Assembly: GCF_019311235.1 (NCBI RefSeq)
Contig: NZ_JAHWDF010000005.1
Span: 62,001 to 126,000, forward strand
Length of the DNA: 64,000 bases
From: Mesonia aestuariivivens
Lineage (GTDB): Bacteria > Bacteroidota > Bacteroidia > Flavobacteriales > Flavobacteriaceae
Direction of reading: 5' to 3'
Both the position numbers and the translations under genes were made by a program. Below the pieces are notes generated by a model. The model was not told where the DNA came from. It saw only the letters and a program-made list of their open reading frames with translations, and searched no databases. This document shows, piece by piece, positions 1-64,000 of the stretch. Position 1 is the stretch's first letter, and the number at the start of each line of letters is the position of its first letter.

Positions 1-433
1 CAATTTTTACTACTTTTCTACTATAATCGAATGCTACAGGAATAATAGGAACTTTCGCTAAAACGGCAATCCAATAAAAACCACTTTTCCATTGTGTTAC
101 TTTCTTTCTTGTACCTTCTGGAGCTAATGCTAATCTAAATTCTTCTTTTTGCTGAAACAGTTTTGCTATAGCTTCTACTTTATTTTGATTTCCAGATCTA
201 TCTAAAGGTGTTCCGCCTATCCACTTAAAATAATCGCCAAAAGGCCAGCGGAATAATTCTTTCTTACCAATAAAGTGCATCGGTGATTTTACAATACTTC
301 TTGTAAAAACACCTATATAAAAGTCATGCCAGCTCGTATGAGGTACGACAATAATCACACATTTTTTTATGGAGATATTAAACTTCCCTTAAACATTCCA
401 GCCTAATAATTTATGAAAAATGAATTTTGACAT
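1..433 (-). pseudogene. PlsC-like 1-acylglycerol-3-phosphate acyltransferase, in-frame stop, 3' end off window
   Basis: Reading the minus strand from the ATG at 433, the first 14 codons give an N-terminus typical of small flavobacterial acyltransferases (MSKFIFHKLLGWNV). Codon 15 is TAA (389-391) and the same frame then continues without another stop to the window edge. The downstream part carries the family's HxxxxD motif (in PHTSWHD), a GGTPLDR segment and the EGTR motif, so it would transfer an acyl chain to lysophosphatidic acid at the inner membrane. The related proteins I recall read V-E-G at this point, so one G-to-T change (GAA to TAA) would explain the stop. I see no good ATG after the stop before the HxxxxD box; a GTG lies about 10 codons further on. 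It may be a recent nonsense mutation, a sequence error, or a gene with an unusual start. The C-terminus lies outside the window. Confidence 0.7.
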
Positions 434-464
434 CTTTTTGTTTAATCCAGTAAAAATAAGAAAT

Positions 465-545
465 AAAAAAAGCTACCTAAAAATTATCTGTAAGTCATTC
501 TGAAAAATAAATTCAGGGAGACAATAATTCAGGTAGCTTTTTTTT
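465..545 (-). terminator. Terminator of clpB
   Basis: On the minus strand the arms A6-AGCTACCT (538-531 side) and AGGTAGCT-T6 (478-465 side) pair, followed by a T run. The loop is long (about 50 nt) and holds a small inner hairpin (CTGAA/TTCAG). It lies just downstream of the clpB stop codon. Because the A and T runs flank both arms it could also work in the other direction. Confidence 0.65.
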
Positions 546-565
546 GTTTATACAATTAACGCTCT

Positions 566-3181
566 TCAGTCTGTATTCACTACAGTGTCACTTTCGTTTC
601 TAAAAACCAATTGATCGTCAAAAGCATCTAGTAAAATGATACTATCGGTAGTAATTTCTCCAGATAGAATTTCTTTAGAAAGCTGATTTAAAACTTCTTT
701 TTGTATAGTTCTTTTTACTGGTCTGGCTCCAAATTGCGGATCAAAACCTTGTTTAGCTAAATGTTTAATTGCTTCTGGTGTAGCATCTAATGTAATGTTT
801 TGCTCATTCAGCATTTTGGTCACGCCTTTTAGTTGTAAACCTACAATTTGTGAAATATTTGCTTGCGTGAGCGGAGTAAACATTACAATATCATCAATTC
901 TGTTTAAAAATTCTGGTCTGACTTGTTGTTTTAGCAAACCAAGAACTTCTACTTTCGCACCTTCCATAGCAGTTTCAGGATCTTTTATCGCTTCAAATTT
1001 CTCTTGAATAATATCACTTCCCATATTAGAAGTCATAATAATAATAGTGTTTCTAAAATCTGCTAAACGTCCTTTATTATCTGTTAATCTTCCTTCATCT
1101 AAAACTTGTAGCAGAATATTAAATGTGTCTGGATGTGCTTTTTCAATTTCATCTAGTAAAACTACAGAATAAGGTTTTCTTCTTACTGCTTCAGTTAACT
1201 GTCCGCCTTCATCATAACCTACATATCCTGGAGGCGCTCCAACCAATCTACTCACACTGTGTCTTTCTTGATATTCGCTCATATCGATACGCGTCATCGC
1301 ATTATCATCGTCAAAGAGGTATTCTGCTAAAGCTTTAGCGAGTTCTGTTTTACCAACTCCGGTAGTACCTAAGAATAAGAAAGAACCAATTGGTTTTTTC
1401 TGATCTTGTAAACCAGCGCGACTTCTTCTAATGGCATCACTTACGGCTTGAATAGCTTCTTCTTGCCCGACTACACGTTTGTGTAATTCGTCTTCAAGTT
1501 GAAGTAATTTTTCACGCTCGCTTTGTAGCATTTTAGCGACTGGAATTCCTGTCCATTTAGCTACTACTTCAGCAATATCATCATTTGTTACTTCCTCTTG
1601 AATTAGCGATTTTTTGCCTTCATTTTTTTGAGCTTCTACTTCTTTTTGCAGTTGTTCTAATTTTTCTTGGGCTTCTTTTATTTTACCGTAACGCAGCTCG
1701 GCTACTTTACCGTAATCGCCATCACGTTCTGCACGCTCTGCTTCAAGTTTAAAATTTTCAATATCTGTTTTTGCCTGCTGAATATTATCTACTACTCCTT
1801 TTTCATTTTGCCATTGTGCACTTAATTCTGCACGTTCTTCTTTAAGGTTTGCTAAATCTGCTTTTAGAGATTTAAGTTTTGTTTCGTCTTTTTCACGCTT
1901 AATGGCTTCAAGTTCTATCTCTAACTGCATAATTTTACGATCTAGCACGTCTAGTTCTTCAGGTTTAGAATTAATTTCCATCCTTAATTTTGAAGCTGCT
2001 TCATCCATTAAGTCAATAGCTTTATCGGGTAAAAAGCGATTGGTGATGTAGCGTTGAGAAAGTTCTACAGCAGCAATAATGGCTTCGTCTTTAATTCTTA
2101 CTTTGTGGTGAGTTTCATATTTTTCTTTAATACCACGGAGTATAGAAATAGCACTTTCTGTATCTGGCTCATTGACGGTTACTTTTTGAAAGCGACGTTC
2201 CAAAGCTTTGTCTTGCTCAAAATATTTTTGATATTCATCTAAGGTTGTCGCTCCAATTGCTCTTAATTCTCCACGAGCTAGAGCTGGTTTTAAAATATTT
2301 GCAGCATCCATAGCACCTTGGCCGCCACCGGCTCCCACAAGTGTGTGAATCTCATCAATAAATAAAACAATATTTCCGTCACTTGATGTCACTTCTTTAA
2401 TCACTGCTTTTAAGCGCTCTTCAAATTCACCTTTAAATTTGGCACCTGCAATTAGAGCTCCCATATCTAAAGAGAAAATCTGTTTATTTTTTAAGTTTTC
2501 TGGAATATCACCGGCTACAATTCTATGTGCTAAACCTTCTGCAATAGCGGTTTTACCAGTTCCGGGTTCACCTACAAGCATTGGGTTGTTTTTAGTTCTT
2601 CGCGATAAAATTTGAAGAATACGTCTTATTTCTTCATCGCGACCAATAACAGGATCTAACTTTCCGCTTTCGGCTAACTGATTTAAGTTTTTAGCATATT
2701 TATTTAAAGAGTTGTAAGTTTCTTCTGCGCTTTGAGAGGTTACACGATCGCCATTTCTTAGTTCATCAATTGCTGCTTTCAAGCCTTTTTCATTAGCACC
2801 TTGATCTTTTAGAATTTGAGCAACTTCACTTTTTGAATTGAAAATAGCTAAGATGAGGTGTTCGATAGAAACATATTCATCGTTCATTTTTTTAGCTATA
2901 GAAGAAGCTTCGTTAATTGTTTTTCCTGCTTCTCTAGATAATACTATATCGCCTCCGCTTACTTTAGGAAAACTTTCTAAAGTTTTGTCTAAAATTTGAT
3001 TAAATAAAGCAACATTAATATTCAGTTTTTTTAGCAAAAACGGAGTTACATTTTCGTCTACTGAGGTAATGGCTTTAAAAATATGCTCATTTTCAATTTG
3101 TTGGTGACCCATTTCTTGAGCAAACTGCTGCGCCTGCTGGATGGCCTCTTGGGATTTTATGGTAAAATTATTAAAGTTCAT
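566..3181 (-). CDS. clpB: ATP-dependent disaggregase ClpB
   Basis: ClpB is the AAA+ hexamer that, with DnaK, pulls proteins out of aggregates after heat stress. The 871-residue length is normal. In order it shows the N-terminal Clp repeat domain (about 1-145), the first ATPase domain with Walker A GEPGTGKT at 204-211 and a matching FIDEIH Walker B, the long coiled-coil middle domain (about 400-530, rich in K/E/L) that separates ClpB from ClpA and ClpC, and a second ATPase domain with [19 protein letters not shown] and a conserved GYVGYDEGG pore loop. It starts at ATG 3181 and stands alone, with its own terminator and a perfect 8-bp inverted repeat 46-70 bases before the start codon. No CIRCE element is visible, so heat-shock control, if any, works in another way. 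Assignment is secure. Confidence 0.97.
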
Positions 3182-3226
3182 TTTTTTATTATTTGTTATG
3201 AGACATTCAAAACTTATACCTTTCTT

Positions 3227-3251
3227 GAAAACTGACTAATTGGCAGTTTTC
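3227..3251. promoter_or_regulatory. Inverted repeat (8-N9-8) upstream of clpB
   Basis: GAAAACTG (3227-3234) and CAGTTTTC (3244-3251) are perfect inverted copies separated by 9 bases, the geometry of an operator for a dimeric repressor. On the clpB strand it lies just upstream of TATAAGTTTTG (3218-3208), which resembles but does not exactly match the TAnnTTTG -7 box. The sequence is not CIRCE. It could equally serve ytxJ on the other strand, 100 bases away. Operator function is inference. Confidence 0.35.
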
Positions 3252-3350
3252 TGCAGGTTATTGCAGACATAATTTCAGTTACTAAATCTTCTCTAAAGTT
3301 ATTCAAATTAAGTTTATTATTCTTAATTTTAAATCAAACAATTAGAGAAA

Positions 3351-3752
3351 ATGGGAATTTTAGATAAAATATTTAAAGGAAATAATGAAACAAAAAGTAC
3401 AGAAAAACGTTCTCAAACTCCTTGGAATGAGTTAAAAACTGAATTAGAAATACAACAAGTAAAAGAAGAATCTAAAGAAAAAGTAATAGTGATTTTTAAA
3501 CACTCTACCCGATGTGGAATTAGTAAAATGGCGAAACGACAGTTTGAAAGTGAATACAATTACAGCGAAGAACAAGTGAAATTATATTATTTAGATTTAA
3601 TTGCTAATCGTGAAGTTTCTACCAAAGTAGCCGAAGTTTTTGGTGTTTTTCATGAATCTCCACAGATGATAGTGATTAAGGATGGGAATGTCGTTTACCA
3701 TACTTCACACAATCATATTTCTGCTGAAAAAATAGGGGAGTTTGTTTCTTAG
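3351..3752 (+). CDS. ytxJ: YtxJ-like bacillithiol-system redox protein (DUF2847)
   Basis: This small thioredoxin-fold protein (133 aa) has no signal peptide, so it should be cytoplasmic. The HSTRCGISKMA segment, with a single cysteine at the start of a helix, matches the YtxJ/DUF2847 family, which is linked by gene context to bacillithiol, the low-molecular-weight thiol of Firmicutes and many Bacteroidota. A second family signature is the P-Q-M/V-I-V-I-K-G/D-G-x-V-V-Y strand before the C-terminal helix. By analogy it would act as a bacilliredoxin-type thiol exchanger; no substrate can be named from sequence. The first 45 residues are charged and variable. It starts at ATG 3351, is transcribed away from clpB, and ends at a shared terminator with the convergent fumarylacetoacetase gene. 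Confidence 0.82.
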   Translation: MGILDKIFKGNNETKSTEKRSQTPWNELKTELEIQQVKEESKEKVIVIFKHSTRCGISKMAKRQFESEYNYSEEQVKLYYLDLIANREVSTKVAEVFGVFHESPQMIVIKDGNVVYHTSHNHISAEKIGEFVS

Positions 3753-3816
3753 AGTTTCTTTTGATTATTGATAATAGAATATTTAGAAACTATAATTTTT
3801 TAATTCAGTTTAAAAT

Positions 3817-3849
3817 AACAAAGCCATTCATTAGTTGAATGGCTTTGTT
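3817..3849. terminator. Bidirectional terminator between ytxJ and fumarylacetoacetase
   Basis: A perfect 14-bp stem, AACAAAGCCATTCA / TGAATGGCTTTGTT, with a 5-base loop sits between two convergent genes. A-rich and T-rich flanks fit a terminator used from both sides. Confidence 0.8.
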
Positions 3850-3863
3850 GTTTTAGATACTTT

Positions 3864-5144
3864 TTAAGCTTTGTAAATAGGAAGTAGTTTAGTGCTTACT
3901 TCTCCAAAGCCAATTCTTACATTTTTGTTCTCACAATGTCCACGAATAATTACTGTATCGTTATCATGAATAAATTTACGGTCTCCACCTTCTTCTAATT
4001 TTACAGGTTTATCACCATTCCAAGAAAGTTCTAACATAGAACCTAGGCTCTTTTCATCAGGACCAGAAATGGTTCCGCTTCCCATCATATCGCCACTATT
4101 TATTGGGCAACCATTTATGGTATGATGCGCTAATTGCTGGCTCATATTCCAATAAAGATATTTAAAGTTAGAACGAGTTACAATAGTTTCATTTTTACCT
4201 TCTGGTTGTATAGCAACTTCGAGGTCAATATCAAAAGTTTTCTTTCCTGTAGATTGTAAATATTCAAGTTGTTTTTTTATAGGTTTAGGCCCTTCAGTTC
4301 TAAATGGCTCTAAGGCATCAAGAGTTACAATCCAAGGAGAAACAGAAGAAGCGAAGTTTTTTGCTAAGAATGGCCCTAGAGGAATGTATTCCCATTTTTG
4401 AATATCACGGGCACTCCAATCATTAAATAAAACCATTCCAAAGATGTATTCTTCAGCATCTTCTACATTAATAGGTTCTCCTAATGGATTAGCGGCGGTA
4501 GTGATAAATGCCATTTCTAATTCAAAATCTACTAAGCGTGAAGGTCCAAAAATAGGATCTTCAGAACCTTTAGGTTTCTTTTGTCCTTTAGGTCTATGTA
4601 CAGGAATTCCGCTAGTAATAATTGAAGAGCTTCTTCCGTGGTAAGCAACCGGAGCGTGAAGCCAGTTAGGCATCAATGCATTCTCTTTTCCTCTAAACAT
4701 TTCACCTACATTAGTAGCATGTTCTTTGCTAGAATAAAAATCGGTATAATCACCAACCTGAACAGGAAGCTGCATTTCAATTTCATCCATAGTGAAAAGA
4801 ACAATCTTTCTATGCTCTTTATTTTCTTTTAAACTTGAATTGTTTTCATCAAAAATATCTGCGATTTTATTTCTTACCGCTCTCCAGGTTTTTCTACCAT
4901 CGGCAATAAAATCATTTAAGGTATCTTGAAGAAAAATATCATCAGTTAGTGGGATATCATCAAAATATCCTAATTGGTGTAAAGCCCCCAAATCTATAGC
5001 GTAATCGCCAATTCTTGTTCCTATGGTAATAATATCATCTCTAGTTAGGAATACACCAAAAGGAATGTTCTGAATTGGAAAATCAGAATCTTTAGACACT
5101 TCTAGCCAAGTTTTTCTTTTTGGATCGTTAGCAGTTATTTTCAT
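3864..5144 (-). CDS. fahA: Fumarylacetoacetase
   Basis: The enzyme hydrolyses fumarylacetoacetate to fumarate and acetoacetate, the last step of tyrosine/homogentisate breakdown. The 426-residue length matches the bacterial and eukaryotic FAH family. The N-terminal SH3-like FAH domain covers about the first 120 residues and the catalytic domain the rest. Family marks include YHGRSSSI, the metal-binding acidic pair in RLVDFELEMAF, the EYIPLGPF stretch and NSGDMMGSGTISGP near the C-terminus. It starts at ATG 5144. A perfect TAnnTTTG -7 box lies on its strand at 5185-5178, but no TTG is properly spaced upstream. The other tyrosine-degradation genes (hmgA, hpd) are not in this window, although glyA is divergent next door. 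Assignment is secure. Confidence 0.95.
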   Translation of the reverse strand: MKITANDPKRKTWLEVSKDSDFPIQNIPFGVFLTRDDIITIGTRIGDYAIDLGALHQLGYFDDIPLTDDIFLQDTLNDFIADGRKTWRAVRNKIADIFDENNSSLKENKEHRKIVLFTMDEIEMQLPVQVGDYTDFYSSKEHATNVGEMFRGKENALMPNWLHAPVAYHGRSSSIITSGIPVHRPKGQKKPKGSEDPIFGPSRLVDFELEMAFITTAANPLGEPINVEDAEEYIFGMVLFNDWSARDIQKWEYIPLGPFLAKNFASSVSPWIVTLDALEPFRTEGPKPIKKQLEYLQSTGKKTFDIDLEVAIQPEGKNETIVTRSNFKYLYWNMSQQLAHHTINGCPINSGDMMGSGTISGPDEKSLGSMLELSWNGDKPVKLEEGGDRKFIHDNDTVIIRGHCENKNVRIGFGEVSTKLLPIYKA

Positions 5145-5251
5145 ATTAATTATTCAAGTTTAATAAAAGAATGCATTCAAATATATTATTTTCCCACAAT
5201 TAACCGAATGCTTTTTATATTTTTGATGAATATTTTAATAGATGCTTAACT

Positions 5252-6529
5252 ATGAACACCAGAGATACTGAAATTTTTGATTTAATAGAAGAAGAAAAAA
5301 GCCGCCAATTAAACGGTTTAGAGCTTATTGCAAGTGAAAACTTTGTAAGTAACCAAGTCTTAGAAGCTGCTGGTTCTGTACTTACCAATAAATATGCTGA
5401 AGGTTACCCCGGGAAGCGTTATTATGGAGGTTGCGAAGTGGTAGACGAGGTAGAAATTATTGCTATAGAAAGAGCTAAAGAATTGTTTGGAGCAGAATAT
5501 GCCAATGTGCAACCCCATTCTGGATCACAAGCCAATACTGCTGTTTTTGCAGCTTGTCTAAATCCTGGAGATAAAATTTTAGGTTTTGATCTTTCTCACG
5601 GCGGGCATTTAACACATGGCTCTTCTGTAAATTTTTCAGGAAAACTTTACTCTCCAACATTTTATGGTGTAGAAAAAGAAACCGGAATTATAGATTATGA
5701 AAATGTTCGTAAAATTGCGAAGAAAGAACAGCCAAAATTAATTATTGCTGGAGCTTCTGCTTATTCTCGCGAAATAGATTATAAAAAATTTAGAGAAATA
5801 GCCGATGAAGTTGGTGCAGTTTTATTGGCAGATATCGCTCATCCCGCAGGTTTAATTGCTAAAGGTTTATTATCAGATCCAATTCCACATTGTCATATTG
5901 TAACTACTACAACGCATAAAACATTACGCGGACCAAGAGGCGGACTTATATTAATAGGTAAAGACTTTGAAAATCCGTTTGGATTAAAGTTGAAAAACGG
6001 TAAGTTGAAAAAGATGTCTTCTTTAATTAATAGTGCTGTATTTCCAGGAAATCAAGGTGGTCCTCTAGAACATATTATTGCCGCTAAAGCAGTAGCATTC
6101 GGAGAAGCTTTAACCGATGAGTTTTTACATTATATGGTTCAGGTGAAGAAAAATGCAAAAGCCATGGCAGCAGCATTTGTAGAAAAAGGTTATGATGTTA
6201 TTTCTGGAGGAACGGATAATCATATGATGCTTATCGATCTTCGAAATAAAGGAGTTACTGGAAAGCAAGCCGAAGAAACTTTAGTGAAAGCTGAAATTAC
6301 CGTGAATAAAAATATGGTTCCTTTTGATGATCAATCTCCATTTGTAACCAGCGGAATTAGAGTAGGGACAGCAGCGATCACAACTCGTGGTTTAAAAGAA
6401 GAAGATATGAAAACCGTGGTAGATTTAGTAGATGCGGTAATTACGAATATTGAAGATGAAACCGTATTAGAAGAAACCAAAAATAAAATACACTCTATGA
6501 TGAGTGATAAACCATTATTTAACCAATAA
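5252..6529 (+). CDS. glyA: Serine hydroxymethyltransferase
   Basis: GlyA is a PLP enzyme that converts serine and tetrahydrofolate to glycine and methylene-tetrahydrofolate, the main source of one-carbon units. It has 425 residues, the usual size. The opening LIASEN motif (24-29), the RYYGG stretch (56-60) that helps bind substrate and the PLP lysine K223 in [13 protein letters not shown] are all intact. It is read from ATG 5252, divergent from fahA. A TATTTTTG box (5218-5225) is a possible -7 element. The next gene, for a secreted DUF2059 protein, starts 10 bases after the glyA stop and shares its terminator, so the two are probably one transcript even though they work in different compartments. 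Confidence 0.97.
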
Positions 6530-6539
6530 ACCAATTATT

Positions 6540-6947
6540 ATGAAAAAGTATTTAGTAGCAATTGCTTTAGTAAGCATTAGTTTTGCAGGATTTGCACAAG
6601 AAGATGCAGAGTTTAAGAAGGAAATGTTAAATTTCGTTGAAATCCAATCAGGTTCTAGTATCGATGCCGCCTTAAGCCAGGTGATGCCTATGATTCCTGA
6701 AGGTGACAGAGAAACTTTTAAAAAGGAATTGAATGCAGAAATGAAAGGAATGTATGATGATATTACCAATATTTATATAGAAAAGGTGGGGAAAGAAGAT
6801 CTGCAAGAGATGCTAGACTTTTATGAAACAACTGCAGGTAAAAATATTTTAGCTAAAACTCCCGATGTAATTGAAGCAAGTATGGGGTTAACTCAAAAAT
6901 ATATGGTTAAAATTCAGCCAATTATTCAGAAATATATGCAACGATAA
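6540..6947 (+). CDS. Secreted DUF2059 protein
   Basis: This 135-residue protein begins MKKYLVAIALVSISFAGFAQ, a clear Sec signal peptide cleaved near residue 19-20, so it is periplasmic or exported. The mature part is helical and charged, with the DUF2059 pattern: an EMLDFYETTAGKNIL segment (roughly Y-x(5)-G-K) and a C-terminal MxKIQPIIQKYM helix. The function of DUF2059 is unknown. I chose ATG 6540 because it starts the signal peptide; an ATG 12 codons upstream overlaps glyA and would put charged residues before it. It lies 10 bases after glyA and ends at a strong terminator. Confidence 0.78.
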   Translation: MKKYLVAIALVSISFAGFAQEDAEFKKEMLNFVEIQSGSSIDAALSQVMPMIPEGDRETFKKELNAEMKGMYDDITNIYIEKVGKEDLQEMLDFYETTAGKNILAKTPDVIEASMGLTQKYMVKIQPIIQKYMQR

Positions 6948-6968
6948 TTACGATTGCATTAATAAAAA

Positions 6969-6995
6969 GCCTGCTAATTTTAGCAGGTTTTTTTT
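6969..6995. terminator. Bidirectional terminator after the DUF2059 gene / uvrB
   Basis: CCTGCTAA / TTAGCAGG (6970-6977 and 6980-6987) form a short tight hairpin preceded by A5 and followed by T8. It lies between two convergent genes and can serve both. Confidence 0.85.
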
Positions 6996-6997
6996 AT

Positions 6998-9007
6998 TTA
7001 TACATTTTTCTCTTTTAATTTTTCTTGTAGCATTTTTATTTCATCTCTAAAACGTGCCGCTGCCATAAAGTCTAAATCTTTAGCTGCTTTTTCCATTTCT
7101 TTTCTAACGCTTCTGATGCGATCTTCGAGCTGGTTTTCGTTAAAATAAGTTACCTCTTCTTCGGCTGCTTTTAGATTACTTGCAGGCTCAAATTGATAAG
7201 GTTCTGTTTTTTTACCGTATAGAGAATTTCCGTCTAAAGATTTGTTTAATGCAGTTGGGGTAATGTTATGGTTTTTGTTATAATTAATCTGTTTCTGGCG
7301 GCGGTATTCAGTTTCATCAATCGTTTTTTGCATACTTGCAGTAATCTTATCTGCATACATAATGGCTTTTCCTTCTAAATGTCGGGCAGCACGACCAATG
7401 GTTTGGGTAAGTGAACGATTACTTCTTAAAAAGCCTTCTTTATCTGCATCTAAAATAGCAACCAAAGAAACTTCCGGCAAATCTAAACCTTCTCTCAACA
7501 AGTTAACTCCTACTAATACATCAAAAATACCTTTACGTAAGTCTTGCATGATTTCAACCCGTTCTAAAGTATCAATATCACTGTGTATGTAGCGACATCT
7601 AATATCTATTCTACTTAAGTATTTTGTCAATTCTTCCGCCATTCGCTTAGTAAGTGTAGTTACTAAAGTTCGCTGATCTTTTTCAACACGAATTTGAATT
7701 TCTTCAATTAAATCATCAATCTGATTAAGGCTTGGGCGTACTTCTATAATCGGATCTAATAACCCTGTAGGTCTAATTACCTGTTCTACATAAACTCCGC
7801 CAGTTTGACTCATTTCGTAATCTGCTGGTGTAGCACTTACATAAACTACCTGATTTTGTAAAGCTTCAAATTCTTCAAACTTTAAAGGTCTATTATCCAT
7901 TGCTGCCGGTAGTCGAAAACCATATTCTACTAAATTTTCTTTACGGCTACGGTCACCGCCATACATGGCACCAACTTGTGGTATGGTCACGTGGCTCTCA
8001 TCTACAATCATTAGAAAATCATCCGGAAAATAATCTAGCAAGCAGAAAGGTCTTGTTCCTGGCTTTCTACCATCTAAATACCTGGAGTAATTTTCAATTC
8101 CAGAGCAATAACCAAGTTCTTTAATCATTTCTAGATCAAAGTTGGTGCGTTCTTCTAATCGTTTTGCTTCTAAAGGTTTTGCTATATTTTGAAAATAGTT
8201 GATTTGTTTACCAAGATCTAGTGTGATTTCATCGATAGCATTGTGTAATACATCTGGAGAAGTCACAAACATATTAGCAGGATAAATATTTAAACGTTCG
8301 TATTTTTCAAGTACTTCGTTAGTTTGCGGATCGAAGGCTTCAATTTCTTCAATTTCATCTCCAAAAAAATGAACTCTAAACGCATCATCTGCATAACCAG
8401 GGAAAACATCTACCGTATCTCCTTTAATTCTGAAATTACCACGGTTAAATTCACCTTCAGTTCTTGAATACAAACTTTGTACGAGTCGGTGTAAAAATTT
8501 GGTCCTTGAAATTTCCATGTCTTTTTGAATGGAAATTACGTTTTTCTGAAATTCAACTGGATTACCAATACCATATAGACAGCTTACTGAAGCGACGACA
8601 ATCACATCACGCCGACCTGAAAGTAGGGAAGAGGTGGTACTTAATCTCAGCTTTTCAATTTCTTCATTAATCGATAAATCTTTTTCTATATAGGTTCCTG
8701 ATGAAGGTATGAATGCTTCTGGTTGGTAATAATCGTAATAAGATACAAAATATTCTACCGCATTGTCAGGGAAAAACGTTTTAAATTCGTTGTATAACTG
8801 GGCAGCCAAAGTTTTGTTGTGCGCTAAAACTAAGGTAGGCCGTTCAACTTTTTCAACCACGTTAGCCATGGTGAACGTTTTGCCAGATCCTGTTACCCCT
8901 AATAGGGTTTGGTAACGTTCTCCGTCTTCAATTCCTTTAGTTAATTTTTTTATAGCAACTGGCTGGTCTCCAGTAGGTTTGTATTCAGAGTTTAAATTGA
9001 ATTTCAT
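6998..9007 (-). CDS. uvrB: Excinuclease ABC subunit B
   Basis: UvrB is the damage-verifying helicase-like subunit of nucleotide excision repair; it takes DNA from UvrA and then recruits UvrC. The 669-residue protein has Walker A GVTGSGKT at 37-44, the damage-probing beta-hairpin YYDYYQPEAFIP near residue 91, the DESH Walker B, helicase motif VI (QTIGRAARH) and a C-terminal UVR helix pair of about 40 residues (starting about 625) that binds UvrC. It starts at ATG 9007. uvrA is also in the window, 45 kb away. No SOS operator could be recognised upstream. Confidence 0.98.
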   Translation of the reverse strand: MKFNLNSEYKPTGDQPVAIKKLTKGIEDGERYQTLLGVTGSGKTFTMANVVEKVERPTLVLAHNKTLAAQLYNEFKTFFPDNAVEYFVSYYDYYQPEAFIPSSGTYIEKDLSINEEIEKLRLSTTSSLLSGRRDVIVVASVSCLYGIGNPVEFQKNVISIQKDMEISRTKFLHRLVQSLYSRTEGEFNRGNFRIKGDTVDVFPGYADDAFRVHFFGDEIEEIEAFDPQTNEVLEKYERLNIYPANMFVTSPDVLHNAIDEITLDLGKQINYFQNIAKPLEAKRLEERTNFDLEMIKELGYCSGIENYSRYLDGRKPGTRPFCLLDYFPDDFLMIVDESHVTIPQVGAMYGGDRSRKENLVEYGFRLPAAMDNRPLKFEEFEALQNQVVYVSATPADYEMSQTGGVYVEQVIRPTGLLDPIIEVRPSLNQIDDLIEEIQIRVEKDQRTLVTTLTKRMAEELTKYLSRIDIRCRYIHSDIDTLERVEIMQDLRKGIFDVLVGVNLLREGLDLPEVSLVAILDADKEGFLRSNRSLTQTIGRAARHLEGKAIMYADKITASMQKTIDETEYRRQKQINYNKNHNITPTALNKSLDGNSLYGKKTEPYQFEPASNLKAAEEEVTYFNENQLEDRIRSVRKEMEKAAKDLDFMAAARFRDEIKMLQEKLKEKNV

Positions 9008-9110
9008 GAACTGCTTTTAGTTAAATTTTACGCAATTAATAAGCGCAAAAATTAGAAGTATTTTGTCGGAGAATAATCCGAAAAATTACAGCTTCTAAAT
9101 TAGCAATTTA

Positions 9111-11462
9111 CTATCGCTTTAATGTGAAATGTCCCTTAAAATCTGGAGCGTCTTTAAAAGTTACTAGAAACCAATAATCTGTAGATGGCATTTGCTTGCC
9201 ATTGTATGTTCCGTCCCAGCGCCCGGTAGGAGCAATTGAAGTTAATAACTTGCCAAATCTATCAAAAATATAAATAAATTCTATTTTTCTATTGAATCTT
9301 TGGGTTCCGATTAAACCCCAAGTATCATTGAATCCATCTTGATTTGGAGTGAAAAATTTAGGATAGCCTAAAATCATAATATCTTTAGATGAAATGCCAC
9401 AGCCATTTAAGTCTTTTACATAAATTTTATGAGCTCCTTGTCTTACATTTTGAAATATATTTGAAGTTTGATAATCACCAAATTGATCATCTAGTGAATA
9501 AACGTAACTACCTACGCCATTTGTATTAATCACGACATTATATTGATCTAAATTACCTTGAATATCGTAGGTGAATTCTGCCTTTTCTGACCCGTCTACT
9601 GTTATCGAATTGGTGGTAGAACATGTAAATGATTCTCCGTCTATCATTTCAGTTTTGGAGATTTCAACTTGATAAGTCCCTAAAGAATCTACTTGTATTG
9701 TTGGAGTGGTTTCACCGTTTTCCCATAAAAAATTATAATCTGTAGAATTACCTAAAATGCCTGCTTCAACGGTTACTCCATCTAAATTTTCTAAACATAA
9801 GAATGGGGCTTTATAATTTGCGTTTATTTCTGGGCTAGTAATGCCTTTCAATATAACCTTAATGATCCCTTGACAACCTGTTGGGTTTTGTAATTTTCCG
9901 TAAACGGTTTGAGGTAATTCTGAAGGTGAAACTTCAATAGAAGATGATAAAGAATTAGTATTCGTTAACGCATCATCTTCAGAATAAAAATACGTTACCG
10001 AGAATTCATTTAAACCACTTTCGTTACTAATTAAAGCTTCGGCATTATTTAAATTAAAAGAAATAGCATCGTCTTCGATGGAGTAGCAATTTACTAAGCT
10101 TACTGGATTGTAAGCTGTAAATGATGTTTCTAAAGTAAGTTCTACTAAGGTAAAACAAGTTGAATTTGCTTCTACTCTGGCGAAAACGGTTTGTTCTACT
10201 TCTGTAGTTGGAAAATTATTAGAATTTGGTATAGGGTTAACATTTGCCTCTGCTTTAGCTTCAGTTAAGAAATAATTTGTTACTGTAAAATTTGGGTTGT
10301 TGTTAGTAATATTTTGAGACGAAGCAGTAAGATTAAAAACGCTTGTGCCGTTACTATTTGTATTACATTCAGAAACAGTTCTGTTTGATAGTGAAGTAAA
10401 ATCGATATATTCTATTTCTATCGTATCTTCTGCAGTACAGTTTGCTGTGAAAGTGACCACAACTTTATAGGTGCCACCTTGCGTGACTTCATATTCATCT
10501 TCATTAGCTCCAGAAGCTAATAAAGTTTCAGTATTATCATCATTTATTAAATACCAATTGTAATTTGTTGGAGTATTTTGAAGGTTTGTGATAGAAAGAT
10601 TATGGGTTTCACCTTCACATAAAGCATCAGAGCCTGTTATATCTTCACCTAGGTTTGCTCCAATATTAAAACTGTTACCTTCTAAAAATACAGCAGAATC
10701 ATATCTGTAATTATGATCATCTGCAATGACTAATTTTATGTGGTAAGTTGTTCCAGCAATAACTGTAGCTCTAGCTGTTAAGGGTTTAGTTTGGCCGTTA
10801 AAACCAATGGAGTGGTTAACACCGTTAAAAGACTCAAAGTATTGCTCATTTTGGGCAGGGCAACCGTTATTGCCGTCTATAATTTGAGGGTGAACTGTAG
10901 TTACTTTAACTGGAGTGTTTGTACCAGGTACTACTGCAATATTTTGATAGCTGCCGCCAATAGGTTTTATTAAAAAACCAAAAACATCTGAATAATCACA
11001 AGTACTAGAATCACCTATTTGATATTCTTCTGAAGCAAAAATGTACCTAAACTGAATTGTATTTGCATTTGGTGTAAAGTCAAATTCTATTACGGTAGCA
11101 TTGTGCGTATTATTCATTCCTAAGATTTGTTCTAAATCTTGATCTGGCCCCCAACCTGGGGCATCATCATCGCTTAAATGATCGTTTGGTCCTGGTACAT
11201 TTGAGAGTTTACCAGTACTCATTACAATTCCATTTTCGAAAGGGAAATTAGAATTGTTGTTATCAAAGTAACCGTAGCTTTTATTATTATTAAAATTACC
11301 AGTAACGCTTCCAGTAACGTTTATGTTTTCTATACAATCACTGTTAATAAGAATATTTTCTATAAGTTCTTGTGGGGTGTAACTATCATGATCTACTGTT
11401 ATATTTTGTCCGAATGAAATAAAACAATTAAAAAAGAATAGTAAGAAAAGTGGGTTTTTCAA
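9111..11462 (-). CDS. Secreted choice-of-anchor L protein with T9SS type-B sorting domain (783 aa)
   Basis: It starts at TTG 11462 with a signal peptide (MKNPLFLLFFFNCFISFGQ). Residues about 20-270 form a choice-of-anchor L domain, recognised by VMSTGKLSNVPGPNDHLSDD, the FASEEY motif and the VVPGTNTPVKVTTV stretch. Then follow Ig-like beta modules with paired cysteines, and from about residue 700 a gliding-motility-associated type-B sorting domain: FFTPNQDGFNDTW, IFDRFGKLL, W-D-G-T-Y-N-G and the C-terminal FTLKR. The known role of that domain is targeting through the type IX secretion system to the cell surface. The N-terminal half is nearly a copy of the next protein upstream (ending at 11544), while the C-terminal third matches the 949-aa protein further upstream. 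A TAnnTTTG box lies 19 bases before the start. The ligand or adhesive target is unknown. Confidence 0.88.
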   Translation of the reverse strand: MKNPLFLLFFFNCFISFGQNITVDHDSYTPQELIENILINSDCIENINVTGSVTGNFNNNKSYGYFDNNNSNFPFENGIVMSTGKLSNVPGPNDHLSDDDAPGWGPDQDLEQILGMNNTHNATVIEFDFTPNANTIQFRYIFASEEYQIGDSSTCDYSDVFGFLIKPIGGSYQNIAVVPGTNTPVKVTTVHPQIIDGNNGCPAQNEQYFESFNGVNHSIGFNGQTKPLTARATVIAGTTYHIKLVIADDHNYRYDSAVFLEGNSFNIGANLGEDITGSDALCEGETHNLSITNLQNTPTNYNWYLINDDNTETLLASGANEDEYEVTQGGTYKVVVTFTANCTAEDTIEIEYIDFTSLSNRTVSECNTNSNGTSVFNLTASSQNITNNNPNFTVTNYFLTEAKAEANVNPIPNSNNFPTTEVEQTVFARVEANSTCFTLVELTLETSFTAYNPVSLVNCYSIEDDAISFNLNNAEALISNESGLNEFSVTYFYSEDDALTNTNSLSSSIEVSPSELPQTVYGKLQNPTGCQGIIKVILKGITSPEINANYKAPFLCLENLDGVTVEAGILGNSTDYNFLWENGETTPTIQVDSLGTYQVEISKTEMIDGESFTCSTTNSITVDGSEKAEFTYDIQGNLDQYNVVINTNGVGSYVYSLDDQFGDYQTSNIFQNVRQGAHKIYVKDLNGCGISSKDIMILGYPKFFTPNQDGFNDTWGLIGTQRFNRKIEFIYIFDRFGKLLTSIAPTGRWDGTYNGKQMPSTDYWFLVTFKDAPDFKGHFTLKR

Positions 11463-11481
11463 ATCAATTATTTTGAGGCTG

Positions 11482-11489
11482 CAAATTTA
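11482..11489 (-). promoter_or_regulatory. Candidate -7 box of the 783-aa T9SS protein gene
   Basis: TAAATTTG on the minus strand is a perfect TAnnTTTG match 19 bases before the TTG start. No TTG at -33 spacing is seen, so only the -7 half is supported. Confidence 0.35.
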
Positions 11490-11543
11490 GTTAATTTTAA
11501 AAAGAAGATCCTAATTATTTGTTTTAATTAATGATATGATAAT

Positions 11544-13193
11544 CTACCTATTGATGTAAACCCAATTTTTATAAATTTTGTTTTCAGCATCATTAAGTTC
11601 CAAAACATAATAATAAGTTCCTGTTGGTAATTGGTTACCAGAGTTTATACCGTGAGTACTTGTACCGTCCCATTCAGGTTTACTATTGTTGCCTTCAAAT
11701 ACTAAATTTCCGTTTCTAGAATATATTTTTATTTCGAAGTTTCCGTAGGTTTCATATAAATTTTCGATATGAAAAGTATCATTGATTCCATCATTATTAG
11801 GAGAGAAGCCTTGTGGTATAAAGAGAAAAGAATCTTCTTTTTCAATGGTTTCAAGTTTAAAAGTATAAATACTATAACAGCTTGAAGTGCTATTTATTCT
11901 AATGAAAATTTCTTGATTATCATTAATACTTTCAAAAGCTTCAGGAGAATTTATTGCATTCATTTGAAAGCTTGCCTCTTGTGCATTAAGGTAATAGCCT
12001 TCAATAAATTGAGTAGAGTCGAGCGAAATTGAATTTTCTATAGCGGTTAAATCGAAAATAACAGAGCTTTCAACTAAAGTTTCATCGATAGAATTTACTT
12101 CTATATCTTGTACAGAAATTTCAAATGAAGAAGGCTCATAGCAGCTACTTGAATTTTGATTTACAATTCTAGCAAAAATTTCTTGAGGATTACTGGTATT
12201 TGTGAAATTTGAAGGATTTGTTATTTCATTTTGAAGATTGTCTGCGTCATTTTCATTTAGGTAATAATTAACATCTCCTGTGCTTTGATTTGCTAAAATG
12301 ATGTTGTCATTTTCAGTAAGATCAAAATCAGTAAAACCATCGTTAGAGAAATCGTCACACATGATGATGTCTTCACCTTCTGGAGCTAAGCCAATATTAA
12401 AACTGTTAGCTTCTAAAAATACTGCAGAATCATATCTATAGTTAGAATCATCTGCAATAACAAGCTTAATATGATAGGTAGTACCTGCTATAACATTAGC
12501 TTCTGCTACTAATGGTTTTGTTTGTCCGTTAAAATTTATAGGATGATTTATACCATTAAATGAACCGAAATATTGTTCATTTATTGCGTTACAGCCATTA
12601 TTGCCATCGACAATTTGAGGATGAACTGTAGTTACTTTGACGGGTGTATTTGTGCCTGGTACAACAGCAATGTTTGAATAAGTACCACCAATAGGTTTAA
12701 TTAGAAAACCAAAAACATCTGAATACTGACAAGTTCTGGAATCTGAGGCTCTATATTCTTCTGAAGCAAAAATATACTTAAACTGAATGAAGTTAGCGTT
12801 AGGTGTAAAATCAAATTCTATTACCGTTGCATTATAGGTGTTACTAATGCCTAAAACTTGTTCTAAATCTTGATCTGATCCCCAACCTGAAGCATCATCA
12901 TCACTTAAATGATCGTTTGGTCCTGGCACGTTAGAGAGTCTTCCAGTACTCATGACAATACCGCTATCGAAAGGGAAATTTGTATTATTCTTTTCAAAAT
13001 AACCAAAGCTTTTTTCTGAAGAAAAGTTACCACTAACGCTTCCGGTTACATTAATATTTTGAATACATCCGTTATTAATTAACACATCTTCAACTAATTC
13101 TTGCGGAGTGTAATTGTTAGAGTTGACTGTAATGTTTTGACTAACAATAGAACAACTAACTAATAAAATAAATAGAGTAATTGAATTTTTCAA
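11544..13193 (-). CDS. Secreted choice-of-anchor L protein with T9SS type-B sorting domain (549 aa)
   Basis: I place the start at TTG 13193, which gives a signal peptide beginning MKNSITLFILLVSCSIVSQ and sits in the same context (GATTTGAAAAA) as the paralogue's TTG start. A TTG eight codons upstream would add a polar tail before the signal and overlaps a TAnnTTTG box. Residues about 20-260 are a choice-of-anchor L domain almost identical to that of the 783-aa protein. Two Ig-like modules of about 85 residues follow (pattern CDDFSN, FDLTEN, NPQEIFARI, C-Y). The last 80 residues form a type-B sorting domain (GFSPNNDGINDTF, IYSRNGNLVF, W-D-G-T-S, final WVYINR). This C-terminal part resembles the 810-aa neighbour, not the 783-aa paralogue. 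It is an exported surface protein; function beyond that is unknown. Confidence 0.87.
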   Translation of the reverse strand: MKNSITLFILLVSCSIVSQNITVNSNNYTPQELVEDVLINNGCIQNINVTGSVSGNFSSEKSFGYFEKNNTNFPFDSGIVMSTGRLSNVPGPNDHLSDDDASGWGSDQDLEQVLGISNTYNATVIEFDFTPNANFIQFKYIFASEEYRASDSRTCQYSDVFGFLIKPIGGTYSNIAVVPGTNTPVKVTTVHPQIVDGNNGCNAINEQYFGSFNGINHPINFNGQTKPLVAEANVIAGTTYHIKLVIADDSNYRYDSAVFLEANSFNIGLAPEGEDIIMCDDFSNDGFTDFDLTENDNIILANQSTGDVNYYLNENDADNLQNEITNPSNFTNTSNPQEIFARIVNQNSSSCYEPSSFEISVQDIEVNSIDETLVESSVIFDLTAIENSISLDSTQFIEGYYLNAQEASFQMNAINSPEAFESINDNQEIFIRINSTSSCYSIYTFKLETIEKEDSFLFIPQGFSPNNDGINDTFHIENLYETYGNFEIKIYSRNGNLVFEGNNSKPEWDGTSTHGINSGNQLPTGTYYYVLELNDAENKIYKNWVYINR

Positions 13194-13214
13194 ATCGATA
13201 TTTTTTTGGGAATG

Positions 13215-13222
13215 CAAAATTA
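13215..13222 (-). promoter_or_regulatory. Candidate -7 box of the 549-aa T9SS protein gene
   Basis: TAATTTTG on the minus strand matches TAnnTTTG and lies 21 bases before the TTG start at 13193, like the box of the paralogous gene. No properly spaced -33 TTG is seen. Confidence 0.35.
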
Positions 13223-13279
13223 ATTTTTTCCCGTAAAATATCGCTGTATAATTAATAATTTAATAATTTGGTAACTTAC

Positions 13280-15712
13280 TTATCTATTTAAGTAAACCCA
13301 ACCTTTATAACTATTATAGTTAGCATCGTTTAAGTTTAATACATAATAATAGGTTCCGCTAGGTAACTCTTTTCCGCAATTATTCAATCCTTTATTACTC
13401 GTACCATCCCATTCAGGTATATTGTTGTTGCCTTTGTAGATTAAACTTCCAAATCGATTATAAATTTTTAAATCAAAATTTTCGAAAATTTCATACAATC
13501 CGCTTATTTCGAAAGTATCATTAACCCCATCATTATTGGGAGAGAAACCTTCTGGTATAAATGGCGGACAGTTTTCTACTTTAATTGTAAACTCATAAAT
13601 TTTGTAACAAGCATCTTGTTGTTCAACCCGTATAAATATAGTTTGAGGATCATTTATAGAAGTATAATTAGCTGGGGTAGTGATAGCGTTATTTAAGAAA
13701 CTGGCATCTGAAGCTGTGGTATAATAATTTTCAATCGTTTCACTATTACTAAGAGCTAATGATTCTTCAATTTCGGTTAAATCAAAAGTTGCTAAATTAA
13801 AACCTTCATCACAATAAATTAATGCTTCGTTTAAAGGAATATTATTTATGGCATTTACAGTTATAGAAAAACTGGTTGTGGTATAGCATTCAGGATGATT
13901 TACATTTTCTAATCTCGTATAAATAGTTTGCGGATTTGAAGTGTTTTCAAAATTAGAGGTAATTGCATTGCTATTTTGATTAGCATCGCTTGAAGTCAAA
14001 TGGTAACTTAACGAACTATTCGGCTGATTATTTAAAAGTAAAGACGAATTTTCAGTAAGATCAAATACTGCTAATTCGTCATTAGAAAAATCGTCACACA
14101 AAATTAAATCGTCAGGATTACCAATAACTGGTAAATAATTAACATTTATAAAAAAGGAAGTAGTTTCGTAACAGTCAGGATCTTGATTAGAAGTTACACG
14201 AATAAAAATTTCTTCATGATTAGGTCCGTTATTATAATTATCAGGTGTAGAAATTACTGGAGAACCATTTTCAGCATCATTAAGGCTATCGTGATAAGAT
14301 ACAGTTACATTATTTTGATTACCAGCAACAAGTGAAGTGTTAATTGTTAGATCAAAAGAAGCTACTTGATTGTTTGAAATTTCATCACATTCTTCAATAT
14401 CAATTGGAGGATTAGCAATTACAGGATCGATAATGTTTACACTTTCAGACACTTCATTATTATCAGGATCAATTTCTTGGATTATAGTATTTCCGCTGGC
14501 ATCTTCATTAACTGTCATAGTCAATGCAAAATCATTAGCAACGTTAGTGGGAATTGTAATAGTAATTTGACCTGTTTCTGAACCGCCAATTGGGATGATA
14601 TTATTAGTGGCAGTTTGCCCCACTAATTGATTATCTGCAAAAAATATAATATTCGTATTTGCCGGTAAATCTGCTGTACTGTTGTTGTTTGTAACTGTAT
14701 AATCTACAATGATATCTCTAGAATTACAGCTTGAATTAATGTTGTCTATATTTGGTGCTGGTTCAGGTAAGGTGCTGTTAAATACAGTAACAATATTATT
14801 GATCATGATCAAATCTTGCCCAGAGGTTAATTCTATTAATGCGGAAGTGTCACCAATATTTATATTATTCTCTATGTCATAAAAATCAAGATCCATGTTG
14901 TAAAAATCAGTATCTCCAGTAAAACTATTTGTGCCATTAAATTGGTTATCGGCAGGATTTAAGGCATTGCTTATTACATTCCCATTTATTCGAAGTTCTT
15001 CGGTAACGTCTAAATCTTCATCACCTTCCCAGGCAAGAAAACCTATTTTTGCACCTTCATCGTCAATTACGCTAATATTATTAAGTTGAACAGCTAAATT
15101 ATTATTATTAGATCCAACGCCTTGAAAACCATCATACACATTTACTTGATTTAAGGGTAGGGTTGAATCTTCATGAATTACTATAATCGACCATCCTCCA
15201 AAATTTGTTCTATTTCCGCAGAAGAAATATTGAGATTGATCTTGTACTGTATTTAATAAATCAATATCTGAGACGGTGTAAGTTCCACTTCCCTTAGCAC
15301 TTACAATACTCGTAACATCTTTAAATGCAGCAAAAAAATCTTGATTTACAGTAACAACAGAACCTGATGGAGTTTGTACGTTTGCTACTAATGTATAAGA
15401 AAATGTTCTATCTGGTGTGATAGCTGTATTGTCTAATGTGATATTTAAGTCTCCCGTACCAGAGCCTGCCCAATAAAGATATGCCGCAGCTACATTCTGA
15501 CCTGAAGTTAAAGTTAAATTGGCAGAAGTTGGAGTAGTGATTATTTGGCAGTTATTTAAATCTGAACATAAATTATTTTCACATAAATTTAAGGTTTTGC
15601 CTAATGCCGTGTAATCATACCGACCATTAAATTGAGAATATAATTCTATATTTTGTCCAATAGTATTAGAAATAATTAAAAATAAAAATAATAAAAAGTA
15701 AAAGTATTTCAT
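13280..15712 (-). CDS. Secreted multi-module protein with T9SS type-B sorting domain (810 aa)
   Basis: A signal peptide (MKYFYFLLFLFLIISNTIGQ) precedes an N-terminal beta domain of about 300 residues that I cannot name; it holds paired cysteines and motifs such as AAAYLYWAGSG and the FGGWSIIVIHED stretch, seen in other flavobacterial secreted proteins. Next comes a CARDB-like segment (about 330-430). Three repeats of about 85 residues follow, each with C-D, FDLT, P-Q-T-I-F-x-R and C-Y marks. A type-B sorting domain ends the protein (GFSPNNDGVNDTF, IYNRFGSLIY, final WVYLNR). It should be carried to the surface by T9SS. It starts at ATG 15712. Its repeats match those of the 549-aa protein. Adhesin or structural surface protein is a reasonable but unproven guess. 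Confidence 0.85.
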   Translation of the reverse strand: MKYFYFLLFLFLIISNTIGQNIELYSQFNGRYDYTALGKTLNLCENNLCSDLNNCQIITTPTSANLTLTSGQNVAAAYLYWAGSGTGDLNITLDNTAITPDRTFSYTLVANVQTPSGSVVTVNQDFFAAFKDVTSIVSAKGSGTYTVSDIDLLNTVQDQSQYFFCGNRTNFGGWSIIVIHEDSTLPLNQVNVYDGFQGVGSNNNNLAVQLNNISVIDDEGAKIGFLAWEGDEDLDVTEELRINGNVISNALNPADNQFNGTNSFTGDTDFYNMDLDFYDIENNINIGDTSALIELTSGQDLIMINNIVTVFNSTLPEPAPNIDNINSSCNSRDIIVDYTVTNNNSTADLPANTNIIFFADNQLVGQTATNNIIPIGGSETGQITITIPTNVANDFALTMTVNEDASGNTIIQEIDPDNNEVSESVNIIDPVIANPPIDIEECDEISNNQVASFDLTINTSLVAGNQNNVTVSYHDSLNDAENGSPVISTPDNYNNGPNHEEIFIRVTSNQDPDCYETTSFFINVNYLPVIGNPDDLILCDDFSNDELAVFDLTENSSLLLNNQPNSSLSYHLTSSDANQNSNAITSNFENTSNPQTIYTRLENVNHPECYTTTSFSITVNAINNIPLNEALIYCDEGFNLATFDLTEIEESLALSNSETIENYYTTASDASFLNNAITTPANYTSINDPQTIFIRVEQQDACYKIYEFTIKVENCPPFIPEGFSPNNDGVNDTFEISGLYEIFENFDLKIYNRFGSLIYKGNNNIPEWDGTSNKGLNNCGKELPSGTYYYVLNLNDANYNSYKGWVYLNR

Positions 15713-15756
15713 TGATGGCTAGTTTATTGCTACCAATATAATCATAATTTTACAGT

Positions 15757-18606
15757 TTATCTTTTAAGCGTAAAGCTTCCTCTATATTTTTTACCGTTAG
15801 GTAAATTTATTAAATACCAATAGTCGTTAGAAGGCATATTTTTCCCATTGTAGGAGCCATTCCAACCTCGACCTTGTGGGTTGATACTAGTGAGTAATTT
15901 TCCAAAACGATCAAAAATAAAGATTTCAATACCTTGCGTATTTTCAGGATTTCTACCTAATAAATTCCAAGTATCATTGATGCCGTCTTGGTTTGGAGTA
16001 AAGAACTTCATAATCCCAAGAATATCAAAATCTTTATAAGTTATTCCGCAGCCGTTCAAGTCTTTTACGTAAGTACGATGTTCTCCGGCATTTAAATTCT
16101 GAAAAACGGGTTCTTCTTGGTAATTGGAAAATTGATCGTCTATTGAAAATTCATAATCTCCAGTATTATCTTCATCTAAAATAACTTCTACTGTATTTCG
16201 ATCAGAAAAACCGTCAACTTCTACTTGAAAAACTGCTTGGCTTGAGGCTATTAAATTAATAGTTTTGGTGGCAGTGCATCTGGTAGTTTGGCTGGTTACT
16301 GTTACCGTATGCGTAGTAATGTTGTTAGTTGAAATATTTGAAGTCGTTTCACCAGAGGGTTCCCAAAGATAAGTATATTCATTTTGTATAGATTCAGGTA
16401 TACCGGTTCCTAAAGTGATAGTTGAAGGTAAATTTTCTAAACAATAAATAATTTCTTCATCTTCATTAATGGGGATTATATCTTTGACAAATAAATTTAT
16501 AGGAATAATCGCCTCGCAACTATCTTCGTTATCGACTCTGGCAACAATTTTTTGTTCAAATGCAATTGAGTTTTGGTAAGAAGAACTATTTGTAATTTCA
16601 TTTTCCTCTAAAACGGCATCTTGGTCATTTTCGTAAAACCGAACGGAAAAATTAGGATCTAAACTTAATAAATCATCTTCAGCTAATCTTAAATTAAAAA
16701 TTTCTAACCCATCTCCGTTAGACGAACAAACGCTTAAATTGATAGGTGAGAGGTTGGAATTTGAAACATTTAGTTCGATCTCAGCATAGGAGGAGCAAAA
16801 TTCAGAAGATATTTTTGCAATAATCGTTTGCGGGTTGGTTGTATTTTCGAAACTATCAGGATTAGAAATTAGGTTCAAATTACTTTGAGCTTCATTTAAA
16901 TTTTTATAGAACTCTATTTCATTGGTTGCAGAAGAAGTAATCGAATCTCTAGCGTTGGTCAAATCAAAAATAGAAGTATTCTCATCGGAGAATGGGCATT
17001 GGGTGAGCGTGGTATTGGTGACTGTTGGATTGCTGTGAAATGTTACGTTGGCAATCCCTATGATGGGGCAAGAACCATCATTTAAATCGATCTCTAATTT
17101 GTAGGTTTCTGAATAAGGAAATGTATTAGCAGTATTTGCTGAAATTTCTAAACTTTCTGTAGTTTCTCCAGGTAAAACACTTCCTTCTTTACTCCAAGTA
17201 TAGGTATTGCTGTTATTGAAGTTTTGAGAATACGTTAAGGTAAAAATTTCATCTTCACATAAATCGAGATTAGTATAAATATTATCAGATGTTTCATCAA
17301 TAATATTGACGCGTGATGAAAAAATAGATTGAATAAAAGGAGGTAATCCAAAATTTACTATTCTTTTTAGCTCTATAGCTCCATCTGAAATATTTTCAGA
17401 GTAATTAACTTGATTTGCATCTAATTCAGGATTATTAATAACTGCTAATTTTGAAGTTGAAATTACTGGCTTATAAATTTTACCATTTGGTGCTAATTGT
17501 AAAGCTGTTGCGTTTCTTGTACTAACTCCAGGTATTATGGTAATAGATCTAGAAATATCTGTCGCTTCTAAATCCCACTGATATAAGATTGAACTATTGC
17601 CTGATGTTGCCGTGGCATAAGCTTTTTTGGTCTCCATAGAAAACTCTACTCCGTATGGATTTACGTTTTCTACCAGCGAGATGTTGTTAGAGACGATTCC
17701 TGTAGCATCATCAAAATCGTATAAATAAACGCCGCCATCTTCAGCAGCATTACTGCCTATTTGATTGTAGGTTCTGGTATTATGCGCTATGAGAAGTTTT
17801 TTCCCGTTAGGTGAAATTTTTATATAACCAATAGCAGCTCTTCGATAAGAAGAAATAGGAATAGTTGGCCCAACTTCTGAAACAACAGGAGTTGGGCTGA
17901 TCCCCGAATTATCGATTTTGAAAGCATAAAACTTATCTATAAAATGAGTAACTAGCCAAATAGAATTGCAATCACTTCCTTTAACCGCAGTGATTTTTTC
18001 TGAACATTTGTACTTGATCTCTTCACTATCAGAAGGATTGTAAGTGATTAAATGAACGTTTTTATCTGTTGTGATAACATCACCGAGTCCACCGTCTAGA
18101 CTCATATCTACAATCGAATAATTTAAACCATTATTAAAACCATCATCATCTTGCGGAACGCTGCTTCCCGCTAAATCTGAATATTCACCAGAAGGAGTTC
18201 CCGGACCTTGATTGGGATAAGTATCTGCATTATCATGGTGTGGTTCGTCTACCGTAAATACATAATAAAGATTAGGATTTGTAGGATGCGGTACAATTAA
18301 ACCGCTAGAAGTACTTGAAGGGTCGCCATTTAATCCATTACCATTAAAGTAATTGGCGTTACTCATAATTTGGTGATCACGGTTCCAAATCGTGCTTCCA
18401 TCAGTATAAAATAAAAGATTACCGCTTTCATCTGAAATTGAAGAACAACCTTCATTGGTGTTTAATTGACCATTGGTGATGGCTGTCGGTGGAGAGGTGT
18501 TAAAATTTACTCCGGCATTAACACCAAAATACCAGTAATTTGCTTCCCCTTGTGCTAAAAAAAAATGAGGAATTATTAAAATGAGGTAAAATAATTTTTT
18601 TTTCAT
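15757..18606 (-). CDS. Secreted beta-propeller-like protein with T9SS type-B sorting domain (949 aa)
   Basis: After a signal peptide (MKKKLFYLILIIPHFFLAQ) the first 430 residues look like a beta-propeller: NYWYFGVNAGVNF, GNLLFYTDG, NLYYVFTVDE, SPNGKKLLIAHN and APNGKIYKPVIS mark successive blades. This kind of N-terminus is common in flavobacterial T9SS cargo. It is followed by Ig-like modules with paired cysteines, one FDLTNARDS-type repeat, and a type-B sorting domain (MKFFTPNQDGINDTWNLLG, IFDRFGKLL, final FTLKR) closely matching the 783-aa protein. It starts at ATG 18606, with a TAGTTTTG -7-like box at 18631-18624. It is the first of four same-strand genes 44-103 bases apart, which could be co-transcribed. 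Binding target unknown. Confidence 0.85.
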   Translation of the reverse strand: MKKKLFYLILIIPHFFLAQGEANYWYFGVNAGVNFNTSPPTAITNGQLNTNEGCSSISDESGNLLFYTDGSTIWNRDHQIMSNANYFNGNGLNGDPSSTSSGLIVPHPTNPNLYYVFTVDEPHHDNADTYPNQGPGTPSGEYSDLAGSSVPQDDDGFNNGLNYSIVDMSLDGGLGDVITTDKNVHLITYNPSDSEEIKYKCSEKITAVKGSDCNSIWLVTHFIDKFYAFKIDNSGISPTPVVSEVGPTIPISSYRRAAIGYIKISPNGKKLLIAHNTRTYNQIGSNAAEDGGVYLYDFDDATGIVSNNISLVENVNPYGVEFSMETKKAYATATSGNSSILYQWDLEATDISRSITIIPGVSTRNATALQLAPNGKIYKPVISTSKLAVINNPELDANQVNYSENISDGAIELKRIVNFGLPPFIQSIFSSRVNIIDETSDNIYTNLDLCEDEIFTLTYSQNFNNSNTYTWSKEGSVLPGETTESLEISANTANTFPYSETYKLEIDLNDGSCPIIGIANVTFHSNPTVTNTTLTQCPFSDENTSIFDLTNARDSITSSATNEIEFYKNLNEAQSNLNLISNPDSFENTTNPQTIIAKISSEFCSSYAEIELNVSNSNLSPINLSVCSSNGDGLEIFNLRLAEDDLLSLDPNFSVRFYENDQDAVLEENEITNSSSYQNSIAFEQKIVARVDNEDSCEAIIPINLFVKDIIPINEDEEIIYCLENLPSTITLGTGIPESIQNEYTYLWEPSGETTSNISTNNITTHTVTVTSQTTRCTATKTINLIASSQAVFQVEVDGFSDRNTVEVILDEDNTGDYEFSIDDQFSNYQEEPVFQNLNAGEHRTYVKDLNGCGITYKDFDILGIMKFFTPNQDGINDTWNLLGRNPENTQGIEIFIFDRFGKLLTSINPQGRGWNGSYNGKNMPSNDYWYLINLPNGKKYRGSFTLKR

Positions 18607-18679
18607 TTGAAATAATAACTCCTCAAAACTAAAGCTTTTCGCTTGAATTGATTGCTAGATTCTGTTAAAAAGAAATCAT

Positions 18680-19516
18680 CTACAAATCCCTCTTTTTTAA
18701 TAAAGCTTGTGATCCCCAAACAAAAATTGCAGTCCAAACTATAACAATGGCTATGCTGTACCAATGCAAAGCATAGTCAATTACAAAATCAGTTTGTAAT
18801 TGACTTGCTGCAGTTTGTATAAAATTTAACCTGCTAAATGGTTGCTTAATTAAGTTTGCTGTCGCTTCTAAGGGGAAGAACTGCATGACCTTATCTGCTC
18901 CAGCTTCTGTACCCATTATTTTAAAAAGTAAGATGAGGTAAATGATTTTTTCGATAATATACCACACAAAAAGAAAGCCTAACGCAAAGGCAGATCTTTT
19001 AACTAAAACTCCTAAAAACATACAAAAAGAAAAGAAGCCCACCAGTTTAATGAAGTATGCTAGTATAAATTCTAAATCAGAAAATATAATAGAAGCTTCT
19101 GTAAAGTCTGAAAAAAATAAGCCTAAAATTAAAGATAAAATGAAAACAAAAACTGTTGAAGCTAATGATAAAGCAAGAATCATATAAAATTTAGAGAGAA
19201 TAAATTCTTTTTTACTCAATCCGTCTATTAGGTTCTGTTTTAGGGTTCTATTGGTGTATTCGTTAGACATCATAGATACAATAACGATGGCTAAAAATAA
19301 TTTTAAAAACGAAATTAAAAATGTATTGAAATGCCAGATGTATGGAAAATTAAAAATTCCTTGATCTGCTACCCGAACATTAATACCAATAAAGTTAAAA
19401 TCTATAGAAGCGATTAATGAAATTGATAGTGGTATTAAAAAGTAGATAATAGTTAAGATTTTAGTAGATTTACTATATCTTAATTTGTGAAATTCTATAT
19501 GGAGTAATCTTAACAT
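18680..19516 (-). CDS. ABC-2 type exporter, membrane subunit
   Basis: A 278-residue integral membrane protein with about six hydrophobic helices in the usual ABC-2 permease layout. A charged segment after the second helix, MSNEYTNRTLKQNLIDGLSK, is the coupling-helix region typical of BcrB/NatB-like permeases. It starts one base after the stop of the gene for the ATPase subunit, so the two are translated together. The pair resembles bacitracin-resistance and lantibiotic-immunity exporters, but the substrate cannot be told from sequence. The start at ATG 19516 gives an amphipathic N-terminal helix (LRLLHIEFHKL) before the first membrane segment, as is normal in this family. Confidence 0.85.
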   Translation of the reverse strand: MLRLLHIEFHKLRYSKSTKILTIIYFLIPLSISLIASIDFNFIGINVRVADQGIFNFPYIWHFNTFLISFLKLFLAIVIVSMMSNEYTNRTLKQNLIDGLSKKEFILSKFYMILALSLASTVFVFILSLILGLFFSDFTEASIIFSDLEFILAYFIKLVGFFSFCMFLGVLVKRSAFALGFLFVWYIIEKIIYLILLFKIMGTEAGADKVMQFFPLEATANLIKQPFSRLNFIQTAASQLQTDFVIDYALHWYSIAIVIVWTAIFVWGSQALLKKRDL

Positions 19517-19517
19517 C

Positions 19518-20423
19518 TTAAGCGTTTTGTTGTGTTAGTTCTAAAAATTGCTGCTCTAAACTTTCTTTTCTTTTCACTAAGTGTGATAATATAATTCCTT
19601 TTTCAAAAAGCATTTGGTTTAATTTTTCAGCTTCTATAGGTTGGGTTAAAATGGCTTTGGTAAGTCCCGTTTCTTTATCTATCGTAATATTTTCAAACCA
19701 TTCATGGTTTTTTAATACTTCAATTAAAAGAGCGTTTTTTTGAGCTTGCATTTCTACATAGCCATGACTGGCATTCATCTCATCTACTTTTCCTGAGTAA
19801 AGCATGACGCCTTTTCTAATAATAATAACGTGAGAACAAACTTTTTCAACTTCATCTAATAAATGTGAAGCTAATAAAATGGTGGTTCCTGTTGCTGCAA
19901 TTTTTCTGATAATTTCTCTAATTTGATGAATTCCTTGCGGATCTAAACCATTAGTAGGTTCATCTAAAATTAAAATTTCAGGATCATTAAGTAGGGCAGA
20001 GGCAATAGCTAAACGCTGCTTCATTCCTAATGAAAAACTACTAAAATTACTATCTTTCCTATCGAGAAGTCCTACCAATTCTAACTTTTCTTCAATTTTG
20101 GCGTTGGTTACATTTTTTATTTTGCAAACCAAATTCAAATTTTGTTTAGCTGTCATGTAAGGGTAAAAGTTGGGATGTTCAATAATAGCTCCTACTTTTT
20201 TTAAAGCCTGATGTATAGATTGCTCTCCATTAAACCACTGAAAATCTCCACTGGTTTTGTTGACAACATTCAGTACCATGCCCAATGTGGTAGATTTTCC
20301 ACTTCCGTTTGGGCCTAATATGCCATAAATATTTCCCTTTTCAATGGTAAAAGAAATATTATTTACCGCTGTTAATAGACCAAATTTTTTAGTGAGCTGA
20401 TTAATTTTTAGAATTGTATTCAA
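19518..20423 (-). CDS. ABC-2 type exporter, ATP-binding subunit
   Basis: A 301-residue cytoplasmic ATPase with Walker A GPNGSGKST, signature FSLGMKQRL, Walker B ILILDEPTNGLDP and an H-loop in LLASHLLDE. The extra 80 residues after the nucleotide-binding domain are the usual C-terminal extension of the BcrA/NatA group. It works with the membrane subunit encoded one base downstream. The start is TTG 20423; there is no ATG in frame that would keep the first beta-strand (ILKINQLTKKFG). The gene is divergent from the kinase-like protein gene at 20516. The exported substrate is unknown. Confidence 0.9.
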   Translation of the reverse strand: MNTILKINQLTKKFGLLTAVNNISFTIEKGNIYGILGPNGSGKSTTLGMVLNVVNKTSGDFQWFNGEQSIHQALKKVGAIIEHPNFYPYMTAKQNLNLVCKIKNVTNAKIEEKLELVGLLDRKDSNFSSFSLGMKQRLAIASALLNDPEILILDEPTNGLDPQGIHQIREIIRKIAATGTTILLASHLLDEVEKVCSHVIIIRKGVMLYSGKVDEMNASHGYVEMQAQKNALLIEVLKNHEWFENITIDKETGLTKAILTQPIEAEKLNQMLFEKGIILSHLVKRKESLEQQFLELTQQNA

Positions 20424-20515
20424 AATTATGTTGGTTTTGTAAATGTGACGATGAAGTTAAACTTTTGTTACAAAGTTTTCTCTTCTTACTCTCTAAATTT
20501 TATTAAATTGTCGGT

Positions 20516-21583
20516 ATGGAAGAGAAACTCATGTCTAAGAAAAAACCAATTTTTCCTATTAATGAAAAATTGAGTAACTACTTAACCAAATATAATCGTT
20601 ATACTAAAATACCTGTTTTTTATGATGATTTGCTTCGGTTTTCAGGGTCTATTGTGGTATATAATAAACATGATGAAGATACATTATGGGTACGTTGCTA
20701 TTACCCAGATCATGAACGTACAGAAATAGATAACAGTTTAAAGCGTATTTATACCATATTACATTCAGATGGTAGCGATGATGCTTTTCAGTTTTTAAAT
20801 GTAGATGCCATTGACTATTGTACATTTGGAAATTCTAAGCCTTTTCGGGTAAAAATTAGAAATGTACTTAATGATAACTTTACTTATTTTTATGTAAAAA
20901 AAGCTGATGCTTCGAGAATTTATGGTTTAGAATTAGAACATATTTTATCTCCGCATCGTATAAACTTTTTGCTTTATAAAGACACTTTAATTGAAGCGCA
21001 TATTGCTGGAATACCTGGTGATGTTTTTATAGAAGAGCAATTAGACAAATGTAGTGAATATACTAAAAACATGATCGCTAAAGAGTTTGTCAAATTTAAC
21101 GAACGTTGTACTATAAGGTTGTTAGGAGATATGCGTTCTTATAACTATGTGATTATACCTACACACGATTTTGATCATGTAGATTATCAAATTAGAGCTA
21201 TTGATTTTGATCAGCAAAGTTTTGAAGGAAATTTAAAGGTTTACCGCCCCCAATTTTTTAAAGAAAATTATCCGATGGTGAAGTTGGTGACCTCTCATTT
21301 AGAAGAAACTTCTATAGATCAGTACAGAAAAGAAGAACGATCTCAAATGGCAAAACGTTTAATTACGAGCCAGAAACGTTTTAAGTTACTGATCACTTGC
21401 ATGACGGCAGACCATATTTCAACCAGAGAAAATTTAAAAAAATTAAAGTATGATTTAGTTGAATATTCTAAAGATATTAAGTTTAAAAGAGCTCGAAGCA
21501 TGGGCGGAGTCTTAAAAACAGCACTCGAGTTTGTAAAACGTAATTATGTAGATACAAATTCTAAAGAGATGATGGAGTTTTAA
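20516..21583 (+). CDS. Unassigned protein with protein-kinase-like motifs
   Basis: I do not recognise a named family for this 355-residue cytoplasmic protein, though it looks like a conserved flavobacterial unknown. Several marks fit a kinase or aminoglycoside-phosphotransferase fold in the right order: K128/K129 and E139-E141 (possible beta3 lysine and helix-C glutamate), a hinge-like LIEAHIAGIPGDVFI stretch near 160, LGDMRSYN with D205-x4-N210 as a catalytic-loop pattern, and IDFDQQ with D230 and D232 as a metal-binding loop about 20 residues later. The usual histidine before D205 is replaced by glycine. A basic helical tail follows. ATG 20516 gives MEEKLMSKKK; a second ATG five codons on is also possible. 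It is divergent from the ABC genes and ends at a strong terminator. The kinase reading is inference. Confidence 0.55.
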   Translation: MEEKLMSKKKPIFPINEKLSNYLTKYNRYTKIPVFYDDLLRFSGSIVVYNKHDEDTLWVRCYYPDHERTEIDNSLKRIYTILHSDGSDDAFQFLNVDAIDYCTFGNSKPFRVKIRNVLNDNFTYFYVKKADASRIYGLELEHILSPHRINFLLYKDTLIEAHIAGIPGDVFIEEQLDKCSEYTKNMIAKEFVKFNERCTIRLLGDMRSYNYVIIPTHDFDHVDYQIRAIDFDQQSFEGNLKVYRPQFFKENYPMVKLVTSHLEETSIDQYRKEERSQMAKRLITSQKRFKLLITCMTADHISTRENLKKLKYDLVEYSKDIKFKRARSMGGVLKTALEFVKRNYVDTNSKEMMEF

Positions 21584-21666
21584 TTTTTGAAGTTGAGACT
21601 GAAGTCGAAATTGAAAACATTGCGATTCTTGTTTCAAAATGACTTTTTTTAAAATTAGTGAAAAAT

Positions 21667-21708
21667 AAAAAAAGGATTTAAAAGCCATAACTTTTAAATC
21701 CTTTTTAC
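21667..21708. terminator. Bidirectional terminator
   Basis: A perfect 16-bp stem (AAAAAGGATTTAAAAG / CTTTTAAATCCTTTTT, 21669-21684 and 21691-21706) with a 6-base loop lies between the kinase-like gene and the convergent nucleoid-associated protein gene. It has A and T runs on both sides. Confidence 0.88.
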
Positions 21709-21734
21709 TTGAAAACTAAATTAATTAACTCTGT

Positions 21735-22793
21735 TTATTTTTTTTCTTCTTTGTTGAAGTATACTAAGTAGTAATACATTTGCCGCTCTTCATCCCAACC
21801 TTTTTCAATAAATTTTTCAGCACTGTCAGAGTTTACAAAATCCATTTTAATCTGAACATTGGTGTCTAAGCTAATCACACTTTTAATCTTCTTTCTAGCT
21901 GCAGAAACCGCAGTGTTTGAAACAGGAAAATCTGTTAAATCTTCAATTTTATACTTAGGCGCTTTTTCTGTTTTGTAATGTTTAAATTCTGGAATTAATT
22001 CTGGATTTTCCATCACTTCGTTTAAAAAACTACTCTCTTCAAATTGATCATTCTTAGCAAAGTGATTTACTGCACGATTCATAAATAACACTTCCTGTTG
22101 TTTATCTTCTGCTGGTAAAACCACATCTTTAGCAAAATTCTGACAAAATTTTAAATAACTTTTCGTGTTGAAGTTTTCATCAGCAAAGATATCTACATTT
22201 AAAAATTCTTGTAACCAATATTTGGTATCATAACGGTTAGAATCTATCGATAATATTTTATAACCTTCTTCTTTATTAGTATTAAAAATAAGTGCTCCTT
22301 TATCTAGCTTGTTTAAATTTACGCCTTGCTGAAGTACCGCTTCTAAATTAGCAGCTTTCTCTTCAAACTGAAGGAAATCGTGTTTTAATTCTGATTTAAA
22401 AATGCCTATCGCATCTACTTTTTCATTATCTAAAAGTGCGTTTTCAAAATAAACTACATATAATTCACCATTTTTAATATGTGGGTGTTTACCTTCATTA
22501 AAAAGTAATTGTGCAATTTTTTTAGATTGCGCATGAATGGTAGTTGGATCTTGAAAAACCGTTGATGTAATCTCATATAAATCGTGAAACTCTAAATCTG
22601 TTTCATGAGTAAATTGGTAGTAATTTTCTTCTTTTTCACGAAAAGATTTCAAAAAATACTCTTTTAAAAGCGCATTCATTTCATCGTTAAAAACAAATGG
22701 TTCTTCAGACAAGAACACACCTTCGTTTCTACTTTTATTACCTACACGGTGAATAGAAAGCGATTCAATTTGTGTATTATATAAGTTTATCAT
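21735..22793 (-). CDS. Nucleoid-associated protein (NdpA/YejK-like)
   Basis: This 352-residue protein fits the 37-kDa nucleoid-associated family (YejK/NdpA). The N-terminus INLYNTQIESLSIHRVGNKSRNEG, the segment AQLLFNEGKHPHIKNGELYVV and the DAIGIFKSE strand are typical of it; flavobacterial members are common. The known E. coli protein is found on the nucleoid but its role is poorly defined. It has no signal peptide or membrane helix and is acidic and lysine-rich. It starts at ATG 22793, is transcribed on the minus strand, and is separated from the next minus-strand gene upstream by a copy of the interspersed repeat at 22817-22932. Confidence 0.8.
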   Translation of the reverse strand: MINLYNTQIESLSIHRVGNKSRNEGVFLSEEPFVFNDEMNALLKEYFLKSFREKEENYYQFTHETDLEFHDLYEITSTVFQDPTTIHAQSKKIAQLLFNEGKHPHIKNGELYVVYFENALLDNEKVDAIGIFKSELKHDFLQFEEKAANLEAVLQQGVNLNKLDKGALIFNTNKEEGYKILSIDSNRYDTKYWLQEFLNVDIFADENFNTKSYLKFCQNFAKDVVLPAEDKQQEVLFMNRAVNHFAKNDQFEESSFLNEVMENPELIPEFKHYKTEKAPKYKIEDLTDFPVSNTAVSAARKKIKSVISLDTNVQIKMDFVNSDSAEKFIEKGWDEERQMYYYLVYFNKEEKK

Positions 22794-22816
22794 AATAGTT
22801 TTTTAATTTAATTAAG

Positions 22817-22932
22817 GCATTTCCCTCCTAAAGTCGGGTCGGGCTATTCACTATATCTTTTTTGCCTAGATCACATCGATCTGAATAAAAAGTTGTGCTA
22901 GCAAAAAAGGATGCCGCTTCTATCCCTAATGC
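22817..22932 (+). repeat. Interspersed palindromic element, copy 1 (116 nt)
   Basis: From 22834 this copy shares a 32-nt left arm (TCGGGTCGGGCTATTC then CTATATCTTTTTTGC) and a 34-nt right arm (GCAAAAAAGGATGCCGCT, CTATCCCT) with the copy at 36514-36623. The arms carry an inner inverted repeat CTTTTTTGC / GCAAAAAAG. Between them is a 35-nt core unrelated to that of the other copy but exactly as long. The outer ends GCATT and AATGC pair; in copy 2 a different sequence pairs at the same place. It fills the space between two minus-strand genes. I recall similar sequences between genes in other flavobacteria, but cannot confirm a name. Confidence 0.82.
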
Positions 22933-22948
22933 AAGAATAGGTTAAAAA

Positions 22949-23461
22949 TTAATTCCAATTTTCATCAAAATCGTAATCATCTAGATTTTCAAAATCTACC
23001 TCATCTTCACCAAATTCATCTTCTAATTCTGCATCTTCGGCTTCAAAATTCTTTTCTGGTGGGCTGTCTGGTAATTGTCCGTGTGCAAACATTAAGTTAG
23101 GGTAATCTCTACCTTCTTCAACTTCTGAAATAGCGGCAAGTTCTACGTAAAACGTCCACATGCTAAAGAAATCATACACATAAATAAGTTTGGTGTTCTT
23201 TTCATCTACTACAGAATCCAAACTAGTTTCATTCATCATGCGTACAGAATTCATTCCTTCGCTCATATCAAAAAGAACAATTTCTTCACCTTGATTCCAT
23301 TCTTCATCAGTAAGATAAAATGATGCCATTTCTGTACCATCAAAACCAAAGGCTTGGGTTACAGAATTATGAAGATCTTCTAGTGTTGCATTCTCTTCAA
23401 TTTCAATATCTCTAAAAACATCATCTAAAGTATCTAAAACTATTCTGAATTTATAAATCAT
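22949..23461 (-). CDS. pRiA4b ORF-3-like / IS1096 TnpR-like family protein
   Basis: A 170-residue protein of the pRiA4b ORF-3 family (PF07929): a ubiquitin-like opening strand (YKFRIVLDTLDDVFRDIEI), the helix LHNSVTQAFGFDGTEMASFY and the strand KLIYVYDFFSMWTFYVEL are the usual marks. The family is named after plasmid and insertion-sequence passenger genes, but chromosomal flavobacterial members are frequent and no transposon end is visible here. The last 35 residues are almost all acidic and aromatic (E/D runs ending in DENWN), suggesting a disordered DNA-mimic-like or binding tail. It has a well-formed promoter at 23485-23516. Function unknown. Confidence 0.75.
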   Translation of the reverse strand: MIYKFRIVLDTLDDVFRDIEIEENATLEDLHNSVTQAFGFDGTEMASFYLTDEEWNQGEEIVLFDMSEGMNSVRMMNETSLDSVVDEKNTKLIYVYDFFSMWTFYVELAAISEVEEGRDYPNLMFAHGQLPDSPPEKNFEAEDAELEDEFGEDEVDFENLDDYDFDENWN

Positions 23462-23484
23462 AATTCTTATAAAAATTTGGGATG

Positions 23485-23516
23485 CAAAGATACGTTTTCA
23501 AAACTGTATTAGGCAA
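23485..23516 (-). promoter_or_regulatory. Promoter of the pRiA4b-like gene
   Basis: On the minus strand TTG (23516-23514), a 21-base spacer and TATCTTTG (23492-23485) match the Bacteroidota promoter TTG-N17-23-TAnnTTTG. The expected transcript start is about 15 bases before the ATG at 23461. Confidence 0.6.
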
Positions 23517-23546
23517 ATACATTTTGAGGTAACTAAAACTATTTTA

Positions 23547-24563
23547 TTATTTGCTAAATCTATGTAAAACAAACGTCATAGCAGCCAATAGGCAAAATGC
23601 ACCAACTTGGTGAGTTACGCCAAGCCATACAGGCACTTGGTAAATAAGCGTAAAAATACCTAGCAAAAATTGTATAAACACGATAATAAGTAAGGTGTTA
23701 ATTCCATTTTTTTGAGCTGTTGTGAGTGATATTTTCTTAGTTTTATACCAAATAAGAAGTATTGCTGCGACTACGAAATAAGCGAGATAGCGGTGTACAA
23801 ATTGAACGCCACTTTTACCAGCAATAAAGTTTCTCCAAACTGGGTTTTGTTCTATATAAACCGTTTCATGAATTAATTTTCCTTCTGCCATAAATGGCCA
23901 GCTATTATGTATAAAACCTGCATCTAAACCAGCTACAAAAGCACCCCAAGTAATTTGAAGTATTAAAATAATCATTCCAACCCAAATCCATTTTTTCATA
24001 TTGGGTACGACTGGTTTTATGTTATTTTTATAAATAATATCGAGCGCAACCCAAAATGAATAGGCAAAAGTAATAAAAGCTGTCATTAAGTGAGCTGCTA
24101 AGCGATAATGACTAACAGAAGGCCTGTCTATTAATCCGCTTTTTACCATATACCAACCCATAAAACCTTGAAAACCTCCTAAGCATAATAATAAGATAGC
24201 TTTTTTAATGGTAGATTTTGTGAGTTGCTTAGTGAATAAAAAATATAAGAACGGAATAATAAATACCACACCTATAAGTCGGCCAATTACACGATGAATC
24301 CACTCCCAAAAATAAATTCCTTTAAAGTCTTCTAAGCTAAAGTGGTAATGAAGTTTTTGATATTCTGGGTATTGCTTATAAAGCTCAAAAGCTTCTACCC
24401 ATTCTTGCTGATTCATAGGGGGAACAACACCATGAATTAATTTGTAATTCGAGATAGAAAGTCCTGAATTAGTTAAGCGTGTTATCCCGCCAACCACTAC
24501 CATAATAAAAATAAGGGCGCAACCCGTTAATAGCCAATATACTACTTTTTTATTGTCTCTCAT
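23547..24563 (-). CDS. ctaA: Heme A synthase (COX15/CtaA family)
   Basis: This integral membrane enzyme oxidises the methyl group of heme O to make heme A for aa3-type cytochrome oxidases. At 338 residues it is the longer COX15-like form, with about eight membrane helices. The heme-ligand and active-site histidines are in HRVIGRLIG (first bundle), HYRLAAH, FVHRYLAY and VTHQVGAF. GGITRLTNSGLSI after helix 1 is the family signature. It starts at ATG 24563, 61 bases after the cca stop. No oxidase or heme O synthase gene (ctaB) is in the window, so it is separated from its pathway partners here. Confidence 0.93.
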   Translation of the reverse strand: MRDNKKVVYWLLTGCALIFIMVVVGGITRLTNSGLSISNYKLIHGVVPPMNQQEWVEAFELYKQYPEYQKLHYHFSLEDFKGIYFWEWIHRVIGRLIGVVFIIPFLYFLFTKQLTKSTIKKAILLLCLGGFQGFMGWYMVKSGLIDRPSVSHYRLAAHLMTAFITFAYSFWVALDIIYKNNIKPVVPNMKKWIWVGMIILILQITWGAFVAGLDAGFIHNSWPFMAEGKLIHETVYIEQNPVWRNFIAGKSGVQFVHRYLAYFVVAAILLIWYKTKKISLTTAQKNGINTLLIIVFIQFLLGIFTLIYQVPVWLGVTHQVGAFCLLAAMTFVLHRFSK

Positions 24564-24624
24564 TGTTTATAGAATTATCGCTAGTGATCTTATTTTTAGA
24601 TATTAAGAATATTGTTTACTCATT

Positions 24625-26043
24625 TTAAAGCTTTAATTGCTTTCCTTTTTCTAACATAAATTGATAAGCAGCTTCATAATTATTTGGAATTTCACCTTCT
24701 AAGATAGCTTCTTTTATCGCATTTTTTATGATTCCTATTTCTTTGGAAGGTTTTATATGAAAGGTTTCCATAATTTCTTCTCCTGAAATTGGAGGCTGAA
24801 AGTTACGCACATGATCTCTCTCTTCTACTTCTTTTAACTTTTGTCTCACCACTTGAAAATTGTTGTGATATCGTTTGTAACGTTTTGGGTTTTTAGTGGT
24901 AATATCTGCCTCACAAAGTGTCATTAAATCTTCAATGTAATCTCCGGCATCAAAAATAAGTCTGCGTACTGCAGAATCAGTCACATGATCTTCTGCAATA
25001 ACAATAGGGCGGGAGCTCATTAACACCATTTTTTGTACAAACTTCATTTTTTCATTGAGCGGCATTTTTAAGCGTTTGAAAAGTTTAAATACCATTTTGG
25101 CACCTACAAATTCGTGACCATGAAATGTCCAACCAATTTTTTTATGAAATCTTTTGGTGGGCGCTTTGCCAATATCGTGTAATAAGGCAGCCCAACGCAG
25201 CCAAAGAGAATCTGTGTTTTCAGAAATATTATCGACCACTTCTAAAGTATGCCAGAAGTTATCTTTATGACGCTGACCTTCTTTTTCATCGATACCTTGT
25301 AATGCTGAAAGTTCTGGTAGAATAATAGGAAGAAGCTTTGTCTTTCTAAGTAAAGCAAAACCTACTGATGGTTTTGCTGAAAGTAAAATTTTATTGAGTT
25401 CTTCAACAATACGTTCTCTAGAGATAATTTTGATACGTTTATGATGTTCTATAATCGCATCGAGTGAATTTTCTTCAATTTTAAAACCCAATTGAGCAGC
25501 AAACCTGATGGCTCGCATCATTCTTAACGGATCGTCAGAATAAGTGATTCCTGGTTCAAGTGGTGTTTTGATGAGTTGTTGTTTCAGGTGCTCTAACCCA
25601 TTAAAAGGGTCAAGAAGTTTTCCGAAATTTTCTTTGTTTAGTTGCAGCGCTAAGGCATTAATCGTGAAATCTCTTCTGTTTTGATCGTCTTCTAATGAGC
25701 CCTGTTTAACTTCTGGATTACGAGAATTTTCATTGTAAGATTCTTTTCTGGCTCCAACAAATTCAATTTCCAAATCAAAAGCTCGTAACATAGCTGTGCC
25801 ATACGTTTTAAAAACTTGCACTTTTGGTTGATGAGGTAATAGTCTAGAAACTTCTTCAGCAAGAGCGATGCCGCTACCTACAGCAACAACATCTATATCT
25901 TTAGCTTCACCGCGCTGCAAAAAAAAATCTCTTACGAACCCACCTATAGCATAGGTTTCAAGCGATAAATTTTCTGCAGCTTGACTTATATATTCAAATA
26001 TTTTATGAGATAGAGCTTCTGTATAAAGTTGATCCTGCGGCAT
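24625..26043 (-). CDS. cca: CCA-adding tRNA nucleotidyltransferase with HD domain
   Basis: The enzyme builds or repairs the 3'-CCA end of tRNAs. The class II nucleotidyltransferase head shows GGFVRD (34-39) and the metal-binding D-I-D at 49-51, followed by RRDFTINAL and the RMMRAIRFAAQLGF helix. An HD phosphohydrolase-like domain lies near 265-380 (HTLEVVDNI, LLHDIGKAPT), giving a total of 472 residues, as in related bacteroidal enzymes. It starts at ATG 26043, one base after the stop of tsaC. That places it last in a tight run that also includes three glycosyltransferase genes. The family also contains poly(A) polymerases, but the HD-bearing type is normally CCA-adding. Confidence 0.9.
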   Translation of the reverse strand: MPQDQLYTEALSHKIFEYISQAAENLSLETYAIGGFVRDFFLQRGEAKDIDVVAVGSGIALAEEVSRLLPHQPKVQVFKTYGTAMLRAFDLEIEFVGARKESYNENSRNPEVKQGSLEDDQNRRDFTINALALQLNKENFGKLLDPFNGLEHLKQQLIKTPLEPGITYSDDPLRMMRAIRFAAQLGFKIEENSLDAIIEHHKRIKIISRERIVEELNKILLSAKPSVGFALLRKTKLLPIILPELSALQGIDEKEGQRHKDNFWHTLEVVDNISENTDSLWLRWAALLHDIGKAPTKRFHKKIGWTFHGHEFVGAKMVFKLFKRLKMPLNEKMKFVQKMVLMSSRPIVIAEDHVTDSAVRRLIFDAGDYIEDLMTLCEADITTKNPKRYKRYHNNFQVVRQKLKEVEERDHVRNFQPPISGEEIMETFHIKPSKEIGIIKNAIKEAILEGEIPNNYEAAYQFMLEKGKQLKL

Positions 26044-26044
26044 T

Positions 26045-26605
26045 TTATTTTCTGATAATTTGCACTTTTCCGTCTAGACTTAATTTAATAACTGTTGACG
26101 GTTTAGCACTTTTTTTAGACGGTTGCAAATTTACAACATAGTCTACTCCTTTTAAAATTTCCGGACTAATTTGATCGAAAGATTTTGGGGTTGGTTGTCC
26201 GCTAATATTTGCTGAAGTAGAAACGATAGGTCTTTTAAATTTTCTAATGAGTTTGTTACAAAAAGTATCTTTACAAACTCGAATGGCTAAGGAGTTGTCT
26301 TCTGCAATTAAATTTTCTGCTACGCGAATAGGGTCATCAAAAACAATAGTAGTAGGTTTTTCTGCATATTTTAAAATATCGTAAGCTACTTCTGGTATTT
26401 CTTCTACATATTGATTAAGCATTTTGTAATCTGAGACTAAGCAAATCATGCTTTTATTTTCTGCTCTCTTCTTTAAGGCGAAAATTTTATCTATGGCTTC
26501 AGCATTTGTTGCATCACAACCAATACCCCAAACGGTGTCTGTAGGGTAGAGTATGAGGCCGCCACGTTTTAAAATGGCCGTAGTATTATTTATTTCTTCT
26601 TTCAT
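26045..26605 (-). CDS. tsaC: L-threonylcarbamoyladenylate synthase (TsaC/YrdC type)
   Basis: TsaC makes threonylcarbamoyl-AMP from threonine, bicarbonate and ATP, the first step to the t6A37 base in ANN-decoding tRNAs. The 186 residues form a single YrdC domain with the ATP-binding KRGGLILYPTDTVWGIGCDA opening, the KKRAENKSM loop and the STSANISGQPTP motif near the C-terminus. It lacks the Sua5 C-terminal domain. Start is ATG 26605, four bases after the end of the putative rhamnosyltransferase gene and one base before cca, so two tRNA-maturation genes sit together behind glycosyltransferase genes. Confidence 0.92.
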   Translation of the reverse strand: MKEEINNTTAILKRGGLILYPTDTVWGIGCDATNAEAIDKIFALKKRAENKSMICLVSDYKMLNQYVEEIPEVAYDILKYAEKPTTIVFDDPIRVAENLIAEDNSLAIRVCKDTFCNKLIRKFKRPIVSTSANISGQPTPKSFDQISPEILKGVDYVVNLQPSKKSAKPSTVIKLSLDGKVQIIRK

Positions 26606-26609
26606 AATT

Positions 26610-27446
26610 TTATTTTCTTAAGCGTATTGATCTTTTTATATCTTTAAAAATGCATTTTAAATGTGTACCAAAATAATTGCTAATATTTAAAAATATCCAA
26701 TTACTTTTTGATGCTAATTTATTTGTGATTTCTTCTCTTTTCTGATCATTTATTTTAAAATTAAGTAATTGATTAGAAGCAACATTTCCATAACCAGTAA
26801 ACTCATTCACTTTATTTTCTTGGTGAATAATAGACATCCATAACCTTTTATTATTAATTCGTTTTACTAAAGGATCTAATTTCCAGTCTGCATGACTTTT
26901 TTGCCAAACAGATTGTGGTTGATTGTTTTCTTCAATTAGACTAATAAATGGATTCCATAATTGACGCTTTTTGCCTAATTTAAAATCTGGTGAAATTTGT
27001 AATGTATATCCATCTGCATAATCAAGTGCTTGATGTTTAGTTTCTATAAATCTATCTTGAATGTCTTTTATAAAATTATAAGAAATACAATCGTCATTAT
27101 CAATTCTAGTAGAAATAATATATTGCGATTTAGATTTTTGTAACTCTTTTTGAATAGACGGTACAAATGCTTGCATGTTATTTACATAACGAGGCTGAAA
27201 TTTAGGGTATCCCATTGAAAGTCCTAAAATACGGTCTTTAAAAACTTGAGGAGTATCTTCATCAAAATATACTAGCCAAATGAAATTTTGATTGTTTTGG
27301 CTTTTAATAGAAGGGAAACAGAAATTTTCAAATAAATTAAAACGTCTTTCTAGCCATTCTTCTGTAAGTACAGGAATGTTGTTTTTAGAAGTGCTCCATC
27401 CTTCTTTTTTTAGATTAAATCGCGTAATAAGATAGTGTTGGTACAT
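26610..27446 (-). CDS. Putative rhamnosyltransferase (PF11316-like)
   Basis: A 278-residue cytoplasmic protein with the pattern of the putative rhamnosyl transferase family: YQHYLITRFNL at the start, WLERRFNLFENFCFPSIKSQ, NFIWLVYFDEDTP and the acidic STRIDNDDC box that resembles a nucleotide-sugar DxD motif. It would add a sugar to a surface polysaccharide or lipooligosaccharide; the actual sugar is not shown by sequence. It begins at ATG 27446, three bases after the stop of the GT2 gene upstream and four bases before tsaC, so it is part of a tight five-gene run. Confidence 0.72.
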   Translation of the reverse strand: MYQHYLITRFNLKKEGWSTSKNNIPVLTEEWLERRFNLFENFCFPSIKSQNNQNFIWLVYFDEDTPQVFKDRILGLSMGYPKFQPRYVNNMQAFVPSIQKELQKSKSQYIISTRIDNDDCISYNFIKDIQDRFIETKHQALDYADGYTLQISPDFKLGKKRQLWNPFISLIEENNQPQSVWQKSHADWKLDPLVKRINNKRLWMSIIHQENKVNEFTGYGNVASNQLLNFKINDQKREEITNKLASKSNWIFLNISNYFGTHLKCIFKDIKRSIRLRK

Positions 27447-27449
27447 ATA

Positions 27450-28382
27450 TTATAGCTCTTCTATTTTTTGTTTAAGTTTTAATGAATAATTTATACCACC
27501 ACCTTTTAATAATACTTTAAAAAGATAAAAGTGTTTAGGCTTCACTATAGAACTAAAAAAGTATTTTACTCTTAAATGATTGAGTAAAAGTTTGTGTGCA
27601 AAATAGCCATAGTGTTTTCTTATGGTATATAATAAAGAAATTTTCATTTCTGTTTTGCTTAATATTGTACGTGGTGTACTTGCATTTTTATAATGAATAT
27701 ATTTTAAACCTGGTATTAAATAAGTCTTTTTTCCTCTTTCTTTTAATAGCCTTAAGCATAAATCAGATTCTTCATAATAAAGAAAAATATTAGTATCAAA
27801 ACCACCAACCGTATCAAATTCTTTAGCATCTACAAATAGAAATGAGCCTTGTACATAATTTACTGCTGTAGGTTTAGTGTAAGTTGTTTTTCTATTTAAA
27901 TATTTTTTTGGATTTAACTTCTCTAATAATGATCTCTTAATTATTTCTCTCTTTAATGATGAAAAATGATCTATGGTTACACTAAAATTTTTATGCTGGT
28001 CTAACATCTGAGGTGAACACACCGCTGCATCTGGTGTGTTTATCATAAATTCTTTTAATATCTTTAAACAGTTTCTAGATACTTGTAGCGTGTCATTATT
28101 TATAAATGCATAGTAATTAGAAGGAGATGTTTGTAAAACACCATACATGTTACCCCCACCAAAACCAGTATTAATTCTACTTCTGTAAATTTTTACTTTA
28201 TTATTATTTAATTGATCTAAGCTTTTTTTAAGTAAAGTGAAATCTTCTATTTTAGAGCAATTGTCTACCACAATAATTTCTAAACTTAAATCATTTTCAT
28301 GAAAATCTAGTATAGATTTTACAGCTTTTGTAGTATATTTAGAAGTATTGTAATTAATTATGATACAACTTATATCAATCAT
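27450..28382 (-). CDS. GT2 family glycosyltransferase (WbbL/rhamnosyltransferase-like)
   Basis: The 310-residue protein opens with the GT2 nucleotide-binding strand ISCIIINYNTSKYT, then the VVDNCSK acid, the NTGFGGGNMYG stretch and FINNDT (in place of DxD), followed by VGGFDTNIFLYYEESDLCLRL, a catalytic ED-type motif. This combination is typical of WbbL-like rhamnosyltransferases that use dTDP-sugars. The C-terminus is basic and amphipathic, suiting attachment to the inner membrane. Its gene sits one base from the GT4 gene upstream and three bases from the next one. The sugar and acceptor are not known. Confidence 0.85.
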   Translation of the reverse strand: MIDISCIIINYNTSKYTTKAVKSILDFHENDLSLEIIVVDNCSKIEDFTLLKKSLDQLNNNKVKIYRSRINTGFGGGNMYGVLQTSPSNYYAFINNDTLQVSRNCLKILKEFMINTPDAAVCSPQMLDQHKNFSVTIDHFSSLKREIIKRSLLEKLNPKKYLNRKTTYTKPTAVNYVQGSFLFVDAKEFDTVGGFDTNIFLYYEESDLCLRLLKERGKKTYLIPGLKYIHYKNASTPRTILSKTEMKISLLYTIRKHYGYFAHKLLLNHLRVKYFFSSIVKPKHFYLFKVLLKGGGINYSLKLKQKIEEL

Positions 28383-28383
28383 A

Positions 28384-29442
28384 TTAGCTTAAAATTTTTT
28401 TCCATCGTTTTGCATTTTCTAAAATAGTAAACTGCTTAGAAAAATTAATGCAATTTTCACTCATTGCTGCTAATGGAGGTTGATTTTTTATAATTTCTTT
28501 TATTTTTTTTCCTAAATCACCTTCTTTGTATAAAAAACCTAAATTTTCATCAATTATTTCATTAGGTCCAGAATGATTAGTAGATATTGGTATGGTGCCT
28601 TGAGACATGGCTTCAATTAAGACCATTCCAAAAAGTTCTTCCCATTTTTTTGTTTTATGAGAATTTAAAATCAAAAATGTTTTTTTTTCAATATAAGAGG
28701 CTAGTAATGTTCTATTGCTTACATATTCTATATACTCTATATTTTTTTTTCGGGTAGATTTATCTAATACTTGATTTTTAAGTTTACCATTTCCTATAAT
28801 GGTTAATGATAAGTCGGGATTGTTACTGAAAAAATTAATCATTTCTTCAATACCTTTTTCTGGAGTTATTCTTCCTACATAAATAAAGCTTTTCTGATTA
28901 TCTTTTTTATGAATAGTAGTTTTTAAAAACTCATTCGAGATAGAATGGTAGACCACACTAATTTTATTAGAGTCTAAGTTGTAATTATTTAAAATTTCAT
29001 TTTTAGTATGATTGGTAACCGTAAAAATATGCTTGCATTTATTTTCTATAAATTTTTCCCAAACTTTTAGAACGCTATGGGCATTTTTTTTAAGCTTTTT
29101 TGGCTGAAATGACTTATCCCAACACGTCCATGACGTGTGGTAAAAAACTTGATGTCTATTTAACACCCAAAGTAATCGACTTAATTTACTGTCGTATGGA
29201 GCTATACCTAGAATTATTTTTTTATTTTTGGACAATAATAAATGAACAAGAAAAAAAGCATTAGTCATCTGCTTAATAAAAAGTTTTCTGTTAGCCTTGG
29301 TTATACTTTTAAGTAGTTTGCTAGCTACCGAAAACTCTCTGTATTTTAAATCAATATTTTGGGTTTTACATAAATGAGCTAAACCTAGGTAATGATTGTT
29401 AGCACCATTTTTATGTAAAATATATATTTTTTTTTGTTTCAT
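28384..29442 (-). CDS. GT4 family glycosyltransferase
   Basis: This 352-residue protein has a GT-B fold: an N-terminal Rossmann domain with HKNGANNHYLGLAHLC and HTSWTCWDK, then the C-terminal donor-binding domain starting SFIYVGRITPEKGIEEMI, with the E-x7-E region GMVLIEAMSQGTIPISTNHSGPNEII. That places it in family GT4. It is the first gene of the five-gene run GT4, GT2, rhamnosyltransferase, tsaC, cca. The coding sequence is even more A/T-rich than its neighbours, with T runs up to nine bases, as often seen in glycan loci gained by transfer. Donor sugar unknown. Confidence 0.85.
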   Translation of the reverse strand: MKQKKIYILHKNGANNHYLGLAHLCKTQNIDLKYREFSVASKLLKSITKANRKLFIKQMTNAFFLVHLLLSKNKKIILGIAPYDSKLSRLLWVLNRHQVFYHTSWTCWDKSFQPKKLKKNAHSVLKVWEKFIENKCKHIFTVTNHTKNEILNNYNLDSNKISVVYHSISNEFLKTTIHKKDNQKSFIYVGRITPEKGIEEMINFFSNNPDLSLTIIGNGKLKNQVLDKSTRKKNIEYIEYVSNRTLLASYIEKKTFLILNSHKTKKWEELFGMVLIEAMSQGTIPISTNHSGPNEIIDENLGFLYKEGDLGKKIKEIIKNQPPLAAMSENCINFSKQFTILENAKRWKKILS

Positions 29443-29499
29443 TTAAAGTTATAATTATAAAAGTAATTAAGGTTTACAAACTTAACATATAATAAATTT

Positions 29500-30360
29500 A
29501 TGGTTTACGATTGTTTTATATTTTTTAATGAGTTAGATTTATTAGAATTACGTTTAAATGAATTAGATAAGGTAGTAGATAAATTTGTACTTGTAGAAGC
29601 CGATAAAACTTTCCAAAACCAATCTAAACCCTATTATTTTGAAGAGAATAAGCATAGATTTGAAAAATTTTCAGGAAAAATAATTCATATAAAGTTAAAT
29701 AAATATCCTCGATTTAATAAGCTTTTTAATCCTTTTTCTCCCTGGAAATTAGAATCTTACCAGCGTAATGCGATGGTTGAAGGTTTAAAAGATTGTAAAC
29801 CAGATGATGTAGTTTTATTTACAGATGTAGATGAAATTCCCTCTTCTACGGTTATTACTGACTTTAAGAAAAACAAAGTAAATCAAATTTGTGGTTTAAA
29901 GATGCATATGTTTATGTATTTCTTTAACAATCAAGTAACTTTTTCTGAAGGTAGCAAAATGACAGTAGAGGAGAGTAAGAATGGTTTATGGCATTGTGGC
30001 TCTATTATGCCTTACATACTTCTAAAAAAATCACCTCAGAAATATAGACGTGCAATTATGAGAACCAAGCGAAAAGGTGAAGTTTATAAGATAATATCTA
30101 ATGCAGGGTGGCATTTTACTTATTTGGGCGGTGTAGAAAAAATTCTAGAGAAATTAGAAGCTTTTTCACATACAGAATATAATAACGTTGACTTTAAAGA
30201 TAAAACTAAAATAGCTCGAAGTTTAGAGGAAGGAAATGATTTGTTTGGTAGAAATATAAGCTACCAGATAATCAAAAAAGAATCTGAGTTATTGCCAAAC
30301 TATTTACTTACAAACGAAGCTCAAAGAAAGTTTGCTAAGCATTTTTATTCTCTCAAATAG
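29500..30360 (+). CDS. GT17 family glycosyltransferase
   Basis: The protein (286 aa) matches family GT17, best known from the animal enzyme that adds bisecting N-acetylglucosamine. Marks are the opening YDCFIFFNELDLLELRLNEL, LVEADKTFQNQSKPY, the W-x3-S-Y-Q-R-N stretch, VVLFTDVDEIPS with the metal-binding DVD, and GWHFTYLGG near residue 205. Bacterial members occur in polysaccharide and lipooligosaccharide loci, where they probably add hexosamine. It is divergent from the GT4 gene and 7 bases ahead of the Kdo-kinase-like gene, so both are likely co-transcribed. Confidence 0.83.
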   Translation: MVYDCFIFFNELDLLELRLNELDKVVDKFVLVEADKTFQNQSKPYYFEENKHRFEKFSGKIIHIKLNKYPRFNKLFNPFSPWKLESYQRNAMVEGLKDCKPDDVVLFTDVDEIPSSTVITDFKKNKVNQICGLKMHMFMYFFNNQVTFSEGSKMTVEESKNGLWHCGSIMPYILLKKSPQKYRRAIMRTKRKGEVYKIISNAGWHFTYLGGVEKILEKLEAFSHTEYNNVDFKDKTKIARSLEEGNDLFGRNISYQIIKKESELLPNYLLTNEAQRKFAKHFYSLK

Positions 30361-30367
30361 ATAGCAA

Positions 30368-31132
30368 ATGGTATCAAAGTATTCAGTAAAATATAAATCT
30401 TTTTCTAAGATTATTGAAGAACAAATTAAAAACTTTAATTCTCGGGGAGAGATGTTAGGCAATGCTCAGCGTAATGTAATTAAATTATTTTCTGTTGATA
30501 GAGAAGATTTAATTTTAAATATAAAATCTTTTAAAGTCCCCAACCTTGTCAATCAATTTGCTTACAAATACTTTAGAAAAAGTAAGGCAAGAAGATCTTT
30601 TGAGTATGCTCAAAAGTTACAAAAATTAGGTTTAGGTACGCCAGATCCTATTGCATATGTAGAATTTCCTTCCGCAACTTTATTTAAAAAAAGTTTTTAT
30701 GTAAGTGAGCATTTAGAAGCAGATTATACCTATCGCGACTTAACGCATAATTTTGAGATACCCCATCATGAAGATATTTTAAGAGCATTTACCCGATTCA
30801 CATTCCAGCTTCACCAAAAAAATGTGCTTTTCTTAGATCATTCACCAGGAAATACTTTAATCAAAATTAATAATGAAGATTACCAGTTTTATTTGGTTGA
30901 TTTAAATAGAATGGAATTTAAAGAACTTTCTTTTAAAGAACGTATTAAGAATTTTGAAAGACTTACTGTTCATAAGTCAATGGTTAAAGTGATGAGTGAT
31001 GAATATGCTAAATGTAGTGGTGAAAGTTATGACCAAATATTTGAGTTAATGTGGGGTGAAACTCAAAAATTTCAAGAGAAATTTCATAAAAAACGTCAGA
31101 TAAAAAAGAAACTCAAATTCTGGAAAAAATAA
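30368..31132 (+). CDS. Kdo/WaaP-type lipopolysaccharide kinase-like protein
   Basis: At 254 residues this resembles the Kdo kinase / InaA / WaaP group of small kinases that phosphorylate sugars in the inner core of lipopolysaccharide. It has the invariant-lysine region in VNQFAYKYFRKSKARRSF, a helix-C region (SFEYAQKLQKLGLGTPDPIAY), a hinge (YVSEHLE), the catalytic loop FLDHSPGNTLIKI with D-x4-N, and a metal-binding LVDLNRM. It is a soluble, basic protein. It follows the GT17 gene by 7 bases; the two are probably made together and act on the same glycan. The exact sugar phosphorylated is unknown. Confidence 0.8.
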   Translation: MVSKYSVKYKSFSKIIEEQIKNFNSRGEMLGNAQRNVIKLFSVDREDLILNIKSFKVPNLVNQFAYKYFRKSKARRSFEYAQKLQKLGLGTPDPIAYVEFPSATLFKKSFYVSEHLEADYTYRDLTHNFEIPHHEDILRAFTRFTFQLHQKNVLFLDHSPGNTLIKINNEDYQFYLVDLNRMEFKELSFKERIKNFERLTVHKSMVKVMSDEYAKCSGESYDQIFELMWGETQKFQEKFHKKRQIKKKLKFWKK

Positions 31133-31133
31133 T

Positions 31134-31892
31134 TTATGCTCTATTTTTTCTAAGTAACCACAGTTTTACATAACGCATAAAAACGGTGTAACTCTGTATG
31201 TAACTAATGGTTAAGCCTACAACGCCATCTCTAAAACCACCTTGCATAATGTAGTGTTTAAAAAAGCTCCATAAGGGCTTAATTACAAAATGGTAGGGCG
31301 TTAGTTTTCCTGTTTTTTTATCATAATCACCAGCTTGCCACCAAGCGTATCGGTTCATTTTTTCTAAATGTTTATCGATGGTGATATAGGTGTTATGATA
31401 AAATTTATGTTTTAATTTTCCTATTTTTCCTTCTGCAATAATTTCTGCGTGCACTTGTTTATCTTCATACTTGCAAAAATCTCTTTTAAATAGACGTATT
31501 ACTTTGTCATTTTTCCAACCACTATGTTTTACGTGTTTTCCCATGAAATGGTTTTTACGACCAATCCAGTAACCAACCGTATTGTCTGTGGGTGGGTTTT
31601 TGAGAATGCTAATGATTTCTGCTTCCAATTCAGGAGTTACTCTTTCATCTGCATCAACTAAAAGAATCCATTCATATTTTGCTTGCGGAATTGCCCAGTT
31701 TTTTTGAGATGCAGAGTATTGATATTCTCTTCTTATTACTTTATGTGCTAATTGTATAGCTTTTTCATAAGTTCCATCAGAACTAAGGCTGTCTGCTACA
31801 AGAATTTCATCAGCAAATTTTACAGAAGAAATAACATCTTCAATATTATGTATTTCGTTACCTGCAGGTATTAAAACTGTAAGTTTTTCCAA
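31134..31892 (-). CDS. GT2 glycosyltransferase, WaaE/KdtX-like
   Basis: A 252-residue GT2 enzyme with LTVLIPAGNEIHNIEDVISS, VADSLSSDGT, the SASQKNWAIPQAKYEWILL stretch and LLVDADERVTPEL, where DAD is the metal-binding DxD. The later WIGRKNHFMGKHVKHSGW and RLFKRD stretches are typical of WaaE/KdtX-like transferases that add a hexose to the lipopolysaccharide core. The start is TTG 31892; no ATG would preserve the first strand. It is convergent with the Kdo-kinase-like gene, one base between the stops. The donor is not known. Confidence 0.84.
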   Translation of the reverse strand: MEKLTVLIPAGNEIHNIEDVISSVKFADEILVADSLSSDGTYEKAIQLAHKVIRREYQYSASQKNWAIPQAKYEWILLVDADERVTPELEAEIISILKNPPTDNTVGYWIGRKNHFMGKHVKHSGWKNDKVIRLFKRDFCKYEDKQVHAEIIAEGKIGKLKHKFYHNTYITIDKHLEKMNRYAWWQAGDYDKKTGKLTPYHFVIKPLWSFFKHYIMQGGFRDGVVGLTISYIQSYTVFMRYVKLWLLRKNRA

Positions 31893-32079
31893 AAGGTTTA
31901 TTTCTAGCGTTTATAGGTTTTCAAAAAAACAACAAAGCATGCTTTATAAAAAGATGATTTGTTTGTTAAAAGGTTGCTTCAAATTTCAAGTTTTTTTTAA
32001 TTCTGAAAAAGACTTTGGCAAATTTAATTATTTTTGTTTAATCTTATGCTTTAAAATAATCAATTTGAAAGGAAAAAAT

Positions 32080-32892
32080 TTGAAAGTTTCAGTAATCTTA
32101 AGTACTTATAATTCTGAAAGTTGGCTTGAAAAAGTACTTTGGGGCTATGAGCAACAGACTAATAGAGACTTTGAAGTAGTGATTGCTGATGATGGTTCTA
32201 AAAAACCAACAATTGATTTAATTGATAAGTTAAAGACAAAATTATCTTATAGCATCCAGCATATTTGGCACAAAGATGATGGCTTTCAGAAATCTAAAAT
32301 ACTTAATAAATCTATTCTTGCTGCTAAAGCAGATTATTTGGTAATGAGTGATGGTGATTGTATTCCGCGAAAAGATTTTATAGAGACTCATTTAAATTTT
32401 AGAAAAAAAGGATATTTTCTCTCGGGTGGTTATTTTATGCTTCCTCTAGAAATTTCAGAGTCTATTACTAAAGAAGATATTATTTCTCAAAATTGTTTTC
32501 AAGTAAATTGGTTAAAAAATAGAGGCTTAAAAACTTCTTTTAAAAACAAAAAATTACAAACAAATTTATTTATACAAGGGTTTCTAAATAATTTAACACC
32601 TACTAATGCGAGTTGGAACGGCCATAATGCTAGCGGATGGAAAGAAGATATATTGGCTGTTAATGGCTTTGATGAGCGTATGCAATATGGAGGTCAAGAT
32701 AGAGAATTGGGAGAGCGGCTCTTTAATTATGGTATTAAGTCTAAACAGATTAGGTATTCTGCTATTTGTTTACACTTAGATCACCCTAGAGGTTATAAAA
32801 CCCAAGAATCTATCGATAAGAATTTAGCTATTCGAAAAGAAACCAGATCTAAAAATATTATAAAAACTCCTTTTGGGATAGAAAAATTATAA
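32080..32892 (+). CDS. GT2 family glycosyltransferase
   Basis: A GT2 enzyme of 270 residues beginning at KVSVILSTYNSESWLEKVL, with VVIADDGSKKPT, the metal-binding box MSDGDCIPRKDF and the catalytic NGFDERMQYGGQDRELGERL. These resemble galactosyl- and N-acetylgalactosaminyltransferases of the chondroitin-polymerase-like group. I chose TTG 32080 because it starts at the first beta-strand and is preceded by GGA; the open frame runs back to ATG 31939, but those 47 residues are a hydrophobic/basic stretch of no recognisable fold. The 187 bases before the TTG thus look like untranslated leader. The end overlaps the convergent GT9 gene by 6 bases. Confidence 0.8.
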   Translation: MKVSVILSTYNSESWLEKVLWGYEQQTNRDFEVVIADDGSKKPTIDLIDKLKTKLSYSIQHIWHKDDGFQKSKILNKSILAAKADYLVMSDGDCIPRKDFIETHLNFRKKGYFLSGGYFMLPLEISESITKEDIISQNCFQVNWLKNRGLKTSFKNKKLQTNLFIQGFLNNLTPTNASWNGHNASGWKEDILAVNGFDERMQYGGQDRELGERLFNYGIKSKQIRYSAICLHLDHPRGYKTQESIDKNLAIRKETRSKNIIKTPFGIEKL

Positions 32893-33969
32893 TATATTTT
32901 TTAGGTAAGATTCCAACTTTTTAAGGAAAAATTCAGCTTTAAACATTTTGTAATAAGATGAAGCTTCTTCTCTTATTTCTTTTAAGTTGTATTTTTTGTA
33001 ATTTTCAGGATAGTAATCTTCTAAATGAACACTTACATTTTTATTATTTTCATAAAGCGACCAAGCAGCGCGTTTAGTGAAAGGAGCAAAAATTGAAAAA
33101 GTAGGAACTTCCAACGCTTTAGCCATATTTACCGCCCCACCTTCATTTCCTATAAAAGCGCTGCATAAAGAAGTTAATGCCATAAATTCTCGTAAGCTTT
33201 TCCCGTAAATAGAATAATGAATTCGGTGTTGCGTTTCAAGTTTACAAAGTTTAATTAACCTTTCAACGGTTTCCTTCTGTTTAGGAATGTAATTAAATAA
33301 TAATTCGGCACCAGTAGTTTCAATAATCTTATTTAAAACTTCAGCTAAATAAGAAAGTGGATAGCTTTTTTCTTCTGAAGATCCCAAAACCCCAATCATA
33401 AATAGAGGTTTATTTAATAAGTTTTCTTGATGGAGTATTTTTCTAGCCGAAGTAATTTCTTTCTCGGTCAAATATATTTTTGGTTTTATCGCTACAGGAT
33501 AGGAGTGATCTAACGATTGTAATAAATTCATACGGTTTTCAACAGCAAGTCCAGCATTGGTGTCAGCTTTAGTTTTGTAGGTGTAAAGCTCATTATAAAC
33601 TAATTTGCTATACCATTTTTTATAGCCAATTTTTAGTTGGGCTTTAGAGAATTTAGCAATAAGAACGCTTACTGGCTTAGAATACACATCAATCACCACG
33701 TCGTAGTTATCTCTTTTAATTTGCTGAAGAAAATGAAAAAGCTTTGTGGGAGACTTTTCTATTTCTTTAGTCATCACTACTTCTTTGTCTATAAACGGAT
33801 TGTTTTCAATTACAGGAGTGGTATGAACGTTTACTAAAAAATGAACTTCTGATGCAGGATTTTTTTGTTTAATTGCTTCACATATAATTGAAGAGGTAAG
33901 GACATCACCAATCATTTTCTGCTGAATAATAAGATATTTGGCGGTTTGTAGAGATAGTTTAGTTTTCAT
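32887..33969 (-). CDS. GT9 family (heptosyltransferase-like) glycosyltransferase
   Basis: This protein of 360 residues has a GT-B fold like ADP-heptose:LPS heptosyltransferases: AKYLIIQQKMIGDVLTSSIICE at the start, HFLVNVHTTPVIE, DVVIDVYSKPVS, then MIGVLGSSEEKSYPLSYL and the donor-binding AFIGNEGGAVNMAKAL, where the family usually has a D/G-G-x-x-H. It would add heptose or another sugar to the inner core. I chose ATG 33969; a GTG 11 codons upstream lies inside the loop of a hairpin that looks like the terminator of dapD. The 3' end overlaps the convergent GT2 gene by 6 bases. Confidence 0.83.
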   Translation of the reverse strand: MKTKLSLQTAKYLIIQQKMIGDVLTSSIICEAIKQKNPASEVHFLVNVHTTPVIENNPFIDKEVVMTKEIEKSPTKLFHFLQQIKRDNYDVVIDVYSKPVSVLIAKFSKAQLKIGYKKWYSKLVYNELYTYKTKADTNAGLAVENRMNLLQSLDHSYPVAIKPKIYLTEKEITSARKILHQENLLNKPLFMIGVLGSSEEKSYPLSYLAEVLNKIIETTGAELLFNYIPKQKETVERLIKLCKLETQHRIHYSIYGKSLREFMALTSLCSAFIGNEGGAVNMAKALEVPTFSIFAPFTKRAAWSLYENNKNVSVHLEDYYPENYKKYNLKEIREEASSYYKMFKAEFFLKKLESYLKNIL

Positions 33970-33990
33970 AGAGAAAATGAAGGTTAAGTA

Positions 33991-34017
33991 AAGCCTCCTC
34001 ACTTTAAAAGGAGGCTT
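33991..34017 (-). terminator. Hairpin after dapD
   Basis: AAGCCTCC (33991-33998) and GGAGGCTT (34010-34017) pair around an 11-base loop, 10 bases after the dapD stop. The T run on the dapD strand is short (TTTACTT), so it may only partly stop transcription, allowing reading into the GT9 gene. Confidence 0.55.
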
Positions 34018-34026
34018 ATAAGAATT

Positions 34027-34842
34027 TTAAACGGCTACATTATATTCACGTAAAGCATCGTTTAGAGAAGTTTTCTTATTGGTACTTTCTTTACGTTTTC
34101 CAATAATTAAAGCACATGGAACATTAAATTCACCAGCAGGGAATTTTTTGGTATAAGAACCCGGAATTACTACCGAACGAGCAGGAACAATTCCTTTCAT
34201 TTCTAGCGGTTCATCCCCTGTAACATCGATAATTTTTGTGGAAGCAGTCAATACTACATTGGCACCTAAAACAGCTTCTTTTTCTACACGAACGCCTTCA
34301 ACTACAATGCTTCTAGAACCTAAAAAAGCATTGTCTTCAATAATTACTGGAGATGCTTGTAAAGGCTCTAAAACACCACCAATACCAACGCCGCCAGAAA
34401 GGTGTACGTTTTTACCAATTTGAGCGCAACTTCCTACGGTTGCCCAAGTATCGACCATTGTCCCTTCATCAACATAAGCTCCAATATTTACATAGCTTGG
34501 CATCATAATTACACCACTGGAAATATAAGCTCCATGTCTTGCTACAGCATTGGGTACCACGCGAATTCCTTTCTCTTTATAACCTGTTTTTAAAGGCATT
34601 TTATCATGATATTCAAAAATACCTGCTTCTAAGGTTTCCATTTTCTGAATAGGGAAATATAAAACAACTCCTTTTTTAACCCATTCATTTACTTGCCATC
34701 CCTCTGAAGTTGGTTCTGCTGTACGTAGCTCACCAGTGTCTATTAAATTAATGACTTCACGAATTGCTTTCTGGGTTTTATCTTCTTTTAATAGCTCACG
34801 GTTATCCCAAGCTTCTAAAATTATTTTTTTTAAATCTTCCAT
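34027..34842 (-). CDS. dapD: Tetrahydrodipicolinate N-succinyltransferase
   Basis: DapD adds succinyl from succinyl-CoA to tetrahydrodipicolinate in the diaminopimelate/lysine pathway, feeding peptidoglycan. The 271-residue protein has the short helical N-terminal domain (MEDLKKIILEAWDNRELL) and a left-handed beta-helix of hexapeptide repeats (about 100-235, for example GAYVDEGTMVDTWATVGSCA and NAFLGSRSIVVEGV). ATG 34842 is the usual family start; a TTG six codons upstream overlaps a -7 promoter box. It is divergent from ruvX. Assignment is secure. Confidence 0.96.
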   Translation of the reverse strand: MEDLKKIILEAWDNRELLKEDKTQKAIREVINLIDTGELRTAEPTSEGWQVNEWVKKGVVLYFPIQKMETLEAGIFEYHDKMPLKTGYKEKGIRVVPNAVARHGAYISSGVIMMPSYVNIGAYVDEGTMVDTWATVGSCAQIGKNVHLSGGVGIGGVLEPLQASPVIIEDNAFLGSRSIVVEGVRVEKEAVLGANVVLTASTKIIDVTGDEPLEMKGIVPARSVVIPGSYTKKFPAGEFNVPCALIIGKRKESTNKKTSLNDALREYNVAV

Positions 34843-34857
34843 AGGTGAATTTTTGCT

Positions 34858-34891
34858 CAAATATAAGGCTTCAAATTAAATATTACAGCAA
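34858..34891 (-). promoter_or_regulatory. Promoter of dapD
   Basis: On the minus strand TTG (34891-34889), 23 bases and TATATTTG (34865-34858) fit TTG-N17-23-TAnnTTTG at the upper spacing limit. The box lies 16 bases before ATG 34842, which also argues against the upstream TTG as a start codon. Confidence 0.5.
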
Positions 34892-34906
34892 TAGCTATAG
34901 AAGTGT

Positions 34907-34914
34907 TACCTTTG
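34907..34914 (+). promoter_or_regulatory. Candidate -7 box of the ruvX operon
   Basis: TACCTTTG matches TAnnTTTG exactly, 15 bases before ATG 34930. No properly spaced TTG is seen on this strand. It lies back to back with the dapD promoter. Confidence 0.4.
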
Positions 34915-34929
34915 CCAAAAAAAATAAGT

Positions 34930-35334
34930 ATGGCTAGAATTTTGGCCTTAGATTTCGGAACTAAACGAACTGGCGTAGCGGTAACAGATGAGTTAAAAAT
35001 GATTGCGTCAGGTTTAACTACTGTAGAAACACCAAAACTTCTGGTTTTTTTGGAAGATTACTTTTCTAAAGAAAATGTAGAGTTAGTACTTGTAGGAGAA
35101 CCTAAACAAAAAGATGGCGTCGCATCGCAAAGCGAAGAATTTATTCAGGAGTTTTTAAAAAAGTTTACTGAAAAATTTCCGCAATTGAAACTAGAACGTG
35201 TTGATGAACGTTTTACTTCTAAAATGGCAGTACAAACCATGATTGATAGCGGACTAAATAAAAAGAAACGAAGAAATAAAGCTTTAGTAGACGAGATTAG
35301 TGCCACTATAATTTTACAATCATACTTATATTGA
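34930..35334 (+). CDS. ruvX: Putative Holliday junction resolvase / pre-16S rRNA nuclease
   Basis: A 134-residue RNase H-fold protein of the YqgF/RuvX family, implicated in trimming the 5' end of 16S rRNA and proposed to resolve Holliday junctions. Catalytic acids lie in LALDFGTKRTGVAVTD, in the VLVGEP stretch and in DERFTS; the C-terminal VDEISATIILQSYL completes the fold. I use ATG 34930, the usual MARILALDFG start; an upstream in-frame start would overlap the -7 box. It leads a run of same-strand genes with def and the DUF5606 gene. Confidence 0.93.
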   Translation: MARILALDFGTKRTGVAVTDELKMIASGLTTVETPKLLVFLEDYFSKENVELVLVGEPKQKDGVASQSEEFIQEFLKKFTEKFPQLKLERVDERFTSKMAVQTMIDSGLNKKKRRNKALVDEISATIILQSYLY

Positions 35335-35386
35335 TGATTGATAAGAACATCATCAAATTTTCAAATTAAAAAATTATTAGATTAAC

Positions 35387-35977
35387 ATGATATTACCAGT
35401 TGTAGCTTACGGAGATCCCGTTTTAAAGAAGAAAGCAAAAGATATTTCTAAAGAATATCCAAAACTAAACGTGCTTATCGAAAATATGTTCGAAACCATG
35501 TATGGAGCATTTGGAGTAGGTTTAGCGGCTCCACAAATTGGTTTGCCTATTCGTTTATTTGTGATTGATGCTGCTTCTTTTGCAGAAGATGAAGACCTTT
35601 CTCTAGAAGATCAGGAACAATTAAAAAAGTTAAAAAAAGCTTTTATTAATCCTAAAATTACGAGCGAAATAGGAGATGAATGGGCTTTTAATGAAGGTTG
35701 TTTAAGTATTCCAGAAGTGCGTGAAGATGTATTTAGAAAACCTGAAATTACGATTGAATATTACGATCAAGACTTTAAAAAGCATACCGAAACTTACGAT
35801 GGTTTGGCGGCAAGAGTAATTCAGCATGAGTATGATCATATTGAAGGAATTTTATTTACCGATAAATTATCGACGCTAAAGAAAAGACTGATTAAGAGTA
35901 AATTACAAAAAATAAGTAAAGGAGAAATTCGTGTAGATTATAGAATGCGTTTTCCTAACGCAAAAAAAGCACGTTAA
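35387..35977 (+). CDS. def: Peptide deformylase
   Basis: Def removes the formyl group from the first methionine of new proteins. All three metal-site motifs are intact: GVGLAAPQIG (43-52), EGCLSIP (103-109, metal ligand C105) and HEYDH (147-151, two metal-binding histidines and the catalytic glutamate in QHEYDHIEG). At 196 residues it has a small charged insert (about 65-85, EDEDLSLEDQEQLKKLKK) common in bacteroidal forms. It follows ruvX by 52 bases and precedes the DUF5606 gene by 54. Confidence 0.97.
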   Translation: MILPVVAYGDPVLKKKAKDISKEYPKLNVLIENMFETMYGAFGVGLAAPQIGLPIRLFVIDAASFAEDEDLSLEDQEQLKKLKKAFINPKITSEIGDEWAFNEGCLSIPEVREDVFRKPEITIEYYDQDFKKHTETYDGLAARVIQHEYDHIEGILFTDKLSTLKKRLIKSKLQKISKGEIRVDYRMRFPNAKKAR

Positions 35978-36031
35978 TTTTTGTAAATAAACCAAGAGAT
36001 TAGATATTTGCGACCCTTAAAAAATTAAAAC

Positions 36032-36463
36032 ATGAGTTTAGAAAAAGTATTAGCTATTTCAGGAAAACCGGGATTGTATGAATTAAAAGCACAAACCCGC
36101 GGTGGTTTTGTAGCAGAATCATTAGCAGATCGCAAAAAAATATCGGTAAATGTACGTCACAATGTAAGCATGCTTAGTGAAATTGCAATGTACACTTATA
36201 CAGAAGAAGTTCCTTTAAGAGCAGTTTTTGAGAAAATTTCAGAAAAAGAAGATGGTAAAGAAACTATTAACCATAAAGAATCTAAAGTTAAATTAGAAGC
36301 ATATTTCAAAGAAGTCTTACCAGATTACGATGAAGATCGCGTGTATTCTAGCGATATTAAAAAAGTATTTCAATGGTATAATATTTTGGTAAAAGCAGGA
36401 ATAACAGATTTCTCAGAACCAAAAGAAGAAGAGAAAAAAGAAGTTTCTTCAGAAGAAGAATAA
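36032..36463 (+). CDS. DUF5606 family protein
   Basis: This 143-residue soluble protein matches DUF5606, a family restricted mainly to Bacteroidota and usually found next to def. The N-terminus (LEKVLAISGKPGLYELKAQTRGGFVAESL) looks like a small SH3/Tudor-like barrel, the middle (about 75-120) is helical with YDEDRVYSSDIKKVFQWYN, and the C-terminal 20 residues are a K/E-rich tail. No function is known; the constant link to def and ruvX hints at a translation- or ribosome-related job. It ends at a clear terminator. Confidence 0.8.
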   Translation: MSLEKVLAISGKPGLYELKAQTRGGFVAESLADRKKISVNVRHNVSMLSEIAMYTYTEEVPLRAVFEKISEKEDGKETINHKESKVKLEAYFKEVLPDYDEDRVYSSDIKKVFQWYNILVKAGITDFSEPKEEEKKEVSSEEE

Positions 36464-36482
36464 ATACTTAAAAAAACAGATT

Positions 36483-36510
36483 AGCCTTGTAATTTTTACA
36501 GGGCTTTTTT
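36483..36510 (+). terminator. Terminator of the ruvX-def-DUF5606 run
   Basis: AGCCTTGTAA (36483-36492) pairs with TTACAGGGCT (36496-36505) with one G-T wobble, followed by T6. It lies 20 bases after the DUF5606 stop and directly before the second copy of the interspersed element. Confidence 0.78.
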
Positions 36511-36513
36511 ATG

Positions 36514-36623
36514 GCAAGACCCTATCGGGTCGGGCTATTCGCTATATCTTTTTTGCATGTAACCTAGAACATATAGAAAGGTCTTTATTAAGCAAAAAAG
36601 GATGCCGCTGCTATCCCTCTTGC
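36514..36623 (+). repeat. Interspersed palindromic element, copy 2 (110 nt)
   Basis: The two arms match copy 1 (22817-22932) with one mismatch in the left 32 nt and three in the right 34 nt. The 35-nt core between them has the same length as in copy 1 but no visible similarity. The ends GCAAGA (36514-36519) and TCTTGC (36618-36623) pair, where copy 1 has GCATT/AATGC, so pairing is kept while sequence changes. It is followed (36669-36683) by a small separate palindrome GATTCC-GAA-GGAATC. This copy lies on the coding strand of its neighbours, copy 1 on the opposite one, so the element is not tied to transcription direction. Confidence 0.82.
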
Positions 36624-36741
36624 AAAAACTCATCAAAAACTCCATCCCGAACTATAAATTAACGATGAGATTCCGAAGGAATCGAGTAAACCCTAAATTC
36701 TATTCAATAAATCGTACTTTTAAACTTCCAAAACAAAACTC

Positions 36742-37515
36742 ATGAATTCTAGAAAAAACCAATTACAAGCCTTTGATCGATTATTAACCATTATGGATGA
36801 ACTTCGTGAGAAATGCCCTTGGGATCGTAAGCAAACCATGGAAACACTTCGACCTTTAACCATAGAGGAAGTTTACGAAATGGGCGATGCTATTTTAGAT
36901 AACGATCTAGAAGAGGTAAAAAAAGAATTAGGTGATGTACTGTTGCATTTGGTTTTTTATGCTAAAATAGGGAGTGAAAAAAAGAGTTTCGATATTGCCG
37001 ATGTAATCAATAGTCTTTGCGAAAAACTAATTTCTCGTCATCCTCATATTTATGGTGATGTTGAGGTAGAAGATGAAGAAGAAGTAAAAAAGAATTGGGA
37101 AAACTTAAAACTAAAAGAAGGAAAAAAAAGTGTTTTAGAAGGCGTGCCGCGTTCGTTACCAGCCTTAGTAAAAGCAAGCCGAATTCAAGATAAAGTTGCC
37201 GGAGTAGGATTTGATTGGGAAGAACCGCAGCAAGTTTTTGAAAAAGTAAAGGAAGAACTAAATGAACTTCAACATGAGGTGAATACTCAAAATCAAGATT
37301 TAATAGAAGCTGAGTTTGGAGACGTACTTTTTTCTATGATTAATTACGCCAGATTTTTAAAAGTAAATCCAGAAAATGCCTTAGAGCGAACTAATAAAAA
37401 ATTCATATCACGATTTCAGTATTTAGAAGAAAAAGCTAAAGAAAACAACAAATCGCTTAAAGAAATGACTTTAGAAGAAATGGATATTTTCTGGGAAGAA
37501 GCGAAAAGAAAATAA
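36742..37515 (+). CDS. mazG: Nucleoside triphosphate pyrophosphohydrolase MazG
   Basis: MazG breaks down (deoxy)nucleoside triphosphates to the monophosphate and pyrophosphate, clearing non-canonical nucleotides and, in E. coli, affecting ppGpp. The 257-residue protein has two all-helical MazG domains. The first carries CPWDRKQTMETLRPLTIEE and the metal-binding acids of EExxE-type helices (TIEEVYEMGD, KELGDVLLHLVFY); the second has KVKEELNELQHE and EAEFGDVLFSMINYARF. It starts at ATG 36742, 118 bases after the repeat element, with TACTTTTA (36714-36721) as a near match to the -7 box. Confidence 0.95.
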   Translation: MNSRKNQLQAFDRLLTIMDELREKCPWDRKQTMETLRPLTIEEVYEMGDAILDNDLEEVKKELGDVLLHLVFYAKIGSEKKSFDIADVINSLCEKLISRHPHIYGDVEVEDEEEVKKNWENLKLKEGKKSVLEGVPRSLPALVKASRIQDKVAGVGFDWEEPQQVFEKVKEELNELQHEVNTQNQDLIEAEFGDVLFSMINYARFLKVNPENALERTNKKFISRFQYLEEKAKENNKSLKEMTLEEMDIFWEEAKRK

Positions 37516-37550
37516 ATATATTATAAAGTAGTTCGAGAAGATGTAATTTT

Positions 37551-37584
37551 GCTAACAGCTAACAGCTAACAGCTAACAGCTAAC
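37551..37584. repeat. Tandem 7-bp repeat (GCTAACA), 4.9 units
   Basis: The unit GCTAACA is repeated four full times plus six bases without mismatch. From 37566 it lies inside the 3' end of the esterase gene on the minus strand, where it supplies the last codons and the stop. Confidence 0.9.
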
Positions 37585-38213
37585 TGTTCAATCAATTCTG
37601 TATTAACTACGTGCTTTCCTTCAAACGGAACAATTCTAAGTTGATCGCCAAACATATCTTTAGCTCGTTTGGTTTCTTGGGTAATTCTATCTTCAGTTAA
37701 ATATTCATCTTCTGTACCATACCACAGTTCAACATTTGTGTCTTTTAAAAATTCAAAATCTTTTGGGGTGAGTTCTTTTGAGATGGAACCAGAGTGAATT
37801 ACTAGTGTATCACAGGATAATTTTCTAGAAGCCATCCATCGCATAATGACCGAAACGCCTTGTGAAAATCCTATTAAAATTAAGCGTTTATCATTAGGTA
37901 TTTTTTCTGCTTCCAAAACAGAGTCTAAATAATTTAAGACATTTTCAGTTTCTTGTTGTGTTTCTTCTTTGGTTAACCAACTTGCTCCCACATGTTTAAA
38001 ATCAGATTTTTGATAATATTTAGACGGTGCTTGCGGAGCGATTACGTAATTTTCTTCAGCATTTAATCCATTAAAATATCTTATAAAATACCGACTTAAA
38101 AATCCTAGTCCGTGACAACAAAACCAAACATTTTTAGTAGTTGAGTTTAACTTATTTATGGTAGAATAAGAATTGGTGGTTTGGTAAGAAACCTTTTTTT
38201 CTTGGGTCGCCAT
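37566..38213 (-). CDS. Alpha/beta hydrolase (phospholipase/carboxylesterase type)
   Basis: A 215-residue soluble alpha/beta hydrolase. The nucleophile elbow is GFSQG (serine near residue 116) in LILIGFSQGVSVIMRWMA; the oxyanion strand is WFCCHGLG near residue 32; the acid is probably in YGTEDEYLTEDR and the histidine in FEGKHVV. This is the pattern of the phospholipase/carboxylesterase (YpfH/YvaK-like) group. Substrate unknown. The last codons (L-A-V-S-C-stop) are written by a 7-bp tandem repeat, so gain or loss of one unit would change the tail and the stop. It starts at ATG 38213 and is convergent with mazG. Confidence 0.8.
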   Translation of the reverse strand: MATQEKKVSYQTTNSYSTINKLNSTTKNVWFCCHGLGFLSRYFIRYFNGLNAEENYVIAPQAPSKYYQKSDFKHVGASWLTKEETQQETENVLNYLDSVLEAEKIPNDKRLILIGFSQGVSVIMRWMASRKLSCDTLVIHSGSISKELTPKDFEFLKDTNVELWYGTEDEYLTEDRITQETKRAKDMFGDQLRIVPFEGKHVVNTELIEQLAVSC

Positions 38214-38301
38214 GTAGTAGGTATTTTGTATTTTTACAATTGAATAAAATTAAAATAACTTCTCGTAAGATCAATAAAATCTTATGCTTTTCTCATAAAA
38301 A

Positions 38302-38727
38302 ATGAAACACTCTAAAGAAGAAATATTAGCGGGTTGTGCAAAAATGTGTAAGAACACTTTAATGGAAACCTTAGCTATAGAATTTATAGATGTAGGCGAA
38401 GATTTTCTCATCGCAAAAATGCCAGTTACACCTAAAGTACATCAGCCTGATGGTGTTCTACATGGTGGCGCTATGGTTGCATTGGCAGAAAGTGTGGGCA
38501 GTGCAGCGAGTTTTATTTTTTTAGATGGAGCGCATTTTTACATTCGTGGGATTGAGATTTCTGCTAATCACGTAAAAAGTATCGCTAGTGGCGAAGTATT
38601 TGCACGTGCAGAATTTATTCATAAAGGGAGGACTACCCAGGTTTGGGATATTAAAATTAGAGATGTAGAAGATAATTTAATATCTGCCGTAAAACTAACC
38701 ACCATCGCATTACCTAAGAAACAGTAA
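38302..38727 (+). CDS. PaaI-type hotdog thioesterase, probable DHNA-CoA thioesterase
   Basis: A 141-residue hotdog-fold thioesterase of the PaaI group. The marks are VHQPDGVLHGGAMVALAESVGSAAS, with H-G-G and the catalytic acid E in the central helix, and the GIEISANHVKS strand. Because it lies just upstream of menF and menD, it most likely releases 1,4-dihydroxy-2-naphthoate from its CoA ester in menaquinone synthesis, the role of MenI elsewhere. That role rests on context. A weak hairpin (CCTAAGA / TCTTAGG, 38713-38736) overlaps the stop codon. Confidence 0.8.
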   Translation: MKHSKEEILAGCAKMCKNTLMETLAIEFIDVGEDFLIAKMPVTPKVHQPDGVLHGGAMVALAESVGSAASFIFLDGAHFYIRGIEISANHVKSIASGEVFARAEFIHKGRTTQVWDIKIRDVEDNLISAVKLTTIALPKKQ

Positions 38728-38822
38728 AATCTTAGGTTTATGCTGAGGTAATCTAATTTTAAATTAGTTTTTTATTCGTTTGATTTCGAGCGGAGTCGAG
38801 AACTTTTCAATTTTAAAAATTA

Positions 38823-39947
38823 ATGAACTTACTCAAATATTTTCAACAGTTACAAGAACAGTTAGAAGCAAAATTGCCATTTGTAACGTATCGCCATCCC
38901 AATTCAGATGAACTTCAGTTTCAACTTCAGCAAGAAAAAAAACTAGAATATTTAAATAATTTTCAGCAAGAAGGTTTTGTGTTTGCACCGTTCGACAATC
39001 AACAGCAGACTATTTTTTTCAATAGAAAAATAGCAGATTTTAAGAGGTTGAAATTTAATATTGAAGAAATAGAATTGAAAACTTCAACTTCAATAGCAAC
39101 ATTTGAAACCAGACTGCAACAGAAAAAAGGTCATGAAAATTTAGTCAACAAAGGTATTCTGGCAATTAAAAATTCAGTTTTAGAAAAAGTAGTACTTTCA
39201 AGAAAGCAGGAAATAATTATTGACTCTCAACCCATTGAATACTTTAAACGATTACTGAAAAATTATCCTTCGGCTTTTGTGTATTGTTGGTACCATCCGC
39301 AAGTAGGTTTATGGTTGGCAGCTACACCAGAGACTTTAATAAAAACTCAGAACAACCGTTTTAAAACCATGGCATTAGCAGGAACGCAAGCGTTTAACGC
39401 AAATACAGAAGTTGAATGGGGAGAAAAAGAGAAAGAAGAGCAAGCTATTGTTACGAGAACTATCGAAAGCGGATTAAAAGAAATTAAGGGAATAGAACGT
39501 TTACAACTTTCACCTGTACAAACGCATCGAGCTGGAAATGTTGTGCATTTAAAAACAGATCTAACTGGTGTTTTTCAAAAAGATAGTTTAGAAGAAATAG
39601 TAAAAAAACTGCATCCAACACCCGCAGTTTGTGGTTTACCAAAAGCGATAGCGAAAGATTTTATCTTAAAAGAAGAACGCTACGAACGTGAGTTTTATTC
39701 GGGATATTTAGGAGAGCTTAATATTCAGGTAGAGAAACCTAGAAACACAAGAAAACGAAATGTAGAAAATTCTGCTTTCAACTTAATCGAGCGACAATCA
39801 AATTTATATGTGAATTTGCGTTGCATGCAATTAGTTGAAAAAAAAGTATTTCTATATGTTGGAGGCGGTATTACCAAAGACTCTAACCCGACAGCCGAGT
39901 GGGAAGAAACAGTCCGGAAAGCAGAAACTATGCAGAAAGTTTTATAA
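38823..39947 (+). CDS. menF: Isochorismate synthase
   Basis: The enzyme converts chorismate to isochorismate, the entry to menaquinone synthesis. It has 374 residues in one chorismate-binding domain, with KVVLSRK (near 120), ATPETL, TMALAGTQ, the HPTPAVCGLPK stretch with its metal-side residues, EREFYSGYLGEL, RCMQL and YVGGGITKDSNPTAEWEE. A salicylate- or siderophore-type role (entC) is possible by family but menD directly follows, so a menaquinone role is favoured. The 5' leader holds the short sequence TCGAGCGGAGTCGAG (38787-38800 region). Confidence 0.93.
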   Translation: MNLLKYFQQLQEQLEAKLPFVTYRHPNSDELQFQLQQEKKLEYLNNFQQEGFVFAPFDNQQQTIFFNRKIADFKRLKFNIEEIELKTSTSIATFETRLQQKKGHENLVNKGILAIKNSVLEKVVLSRKQEIIIDSQPIEYFKRLLKNYPSAFVYCWYHPQVGLWLAATPETLIKTQNNRFKTMALAGTQAFNANTEVEWGEKEKEEQAIVTRTIESGLKEIKGIERLQLSPVQTHRAGNVVHLKTDLTGVFQKDSLEEIVKKLHPTPAVCGLPKAIAKDFILKEERYEREFYSGYLGELNIQVEKPRNTRKRNVENSAFNLIERQSNLYVNLRCMQLVEKKVFLYVGGGITKDSNPTAEWEETVRKAETMQKVL

Positions 39948-40087
39948 AACATTAAGGCAAACATGTGTAATTGCTTTAAAATTAATTTAGCTAGCAATCA
40001 CTAATCAAATTCATAAATCTTCAAATTTTCAATCCATAAAAGTCAGTTTTTAGCTGTATTTTTGTTGTAGAAAATTCAACTTAACTT

Positions 40088-41830
40088 ATGCAATATTCTA
40101 GCATACCGCTTGCGCAATCTATAACTTTATTATGTTTATCTAAAGGAATAAAACACGTGGTGATTTCACCAGGATCACGAAATGCGCCATTAACCATTAG
40201 CTTTTCTAATCATCCAGATATAGAAGCTTATAGCGTTGTAGATGAGCGTTCTGCTGCTTTTTTTGCTTTAGGTTTAGCACAACAATTGAAAGAACCCGTA
40301 GCCTTGTGTTGTTCGTCAGGGAGTGCGCTGTTAAATTATTACCCTGCTATTGCAGAAGCATATTATAGTGATGTACCCTTGGTGGTAATTTCTGCAGATC
40401 GCCCCGTAGAGCGTATTGATATTGGTGATGGACAAACTATTCGACAAAAAAATGTGTATCAAAATCATATTTTATATTCGGCTAATTTATATTCTGAATT
40501 AGTGTTAGAAGAAGCTGTACCTATCGATCCTAAATTAAAGCAAAAGCTTTTTGAAGCGCAAAAGCACAATGAGCGTGAAATTAATTTAGCGTTAAATATG
40601 GCTATAGAGCAAAATGGACCAGTGCATGTTAATGCCCCGTTTTATGAACCATTATATCAGTTAGTAGAAAAATCAAGCGTAGCTCCGTTAAGTATAGAAC
40701 CTATTCGTGAGCCTAAAACCACGACAAAAAAAGCATTACAACCTTATGCTGAAATTTGGAATAAAGCGAAAAAGAAATTAGTTTTAGTAGGGGTGAACAA
40801 ACCCAACGCAGTAGAACAAGCATATTTAGATTGGTTGGCAGAAGATCCTTCGGTTTTAGTATTTACAGAGACCACTTCTAATTTACACCATGAAAAATTT
40901 ATTACTAGAATAGATAAATTAATAGCTCCAATTGAAGCTTCAACTAATAAAGAAAATGAATTTCAGCAATTACAACCAGACCTATTATTAACTTTTGGCG
41001 GATTAATTATTTCTAAAAAAATAAAAGCTTTTTTAAGAACTTACCAACCAAAGCATCATTGGCATGTAGATGCCAAAAAAGCTTTTGATACTTTTTTCTG
41101 TTTGAACAAACATTTTGATGTGAATGTGAATGAATTTTTTAATAAGTTTAGTAAAATTGTAACTCCTGTAGAAAGTAACTATCGAGACCAATGGCTCGAG
41201 GTTAATGCCCAGCGTGATGTGCATCATGATAAATACATGGAAGAAATTCCGTTTTGTGATTTAAAAGCTTTTCGTCAAGTTTTACAGCAGATGCCCGAAG
41301 AGCAAGTAGTACATCTTTCTAACAGTAGTGTGGTACGTTATGCGCAATTATTTAGACTTAGCCCAAGCTTGCAAGTCTATTGTAATAGAGGTACGAGTGG
41401 TATAGATGGCAGTTCTTCTACAGCAGTTGGTGCTTCGGTAAGAGCAAATTTTCCCACAACATTAATTACTGGTGATATTAGTTTTCTTTATGATAGTAAT
41501 GCGTTGTGGAATAATTATATACCCAAATCTTTTAGAATTATAATTATCAATAATCAAGGAGGCGGAATTTTTAGAATTTTACCGGGAGCAAAAGAGGCAG
41601 CACATTTTTCAACTTTCTTTGAAACAACACATAACTTAAGAGCAAATCATCTAGCTGAAATGTATAATTTTTCTTATCAAGCAGCTACCGATGAAAAAAG
41701 TTTAAAAAATGAATTAATTCCTTTTTATGCTGAAGGTGATCGGCCTAAAATCTTAGAAATTTTTACGCCACGTGAAGATAATGACCAGTACTTAAAAAAT
41801 TATTTTAAAGTTTTGCTGCCTGAAAGTTGA
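40088..41830 (+). CDS. menD: SEPHCHC synthase (menaquinone biosynthesis MenD)
   Basis: MenD is a thiamine-diphosphate enzyme that joins 2-oxoglutarate-derived succinic semialdehyde to isochorismate. At 580 residues it has the three ThDP domains: the opening VISPGSRNAPLTI and VVDERSAAFFALGLA, CCSSGSALLNYYPAIAEAYY, then near residue 440 RGTSGIDGSSSTAVGAS and the cofactor-binding ITGDISFLYDSNALWN followed by IIIINNQGGGIFRI. It starts at ATG 40088, 140 bases after menF. A TATTTTTG box at 40057-40064 is a possible -7 element, so it may have its own promoter. Confidence 0.96.
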   Translation: MQYSSIPLAQSITLLCLSKGIKHVVISPGSRNAPLTISFSNHPDIEAYSVVDERSAAFFALGLAQQLKEPVALCCSSGSALLNYYPAIAEAYYSDVPLVVISADRPVERIDIGDGQTIRQKNVYQNHILYSANLYSELVLEEAVPIDPKLKQKLFEAQKHNEREINLALNMAIEQNGPVHVNAPFYEPLYQLVEKSSVAPLSIEPIREPKTTTKKALQPYAEIWNKAKKKLVLVGVNKPNAVEQAYLDWLAEDPSVLVFTETTSNLHHEKFITRIDKLIAPIEASTNKENEFQQLQPDLLLTFGGLIISKKIKAFLRTYQPKHHWHVDAKKAFDTFFCLNKHFDVNVNEFFNKFSKIVTPVESNYRDQWLEVNAQRDVHHDKYMEEIPFCDLKAFRQVLQQMPEEQVVHLSNSSVVRYAQLFRLSPSLQVYCNRGTSGIDGSSSTAVGASVRANFPTTLITGDISFLYDSNALWNNYIPKSFRIIIINNQGGGIFRILPGAKEAAHFSTFFETTHNLRANHLAEMYNFSYQAATDEKSLKNELIPFYAEGDRPKILEIFTPREDNDQYLKNYFKVLLPES

Positions 41831-41977
41831 TGTTTAAGATTTATTATTATTATTTATAGGTATTATTAATGAAAATTGTTTTAAAAATTTATTAAGGTAT
41901 TGTTATTTAGCTTATTAATAACAGTTTTGTTACTACGATTTATTTATATTCAGTTCAATTAAAAATCAAAAACTATT

Positions 41978-42316
41978 ATGAGTAAATTCGATGAGAAAGT
42001 AGGACAATACATAAAAGATGTAAATAATATAGAAGATTAACCTGATGTAGATTTGCTAAGAAAAATTACAAAAAGTATGGGGCCTTCAATTTACAATGAC
42101 GATGCTAGTATTGTTGCTTCTTCAGATAAAGCAGAATTAGATCGCGTTAGAAAAAACTTTTTGGTAGGTAAATTAGGTCTTGATGATACAGATGAATTAA
42201 ATGTAGGAATAAATGCGGTAATTGAAAAGTACGGAAAGTCTAATAGAAATAAACATAGGGTTGTAGTCTATTATTTACTTACTAAATACAATAATAAAGA
42301 AGAGTACTTTAAGTAG
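41978..42316 (+). pseudogene. DUF2853 family gene with in-frame stop at codon 21
   Basis: The frame from ATG 41978 reads MSKFDEKVGQYIKDVNNIED, then TAA at 42038-42040, then PDVDLLRKITKSMGPSIYND and on to a natural end at 42316. Joined, these 112 codons match DUF2853 (typical marks GPSIYN, the SSDKAELDRVRKNFLVGKLGL stretch, SNRNKHRVVVYYLL) over the whole length. Relatives I recall have lysine or glutamate codons about here, so a single base change would create TAA. The remaining frame is fully open, suggesting a recent event or a sequencing error. A TTG at 42053 could allow an 87-residue product missing the first helix. DUF2853 members are small cytoplasmic proteins of unknown function, often close to menD in this family. 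Confidence 0.75.
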
Positions 42317-42331
42317 AATGATATAAAGTGC

Positions 42332-42400
42332 TGCCCAAAAAGAAAAATTAAATATTTTAGGAGTAATCATTTAAAAGTATTTCTTTTTGGGCATTTTTGT
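42332..42400 (+). terminator. Terminator after the DUF2853 gene
   Basis: TGCCCAAAAAGAAA (42332-42345) and TTTCTTTTTGGGCA (42380-42393) are perfect 14-bp arms around a 34-base loop, followed by T5. The T run overlaps the -33 region of the next promoter. Confidence 0.75.
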
Positions 42401-42422
42401 GTTTTAAAAGCACGTATCTTTG
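42397..42422 (+). promoter_or_regulatory. Promoter of the CvfB-like gene
   Basis: TATCTTTG (42415-42422) is a perfect -7 box 18 bases before ATG 42441. A TTG at 42397-42399 is 15 bases upstream, a little closer than usual. A TTG inside the -7 box should not be taken as the start codon. Confidence 0.5.
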
Positions 42423-42440
42423 CAAACTAAATTTATAGTT

Positions 42441-43283
42441 ATGGTTAACATTGGAGAATATCATACTTTAACGATTGATCGTGATACACCACCGGGTCTT
42501 TTTTTAAAAGATGAAAGTGGAGATAAAGATAATGAAGTTTTATTACCAAATAAGTATAAGCCTGAAAATTTTGAAATAGGCGATGAGCTTGAGGTTTTTG
42601 TTTATTTAGATCACGATGAGCGCCCTGTAGCGACCACTTTAAAGCCGTATGTTCATTTAGATGAATTTGCTTTTTTAGAATGCGTAGATGTTACGAATAT
42701 GGGAGCTTTTTTAGATTGGGGATTAGAAAAACATCTTTTTGTCCCTTTTAAAGAACAAGCTTATCCCATGAAAGAGGGTGGTCACTATTTAATATTTTGT
42801 TATTTAGATGAAGACACGCAGCGTTTAGTTGCCTCTAGTAAAGTAAACCATTTCTTAGATAATACAGAGCTAACCGTAGAGCCTTATGAAAAGGTAAACC
42901 TTATTGTAACAAATAAAACAGATATTGGTTTTAACTTAATTGTGAATGAATTACATCAGGGTTTAGTTTACCATGATGATGTTTTTCAAGAGTTAAAAAC
43001 AGGAGATCAGGTTACAGGTTGGGTAAAGAAAACGAGAACAGACAACAAAATAGATGTTACACTTCAGCGTCCAGGGTATAGAAGTATAGAGCCTAATGCA
43101 GATGCGGTGATGAATGAGTTAGAAATGAAAAATGGTTTTTTACCACTAACAGATAAATCTACTCCAGAAGAAATTAAAGCCGAACTAGAAATGAGTAAAA
43201 AGAGCTTTAAAAAAGCAATAGGCATGCTTTATAAAAAACGACTTATTGCCATAGAAGAAGACGGGATTCATCTGGTCATGTAA
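42441..43283 (+). CDS. CvfB-like S1 RNA-binding protein
   Basis: A 280-residue protein built of three S1-like RNA-binding domains and a C-terminal winged-helix (GMLYKKRLIAIEEDGIHLV), the layout of CvfB (conserved virulence factor B, YitL in Bacillus). Marks are GEYHTLTIDRDTPPGLFL, VLLPNKYKP, the VTNMGAFLDWGLEKHLFVPFKEQ S1 core, and VTGWVKKTRTDNKIDVTLQRPG. The known member binds RNA; in Staphylococcus it affects virulence gene expression. The final codons overlap the convergent secreted-protein gene by 16 bases. Confidence 0.87.
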   Translation: MVNIGEYHTLTIDRDTPPGLFLKDESGDKDNEVLLPNKYKPENFEIGDELEVFVYLDHDERPVATTLKPYVHLDEFAFLECVDVTNMGAFLDWGLEKHLFVPFKEQAYPMKEGGHYLIFCYLDEDTQRLVASSKVNHFLDNTELTVEPYEKVNLIVTNKTDIGFNLIVNELHQGLVYHDDVFQELKTGDQVTGWVKKTRTDNKIDVTLQRPGYRSIEPNADAVMNELEMKNGFLPLTDKSTPEEIKAELEMSKKSFKKAIGMLYKKRLIAIEEDGIHLVM

Positions 43284-43813
43284 AAACCAAAATTGCTAGA
43301 GCGGTTATTTCTTCTACGTTGATAGGTGCGATAACCGCTGTTATAATAAGGATTAATAAGTGGTTGGCTTACATCTTTATAAACTTCATTTCTTATTCCT
43401 CCATCCGGAGTTCCTTGTCCGTAGTAATCTAAATTGAAATTTGTACGGTACTTAAAGTTTTCTCGGTTATTATAATATACTTGCACTTGACCGTTAATTT
43501 GCTCTAACTGTTTGGTTGGAAATTGCATATTAATAATTCCACTTTTTTGTTTCCAATGGTCTGATTGTGCAATTGCCATCATATTAATCTCTTTGTTTTT
43601 ACTTTCATCAAAAAGAGCTCCTTCTTGAACAGAAAATTTTCGCTGTTTTGGTCTTATGTAACCATCAAATTGGGAAATAGAAACTGCATTACCAGTATAT
43701 AAATCGGCACTTATGATAGATTGATTTATTGCAAAAATATTTGGATTCTTTAGTTCCTGAGCAAATCCAAAAGCAGAAAAACTTAATAGGAATAATAAAA
43801 GCTTAAACTTCAT
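43268..43813 (-). CDS. Secreted protein of unknown function (181 aa)
   Basis: I do not recognise a family. The protein starts MKFKLLLFLLSFSAFGFAQ, a Sec signal peptide cut after the AQ pair, and the mature part is beta-strand-like, rich in N, Q and Y, with no cysteine. The C-terminal 35 residues (PYYNSGYRTYQRRRNNRSS) are very basic and tyrosine-rich, which suits contact with nucleic acid, polyanions or the outer membrane. It carries no T9SS sorting domain. The gene is convergent with cvfB and overlaps it by 16 bases. A near -7 box TATCTTTA lies at 43840-43833. Confidence 0.65.
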   Translation of the reverse strand: MKFKLLLFLLSFSAFGFAQELKNPNIFAINQSIISADLYTGNAVSISQFDGYIRPKQRKFSVQEGALFDESKNKEINMMAIAQSDHWKQKSGIINMQFPTKQLEQINGQVQVYYNNRENFKYRTNFNLDYYGQGTPDGGIRNEVYKDVSQPLINPYYNSGYRTYQRRRNNRSSNFGFYMTR

Positions 43814-44131
43814 AGTAAAATTAATTTCAGCATAAAGATATCAAACATTATGCTAAAAAGATAATATTACATAACAATAGAAAAATCATCAATAATTTTT
43901 TAAATGAAAGGTAAAACTGGGAAGTAGTGTTATTGCTTTTGCTATATAAACAAATTTTAAAAAAATCAGTAAACTCAGTTTTTAAATAGAGACAGAAATT
44001 CCATTTTTTTGAAAAGAAGCTTATTTTATTCGACTTAAATTCAGAATTATTTGTTTACAGAATAGATGAGGGATTTCAATAATATTTCTTGTAAATTAAG
44101 AGATTTTGCAATCGAAAAAATAAAGTTACTT
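43814..44131. other. 318-base gap with no gene seen
   Basis: This AT-rich stretch holds the upstream region of the 181-aa gene (near -7 box 43840-43833) and the downstream region of the 116-aa gene. I find no stable hairpin, no convincing open frame and no known RNA. A 39-codon frame from ATG 44068 runs into the opposite-strand gene and looks random. Confidence 0.5.
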
Positions 44132-44482
44132 TCATCTAGGCTGTACCTCTTCAGGATTTGGTATACAGTTGTTTTCAAAATTTAAATTTCCACCTAAATA
44201 ATTATAATTAGGCTGTATGCTTTTTAATAAAGGCATTTCTTTAAAAAGATAATTAGCTCTCTGCGAACTCACATAGGCACGGCTTCCTTTTTTAAATTTC
44301 AGCTGCGATGTATAATCTCGTGTATAATTTTCATCTTGATCATAATTTATATTCTCAAGATAAATAGGAAGATTTACTTTTTCAACATCTTTAACTTCTA
44401 GTTTTTGTTCTTTTTGATCTTGAGCTAATGCAGAAGAAAAGCTTGCCATAAAACAAATTATGATAAAGAAAAAATTTTTCAT
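44132..44482 (-). CDS. Small secreted protein of unknown function (116 aa)
   Basis: A 116-residue protein starting MKNFFFIIICFMASFSSALAQ, a Sec signal peptide. The mature 95 residues are charged and contain one cysteine (in NNCIPNP). I recognise no domain. It is divergent from menB and shares its strand with the 181-aa secreted protein gene; both may be small periplasmic or surface accessory proteins. Its short length and lack of family make it a weaker call, but the signal peptide is clear. Confidence 0.6.
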   Translation of the reverse strand: MKNFFFIIICFMASFSSALAQDQKEQKLEVKDVEKVNLPIYLENINYDQDENYTRDYTSQLKFKKGSRAYVSSQRANYLFKEMPLLKSIQPNYNYLGGNLNFENNCIPNPEEVQPR

Positions 44483-44567
44483 TTTTAGTCGTGTGTAAGT
44501 ATCGTTTGTATAAATTTAATAATTTTTGAATAAAAACCGTAATTTTACAGAAACAAATACTATAACT

Positions 44568-45407
44568 ATGAGCGAAATAAAGTGGGAAACTGCTAAAGAA
44601 TACGACGATATAACTTATAAGAAATCTAACGGTGTAGCTAGAATAGCATTTAATAGACCTAATGTAAGAAATGCATTTAGACCTAAAACCACTAGTGAAT
44701 TGCTAGATGCTTTTCAAGATGCGCACGAAGATACATCGATAGGTGCTGTATTGCTTTCTGCTGAAGGTCCATCTACTAAAGATGGAGTTTGGTCTTTTTG
44801 TAGTGGCGGCGATCAAAAAGCAAGAGGTAAAGAAGGTTATGTAGGAGAAGATGGTTACCATCGCTTAAATATTTTAGAAGTACAGCGCTTAATTAGATTT
44901 ATGCCAAAAGCAGTAATTTGCGTAGTTCCGGGGTGGGCAGTAGGCGGCGGACATAGTTTGCACGTGGTTTGCGATATGACTCTAGCAAGTAAAGAGCACG
45001 CCATATTTAAACAAACAGATGCCGATGTGACTAGTTTTGATGGAGGTTATGGATCTGCTTATTTAGCAAAAATGGTGGGACAGAAAAAAGCGCGTGAGAT
45101 TTTCTTTTTAGGAAGAAATTACTCGGCCCAAGAAGCTTTCGATATGGGAATGGTAAATGCTGTAGTGCCGCATGATGAATTAGAAACAACCGCTTACCAG
45201 TGGGCCCAAGAAGTGCTAGCAAAATCTCCCATTTCTATAAAGATGCTGAAGTTTGCCATGAACTTAACCGATGATGGTATGGTAGGGCAACAAGTTTTTG
45301 CAGGAGAAGCTACTCGTTTAGCTTATATGACAGATGAAGCTAAAGAAGGTAGAAATGCGTTCTTAGAAAAGCGTCAACCAAATTTCGATAAAAAATGGAT
45401 TCCATAG
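44568..45407 (+). CDS. menB: 1,4-dihydroxy-2-naphthoyl-CoA synthase
   Basis: MenB closes the second ring of menaquinone from succinylbenzoyl-CoA. The 279-residue crotonase-fold protein has the family-specific NRPNVRNAFRPKT, FCSGGDQKARG with the oxyanion glycines, VVPGWAVGGGHSLHVVCD, and TDADVTSFDGGYGSAYLAKMVGQ, where MenB differs from ordinary enoyl-CoA hydratases. ATG 44568 is used because it begins the usual MSEIKWETAKEY; the frame is open 14 codons upstream but only with a non-ATG start. menC, menE and menA are not in the window. The stop overlaps the next gene by 13 bases. Confidence 0.95.
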   Translation: MSEIKWETAKEYDDITYKKSNGVARIAFNRPNVRNAFRPKTTSELLDAFQDAHEDTSIGAVLLSAEGPSTKDGVWSFCSGGDQKARGKEGYVGEDGYHRLNILEVQRLIRFMPKAVICVVPGWAVGGGHSLHVVCDMTLASKEHAIFKQTDADVTSFDGGYGSAYLAKMVGQKKAREIFFLGRNYSAQEAFDMGMVNAVVPHDELETTAYQWAQEVLAKSPISIKMLKFAMNLTDDGMVGQQVFAGEATRLAYMTDEAKEGRNAFLEKRQPNFDKKWIP

Positions 45408-45925
45408 AGAACCAATTTTCAAATCAACAACTATTTATAAATCTACTGCCAGATTATCGCGCAGTAGATTTTGAACCTATATCAAAGAAAAAACTAACAA
45501 AAAGTGTTTATCAAATAAGCATCGGTTTAGTTATTTTTTTAGTAGGCTGGGGTATATTATTTTATTTAATTCCGTTACATTGGAGTGTTTTTCTAGGCTT
45601 AGTCGTTATTCTTTTTCTTTTTTCTTTTTCCTATTTTAATGCTTATTTACTTCAACCACGTTATGGGTATGCGTTAAGAGAAAAAGATATTATTTACCGA
45701 AGAGGATATCTGGTTAGTAAAACTACGGTGATTCCTTTTAATCGCATTCAGCATGTTTCTATATCTCGAGGAATTTTTGATAAAGCTTTAAACATTTCTA
45801 CATTAAAAATTTTTACAGCAGGCGGGCAAGGAAGCGATGTGAGTATTCCTGGTTTGTTGCCAGATTTAGCCGTAAAATTAAAAGAAGCTGTGGCTCAAAA
45901 ATTAAGTGTAGAAGAAGATGAATAA
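45395..45925 (+). CDS. Membrane protein with bacterial PH domain (YdbS-like)
   Basis: A 176-residue protein with two membrane helices (about 48-90) and a bacterial PH (bPH2) domain in the C-terminal half: YALREKDIIYRRGYLVSKTTVIPFNRIQHVSISRG is the usual opening, with TAGGQGSDVSIPGL as the last strand. YdbS/YdbT pairs are found in many bacteria; function is unclear, although work on Bacillus links them to resistance to some antimicrobial peptides. It overlaps menB by 13 bases and the following gene by 8, so translation of the three is linked. Confidence 0.85.
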   Translation: MDSIENQFSNQQLFINLLPDYRAVDFEPISKKKLTKSVYQISIGLVIFLVGWGILFYLIPLHWSVFLGLVVILFLFSFSYFNAYLLQPRYGYALREKDIIYRRGYLVSKTTVIPFNRIQHVSISRGIFDKALNISTLKIFTAGGQGSDVSIPGLLPDLAVKLKEAVAQKLSVEEDE

Positions 45926-47438
45926 AGACTTTTCTAGTCCGCAAAAACAATCTAAAATAGGGATTTTAGTTATATTTTTTAGTGTTCTCTATAAGTTTAC
46001 TAAAATATTTTGGGTTTTTGGAGCTTATTTGTTATTTAAAAACCTTTCTGAAAATTTAATTTTTATACTTATAGGTTTATTCACAATTTTATGTTTTGCT
46101 ATAACTTTTAGTATTCTATCTTACAAAAAATTTAAATTTCATATTGATTACGATCAAAAAGAGTTTGTGCTTCAAAAAGGAGTTTTTTCTACCGAATTTA
46201 TTAATATTTCTTTTGATAGAATTCAGCAAGTTTATTTTAAAAGATCAATTATACAGCGAATTATAAATGTTTATGAAGTCGCTATTGATACTGCCGGAAG
46301 TAGCGATAAAGAAGTAACCATAAAAGCACTTTCTAAAGAAAAAGCTGATGCTTTGCGTAACATATTAATGAATTTGGCTGTAGAAGAAGTTACGCAAGAA
46401 AATGAAACTGTAAATGAAGTAAAAAGCACAAAGCAAAAACAATTAGAGTGGAAGCATCGTTTAGAAGTGTTAGATTTATTAAAGTTGGGGCTTACTTCTA
46501 ATTACCTTAGAGGAATATGGTTAATTTTTCTGTTTTTTGGAACGATTATGAATGAACTTAATCAGCTGAAAATAGAAAACACTTATTTAGATCGAGGTGT
46601 AGATTATTTAGATCAGAATTATACTTCTCCTAGCGCGGTAATTTTTGTTGTACTAGTAGCTTTAATATTTACTTTTTTAGTAGGTATTTTAATTTCAACT
46701 GTAGAGATTTTTATTAAATATTTTAACCTCACGCTTACACAAACCTCTTTAAGTTTAGATTTAGAAATGGGGCTGAAAACCAACACTAGAACCTCTTTAA
46801 AGCCTAGACGCGTTCAAATGTTGCGTTTAAGTACCAATCCTATACAAAAACGATTAGATTTATATGAAGCCGAAGTCTCTTTAGCTAGTAGTTCTGATGA
46901 TTTTCAGAAGAAAAAAAGTAAAATTAAAATACCGGGCTTAGCTAAAGATAAACTAAAAAAGATAAAAGAGTTTTTGTATAAACGTTCGCAAGAAACTTCA
47001 ACACCAATAAAACCGCATTCAATTTTATTTGTGAGAAAATTTGTACTCAGTTGTATTCCTGTTTTTTTAGCAATTATTCCTATTATTATATTTGCATGGT
47101 ATAGATGGGAAATTATTTTACCTGCAGTTTCTATTTATCTACTACTTTCATTTTTTCTGAACAAGAAGTATTACCAATCTATTTCTATTGAATTTACGGA
47201 GAATTTTATTGTCAAAAAACAGGGAATTTGGAATCATGAAACCGAAATTATAGAGCTATTTAAATTGCAATCAATTACCGTAAAACAGGCGCTTTGGTTT
47301 AGAAAACGTAAACTTTATCATTTAGAATTTCATACCGCAGGAGGAGATTTATTTTTTCCGTTGGTGAGTGAGCAAGATTTAAAAAATATAAATTATAATT
47401 TCTATAAAATAGAAACATCCACGAAAGCGTGGATGTAA
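45918..47438 (+). CDS. Membrane protein with several bacterial PH domains (YdbT-like)
   Basis: This 506-residue partner of the preceding gene has about six membrane helices in three pairs (near 20-70, 195-265 and 375-420), each followed by a bPH2 domain. The cores are VLQKGVFSTEFINISFDRIQ, LKPRRVQMLRLSTNPIQKRL and VKKQGIWNHETEIIELFKLQ, each with an A-G-G/S strand (DTAGSSDKE, LASSSDD, FHTAGGD). It overlaps the YdbS-like gene by 8 bases. The last codons coincide with a strong hairpin. Role unknown; a complex with the smaller protein is likely. Confidence 0.85.
   Translation: MNKDFSSPQKQSKIGILVIFFSVLYKFTKIFWVFGAYLLFKNLSENLIFILIGLFTILCFAITFSILSYKKFKFHIDYDQKEFVLQKGVFSTEFINISFDRIQQVYFKRSIIQRIINVYEVAIDTAGSSDKEVTIKALSKEKADALRNILMNLAVEEVTQENETVNEVKSTKQKQLEWKHRLEVLDLLKLGLTSNYLRGIWLIFLFFGTIMNELNQLKIENTYLDRGVDYLDQNYTSPSAVIFVVLVALIFTFLVGILISTVEIFIKYFNLTLTQTSLSLDLEMGLKTNTRTSLKPRRVQMLRLSTNPIQKRLDLYEAEVSLASSSDDFQKKKSKIKIPGLAKDKLKKIKEFLYKRSQETSTPIKPHSILFVRKFVLSCIPVFLAIIPIIIFAWYRWEIILPAVSIYLLLSFFLNKKYYQSISIEFTENFIVKKQGIWNHETEIIELFKLQSITVKQALWFRKRKLYHLEFHTAGGDLFFPLVSEQDLKNINYNFYKIETSTKAWM
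47415..47436. terminator. Hairpin overlapping the YdbT-like stop codon
   Basis: ACATCCACG and CGTGGATGT pair around AAAG, a very stable 9-bp stem lying in the last codons of the YdbT-like gene and 30 bases from the end of the convergent E1 gene. There is no immediate T run, so it is a possible terminator for either direction or an mRNA 3' cap. Confidence 0.5.
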
Positions 47439-47465
47439 CTAATCAATAATTGATTTCTTTTTCTA

Positions 47466-49877
47466 TTACCTTAGATTTGGAAATTTTTCTGGATTCACTT
47501 CGTTAAAAATACTATATACTTTTTCAAATATATCTTCTGCAGAGGGTTTAGAAAAATAATCTCCATCGGTTCCGTAAGCAGGTCTGTGTTCTTTTGCAGT
47601 AAGCGTTTGTGGCTTACTATCTAAAAAGCGGTAAGCATTTTGATTTTCTAAGATCTCTTGCATAATATAAGCAGAAGCACCACCTGGAATATCTTCATCT
47701 ATAACTAGTAAACGATTGGTTTTTTCTACACTTTTTACAATGTCATGATTTATATCAAAAGGTAAAAGTGACTGCACATCAATGACTTCGGCGTCAATTC
47801 CTACTTCTAGTAATTCTTTGGCTACATCTTCTACAATTCTTAAAGTAGAACCGTAAGAAACGAGCGTAATGTCATCTCCTTCTTTAACGGTTTCAACAAC
47901 ACCGAGAGGTGTTTTAAATTCTCCTAGATTGGTAGGTAATTTTTCTTTTAATCTATAACCATTTAAACATTCTATGATCAAAGCAGGTTCATCGCTTTCT
48001 AATAAAGTGTTGTAAAACCCAGCAGCTTTAGTCATGTTTCTAGGTACTAGAATATGAATACCTCTTAGTAAATGCACTAAACCACCCATCTGTGAACCAC
48101 TATGCCAAATACCTTCTAAACGGTGACCACGGGTTCTTACAATTAGCGGTGCTTTTTGTTTTCCTTTAGTTCTGTAATGCACGGTAGCTAAATCATCGGC
48201 CATAATTTGTAGCGCATACATAATATAATCTAGGTACTGAATTTCTGCAATGGGTCTTAAACCTCGCATTGCCATCCCAATTCCTTGTCCTAAAATTGTA
48301 GCTTCTCTAATACCTGTATCTGCTATTCTTAACTCTCCGTATTTTTCTTGTAAACCTTCTAAACCTTGGTTTACATCACCAATATTTCCTGTGTCTTCTC
48401 CAAAAATTAAGGCTTCTGGATATTTAGAAAAAATTTTATCGAAGTTTTCCCTAAGAATAATTCTTCCATCTACTAGTTCAGCATCTTCATCATAAGTTGC
48501 ATTAACTGCTGCTATAGATGTGGCTTTATTGTCTTGTTCGCTATGAAGGTGACTGCTGTATTCTGGTTGTGTTTCTTTCTGAAACGTATTAATCCAATTG
48601 ATTAAATTGTTTTTAGCTTCAGAGTTTTCTTTGTAAATATATTTTAATGTCTTTCGAGCAATACGTAATACTTCAAATTTTTGAGGTTCTTTAATGTCTG
48701 CTAGTTCATCTACTAATGGCTGAATAAAGTTTTTATTACTACTATTGTCTGCAACTTTTTGAAGTAAATCTACAACTATATTTTTTTGTTGAATAGGCTG
48801 TTCTGTAAAGGCTTTCCATGCTGCTTTTTTACCCTCTCGAACTGTTTTTTTAGCGTCACTTTCGATTTGCTTTAGTTCATCTTCTGTGGCGATTTCATTT
48901 TCAAGCATCCATTCTCTCATTTTTACATTACAATCATTTTCTTGCTCCCACTTTAAGCGAGCTTCAGATTTGTAACGTTCGTGAGAACCAGAAGTAGAAT
49001 GCCCTTGTGGTTGTGTTAATTCTACTACATGAATTAAAACTGGTATGTGTTGTTCACGAGAAATTCTTCCCGCTGTTTCGTAGGCTTCAATTAATTCAGG
49101 ATAATTCCAACCTTTAACCACAATAATTTCGTAACCATTATTGTCATCATCACGTTGAAAACCTTTTAATATTTCAGATATATTTTCTTTAGTTGTTTGG
49201 TATTTAGCGGGAACAGAAATCCCGTAAGCATCATCCCAAACACTAATCACCATAGGTACTTGCATTACACCTGCGGCATTAAAGGTTTCCCAAAAAAGTC
49301 CTTCGCTGGTACTGGCGTTACCAATGGTTCCCCAAGCGACTTCATTACCTTTAGAAGAAAAATTTTCAGTATCAATTCCTTCTACATTTCTATAAATTTT
49401 AGAAGCTTGAGCAAGTCCTAATAAACGTGGCATTTGCCCTGCGGTAGGTGAGATGTCTGCGCTTGAGTTTGGTTGTTTAGTAAGGTTTTTCCAAGTGCCA
49501 TCTTCATGTAAGCTGTGAGTGCCAAAATGACCTCCCATTTGGCGACCTCCAGCCATGGGTTCTTTCTTAATATCTGTATTGGCGTAGAGCCCTGAGAAAA
49601 ATTGTTCTACGGTTAATAAGTCTAAAGCCAACATAAAAGTTTGGTCACGATAATAACCAGAACGAAAATCACCATTTTTAAAAGCTTTTGCCATGGCAAG
49701 TTGAGGGACTTCTTTACCATCTCCAAAAATACCAAATTTAGCTTTGCCGGTTAATACTTCGCGACGACCTAGTAAACTACATTCTCTACTTATAACAGCA
49801 GTAGTATAATCTTTTATAACTTGCTCTTTAAACTGTGTAAAAGAAATATCAGTTTTCTCTAAGACCTTATCTTGCAT
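47466..49877 (-). CDS. Fused alpha/beta 2-oxoacid dehydrogenase E1 component
   Basis: An 803-residue fusion of E1 alpha (about 1-400) and E1 beta (about 460-800) of the branched-chain/pyruvate dehydrogenase type. The alpha half has GGRQMGGHFGTHS, the thiamine-diphosphate region WGTIGNASTSEG...WDDAYGISVPA and the phosphorylation-loop-like GSHERYKSEARL. The beta half shows FGEDTGNIGDVNQGL, RIADTGIREATILGQGIGMA and GHRLEGIWHSGSQMGG. Such fusions are common in Bacteroidota and usually act on branched-chain 2-oxoacids, giving precursors of iso-fatty acids; the substrate is inferred. E2 and E3 are not in the window. A promoter match lies at 49899-49929. Confidence 0.9.
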   Translation of the reverse strand: MQDKVLEKTDISFTQFKEQVIKDYTTAVISRECSLLGRREVLTGKAKFGIFGDGKEVPQLAMAKAFKNGDFRSGYYRDQTFMLALDLLTVEQFFSGLYANTDIKKEPMAGGRQMGGHFGTHSLHEDGTWKNLTKQPNSSADISPTAGQMPRLLGLAQASKIYRNVEGIDTENFSSKGNEVAWGTIGNASTSEGLFWETFNAAGVMQVPMVISVWDDAYGISVPAKYQTTKENISEILKGFQRDDDNNGYEIIVVKGWNYPELIEAYETAGRISREQHIPVLIHVVELTQPQGHSTSGSHERYKSEARLKWEQENDCNVKMREWMLENEIATEDELKQIESDAKKTVREGKKAAWKAFTEQPIQQKNIVVDLLQKVADNSSNKNFIQPLVDELADIKEPQKFEVLRIARKTLKYIYKENSEAKNNLINWINTFQKETQPEYSSHLHSEQDNKATSIAAVNATYDEDAELVDGRIILRENFDKIFSKYPEALIFGEDTGNIGDVNQGLEGLQEKYGELRIADTGIREATILGQGIGMAMRGLRPIAEIQYLDYIMYALQIMADDLATVHYRTKGKQKAPLIVRTRGHRLEGIWHSGSQMGGLVHLLRGIHILVPRNMTKAAGFYNTLLESDEPALIIECLNGYRLKEKLPTNLGEFKTPLGVVETVKEGDDITLVSYGSTLRIVEDVAKELLEVGIDAEVIDVQSLLPFDINHDIVKSVEKTNRLLVIDEDIPGGASAYIMQEILENQNAYRFLDSKPQTLTAKEHRPAYGTDGDYFSKPSAEDIFEKVYSIFNEVNPEKFPNLR

Positions 49878-49898
49878 ACTTATTTTTTTAATAGGCTA

Positions 49899-49929
49899 CG
49901 AAGATAGCAAAAAATGATCGAAATGTCAA
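49899..49929 (-). promoter_or_regulatory. Promoter of the fused E1 gene
   Basis: On the minus strand TTG (49929-49927), 20 bases and TATCTTCG (49906-49899) fit the Bacteroidota promoter with one mismatch in the -7 box. The start codon is 22 bases further on. Confidence 0.42.
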
Positions 49930-50048
49930 TTCAAAAATAGAGTGGTTATTGTGGAATTATGATTAATTTCTGATTTAGATGAAATATATGTAATTTTTAG
50001 TTAATATACTGAATAATATGTAATAAAGAAGAATTAGACTTGATTTGA

Positions 50049-52865
50049 TTAGTACCATCTTCTAGTGAATAATTTTAGTAAAGTACTGAAGTCTAAAGAG
50101 ACAATGAATCTTATTCTCTGATCATAATTGTCTTGTGCCGTTTCCCAGCCTAATTTAGAGTAAACTGGTAAGAAAATCTCAAAATAATCTTGTACTAAAT
50201 TTACTCGTACTCCAGAATCGTAAACAAAAGTAGCTTGTTCGCCAGTATTTTTTATCACGCCAATATCTCCATAAGCGTGAATCCAATTCCAAATGGTAAA
50301 GCTACCGTTTAATGTTGAAATAAATCGATTGGCAAATGCAGGTTGTAATTTTGACTTAAAACCGCCTTCAGCTTCAATAAATTGCTGGCTAAATAATCCA
50401 GTATTTTCACTTCTTCCGTAGTAATTATAATCAAATAAATAATCGGTAGGTCTATCTAACGCAAAACTAAAATAGTCTGAATTTTCACTATGATTAAATA
50501 AGAAAAAACCAGTAAATGATCTTAATTCTATTTGACGATTACTTAAGAATAATTTTCTCCACTTTGCATTCACAGAAATTTTGCTAAATTTTTTAGCGAT
50601 TTGATAGTCTACAGTCGTTGTAAAATAATCTCTAAAATTTCTATTGCTGTAATTATACTGAATATCAACCACGCTGTAATCTGGATCTTCTGCTGTATTT
50701 ATAATCGAGCGATCTCTAAATACATTTACATTTCTAACACCAATTGCTTGGCGCTCATTACTTCTTAAATAGTTATTTCTAAAATAAATATTTAGATAAG
50801 GAGTAAGTCTATGGTAATACAGATTTTCGGCATAAGCGTATCTATTTGCAGAAAGGCCATAACTTATTTGATTGAGTTGTTGATTTTGAAATTGATGACT
50901 ATTTGAAAGTGCCATAGAACCAACTAGTGCTTTGCTTCTTAATCCAATTTTAGGAGCAATTTTAAAATTAAAATTTCTTCTTAAGATGGTGCTATTGTAA
51001 AATTTAGGACCAATTATAAAGCCGTCGTACAAATTATAGTCAAACTCTGGAATTAGAAATAACTGACTGTATTTTGGGTCTTCAATATCTTCAAACAATC
51101 GTAATTGAATAGGTTTATTTAATAACGTAGTTACTCGTTTATAATTATTTCGTTGATTATATTCTGGGATAATAGCTTCATAATTTAAAGCTAAACGTTC
51201 AATTTTTTCTCTAGGGATAGTAATGGTTTTTGTAGAGTCAATACCTTCTAACCAATATTTAGCCACAACTTTTTTATCTTTAATTCCATATAAAGAAATG
51301 GGCATTTTATGATGTTCTTTATTCTTAACGGTTACAGTTAAAGAATCTTTGGTTGTGCTAATACTTTTAATAGAGAAATCTATTCTTGCATTGGTATTAA
51401 TATATTCGCTAAAAAACCAATCTAAATCTTTAGAAGAATTAGCTTGTAGTAATTTTTTGAAGTTTACTGAAGCTACGTTCTCATTAAATGTATGCTGCGT
51501 ATAAAATTCTTTTAAGGTTTTATGTAGCGTTTCTTTATTACCTAAGTAATCGTTAATGTAGTTAAAACCTACTCCCGCTTTATAAGGATTTGCAATATTT
51601 TTATTGAATTTTATGAGTGAATCTTGACTCATTTCAAGTGGCTGATCTAAGTTAAGTCTAGCCATATTTATTGCAAAATAAGGGTAACGATCGTTAAATT
51701 TTAAATCTGAAGCATGAAACCATCTAATCCCAATAACTTCTGCAAATTCTCCTAATAATTTGGTGTCTGGGTAATAACTTTCAACATAATCCATCATTAA
51801 ATAAATAAGAATGGCATCTTTTAACCAAGCTTCAGTTCTAGGATTAAGTAAAATACTATTATCGAGATAATCTTTGGTGATGGTTTTAAATAATTTTAAA
51901 TCGTATTGAAAGCCGTTAGGAAATGGGCTAATAAAAGAAGGAAGTTGATTAAGACCGTAAATAGGGTTTTTAAGGTAATCTTCTTCTGTAACCATTAAGT
52001 TTTCTAACGGATAATCACCTAAATTTTTACTTAAAAAGTTTACAATGCGATTAGTAGTTAACTTTTCTAAATCATCATTTACATCATTATCTTTAATATT
52101 GGTAATAATATTGAGCTTATCGGTTTTTAAAGTATCAAATTCATTTAGGGTAGCTAAATAAATTCTCTGATCAATATAATTTTTACCTGAAAGTTTTGAA
52201 GTAATTAACGAGTCTTCTAAAACATTCTTTTTAAGCGGTAAAGCAGAAGTAAGCTGAAATTGTTTAGGGTAAGTAATTTCTACATCACTATTAAATAAAG
52301 GGATAAATTGATCGTTTAAATTTTTATTGCTGAAAAATTCCCAACCTTTATTTCCGTATTTAGCAGGAAGAATATTCCAATAACGAAGCTTATAATAATC
52401 ACTTCCATAACCATAGCGTGTAAACTTATCAATTGGTATTTTTATTTGATAATTTAATTGAAGCGGATAAGATTCTCCAGGTAAAATTTCTTTTTCTAAC
52501 CTTACACGTATAATGTCTGGAGCTCCATCAGGTCTATTAAAAGCTAATGGCTTTTCTTGAGAAGATATATTTAGAATGATGGTTTTACCACGTTCTTGCT
52601 CTGGAGCATAGTGAAATCTTCTCGAAAATTCTTGTGCAAATCGCTCGGCTAGTGGTGTATTTTTACTACTAAAACTATTAGCCCAGTCTAATAAATAAAG
52701 TTCGTGTAATGTATCTTTACTTTTGTTGAAATATAAAATTTCTTGCTCAATAGCGATTACGTTAGTTTTAGCATCAAGCTTAGCTTTAATACTTACACTG
52801 GTTTGTGCAAGAATTAGTAGTGGACTAAAAACCGTTAGTAATAAAAGAAACTTTTTTCTTATCAA
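50049..52865 (-). CDS. Secreted M1-aminopeptidase-like pseudoenzyme fused to a C-terminal beta-barrel
   Basis: This 938-residue protein starts at TTG 52865 with a signal peptide (MIRKKFLLLLTVFSPLLILAQ). Residues about 22-560 follow the M1 aminopeptidase plan: an N-terminal beta-saddle, GLNQL (304-308) where active enzymes have GxMEN, and a helical catalytic region. The zinc motif is lost: the HExxH position is K327-T-I-T-K331, and the third ligand, 18 residues further, is D350 in EAWLKDAILIY instead of glutamate. From about residue 580 the sequence turns into alternating amphipathic strands rich in Y, F and N, ending in FTRRWY; a terminal aromatic residue is the usual outer-membrane barrel signal. 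It is probably a surface-anchored scaffold or receptor, not a peptidase. Confidence 0.75.
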   Translation of the reverse strand: MIRKKFLLLLTVFSPLLILAQTSVSIKAKLDAKTNVIAIEQEILYFNKSKDTLHELYLLDWANSFSSKNTPLAERFAQEFSRRFHYAPEQERGKTIILNISSQEKPLAFNRPDGAPDIIRVRLEKEILPGESYPLQLNYQIKIPIDKFTRYGYGSDYYKLRYWNILPAKYGNKGWEFFSNKNLNDQFIPLFNSDVEITYPKQFQLTSALPLKKNVLEDSLITSKLSGKNYIDQRIYLATLNEFDTLKTDKLNIITNIKDNDVNDDLEKLTTNRIVNFLSKNLGDYPLENLMVTEEDYLKNPIYGLNQLPSFISPFPNGFQYDLKLFKTITKDYLDNSILLNPRTEAWLKDAILIYLMMDYVESYYPDTKLLGEFAEVIGIRWFHASDLKFNDRYPYFAINMARLNLDQPLEMSQDSLIKFNKNIANPYKAGVGFNYINDYLGNKETLHKTLKEFYTQHTFNENVASVNFKKLLQANSSKDLDWFFSEYINTNARIDFSIKSISTTKDSLTVTVKNKEHHKMPISLYGIKDKKVVAKYWLEGIDSTKTITIPREKIERLALNYEAIIPEYNQRNNYKRVTTLLNKPIQLRLFEDIEDPKYSQLFLIPEFDYNLYDGFIIGPKFYNSTILRRNFNFKIAPKIGLRSKALVGSMALSNSHQFQNQQLNQISYGLSANRYAYAENLYYHRLTPYLNIYFRNNYLRSNERQAIGVRNVNVFRDRSIINTAEDPDYSVVDIQYNYSNRNFRDYFTTTVDYQIAKKFSKISVNAKWRKLFLSNRQIELRSFTGFFLFNHSENSDYFSFALDRPTDYLFDYNYYGRSENTGLFSQQFIEAEGGFKSKLQPAFANRFISTLNGSFTIWNWIHAYGDIGVIKNTGEQATFVYDSGVRVNLVQDYFEIFLPVYSKLGWETAQDNYDQRIRFIVSLDFSTLLKLFTRRWY

Positions 52866-52904
52866 CTTACGTTTAAGGAATTAAAATGAATTCAACATTA
52901 AAAC

Positions 52905-52932
52905 GTCGACTCGTTTATACAAACGAGTCGAC
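52905..52932 (-). terminator. Perfect 12-bp palindrome after the LOG-family gene
   Basis: GTCGACTCGTTT and AAACGAGTCGAC pair around ATAC, 20 bases after the LOG-family stop and 40 bases before the start of the pseudo-M1 gene. On the minus strand it is followed by GTTTTAATG, a weak T run. It may end the upstream transcript or act as an operator for the next gene. Confidence 0.6.
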
Positions 52933-52951
52933 TACAAAAATGGTATATTTT

Positions 52952-53647
52952 TTAAAAATTAGGACTTAGATTGTATTGGTTGTAGAAGTTATTTAAAATA
53001 TCAATCACTTCTTCTGCGGTATCTACTACCTGAACTAAATCTACATCTACAGCACTTATATTCTGAAAACTGTCTAAAAGCGTAGTTTTCACCCAATCTA
53101 ATAAACCGTCCCAAAATTCGTGTCCTACTAAAATAATAGGAAACTTATCTATTTTATGCGTTTGTATTAAGGTTATGGCTTCAAATAATTCATCTAAAGT
53201 TCCAAAACCTCCTGGCATAACTACAAAACCTTGTGAGTATTTCACAAACATTACTTTTCTTACAAAGAAATAATCAAAGTCTAAACTTTTATCTTTATCA
53301 ATATAAGGATTATCATGCTGTTCAAAAGGCAAATCTATGTTTAAACCAACTGAAGTTCCGCCAGCTAAATGGGCACCTTTGTTACCTGCTTCCATAATAC
53401 CAGGACCTCCGCCGGTAATTACTCCGTAGCCATGTTCTACAATTTTCTCAGCAACCTCTGTCGCTAATTTGTAATATTTATTTTCTGGGTTTGTTCTGGC
53501 AGAACCAAAAATAGAAACGCAAGGTCCAATAGCACTCATGCGTTCATAACCATGTACAAATTCGCTCATGATTTTAAATAACGCCCAGCTATCGTTAATT
53601 TTTATTTCGTTCCAACTTTTATGACTTGTATTTCTTAAAGTGCTCAT
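52952..53647 (-). CDS. LOG family protein (TIGR00730-like)
   Basis: A 231-residue Rossmann-fold protein of the LOG/'lysine decarboxylase-like' group. The two signatures are GVITGGGPGIMEAGNKGA and the PGGFGTLDELFEAITLIQT motif whose arginine/glutamate/threonine set binds a nucleoside monophosphate. Plant and some bacterial members split cytokinin nucleotides into the free base and ribose phosphate; others are nucleotide 5'-monophosphate nucleosidases (PpnN-like). The older name lysine decarboxylase is incorrect. It lies 23 bases after uvrA on the same strand, so the two may share a transcript. Confidence 0.88.
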   Translation of the reverse strand: MSTLRNTSHKSWNEIKINDSWALFKIMSEFVHGYERMSAIGPCVSIFGSARTNPENKYYKLATEVAEKIVEHGYGVITGGGPGIMEAGNKGAHLAGGTSVGLNIDLPFEQHDNPYIDKDKSLDFDYFFVRKVMFVKYSQGFVVMPGGFGTLDELFEAITLIQTHKIDKFPIILVGHEFWDGLLDWVKTTLLDSFQNISAVDVDLVQVVDTAEEVIDILNNFYNQYNLSPNF

Positions 53648-53670
53648 GTATTTAATAATTTTAAGGTTGG

Positions 53671-56502
53671 CTAATTTAGTTCTTTTCTTAAAAACTTAGC
53701 CGTATAACTTTTTTTGTGTTTTGCTACTTCTTCAGGTGTTCCTTTAGTAATTACTTTTCCTCCGTTTTTACCGCCCTCGTAACCAATATCAATAATATAA
53801 TCTGCTAATTTAATAACGTCTAAATTATGTTCGATAATTAAAACGGTATTTCCTTTATCTGTCAATTTATTCAATACTTCCATGAGTACTCGAATATCTT
53901 CAAAATGAAGTCCAGTGGTAGGTTCATCTAAAATATAAAACGTGTTTCCAGTATCTCGTTTAGAAAGTTCTGTTGCCAATTTTATACGTTGCGCTTCACC
54001 ACCAGAAAGGGTTGTACTTTGTTGGCCTAAGGTAATATAACCTAAACCAACATCTTGAATGGTTTTTAACTTACGATAAATTTTAGGGATGGGTTCAAAA
54101 AACTCAGTCGCTTCATCTATCGTCATTTCCAACACATCACTAATCGATTTGCCTTTGTAACGAATTTCTAAAGTTTCTCTATTAAAGCGTTTTCCTTGGC
54201 AGGTTTCACATTCTACATAAACATCGGGTAAAAAGTTCATTTCAATAACTCGAAGTCCGCCACCTTTACAAGTTTCACATCTTCCGCCCTTCACATTAAA
54301 ACTGAATCTTCCTGGTTTATAGCCTCTAATTTGAGCTTCGGGAGTTTTTGTGAATAAACTTCTAATTTCAGAAAAAACACCTGTGTATGTTGCAGGGTTA
54401 GAACGTGGTGTTCTCCCGATTGGTGATTGGTTAATATCGATTACCTTATCACAATTATCTAAACCTTTAATGCTTTTATAAGGCATAGGTTCTTTTACGC
54501 CATTAAAATAATGAGCGTTCATAATCGGGTAGAGGGTCTCGTTGATTAAAGTAGACTTACCACTACCAGAAACTCCTGTCACCAAAATCATTTGCCCTAA
54601 CGGAAGTTTTATCGAAACATTTTTTAGGTTATTTCCTGTTGCTCCTTTTAATTCAATCGATTTTCCGTTGCCTTTTCTTCTTTCTTTTGGGACTTTAATT
54701 TCTTTATTTCCGTTTAAATAAGAAGCCGTAAGCGTATCGTGTTTTTTAATTTCGTCTGGAGTACCTTGGCTTATAATTTCCCCGCCGTGTTTTCCTGCAA
54801 ACGGACCAATATCGATCACATGATCTGCACGCTCAATCATATCTTTATCATGTTCAACCACAATAACTGAATTGCCTACATCTCGTAAAGATACTAATGA
54901 ATTGATTAGTTTTTCGTTATCACGTTGGTGCAAACCAATACTCGGCTCATCTAAAATATAAAGTACACCCACTAATTGAGAACCAATTTGCGTAGCTAAA
55001 CGAATACGCTGCGCTTCACCACCAGATAATGATTTAGAACCGCGATTGAGCGATAAATAAGTTAATCCTACATCGACCAAAAACTGTAATCTGGTAGAAA
55101 TTTCTTTCACGATTTCTTCAGCAATTTTCCATTGGTTTTTACTGAGTTTCTTCGGAAGGTTATCAAACCACTCGCTAAGTTCTAGAATATCTTTTCCAGC
55201 TAATTCAGCAATATTTTGGTCATTCACTTTAAAGTAAAGCGACTCTTTTTGTAATCTGCTACCGTTACACTTTGGGCATTCTACCTTATCCATATACGCT
55301 TTCGCCCAACGTTTTAAAGAGGAAGAATCGTTATTGTTATAAGTGCTTTCGATAAAAGTAGCTACACCTTCAAAATCTATTTTATAAGAACGTGTAACTC
55401 CTAAATCTTTAGATTGAATGTTGAATTTTTCCTTTCCGCCGTGAAGAATCATTTCTAAAGCTTCTTTCGGAATATTTTTTATGGGGTCTGAAAGCTTAAA
55501 ATCGAAACGCTGTGCAATTAATTCTAATTGCTTAAATGCCCAGTTTTTCTTCTGTGGACCGTGAGGGTCTAAACCTCCGTTTTTGATAGATTTTGAATCG
55601 TCTGGAATTATTTTTTGAAGGTTAACTTCATATAAAGCGCCAATTCCGTTACACTTAGGGCAAGCGCCTTTAGGTGAATTAAAAGAGAAATTATTGGGTT
55701 CTGGATTTGGGTATGAAATTCCGCTTGTAGGGCACATTAAATTTCTACTGAAATACCTAATTTCATCAGAATCTTGATCAAGAATCATTAACACATTATC
55801 ACCTTGATTCATCGCAGTATTAATGCTTTGCGATAAGCGTTTGTCTAGTTTCTCATCGTCGCCAATCTTCATACGATCGATCACAATTTCGATATCGTGT
55901 GTTTTGTAACGATCGAGTTTCATTCCTTTTTCAATGTCTTGCACTTTGCCATCGGTTCTTACTTTTAAGAAACCTTGTTTGGCAATTTGCTCGAACAACT
56001 CACGATAATGACCTTTTCTAGAGCGAATAACAGGTGAGAGAATATTAATTCGTTTGCCGTTAAACTCTTTTTTGATAAGGCTTTTAATCTGCTCATCGCT
56101 ATAACTTACCATTTTTTCTCCAGTCTTGTAACTATACGCATCGCTGGCGCGAGCATAAAGTAAACGGAGAAAATCGTAAATCTCGGTAATTGTCCCTACA
56201 GTACTCCGCGGACTTTTACTCGTGGTTTTCTGTTCTATAGCGATTACGGGAGAAAGCCCATCTATTTTATCTACATCGGGTCGTTCTAAGCCACCTAAAA
56301 ACTGTCTCGCATAAGCTGAAAAAGTTTCAATATAGCGTCGTTGCCCTTCTGCATAAATGGTATCAAAAGCCAAAGAAGATTTTCCCGAACCTGAAAGACC
56401 AGTAATTACTACTAATTTTTCTCTGGGAATGATAACATCTATATTTTTAAGGTTGTGCACTCGTGCACCCTGTACTTCTATGTTTTCGTCGAAATTTGCC
56501 AT
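53671..56502 (-). CDS. uvrA: Excinuclease ABC subunit A
   Basis: UvrA is the damage-sensing ATPase dimer of nucleotide excision repair. The 943-residue protein has two ABC ATPase halves: Walker [10 protein letters not shown] near residue 32 and GVSGSGKST near 640, signatures [12 protein letters not shown] and [12 protein letters not shown], and cysteine zinc modules ([24 protein letters not shown] and CETCQGKR). ATG 56502 gives the usual [18 protein letters not shown] start; an in-frame TTG 13 codons upstream is less likely. uvrB is 45 kb away on the same strand. Confidence 0.97.
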
Positions 56503-56629
56503 AATTTTCTGCAAGATTGCGAAGTTACTCAAAGTCTTCAAATTAAGAAAGAACCTCTCTTAAAGCTTTGGTAAAATTAGTGATGTGGTTTTTTAGATAG
56601 ATAATGAATTATAACCAAGTCTTACTTAA

Positions 56630-57223
56630 TTATCCCCTAAGCTCATTTCTTTTATCTTCAGTGAAAGCTTTCAATTCAATAAAGAAAGCAGTGAATTCTT
56701 GTTCGAATTCGGAGTAAAATTTATTTAATTCTTCAACAGCGTCTTGAAGTTGAATTTTTCTTTTAATGCGCATACTCATTTGCGATAAAATCTTCTCAAT
56801 ACCATCAACTTTAGCATAACTCAATAACCAATTGTCGCTCACCATATACGGATAGAAATTTTGAACTCGTTTAGGGAGTAATTCAAAATTATACTTCAGC
56901 ATCAAATAAAAATCGTCTACATAACTAGAAAGACGTTTTTCATGATAATTTTCCCAGTTTTTTGCTAGAAAATGGTCATATAAAATATCTACAATAACTG
57001 CAGAATAATGTCTATATCTTTTAAATAAACGATGTTTACTCTCAAAAACAATAGGATGAGTATCTGTAAATGTATCTATTTCTCGATGTAAAATAATTCC
57101 GTTTTGAATTTCTTTTGGATATTTTTTATAAGCTTTCCCTTTAATAGAATCGGCTACAAAATTTCCAATTTTTAAAAGGTTGTCATCATCTCCAGAAAGA
57201 TAGATATGGGCAAGGTAATTCAT
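56630..57223 (-). CDS. Acyl carrier protein phosphodiesterase family protein
   Basis: The 197-residue protein matches the AcpH/ACP phosphodiesterase family (PF04336), an all-helical HD-related fold that removes the 4'-phosphopantetheine arm from acyl carrier protein. It has MNYLAHIYLSGDDDNLLKIGNFVADSIKG, GIILHREIDTFTDTHP with the metal-binding H-R-E-I-D, and VDILYDHFLAKNW. I use ATG 57223 because the family begins M-N-Y/F-L-A-H; a start 12 codons upstream would overlap the glmM promoter. The activity in this group of bacteria has not, to my knowledge, been tested. Confidence 0.87.
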   Translation of the reverse strand: MNYLAHIYLSGDDDNLLKIGNFVADSIKGKAYKKYPKEIQNGIILHREIDTFTDTHPIVFESKHRLFKRYRHYSAVIVDILYDHFLAKNWENYHEKRLSSYVDDFYLMLKYNFELLPKRVQNFYPYMVSDNWLLSYAKVDGIEKILSQMSMRIKRKIQLQDAVEELNKFYSEFEQEFTAFFIELKAFTEDKRNELRG

Positions 57224-57264
57224 AACTTCTAAATTACGGTTAAAAATAACTTCATACAAGGTTT

Positions 57265-57294
57265 TTGTAACCCATTTGAATACGTGTATCTTTG
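57265..57294 (+). promoter_or_regulatory. Promoter of glmM
   Basis: TTG (57265-57267), exactly 19 bases and TATCTTTG (57287-57294) form a textbook Bacteroidota promoter. The start codon lies 24 bases after the -7 box. Confidence 0.75.
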
Positions 57295-57318
57295 TTTCAC
57301 TAATAAAAGAAAATGCTT

Positions 57319-58707
57319 ATGACACTTATAAAATCAATTTCAGGAATTCGAGGCACCATTGGTGGGCAAGTAGGCGAAAATCTTACTCCTATAGATGCGG
57401 TTAAATTTGCTGCAGCTTATGGTACTTGGATCAAAGATCAATTAGATAAAGATGAATATCGAGTAGTGGTGGGGCGCGATGCTAGAATTTCTGGAGAAAT
57501 GATGCAGCAATTGGTAATGAATACCTTAGTAGGTTTAGGGATTCATGTAATAGATTTAGGGCTTTCAACCACTCCAACGGTAGAAATGGCTGTGCCTATG
57601 GAACATGCAGATGGCGGAATTATATTAACAGCTAGCCATAATCCAAAACAATGGAATGCTCTAAAACTTCTTGATGAGAAAGGAGAATTTTTAAATGGAG
57701 AAGAAGGTGCTAAAATTTTAGAAATGGCAGAAAGTGACACCCTTACTTTTGCCGAGGTAGATGATTTAGGTGAAATTTCTGTGAATGATGCTTATATCGA
57801 TTTACATATAGACGAAATCTTAGATTCTAAATGGGTAGATGTAGAAGCTATTAAAGCTGCCAACTTTAAAGTAGTGGTTGATGCAGTAAATTCTACTGGC
57901 GGTATTGCAATACCACGCTTGTTAGAAGAATTAGGCGTTGAGGTGGTGAAATTATATTGTGAGCCTAATGGTGAATTTCCTCACAACCCAGAACCTTTAA
58001 AAGAACATTTAGGTGATATTTGTGAGCTTGTAGTCAAAGAAAAAGCAGATTTTGGTATTGTGGTAGATCCCGACGTAGATCGTCTAGCTTTTATCGACGA
58101 AAAAGGAAATATGTTTGGTGAAGAATACACTTTAGTAGCGGTAGCCGATTATATTTTAGGAAAAGAAAAAGGAAACACCGTAAGCAACCTTTCTTCTTCT
58201 CGTGCTTTGCGAGACATTACAGAAAAACACGGTGGTACTTATCAAGCCAGTGCAGTAGGAGAGGTGAATGTAGTAACATTAATGAAAGAAACAAAAGCAG
58301 TTATTGGTGGTGAAGGGAACGGCGGAATTATTTTTCCTGAATTTCACTACGGAAGAGATAGCTTAGTAGGATCTGCATTATTCTTAACCCATTTAGCAGA
58401 AAAGAAAATTACGGTTTCTCAACTTCTTGAAGAATATCCTGCTTATTTTATGAGTAAGAATAAAATTCAGTTAACTCCAGAATTAGATGTAGATGCTATT
58501 TTAGTTGAAATGGAAAAGAAATATGCTGCGGAAGAAGTTTCGACTGTAGATGGTGTGAAAATAGATTTTTCTGAAAACTGGGTTCATTTAAGAAAATCTA
58601 ACACAGAACCAATTATCAGAATTTATACCGAAGCAAAATCACAACAAGAAGCCGATAGCTTAGCAGAGAAAATAATGGAAGAAATTAAAACCATCGCAGG
58701 TCTTTAA
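57319..58707 (+). CDS. glmM: Phosphoglucosamine mutase
   Basis: The enzyme turns glucosamine-6-phosphate into glucosamine-1-phosphate for UDP-N-acetylglucosamine, needed for peptidoglycan and lipid A. The 462-residue protein has all four phosphohexomutase domains: the opening SISGIRGTIGG, the phosphoserine loop LTASHNPKQWNALK near residue 100, the metal loop DPDVDRLAFID near 255, the sugar-binding GEGNGGIIFPE near 335 and the phosphate-binding RKSNTEPIIRIYTEA at the C-terminus. ATG 57319 is preferred; an ATG two codons upstream is equally readable. Bacteroidota annotate such genes as glmM or as phosphomannomutase; the SISGIRG start favours glmM. Confidence 0.92.
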   Translation: MTLIKSISGIRGTIGGQVGENLTPIDAVKFAAAYGTWIKDQLDKDEYRVVVGRDARISGEMMQQLVMNTLVGLGIHVIDLGLSTTPTVEMAVPMEHADGGIILTASHNPKQWNALKLLDEKGEFLNGEEGAKILEMAESDTLTFAEVDDLGEISVNDAYIDLHIDEILDSKWVDVEAIKAANFKVVVDAVNSTGGIAIPRLLEELGVEVVKLYCEPNGEFPHNPEPLKEHLGDICELVVKEKADFGIVVDPDVDRLAFIDEKGNMFGEEYTLVAVADYILGKEKGNTVSNLSSSRALRDITEKHGGTYQASAVGEVNVVTLMKETKAVIGGEGNGGIIFPEFHYGRDSLVGSALFLTHLAEKKITVSQLLEEYPAYFMSKNKIQLTPELDVDAILVEMEKKYAAEEVSTVDGVKIDFSENWVHLRKSNTEPIIRIYTEAKSQQEADSLAEKIMEEIKTIAGL

Positions 58708-58727
58708 TTTTTGATTTAAAAAGTAAA

Positions 58728-59630
58728 TTATGAAGAAGCTTGTGGGGTTACACAAGCTTCTTTTTTATGTTTCCAGCGCTTGTGAGTCCATAAATAATAT
58801 TCTGGCTGCTCTCTAATTTGTTCTTCTAAAAGATGAAAGAATTTTTGTGTAAGTTCAGCATCTTTAGACTCTTTAGCTGTGGTGGTTAATGGTATTAATT
58901 TAGCACTATAATAACCTCGCTTCACCTTTCTAATTTGAAGGTACAAAATACCAAAACCTAATTTTTTTGCCATCGCTTCAGAACCATTAAAAGCAGCGGT
59001 TTCTCTTCCCATAAAATCTACCCAATATGCACTTTTTGAGCGTTTAGGAGATTGGTCTGAAATCATATAATAACTGGCTTTTTGGTTATTTACTTTATTT
59101 CTTACCATAGTAGGGATTACTTCTTTACTATTAATAAGGGTGGTGCCTAAATTGGCTCGTATATCTTTTATAAGCTTATCAAAATATTGATTTCTTATTT
59201 TTTTATAAACAGCATAAGCTTTATTGTGGGTGTCGTAAAAATTTATAGCAGTAGCCCATTCATAACTTGCATAATGACCACACATTACGATAGTGCCATT
59301 GCATTGTTTTTCAAAATTAACCAACTCTTCTATATTTTCATAAATAAAACGTTTTTTGAGTTGTTTATTGGAAATTGAAAGTGTTTTAATCATCTCTAAA
59401 AACATATCACACATATGCTGATAGAATTTTTTTTCTATCTGTTTTAATTCTGAAAAACTTTTTTCTGGAAATGATTTTTGAAGGTTATCTCTAACCACCT
59501 TCTTTCTATAGCCAACGATATAGTAAACAATTAAGAAACAGAAATCTGAAACTTTATAAAAGATAGAAAATGGTAGTTTAGAAACTAACCATAAAACAGG
59601 ATAAACAAGATAAAAGACAGCTTTTTTCAT
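58728..59630 (-). CDS. Lysophospholipid / lipid A acyltransferase, LpxL-HtrB family (copy 1)
   Basis: A 300-residue inner-membrane enzyme with an N-terminal membrane helix (AVFYLVYPVLWLVSKLPF). The catalytic HxxxxE is in CGHYASYEW near residue 140, followed by the SDQSPKRSKSAYWVDFMGRETAAFNGSE stretch and the C-terminal PEYYLWTHKRWKH motif of the LpxL/LpxM group. It would add a secondary acyl chain to lipid A or a related amino lipid. It is a close paralogue of the gene at 59710. The glmM terminator hairpin (58733-58762) lies inside its last codons, so the C-terminal tail (EACVTPQASS) is shaped by that structure. Confidence 0.87.
   Translation of the reverse strand: MKKAVFYLVYPVLWLVSKLPFSIFYKVSDFCFLIVYYIVGYRKKVVRDNLQKSFPEKSFSELKQIEKKFYQHMCDMFLEMIKTLSISNKQLKKRFIYENIEELVNFEKQCNGTIVMCGHYASYEWATAINFYDTHNKAYAVYKKIRNQYFDKLIKDIRANLGTTLINSKEVIPTMVRNKVNNQKASYYMISDQSPKRSKSAYWVDFMGRETAAFNGSEAMAKKLGFGILYLQIRKVKRGYYSAKLIPLTTTAKESKDAELTQKFFHLLEEQIREQPEYYLWTHKRWKHKKEACVTPQASS
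58733..58767 (+). terminator. Terminator of glmM, inside the convergent acyltransferase gene
   Basis: AAGAAGCTTGTG (58733-58744) and CACAAGCTTCTT (58751-58762) pair perfectly around six bases and are followed by T6. It lies 25 bases after the glmM stop but within the last 12 codons of the opposite-strand LpxL-like gene. Confidence 0.8.
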
Positions 59631-59709
59631 AAAATTTGATGGTTAGCTGTCAAATATAGATTTTTATTAAAAAAAAGTTAATGAAATTCAAATATTTATA
59701 AAGCAATAC

Positions 59710-60585
59710 TTAATTTTTAGCATGTTTCCAACGTTTGTGAGACCACAAATAATATTGAGGTTCCTCTCGTATTTGTTCTTCTAAAAGCTTAAAATATTCT
59801 TCAGTAATTTTAAAATCCTCAAATTGTTTAGGGTGATCTGCCAGTTGAATAAACTCTGCGGTATAATGTCCGCGTTTTACTTTTTCAATATGCAAATAGC
59901 TAATCGCTAAATCTAAGCGTTTCGCTAATACTTCACTTCCTATAAATGCAGGAACTTCTTTATCAAAAAAAGTAATAAAATGAGAAGATTTACCCTTTTT
60001 GGGTGCTTGGTCTGCAATCATTCCATAACTAGATAAAATACCACTTTTTTTATTCCTTAAAATTCGTTTAGGTACTTCATTAGTAACAAGCATAGTTGTG
60101 TGATGCTTGCTTCTTATCTTTTTGACTAAATTATCAAAATAATCATTTTTAATTTTTTTGTAGACACCATATCCTTCATAAGTTAATCCATAAAAGTGTA
60201 AAGCATTTACCCATTCATAGCTAGCATAGTGACCTAACAGTATAATATGACTTTTATTCAAAGATTGAAGGCGTTGTAGCTCTTCAGGATTTTTAACCAA
60301 AAAACGTTTCTTTAATTCTTTATCTGAAATGCTCATCGACTTTACCATTTCTAAAAACATATCGCAAAAGTGATGATAAAATTTTTTCTTAATAAGATAA
60401 ATTTCTTTTTTAGACTTTTCAGGGAAAGCTAATTGTAGATTATTGGTAACAACTTTTTTTCTATAGCTAATAATGTAGTAAACAAAAAAGTAAACAATAT
60501 CAGAAAATAGATAGAATATTCGGAATGGTAAAATAGAAATTAACCACAAAAAGGGGTAAACCGCAATGAATCCCAATCTTTGCAT
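59710..60585 (-). CDS. Lysophospholipid / lipid A acyltransferase, LpxL-HtrB family (copy 2)
   Basis: The 291-residue paralogue of the preceding gene, with the same layout: N-terminal membrane helix (LGFIAVYPFLWLISILPF), catalytic LGHYASYEW with H-x4-E, ADQAPKKGKSSHFITFFDKEVPAFIGSE, and final PQYYLWSHKRWKH. Start is ATG 60585; the codon before it is a TTG. The two copies may place acyl chains at different positions, as LpxL and LpxM do, but sequence does not show which. They are 79 bases apart on the same strand, and this copy has a well-formed promoter overlapping that of the divergent rhomboid gene. Confidence 0.87.
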   Translation of the reverse strand: MQRLGFIAVYPFLWLISILPFRIFYLFSDIVYFFVYYIISYRKKVVTNNLQLAFPEKSKKEIYLIKKKFYHHFCDMFLEMVKSMSISDKELKKRFLVKNPEELQRLQSLNKSHIILLGHYASYEWVNALHFYGLTYEGYGVYKKIKNDYFDNLVKKIRSKHHTTMLVTNEVPKRILRNKKSGILSSYGMIADQAPKKGKSSHFITFFDKEVPAFIGSEVLAKRLDLAISYLHIEKVKRGHYTAEFIQLADHPKQFEDFKITEEYFKLLEEQIREEPQYYLWSHKRWKHAKN

Positions 60586-60603
60586 CAAAACGAAAAATTT
60601 TTA

Positions 60604-60633
60604 CAAAGATATGGTATATTTGAATGTTTACAA
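60604..60633 (-). promoter_or_regulatory. Promoter of the LpxL-like copy 2 gene
   Basis: On the minus strand TTG (60633-60631), 19 bases and TATCTTTG (60611-60604) match the Bacteroidota consensus exactly, 18 bases before ATG 60585. It overlaps the -7 box for the opposite strand. Confidence 0.68.
60615..60622 (+). promoter_or_regulatory. Candidate -7 box of the rhomboid gene
   Basis: TATATTTG matches TAnnTTTG, 20 bases before ATG 60643, and lies inside the spacer of the divergent acyltransferase promoter. No good -33 TTG is seen on this strand. Confidence 0.45.
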
Positions 60634-60642
60634 ACTTAAGTT

Positions 60643-61290
60643 ATGGGAGATTTAGAATTAGTTACATTCATTGTTATAGGTATAAATGCTTTAGTTTCTG
60701 TAAAAGGATTTAATGATATTTCTTTCTTTAATAAATATAAGTTTAATGTTGGAGCCATTAAATTAGGTGAACAATTAAGAGTGTTTACTTCTGGATTTTT
60801 ACATGTAGACATGACCCATCTATTTGTGAATATGCTTACGTTGTATTTTTTTGCTGGAGTAGTGATAAATCATACGGGCGTAGCTAATTTTTTCGCAATT
60901 TATTTAGGAAGTCTTATTTTAGGTAATTTGTTTTCTTTATATTTTCATAAAGATGAAAACCAATACACCGCTGTAGGTGCAAGTGGTGCTGTGATGGGAG
61001 TTTTGTATGCTACCATTTTATTAGAACCAGGAATGACACTTGGTTTATTTTTTATTATTCCTATTCCTGCTTATATGTTTGGTATTGGTTACTTGCTTTA
61101 TACTATTTATGGTATGAAAAATAGAATAGGTAACATTGGCCATGATGCTCATTTTGGAGGTGCTATGGGAGGTTATTTTATTACATTAATTTTAGAATCT
61201 TGGGTGTTTACAGAACATTTACTCATGGTAGTTTTGCTTTTTATACCTCTTCTAGTTTTATTTATTTTACAAAAAACAGGAAAATTATAA
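60643..61290 (+). CDS. Rhomboid family intramembrane serine protease
   Basis: A 215-residue membrane protein with about six helices. The serine of the catalytic pair is S114 in GASGAVMG and the histidine is H170 in HDAHFGGAMGG; the oxyanion H59/N63 set sits in THLFVNM. This is the complete rhomboid active site, so the enzyme should cut substrates within or near the membrane. Substrates are unknown. It starts at ATG 60643 and is followed 51 bases later by the SIMPL-protein gene on the same strand, with no terminator between them. Confidence 0.92.
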   Translation: MGDLELVTFIVIGINALVSVKGFNDISFFNKYKFNVGAIKLGEQLRVFTSGFLHVDMTHLFVNMLTLYFFAGVVINHTGVANFFAIYLGSLILGNLFSLYFHKDENQYTAVGASGAVMGVLYATILLEPGMTLGLFFIIPIPAYMFGIGYLLYTIYGMKNRIGNIGHDAHFGGAMGGYFITLILESWVFTEHLLMVVLLFIPLLVLFILQKTGKL

Positions 61291-61341
61291 TTTTTGGTAC
61301 TCTTATTGTTTTCTACTTATCAACTTTAAAAAAAACTAATT

Positions 61342-62031
61342 ATGAAAAAACTAATTTTAGCTTGCACTTTATTATTTACTATGATTGCTGTTGCGCAAGA
61401 GCAATCTACAGGAATTTCTGTAAACGGTGAAGGAACGGTAAAGGTAATACCAGATGAGGTGCTTATTCAAGTAAATGTAAACCAAGAAGCAAAAACTGCA
61501 AAAGAAGTAAAGGCAAATACAGACCAAGTTATAGATGCGGTTTTAAAATATTTGGCAAATCAAAAAATTAAAGAAAAACACATACAAACCGAATACATTA
61601 GGTTAAGTAAAACTTATAAGTACGATAATAAAACTTATGTTTTTACCGCCAATCAAAGTGTATCTATATTATTAACAGATATTTCTAAATATGATGAAAT
61701 AACACAAGGCTTATTAGAACTTGGTATAAATGGAATAAATAGTGTAAACTTTCAATCTTCAGAAATAGAGAAATACGAAGCTGAAGCACGTTTAAAAGCT
61801 ATTGCAAATGCAAAAGAAAAAGCAGAAGAATATGCTGAAGCTTTGGTAATTAAAGTAGGGGTACCAACTTTAATTAGTGAAAATTCATCATCTAATTATT
61901 CACCTACTCCGGTTTATAGAGCTATGGAAATGAAGCAGTCAAATACTTCATCTTCTAATCAGCAAACATTGGCTGTAGGAGAAATGGAAATTAAAGCTCA
62001 AGTTCACGTAAATTTTTCAATCATTCATTAA
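61342..62031 (+). CDS. SIMPL domain (DUF541) exported protein
   Basis: The 229-residue protein begins MKKLILACTLLFTMIAVAQ, a Sec signal peptide. The mature part is one SIMPL/DUF541 domain: ISVNGEGTVKVIPDEVLIQVNV, then EKHIQTEYIRLSKTYKYD, NGINSVNFQSSEIEKYEAEARLKAIANAKEKAEEYAEAL, and a final QVHVNFSI strand. SIMPL proteins form large ring-like periplasmic or outer-membrane assemblies (BP26-like) whose role is not settled; some affect oxidative stress. ATG 61342 starts the signal peptide. It ends at a strong shared terminator. Confidence 0.88.
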   Translation: MKKLILACTLLFTMIAVAQEQSTGISVNGEGTVKVIPDEVLIQVNVNQEAKTAKEVKANTDQVIDAVLKYLANQKIKEKHIQTEYIRLSKTYKYDNKTYVFTANQSVSILLTDISKYDEITQGLLELGINGINSVNFQSSEIEKYEAEARLKAIANAKEKAEEYAEALVIKVGVPTLISENSSSNYSPTPVYRAMEMKQSNTSSSNQQTLAVGEMEIKAQVHVNFSIIH

Positions 62032-62053
62032 AAAATTGAAATTAGTATTTAAT

Positions 62054-62089
62054 AAAAAAATCCCGCTCTTAATTAAAGCGGGATTTTTT
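62054..62089. terminator. Bidirectional terminator between the SIMPL and TlpA-like genes
   Basis: A7-TCCCGCT (62054-62066) pairs with AGCGGGA-T6 (62077-62089) around a 10-base loop, between convergent genes. Strong in both directions. Confidence 0.88.
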
Positions 62090-62114
62090 ATGTGTGTGTA
62101 TTTTAAGATATAGC

Positions 62115-63239
62115 TTAATCTAACATTTCTGCAACTTTAGCTTTTAATTCTTCACCTCTTAAATCTTTAGCTACAATCACACCATTTTCATCTAAGATAA
62201 ATGTTGCAGGTATAGATCTAATATTGTATAGTTTAGCAATTGGTCCTTGCCAATATTTTAAGTTAGAAACGTGTTGCCAGGTTAAACCATCGTCTTTAAT
62301 AGCTTTAAGCCATTTGTCTTTTTGTCCATCTTTATCTAACGAAACTCCTAAAATATTCAACCCTTTTTCGTGGTATTCATTATATAATTTTACAACGTTT
62401 GGATTTTCCATTCTACAAGGTTTACACCAAGAAGCCCAAAAATCTATAATTGTTACTTTACCTAAGGCATCTTTTAATGCTAATGTTTCTCCTTCTGGAG
62501 TTGGTGCAGAAAAATCTGGAGCTTTACTTCCTACTGAAGTAGCACTAGCTTGCTCTAATGTTTTGTTTACAGAAGCTCCAATTTCTGAATTTTGTACTTC
62601 TTCAGCTAAATTGTTAAAAATCTCTTTTGCTTCGTTAGTAGCTATAGATTTTGAATTAAGCATATCTGAAAGAATAAGAATAGAAACTAAAGAGTTTGGA
62701 TTATTTTTCATAATCTCTTCTCTTTTCTTATCATCTTGTTCTTGAAATTCTTGTTGTTTTGCTCTAATTTGCGCAATAAGTTCAGGATTTTGCATCATAT
62801 CTGGATTCTCTTCCTGAAAAGATTTCACCATAGCATTCATCTCTTTACCAGATTCTTTTAACTGCTCGATATAGTTATTAAATAATTCGTTCTCTTTTCC
62901 TCCTTCAATTTTAGAACTTCTTAAGCTATCTTTATAAATAGTTGCTGTTAAAGGTTGGTTTTCATTAATAAAAACTACATTACCTCTTACATCTTTAAAA
63001 GTGATAATGTTTAAAGTTTGAAAGTCTACCGCTGGTAAATCTATTTCAAAATCGCCTTCTTTTACCGTTGTAGTGTCTATAGGCACTGGTCTTCCTTCTC
63101 CTCCTAATCTAGCTAAATAAACTTCTGTACCATTTTCTAAATTGCTAACAGAAGCCTTTAAAGTGGCTTTTTCGTTTTTTCCTTCATTTTGACATGATAT
63201 TGCTAACGCTGCCAAAACTATTAATAATACTTTTTTCAT
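62115..63239 (-). CDS. TlpA-like thiol-disulfide oxidoreductase lipoprotein (DUF4369 + thioredoxin)
   Basis: A 374-residue lipoprotein: the signal MKKVLLIVLAALAISC has a lipobox ending in C16. Residues about 25-120 form a DUF4369 beta domain (GTEVYLARLGG, TTTVKEGDFEIDLPA), a helical linker rich in E and Q follows, and a thioredoxin domain covers 240-374 with the redox pair WCKPC (C272, C275) and the cis-proline in RSIPATFIL. Such TlpA/ResA-like proteins keep cysteines reduced in the periplasm, for example in cytochrome c assembly; a more exact role is unclear. It starts at ATG 63239 with a promoter at 63261-63288. Confidence 0.92.
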   Translation of the reverse strand: MKKVLLIVLAALAISCQNEGKNEKATLKASVSNLENGTEVYLARLGGEGRPVPIDTTTVKEGDFEIDLPAVDFQTLNIITFKDVRGNVVFINENQPLTATIYKDSLRSSKIEGGKENELFNNYIEQLKESGKEMNAMVKSFQEENPDMMQNPELIAQIRAKQQEFQEQDDKKREEIMKNNPNSLVSILILSDMLNSKSIATNEAKEIFNNLAEEVQNSEIGASVNKTLEQASATSVGSKAPDFSAPTPEGETLALKDALGKVTIIDFWASWCKPCRMENPNVVKLYNEYHEKGLNILGVSLDKDGQKDKWLKAIKDDGLTWQHVSNLKYWQGPIAKLYNIRSIPATFILDENGVIVAKDLRGEELKAKVAEMLD

Positions 63240-63260
63240 TATTTCGATTTGATTTAGCTA

Positions 63261-63288
63261 CAAAAATAGGTAACCACATTTAAAGCAA
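63261..63288 (-). promoter_or_regulatory. Promoter of the TlpA-like gene
   Basis: On the minus strand TTG (63288-63286), 17 bases and TATTTTTG (63268-63261) fit the Bacteroidota consensus, 21 bases before the ATG. Confidence 0.55.
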
Positions 63289-63303
63289 CAAATTTCTAAA
63301 GTA

Positions 63304-63332
63304 TTGTTAATCTTTATTATTCATTATCTTTG
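63304..63332 (+). promoter_or_regulatory. Promoter of the right-edge gene
   Basis: TTG (63304-63306), 18 bases and TATCTTTG (63325-63332) are a perfect match. The ATG is 43 bases after the -7 box, a longer leader than elsewhere in the window. Confidence 0.65.
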
Positions 63333-63375
63333 TTCTTTGTTTAAAAGTTATCTTGTTTTATAAAGTGAATTTGCG

Positions 63376-64000
63376 ATGAAGAATCAAAAGAAGGACTTTC
63401 CCTTTGATATATATGTTAGTTTTAAAAAAGTGATTTCAACTTATCGTGAACGTGCGAAAGTTGAAAAAAGCCCTATAGCTAAAAGTTACTTAGACAGTGT
63501 TTTAAAATATATAGAAGATTATCCTAAATTAGAAACTGGTTTAAAAAGTGAAAAAGAAGTTTTATCACATTTAGAACCTATAAAAATCTTGTTGGACGAT
63601 TTATTCCCCAATATTCTTACGAATAATGAAATTAAAGCAGCATCTATACCGCATCAAAATTTACTTTTCAATAAAACTGAACGACTAAAAGAGATCATAA
63701 GAAAAGCGGGTAGTGATTACGAATTAAAAATTAGAAATTTTACCCAAGAAACAGATTATGTGTTCGGTTGTATATTAATCTTGAACAACTATTACGGCTA
63801 CGATATAGATTTTACACGTCCTTTTTATTATGATATTCCAGATGAAAATGGAATTATGCGTCATTATAGAATCGCAGTAAATGCAGATTTTATTGAATTT
63901 GAAAAAACAAAAGCTGCCATAGATATTTCTGAAGATGATGTAGACTTACTCTTACAAGACACCAATAATATAGAGTTATGGCGAGAAAAATTCCCTCCAT
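63376..64000 (+). CDS. Large flavobacterial protein of unknown role, N-terminal 208 codons only
   Basis: The frame is open from ATG 63376 to the window end. The visible part has no signal peptide; it is helical and charged, with marks such as DFPFDIYVSFKKVISTYRERA, LLDDLFPNILTNNEIKAASIPHQ and NNYYGYDIDFTRPFYYDIPD, and the segment EFEKTKAAIDISEDDVDLL. I recall similar N-termini in flavobacterial proteins of about 800 residues annotated as GAF-domain proteins, but the GAF part would lie beyond the edge, so I do not assert it. It has a perfect promoter match upstream. Confidence 0.6.
   Translation, partial: MKNQKKDFPFDIYVSFKKVISTYRERAKVEKSPIAKSYLDSVLKYIEDYPKLETGLKSEKEVLSHLEPIKILLDDLFPNILTNNEIKAASIPHQNLLFNKTERLKEIIRKAGSDYELKIRNFTQETDYVFGCILILNNYYGYDIDFTRPFYYDIPDENGIMRHYRIAVNADFIEFEKTKAAIDISEDDVDLLLQDTNNIELWREKFPP

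Follow-up and report, generated by a model that had tools for sequence, protein, structure and literature searches.

Two Flavo-1 copies in the window

The window (the whole 64-kb stretch of DNA that was analysed) carries two copies of an interspersed element on its minus strand, together with a free-standing palindrome on its plus strand:

22817..22932, minus strand: Flavo-1 copy 1 in full, bounded on both sides by its outer stem (RF01705 match at 22833-22947; ortholog series)
22834..22865, minus strand: copy 1, 3' arm of the long imperfect hairpin, the left arm of the original prediction (read directly; paired arm in the Rfam alignment)
22866..22900, minus strand: copy 1, core (apex), a decayed REP-type insert (similar to its ortholog's core in the related species G123, p=0.004)
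22901..22934, minus strand: copy 1, 5' arm of the long hairpin (read directly; Rfam alignment)
22823..22838, minus strand: copy 1, side hairpin CCC..GGG with a variable loop and a 5-nt overlap with the arm (read from the sequence; similar in orthologs)
36514..36623, minus strand: Flavo-1 copy 2 in full (RF01705 match at 36524-36628; ortholog series)
36525..36556, minus strand: copy 2, 3' arm (read directly)
36557..36591, minus strand: copy 2, core (apex), a decayed REP-type insert (p=0.001 against the orthologous G123 core)
36592..36625, minus strand: copy 2, 5' arm (read directly)
36520..36529, minus strand: copy 2, side hairpin CCC..GGG, overlapping the arm (read from the sequence)
38784..38803, plus strand: free-standing palindrome of REP type, like the ancestral cores in kind; no Flavo-1 arms were seen beside it

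The original prediction described 32-nt left arms with one mismatch, 34-nt right arms with three mismatches and a 35-nt core in both copies, and we confirmed each of these at the coordinates listed. The inner stem CTTTTTTGC/GCAAAAAAG is present in both copies, and the outer pairings GCATT/AATGC and GCAAGA/TCTTGC were also found as described. A terminator-like hairpin followed by a T-run was seen by eye a few bases before copy 2.

A covariance model search of the 64 kb with Rfam RF01705 (Flavo-1) matched both copies on the minus strand across the full 76-position model, with E-values of 3.9e-10 (copy 1) and 3e-09 (copy 2) and bit scores of 58.4 and 55.2 (gathering threshold 42). Genome-wide, the source genome has 34 matches to the model. 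Given these E-values, the copies are not chance resemblances, and the two repeats are members of the already known Flavo-1 family. Flavo-1 has been on lists of candidate structured RNAs without known function since 2010, and its Rfam type is 'Gene; sRNA'. RF01705 has no paired columns for the outer stem or the side hairpin, whereas both are present in the copies here. While the family itself is known, neither the apex exchange nor the strand result described below was found in the literature searched.

A strand-specific fold with compensatory change

The strand-specific fold, its covariation, the conservation of the arms in place and the freedom of the apex were each demonstrated by comparing copies. 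The element spans about 100-150 bp. Three structures form on its annotated strand: an outer stem, a small side hairpin and a long imperfect hairpin in which purine-purine mismatches (A.G, and GNA opposite GNA) are conserved. For the fold statistics, 24 of at least 120 unique matches were filtered out (three non-Flavo-1 viral stretches, many of the others plausible divergent copies), leaving 96 copies, 94 from GTDB and 2 from viral contigs, that form a single inner-loop subtype. Among the matches listed, five variable arm columns were Watson-Crick paired in 89, 92, 93, 92 and 91 of the 94 GTDB copies, compared with shuffled means of 37.1, 29.7, 30.3, 48.2 and 69.3, and the purine mismatch was A.G in 91/94 and G.A in 3/94. 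The outer block found its own partner in 73 of the 96 copies among the matches listed (k=4), above the maximum of 63 (mean 48.9) reached when partners were drawn from other copies. One orthologous locus has GCAAG, GCATT or GCGTT as its outer stem, each with a matching partner. The proposal that a folded form is under selection, with compensatory changes, was upheld in the five covarying arm columns and in the outer stem as well.

The mismatches also distinguish the two strands. Across 246 unique copies, the annotated strand carried 47 G.T versus 11 A.C mismatches, with 28 others (p=2e-06; related copies were counted as independent, making this and the other p-values optimistic). The GTDB copies alone gave 27 G.T versus 2 A.C, in 24 and 2 of 94 copies, respectively, among the matches listed. 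The G.T excess persisted among copies whose folded strand runs antisense to the genes on either side (18:6, p=0.023), in a count that misses copies with GAT within the core. Because G.T outnumbers A.C even in this context, one folded single strand, either RNA or single-stranded DNA (ssDNA), is constrained.

The apex decays, inverts and is replaced

The equal length of the two cores and their apparent lack of shared sequence had suggested a fixed-length, possibly guide-like part. Core length is in fact variable, ranging from 13 to 64 nt (closing GC pairs included) in 30 copies of the source genome, one of which, L009, was wrongly cut and is really about 15 nt. The lack of shared sequence proved superficial: each of the two cores aligns better than shuffles to REP-type cores (p 0.0000 to 0.007, three references) and also to the orthologous core in G123 (p-values listed above).

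Between two close species, cores were replaced in 4 of 14 parsed ortholog pairs; the weakest of the four is L367/L376, with residual similarity at p=0.047, and the core of a further pair, L360/L384, has diverged but was not replaced. At two loci, the apex is inverted. At least 3 of 12 REP2-type sites (at most one mismatch) in the source genome and at least 5 of 17 in G123 fall within known Flavo-1 apices, and palindromes in some apices start with TGTC. These resemble by eye the CGTC/TGTC-tagged REPs that the portion of PMC3733652 consulted reports in Bacteroidetes; such REPs would be loop passengers, not Flavo-1 itself. No convincing second match of either core was present in 174 kb of the source genome. 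We found no phage match for copy 1 and no phage or plasmid match for copy 2 (E limit 0.01), and on the latter result rejected carriage by phages or plasmids. Because the folded arms are kept while the tip loop decays, flips or is replaced, a guide-like core of fixed length, whether CRISPR-like or a guide RNA, is unlikely.

Gene context and the nature of the folded strand

A structured RNA, acting as an sRNA or a protein-binding RNA and made from its own or stray promoters, is what the Rfam filing implies, and we regard it as possible if somewhat doubtful. The strand-specific G.T excess and the GNA/GNA loops are compatible with RNA, and among the matches listed the annotated strand folds better in 78 of 96 copies with RNA parameters and in 65 of 96 with DNA parameters. 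However, G.T accounts for 1.2% of the paired cells (47 of 3762, counting Watson-Crick and G.T together), compared with 23/290 in a small comparison of 14 tRNAs, and no common promoter was seen by eye in unrelated flanks. Nor was there an excess of sense orientation relative to genes in the sets counted, with tandem gene pairs giving 20 sense versus 22 antisense copies in one set and 46 versus 80 in another. The antisense lean in such pairs is weak and differs between sets (antisense:sense 33:16, 28:13 and 14:14 in three subsets), and divergent gene pairs are under-represented with uneven support (Fisher p=0.059, 0.066 and 0.002 in three subsets). Terminator-like sites occur between the gene end and Flavo-1 in 53 of 101 segments (21.1 when shuffled), but since ordinary gene ends behave likewise (89/197), Flavo-1 has no special link to terminators.

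With respect to replication, the folded strand was leading in 40 and lagging in 48 copies of three closed genomes, with origin and terminus estimated from sampled skew, and a replication-strand preference was rejected. Transposons of the IS200/IS605 type, which move as ssDNA, have a known orientation bias with replication; Flavo-1 shows none.

A published transcriptome (PMC9723704), in the portion consulted, reports several 5' transcribed regions that coincide with Flavo-1 matches, but the matches lie indifferently sense or antisense to transcripts, many fall outside transcribed regions, and that portion offers no clue to function. Given this transcriptome, the lack of a sense excess and the low G.U share, we provisionally favour a folded, REPIN-like ssDNA over an sRNA. 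Rfam files the family as an sRNA, but our results fit a dispersed repeat that has no clear tie to transcription and whose apex is free and can be exchanged.

Conservation in place and distribution

In the 14 parsed ortholog pairs from the two close species, the arms were identical at 486/490 positions (99%), compared with 491/542 and 518/574 (about 90%) in the flanks. Eight pairs between the source genome and G123 or G131 gave 258/280 for the arms and 224/325 and 251/345 for the flanks. One of 15 pairs in the first comparison and 2 of 10 in the second were unparsed, and the counts exclude the source-genome loci L011 and L015, which align to L379, and the pair L085/L087, in which part of the element was lost in G131. 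In a comparison aimed at an empty site and a target-site duplication like those of MITEs, four relatives have both flanks and lack the element, the flanks being too diverged to fix its ends. This gave a blurred empty site but none exact to the base, and the case for mobility is built on the unrelated flanks and on presence/absence. A pattern scan of viral contigs gave six stretches among the matches listed, of which L264 and L266 resemble genuine copies; L261, L262 and L265 do not, and L263 is a repeat of the L261 sequence.

The inverted arms around a variable spacer, the extragenic location and the many copies are REPIN-like traits, according to the portion of PMC3116915 consulted. Like REPs and REPINs with TnpA_REP, Flavo-1 also folds as one specific strand with stem mismatches, as indicated by the G.T excess and by A.G or G.A in 94/94 copies among the matches listed, although this strand may be RNA or DNA; for E. 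coli REPs, the part of PMC8266576 consulted describes strand-specific ssDNA recognition and the need for a bulge in the stem. That Flavo-1 is a true REPIN and owes its movement to a RAYT (TnpA_REP) is nonetheless improbable. The search for a RAYT-type transposase suggested by the original prediction returned no Y1_Tnp match in the source genome. Among the genomes tested, the domain occurs in 9 of 16 bearing Flavo-1 (mostly chosen for high copy number) versus 3 of 14 free of it; six of the 7 bearing genomes that lack it have more than 20 copies, and within the genus 8 of 16 genomes, including G131, have no match. On these counts, we rejected RAYT as the mover. A 5' GTAG tag was present in the 14 nt before the hairpin in only 3 of 96 copies among the matches listed, and the asymmetric arms, three-way fold and variable tip further set Flavo-1 apart from REPs and REPINs.

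A candidate folded-DNA repeat

The Flavo-1 copies belong to an interspersed element with a single-stranded fold of the annotated strand and a free apex, and we give an even chance to the explanation that it is a folded-ssDNA repeat. The folded molecule would be ssDNA, exposed, for example, at replication, and a putative protein would recognise the arms and have spread the element, in the manner proposed for TnpA_REP and REPs. Copies may exchange their apices by ectopic recombination or gene conversion, with the arms and A/T runs as homology. REP-type palindromes would lodge in the apex as passengers, and because they sit there, two decayed cores of equal length can look like unrelated guides. 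Against this explanation stand the failure to find an enzyme (Y1_Tnp) in the source genome, the lack of a leading/lagging bias, and purine mismatches and G.U pairs that suit RNA too. A bolder proposal, which we consider speculative and unlikely, is that Flavo-1 is a strand-specific folded-DNA repeat of Bacteroidota, independent of HUH/Y1 enzymes, with each copy held for a host function and with an apex that is exchanged between copies far above the substitution rate and serves as a place where REP-type palindromes land and are swapped. If Flavo-1 is a folded-DNA repeat, transcriptome work has examined the wrong molecule, and both a protein binding the folded strand and the exchange of the apex become directly testable. 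Counting G.T against A.C per strand and gene context provides a cheap test, from sequence data alone, of strand-specific folds versus double-stranded palindromes.

The same count already disfavours a double-stranded DNA site without strand preference, such as a nucleoid protein or gyrase site or a cruciform; the lack of a clear orientation bias to genes, and of any to replication, would suit such a site, but it should give G.T and A.C at about 1:1 instead of the ratios observed, and we consider it very unlikely. Integron attC sites share with Flavo-1 a folded single strand with a variable terminal structure, and at one locus an HNH endonuclease gene lying within a broken methyltransferase gene is flanked by two copies in inverted orientation, but a folded, attC-like recombination site for gene cassettes is highly improbable: this is the single such locus studied, on a 4.3-kb contig that is possibly misassembled, the loci read showed no cassette arrays, and neighbouring copies in closed genomes mostly lie tens of kb apart, with few pairs closer than 3 kb.

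The two elements are copies of Flavo-1

Direct reading of the sequence confirmed the two copies of an interspersed element that the original prediction had placed in the window.

22817-22932, minus strand: Flavo-1 copy (its orthologous sites are locus 1)
36514-36623, minus strand: Flavo-1 copy (its orthologous sites are locus 2)

Both match the RF01705 (Flavo-1) model over its full length and score 58.4 and 55.2 bits against a gathering score of 42; Flavo-1 is a known family, and the window sequences belong to it. The same genome holds 34 RF01705 matches at E<=0.001, 23 of them exceeding the gathering score. Flavo-1 was present in 81 of 120 genomes sampled in the family, with a highest count of at least 36 copies per genome, and in 28 of 198 genomes of a phylum-wide sample. 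Genome G111, with at least 36 scored copies, carries the hairpin base variants CCC/GGG, CCT/AGG, CCG/CGG and CCA/TGG. Seemingly genuine copies also occur on two uncultivated viral contigs (L264, L266), where they may represent prophage or host flank.

Flavo-1 appears in a table of Weinberg et al. 2010 (PMC2864571) and, in the relevant part of PMC9029176, is merely listed. A 2021 study (PMC9723704), in the section concerned, describes several 5' transcribed regions that coincide with Flavo-1 hits, hits lying sense or antisense to transcripts without preference, and many outside transcribed regions. A whole-word search for Flavo-1 or RF01705 turned up five papers; neither it nor further searches brought up a function in print.

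Pairing is conserved and one strand is kept folded

Three parts of Flavo-1 can be read by eye on the annotated strand (that matched by RF01705): an outer stem, whose sequence is often GCNNNA paired to its complement; a long hairpin with imperfect pairing; and a CC..GG side hairpin whose loop varies. The long hairpin begins at its base with three pairs and an A.G mismatch; a T-A pair and one free pair lead to a GNA/GNA loop, two further pairs follow, and above them an inner loop, which comes in two linked subtypes, precedes the stem that closes the variable core, or apex. Pattern scans of GTDB and viral contigs gave at least 120 unique matches; 24 were removed and 96 kept, 94 of them from GTDB. 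Counting related copies as independent, five variable columns were Watson-Crick in 89, 92, 93, 92 and 91 of the 94 listed GTDB copies (shuffled means, 37.1, 29.7, 30.3, 48.2 and 69.3), and the covariation was the same on all 96. The purine mismatch was A.G in 91 and G.A in three of the 94; GNA occurred on the left side in 95 of the 96 listed copies and on the right side in all 96, the first G of each being demanded by our filter. The predicted conservation of outer-stem pairing also held: at k=4, 73 of 96 listed copies carried their own partner, against 48.9 on average and 63 at most with other copies' partners, again with related copies treated as independent.

If the site acted as double-stranded DNA, a given strand should show G.T and A.C mismatches at about the same frequency. 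Across 246 unique copies, we counted 47 G.T against 11 A.C mismatches (p=2e-06), with 28 mismatches of other kinds; the listed GTDB copies alone had 27 G.T (in 24/94 copies) and two A.C (in 2/94). A 200-copy set had 47 G.T and 10 A.C. By gene context, the ratio was 18:6 for a folded strand antisense to both neighbours (p=0.023) and 9:2 for one sense to both; convergent neighbours gave 9:1, divergent neighbours 5:0, and copies with a missing neighbour 6:1. It is thus the annotated single strand that is kept folded, whatever the neighbours transcribe. This strand is predicted to be the more stable one in 78 of 96 listed copies with RNA parameters and in 65 with DNA parameters.

Copies persist in place and apices are probably exchanged

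Comparison of orthologous sites shows that copies persist in place. By eye, eight of the 16 genomes of the genus had an intact copy at locus 1, seven had no copy and one had a decayed copy; at locus 2, 12 genomes with both flanks had the ordinary form (six), a variant fold (two), a decayed copy (two) or none (two). The locus 2 outer stem reads GCAAG, GCATT or GCGTT in different species, with a matching partner. Between two related species, G123 and G131, 15 pairs were supplied and 14 parsed, with identities of 486/490 in the arms, 491/542 in the 5' flanks and 518/574 in the 3' flanks; a sixteenth (L085/L087) was excluded, the element being partly lost in G131. Ten pairs were supplied between the window's genome and G123 or G131, and the eight parsed gave 258/280 in the arms and 224/325 and 251/345 in the flanks.

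Two further differences were seen by eye. At the position orthologous to 36514-36623, before a mazG-like gene, G125 (L089) and G121 (L090) have a variant whose outer stem and side hairpin are similar and whose inner hairpin differs. At locus 1 of G121 (L121), the inner-loop subtype has changed on both sides with the outer stem retained, a pattern expected from a longer conversion tract.

The cores had been proposed to share no sequence and possibly to be guide-like. Each instead resembles the core of its ortholog in G123 (36514-36623, p=0.001; 22817-22932, p=0.004), and both resemble other REP-type cores. In G123, the apex of each ortholog is occupied by an intact REP-type palindrome (exact matches: C4:187178, C4:202148), and free copies of the same kind exist:

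38784: free REP-type palindrome in the window

The guide-like reading gives way to one in which the window cores are two decayed REP-type inserts with a common ancestral length. They had no further noteworthy match in 174 kb of their own genome. Of the REP-type sites with at most one mismatch, at least three of 12 in this genome and at least five of 17 in G123 lay inside Flavo-1 apices, going by partial Flavo-1 lists.

Between G123 and G131, the core was recognisably unchanged in kind in 10 of 14 pairs and a different module in four (residual similarity, p 0.53, 0.22, 0.047 and 0.73). Cores of the window's genome and those of G123 or G131 were similar in four of eight pairs, unrelated in three and inverted in one (inverted match, p 0.000); locus 1 of G126 and G131 shows a second inversion. 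Each module is either a REP-type palindrome or a short loop. The same modules are found again in further copies within one genome, which fits exchange between Flavo-1 copies as one possible route. No paper describing such apex exchange was found in the literature searched, outside which most subscription journals lie.

Single-stranded DNA is likelier than RNA

Were Flavo-1 a simple single-stranded DNA transposon, a replication-strand bias and a transposase might be expected; three closed genomes (G062, G109, G054) had 40 leading and 48 lagging copies, no bias, and the RAYT-type transposase that the original prediction suggested looking for was not found in the window's genome (zero Y1_Tnp matches). 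Y1_Tnp occurred in eight of 16 genomes of the genus, and in 9/16 Flavo-1-bearing genomes, mostly chosen for high copy number, vs 3/14 Flavo-1-free ones. Flavo-1 resembles REPINs in kind of behaviour but fails two REPIN-defining features. By eye only, copies seem thinner in part of the three closed chromosomes, away from the skew minimum.

An element acting in read-through RNA should follow its neighbours' orientation. However, 64 copies with both neighbours had no orientation preference (20 sense and 22 antisense in tandem contexts), and a larger set leaned antisense (46 sense vs 80 antisense). G.T made up 47 of 3762 paired cells in Flavo-1 vs 23 of 290 in 14 tRNAs (sampled stretches and the window). 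We infer that single-stranded DNA is likelier than RNA, and the filing of Flavo-1 as an sRNA is doubtful; it is best read as a strand-specific folded repeat whose apex is free to decay and be exchanged.

Genes between inverted copies

An HNH endonuclease gene and a small ORF lie between two inverted Flavo-1 copies (L031, C32 of the window's genome, 1501-2655), all inside a methyltransferase gene; ~404 bp of that gene is missing here, and G122 has it intact. G129 and G133 have the enclosed genes, with no Flavo-1 seen in the 400-bp flanks; the contig is short, and misassembly is possible. Two inverted copies also flank an ORF pair at C23:239500-244000 of the window's genome (L032); the pair looks like leuC-leuD and lies within the leu gene cluster.
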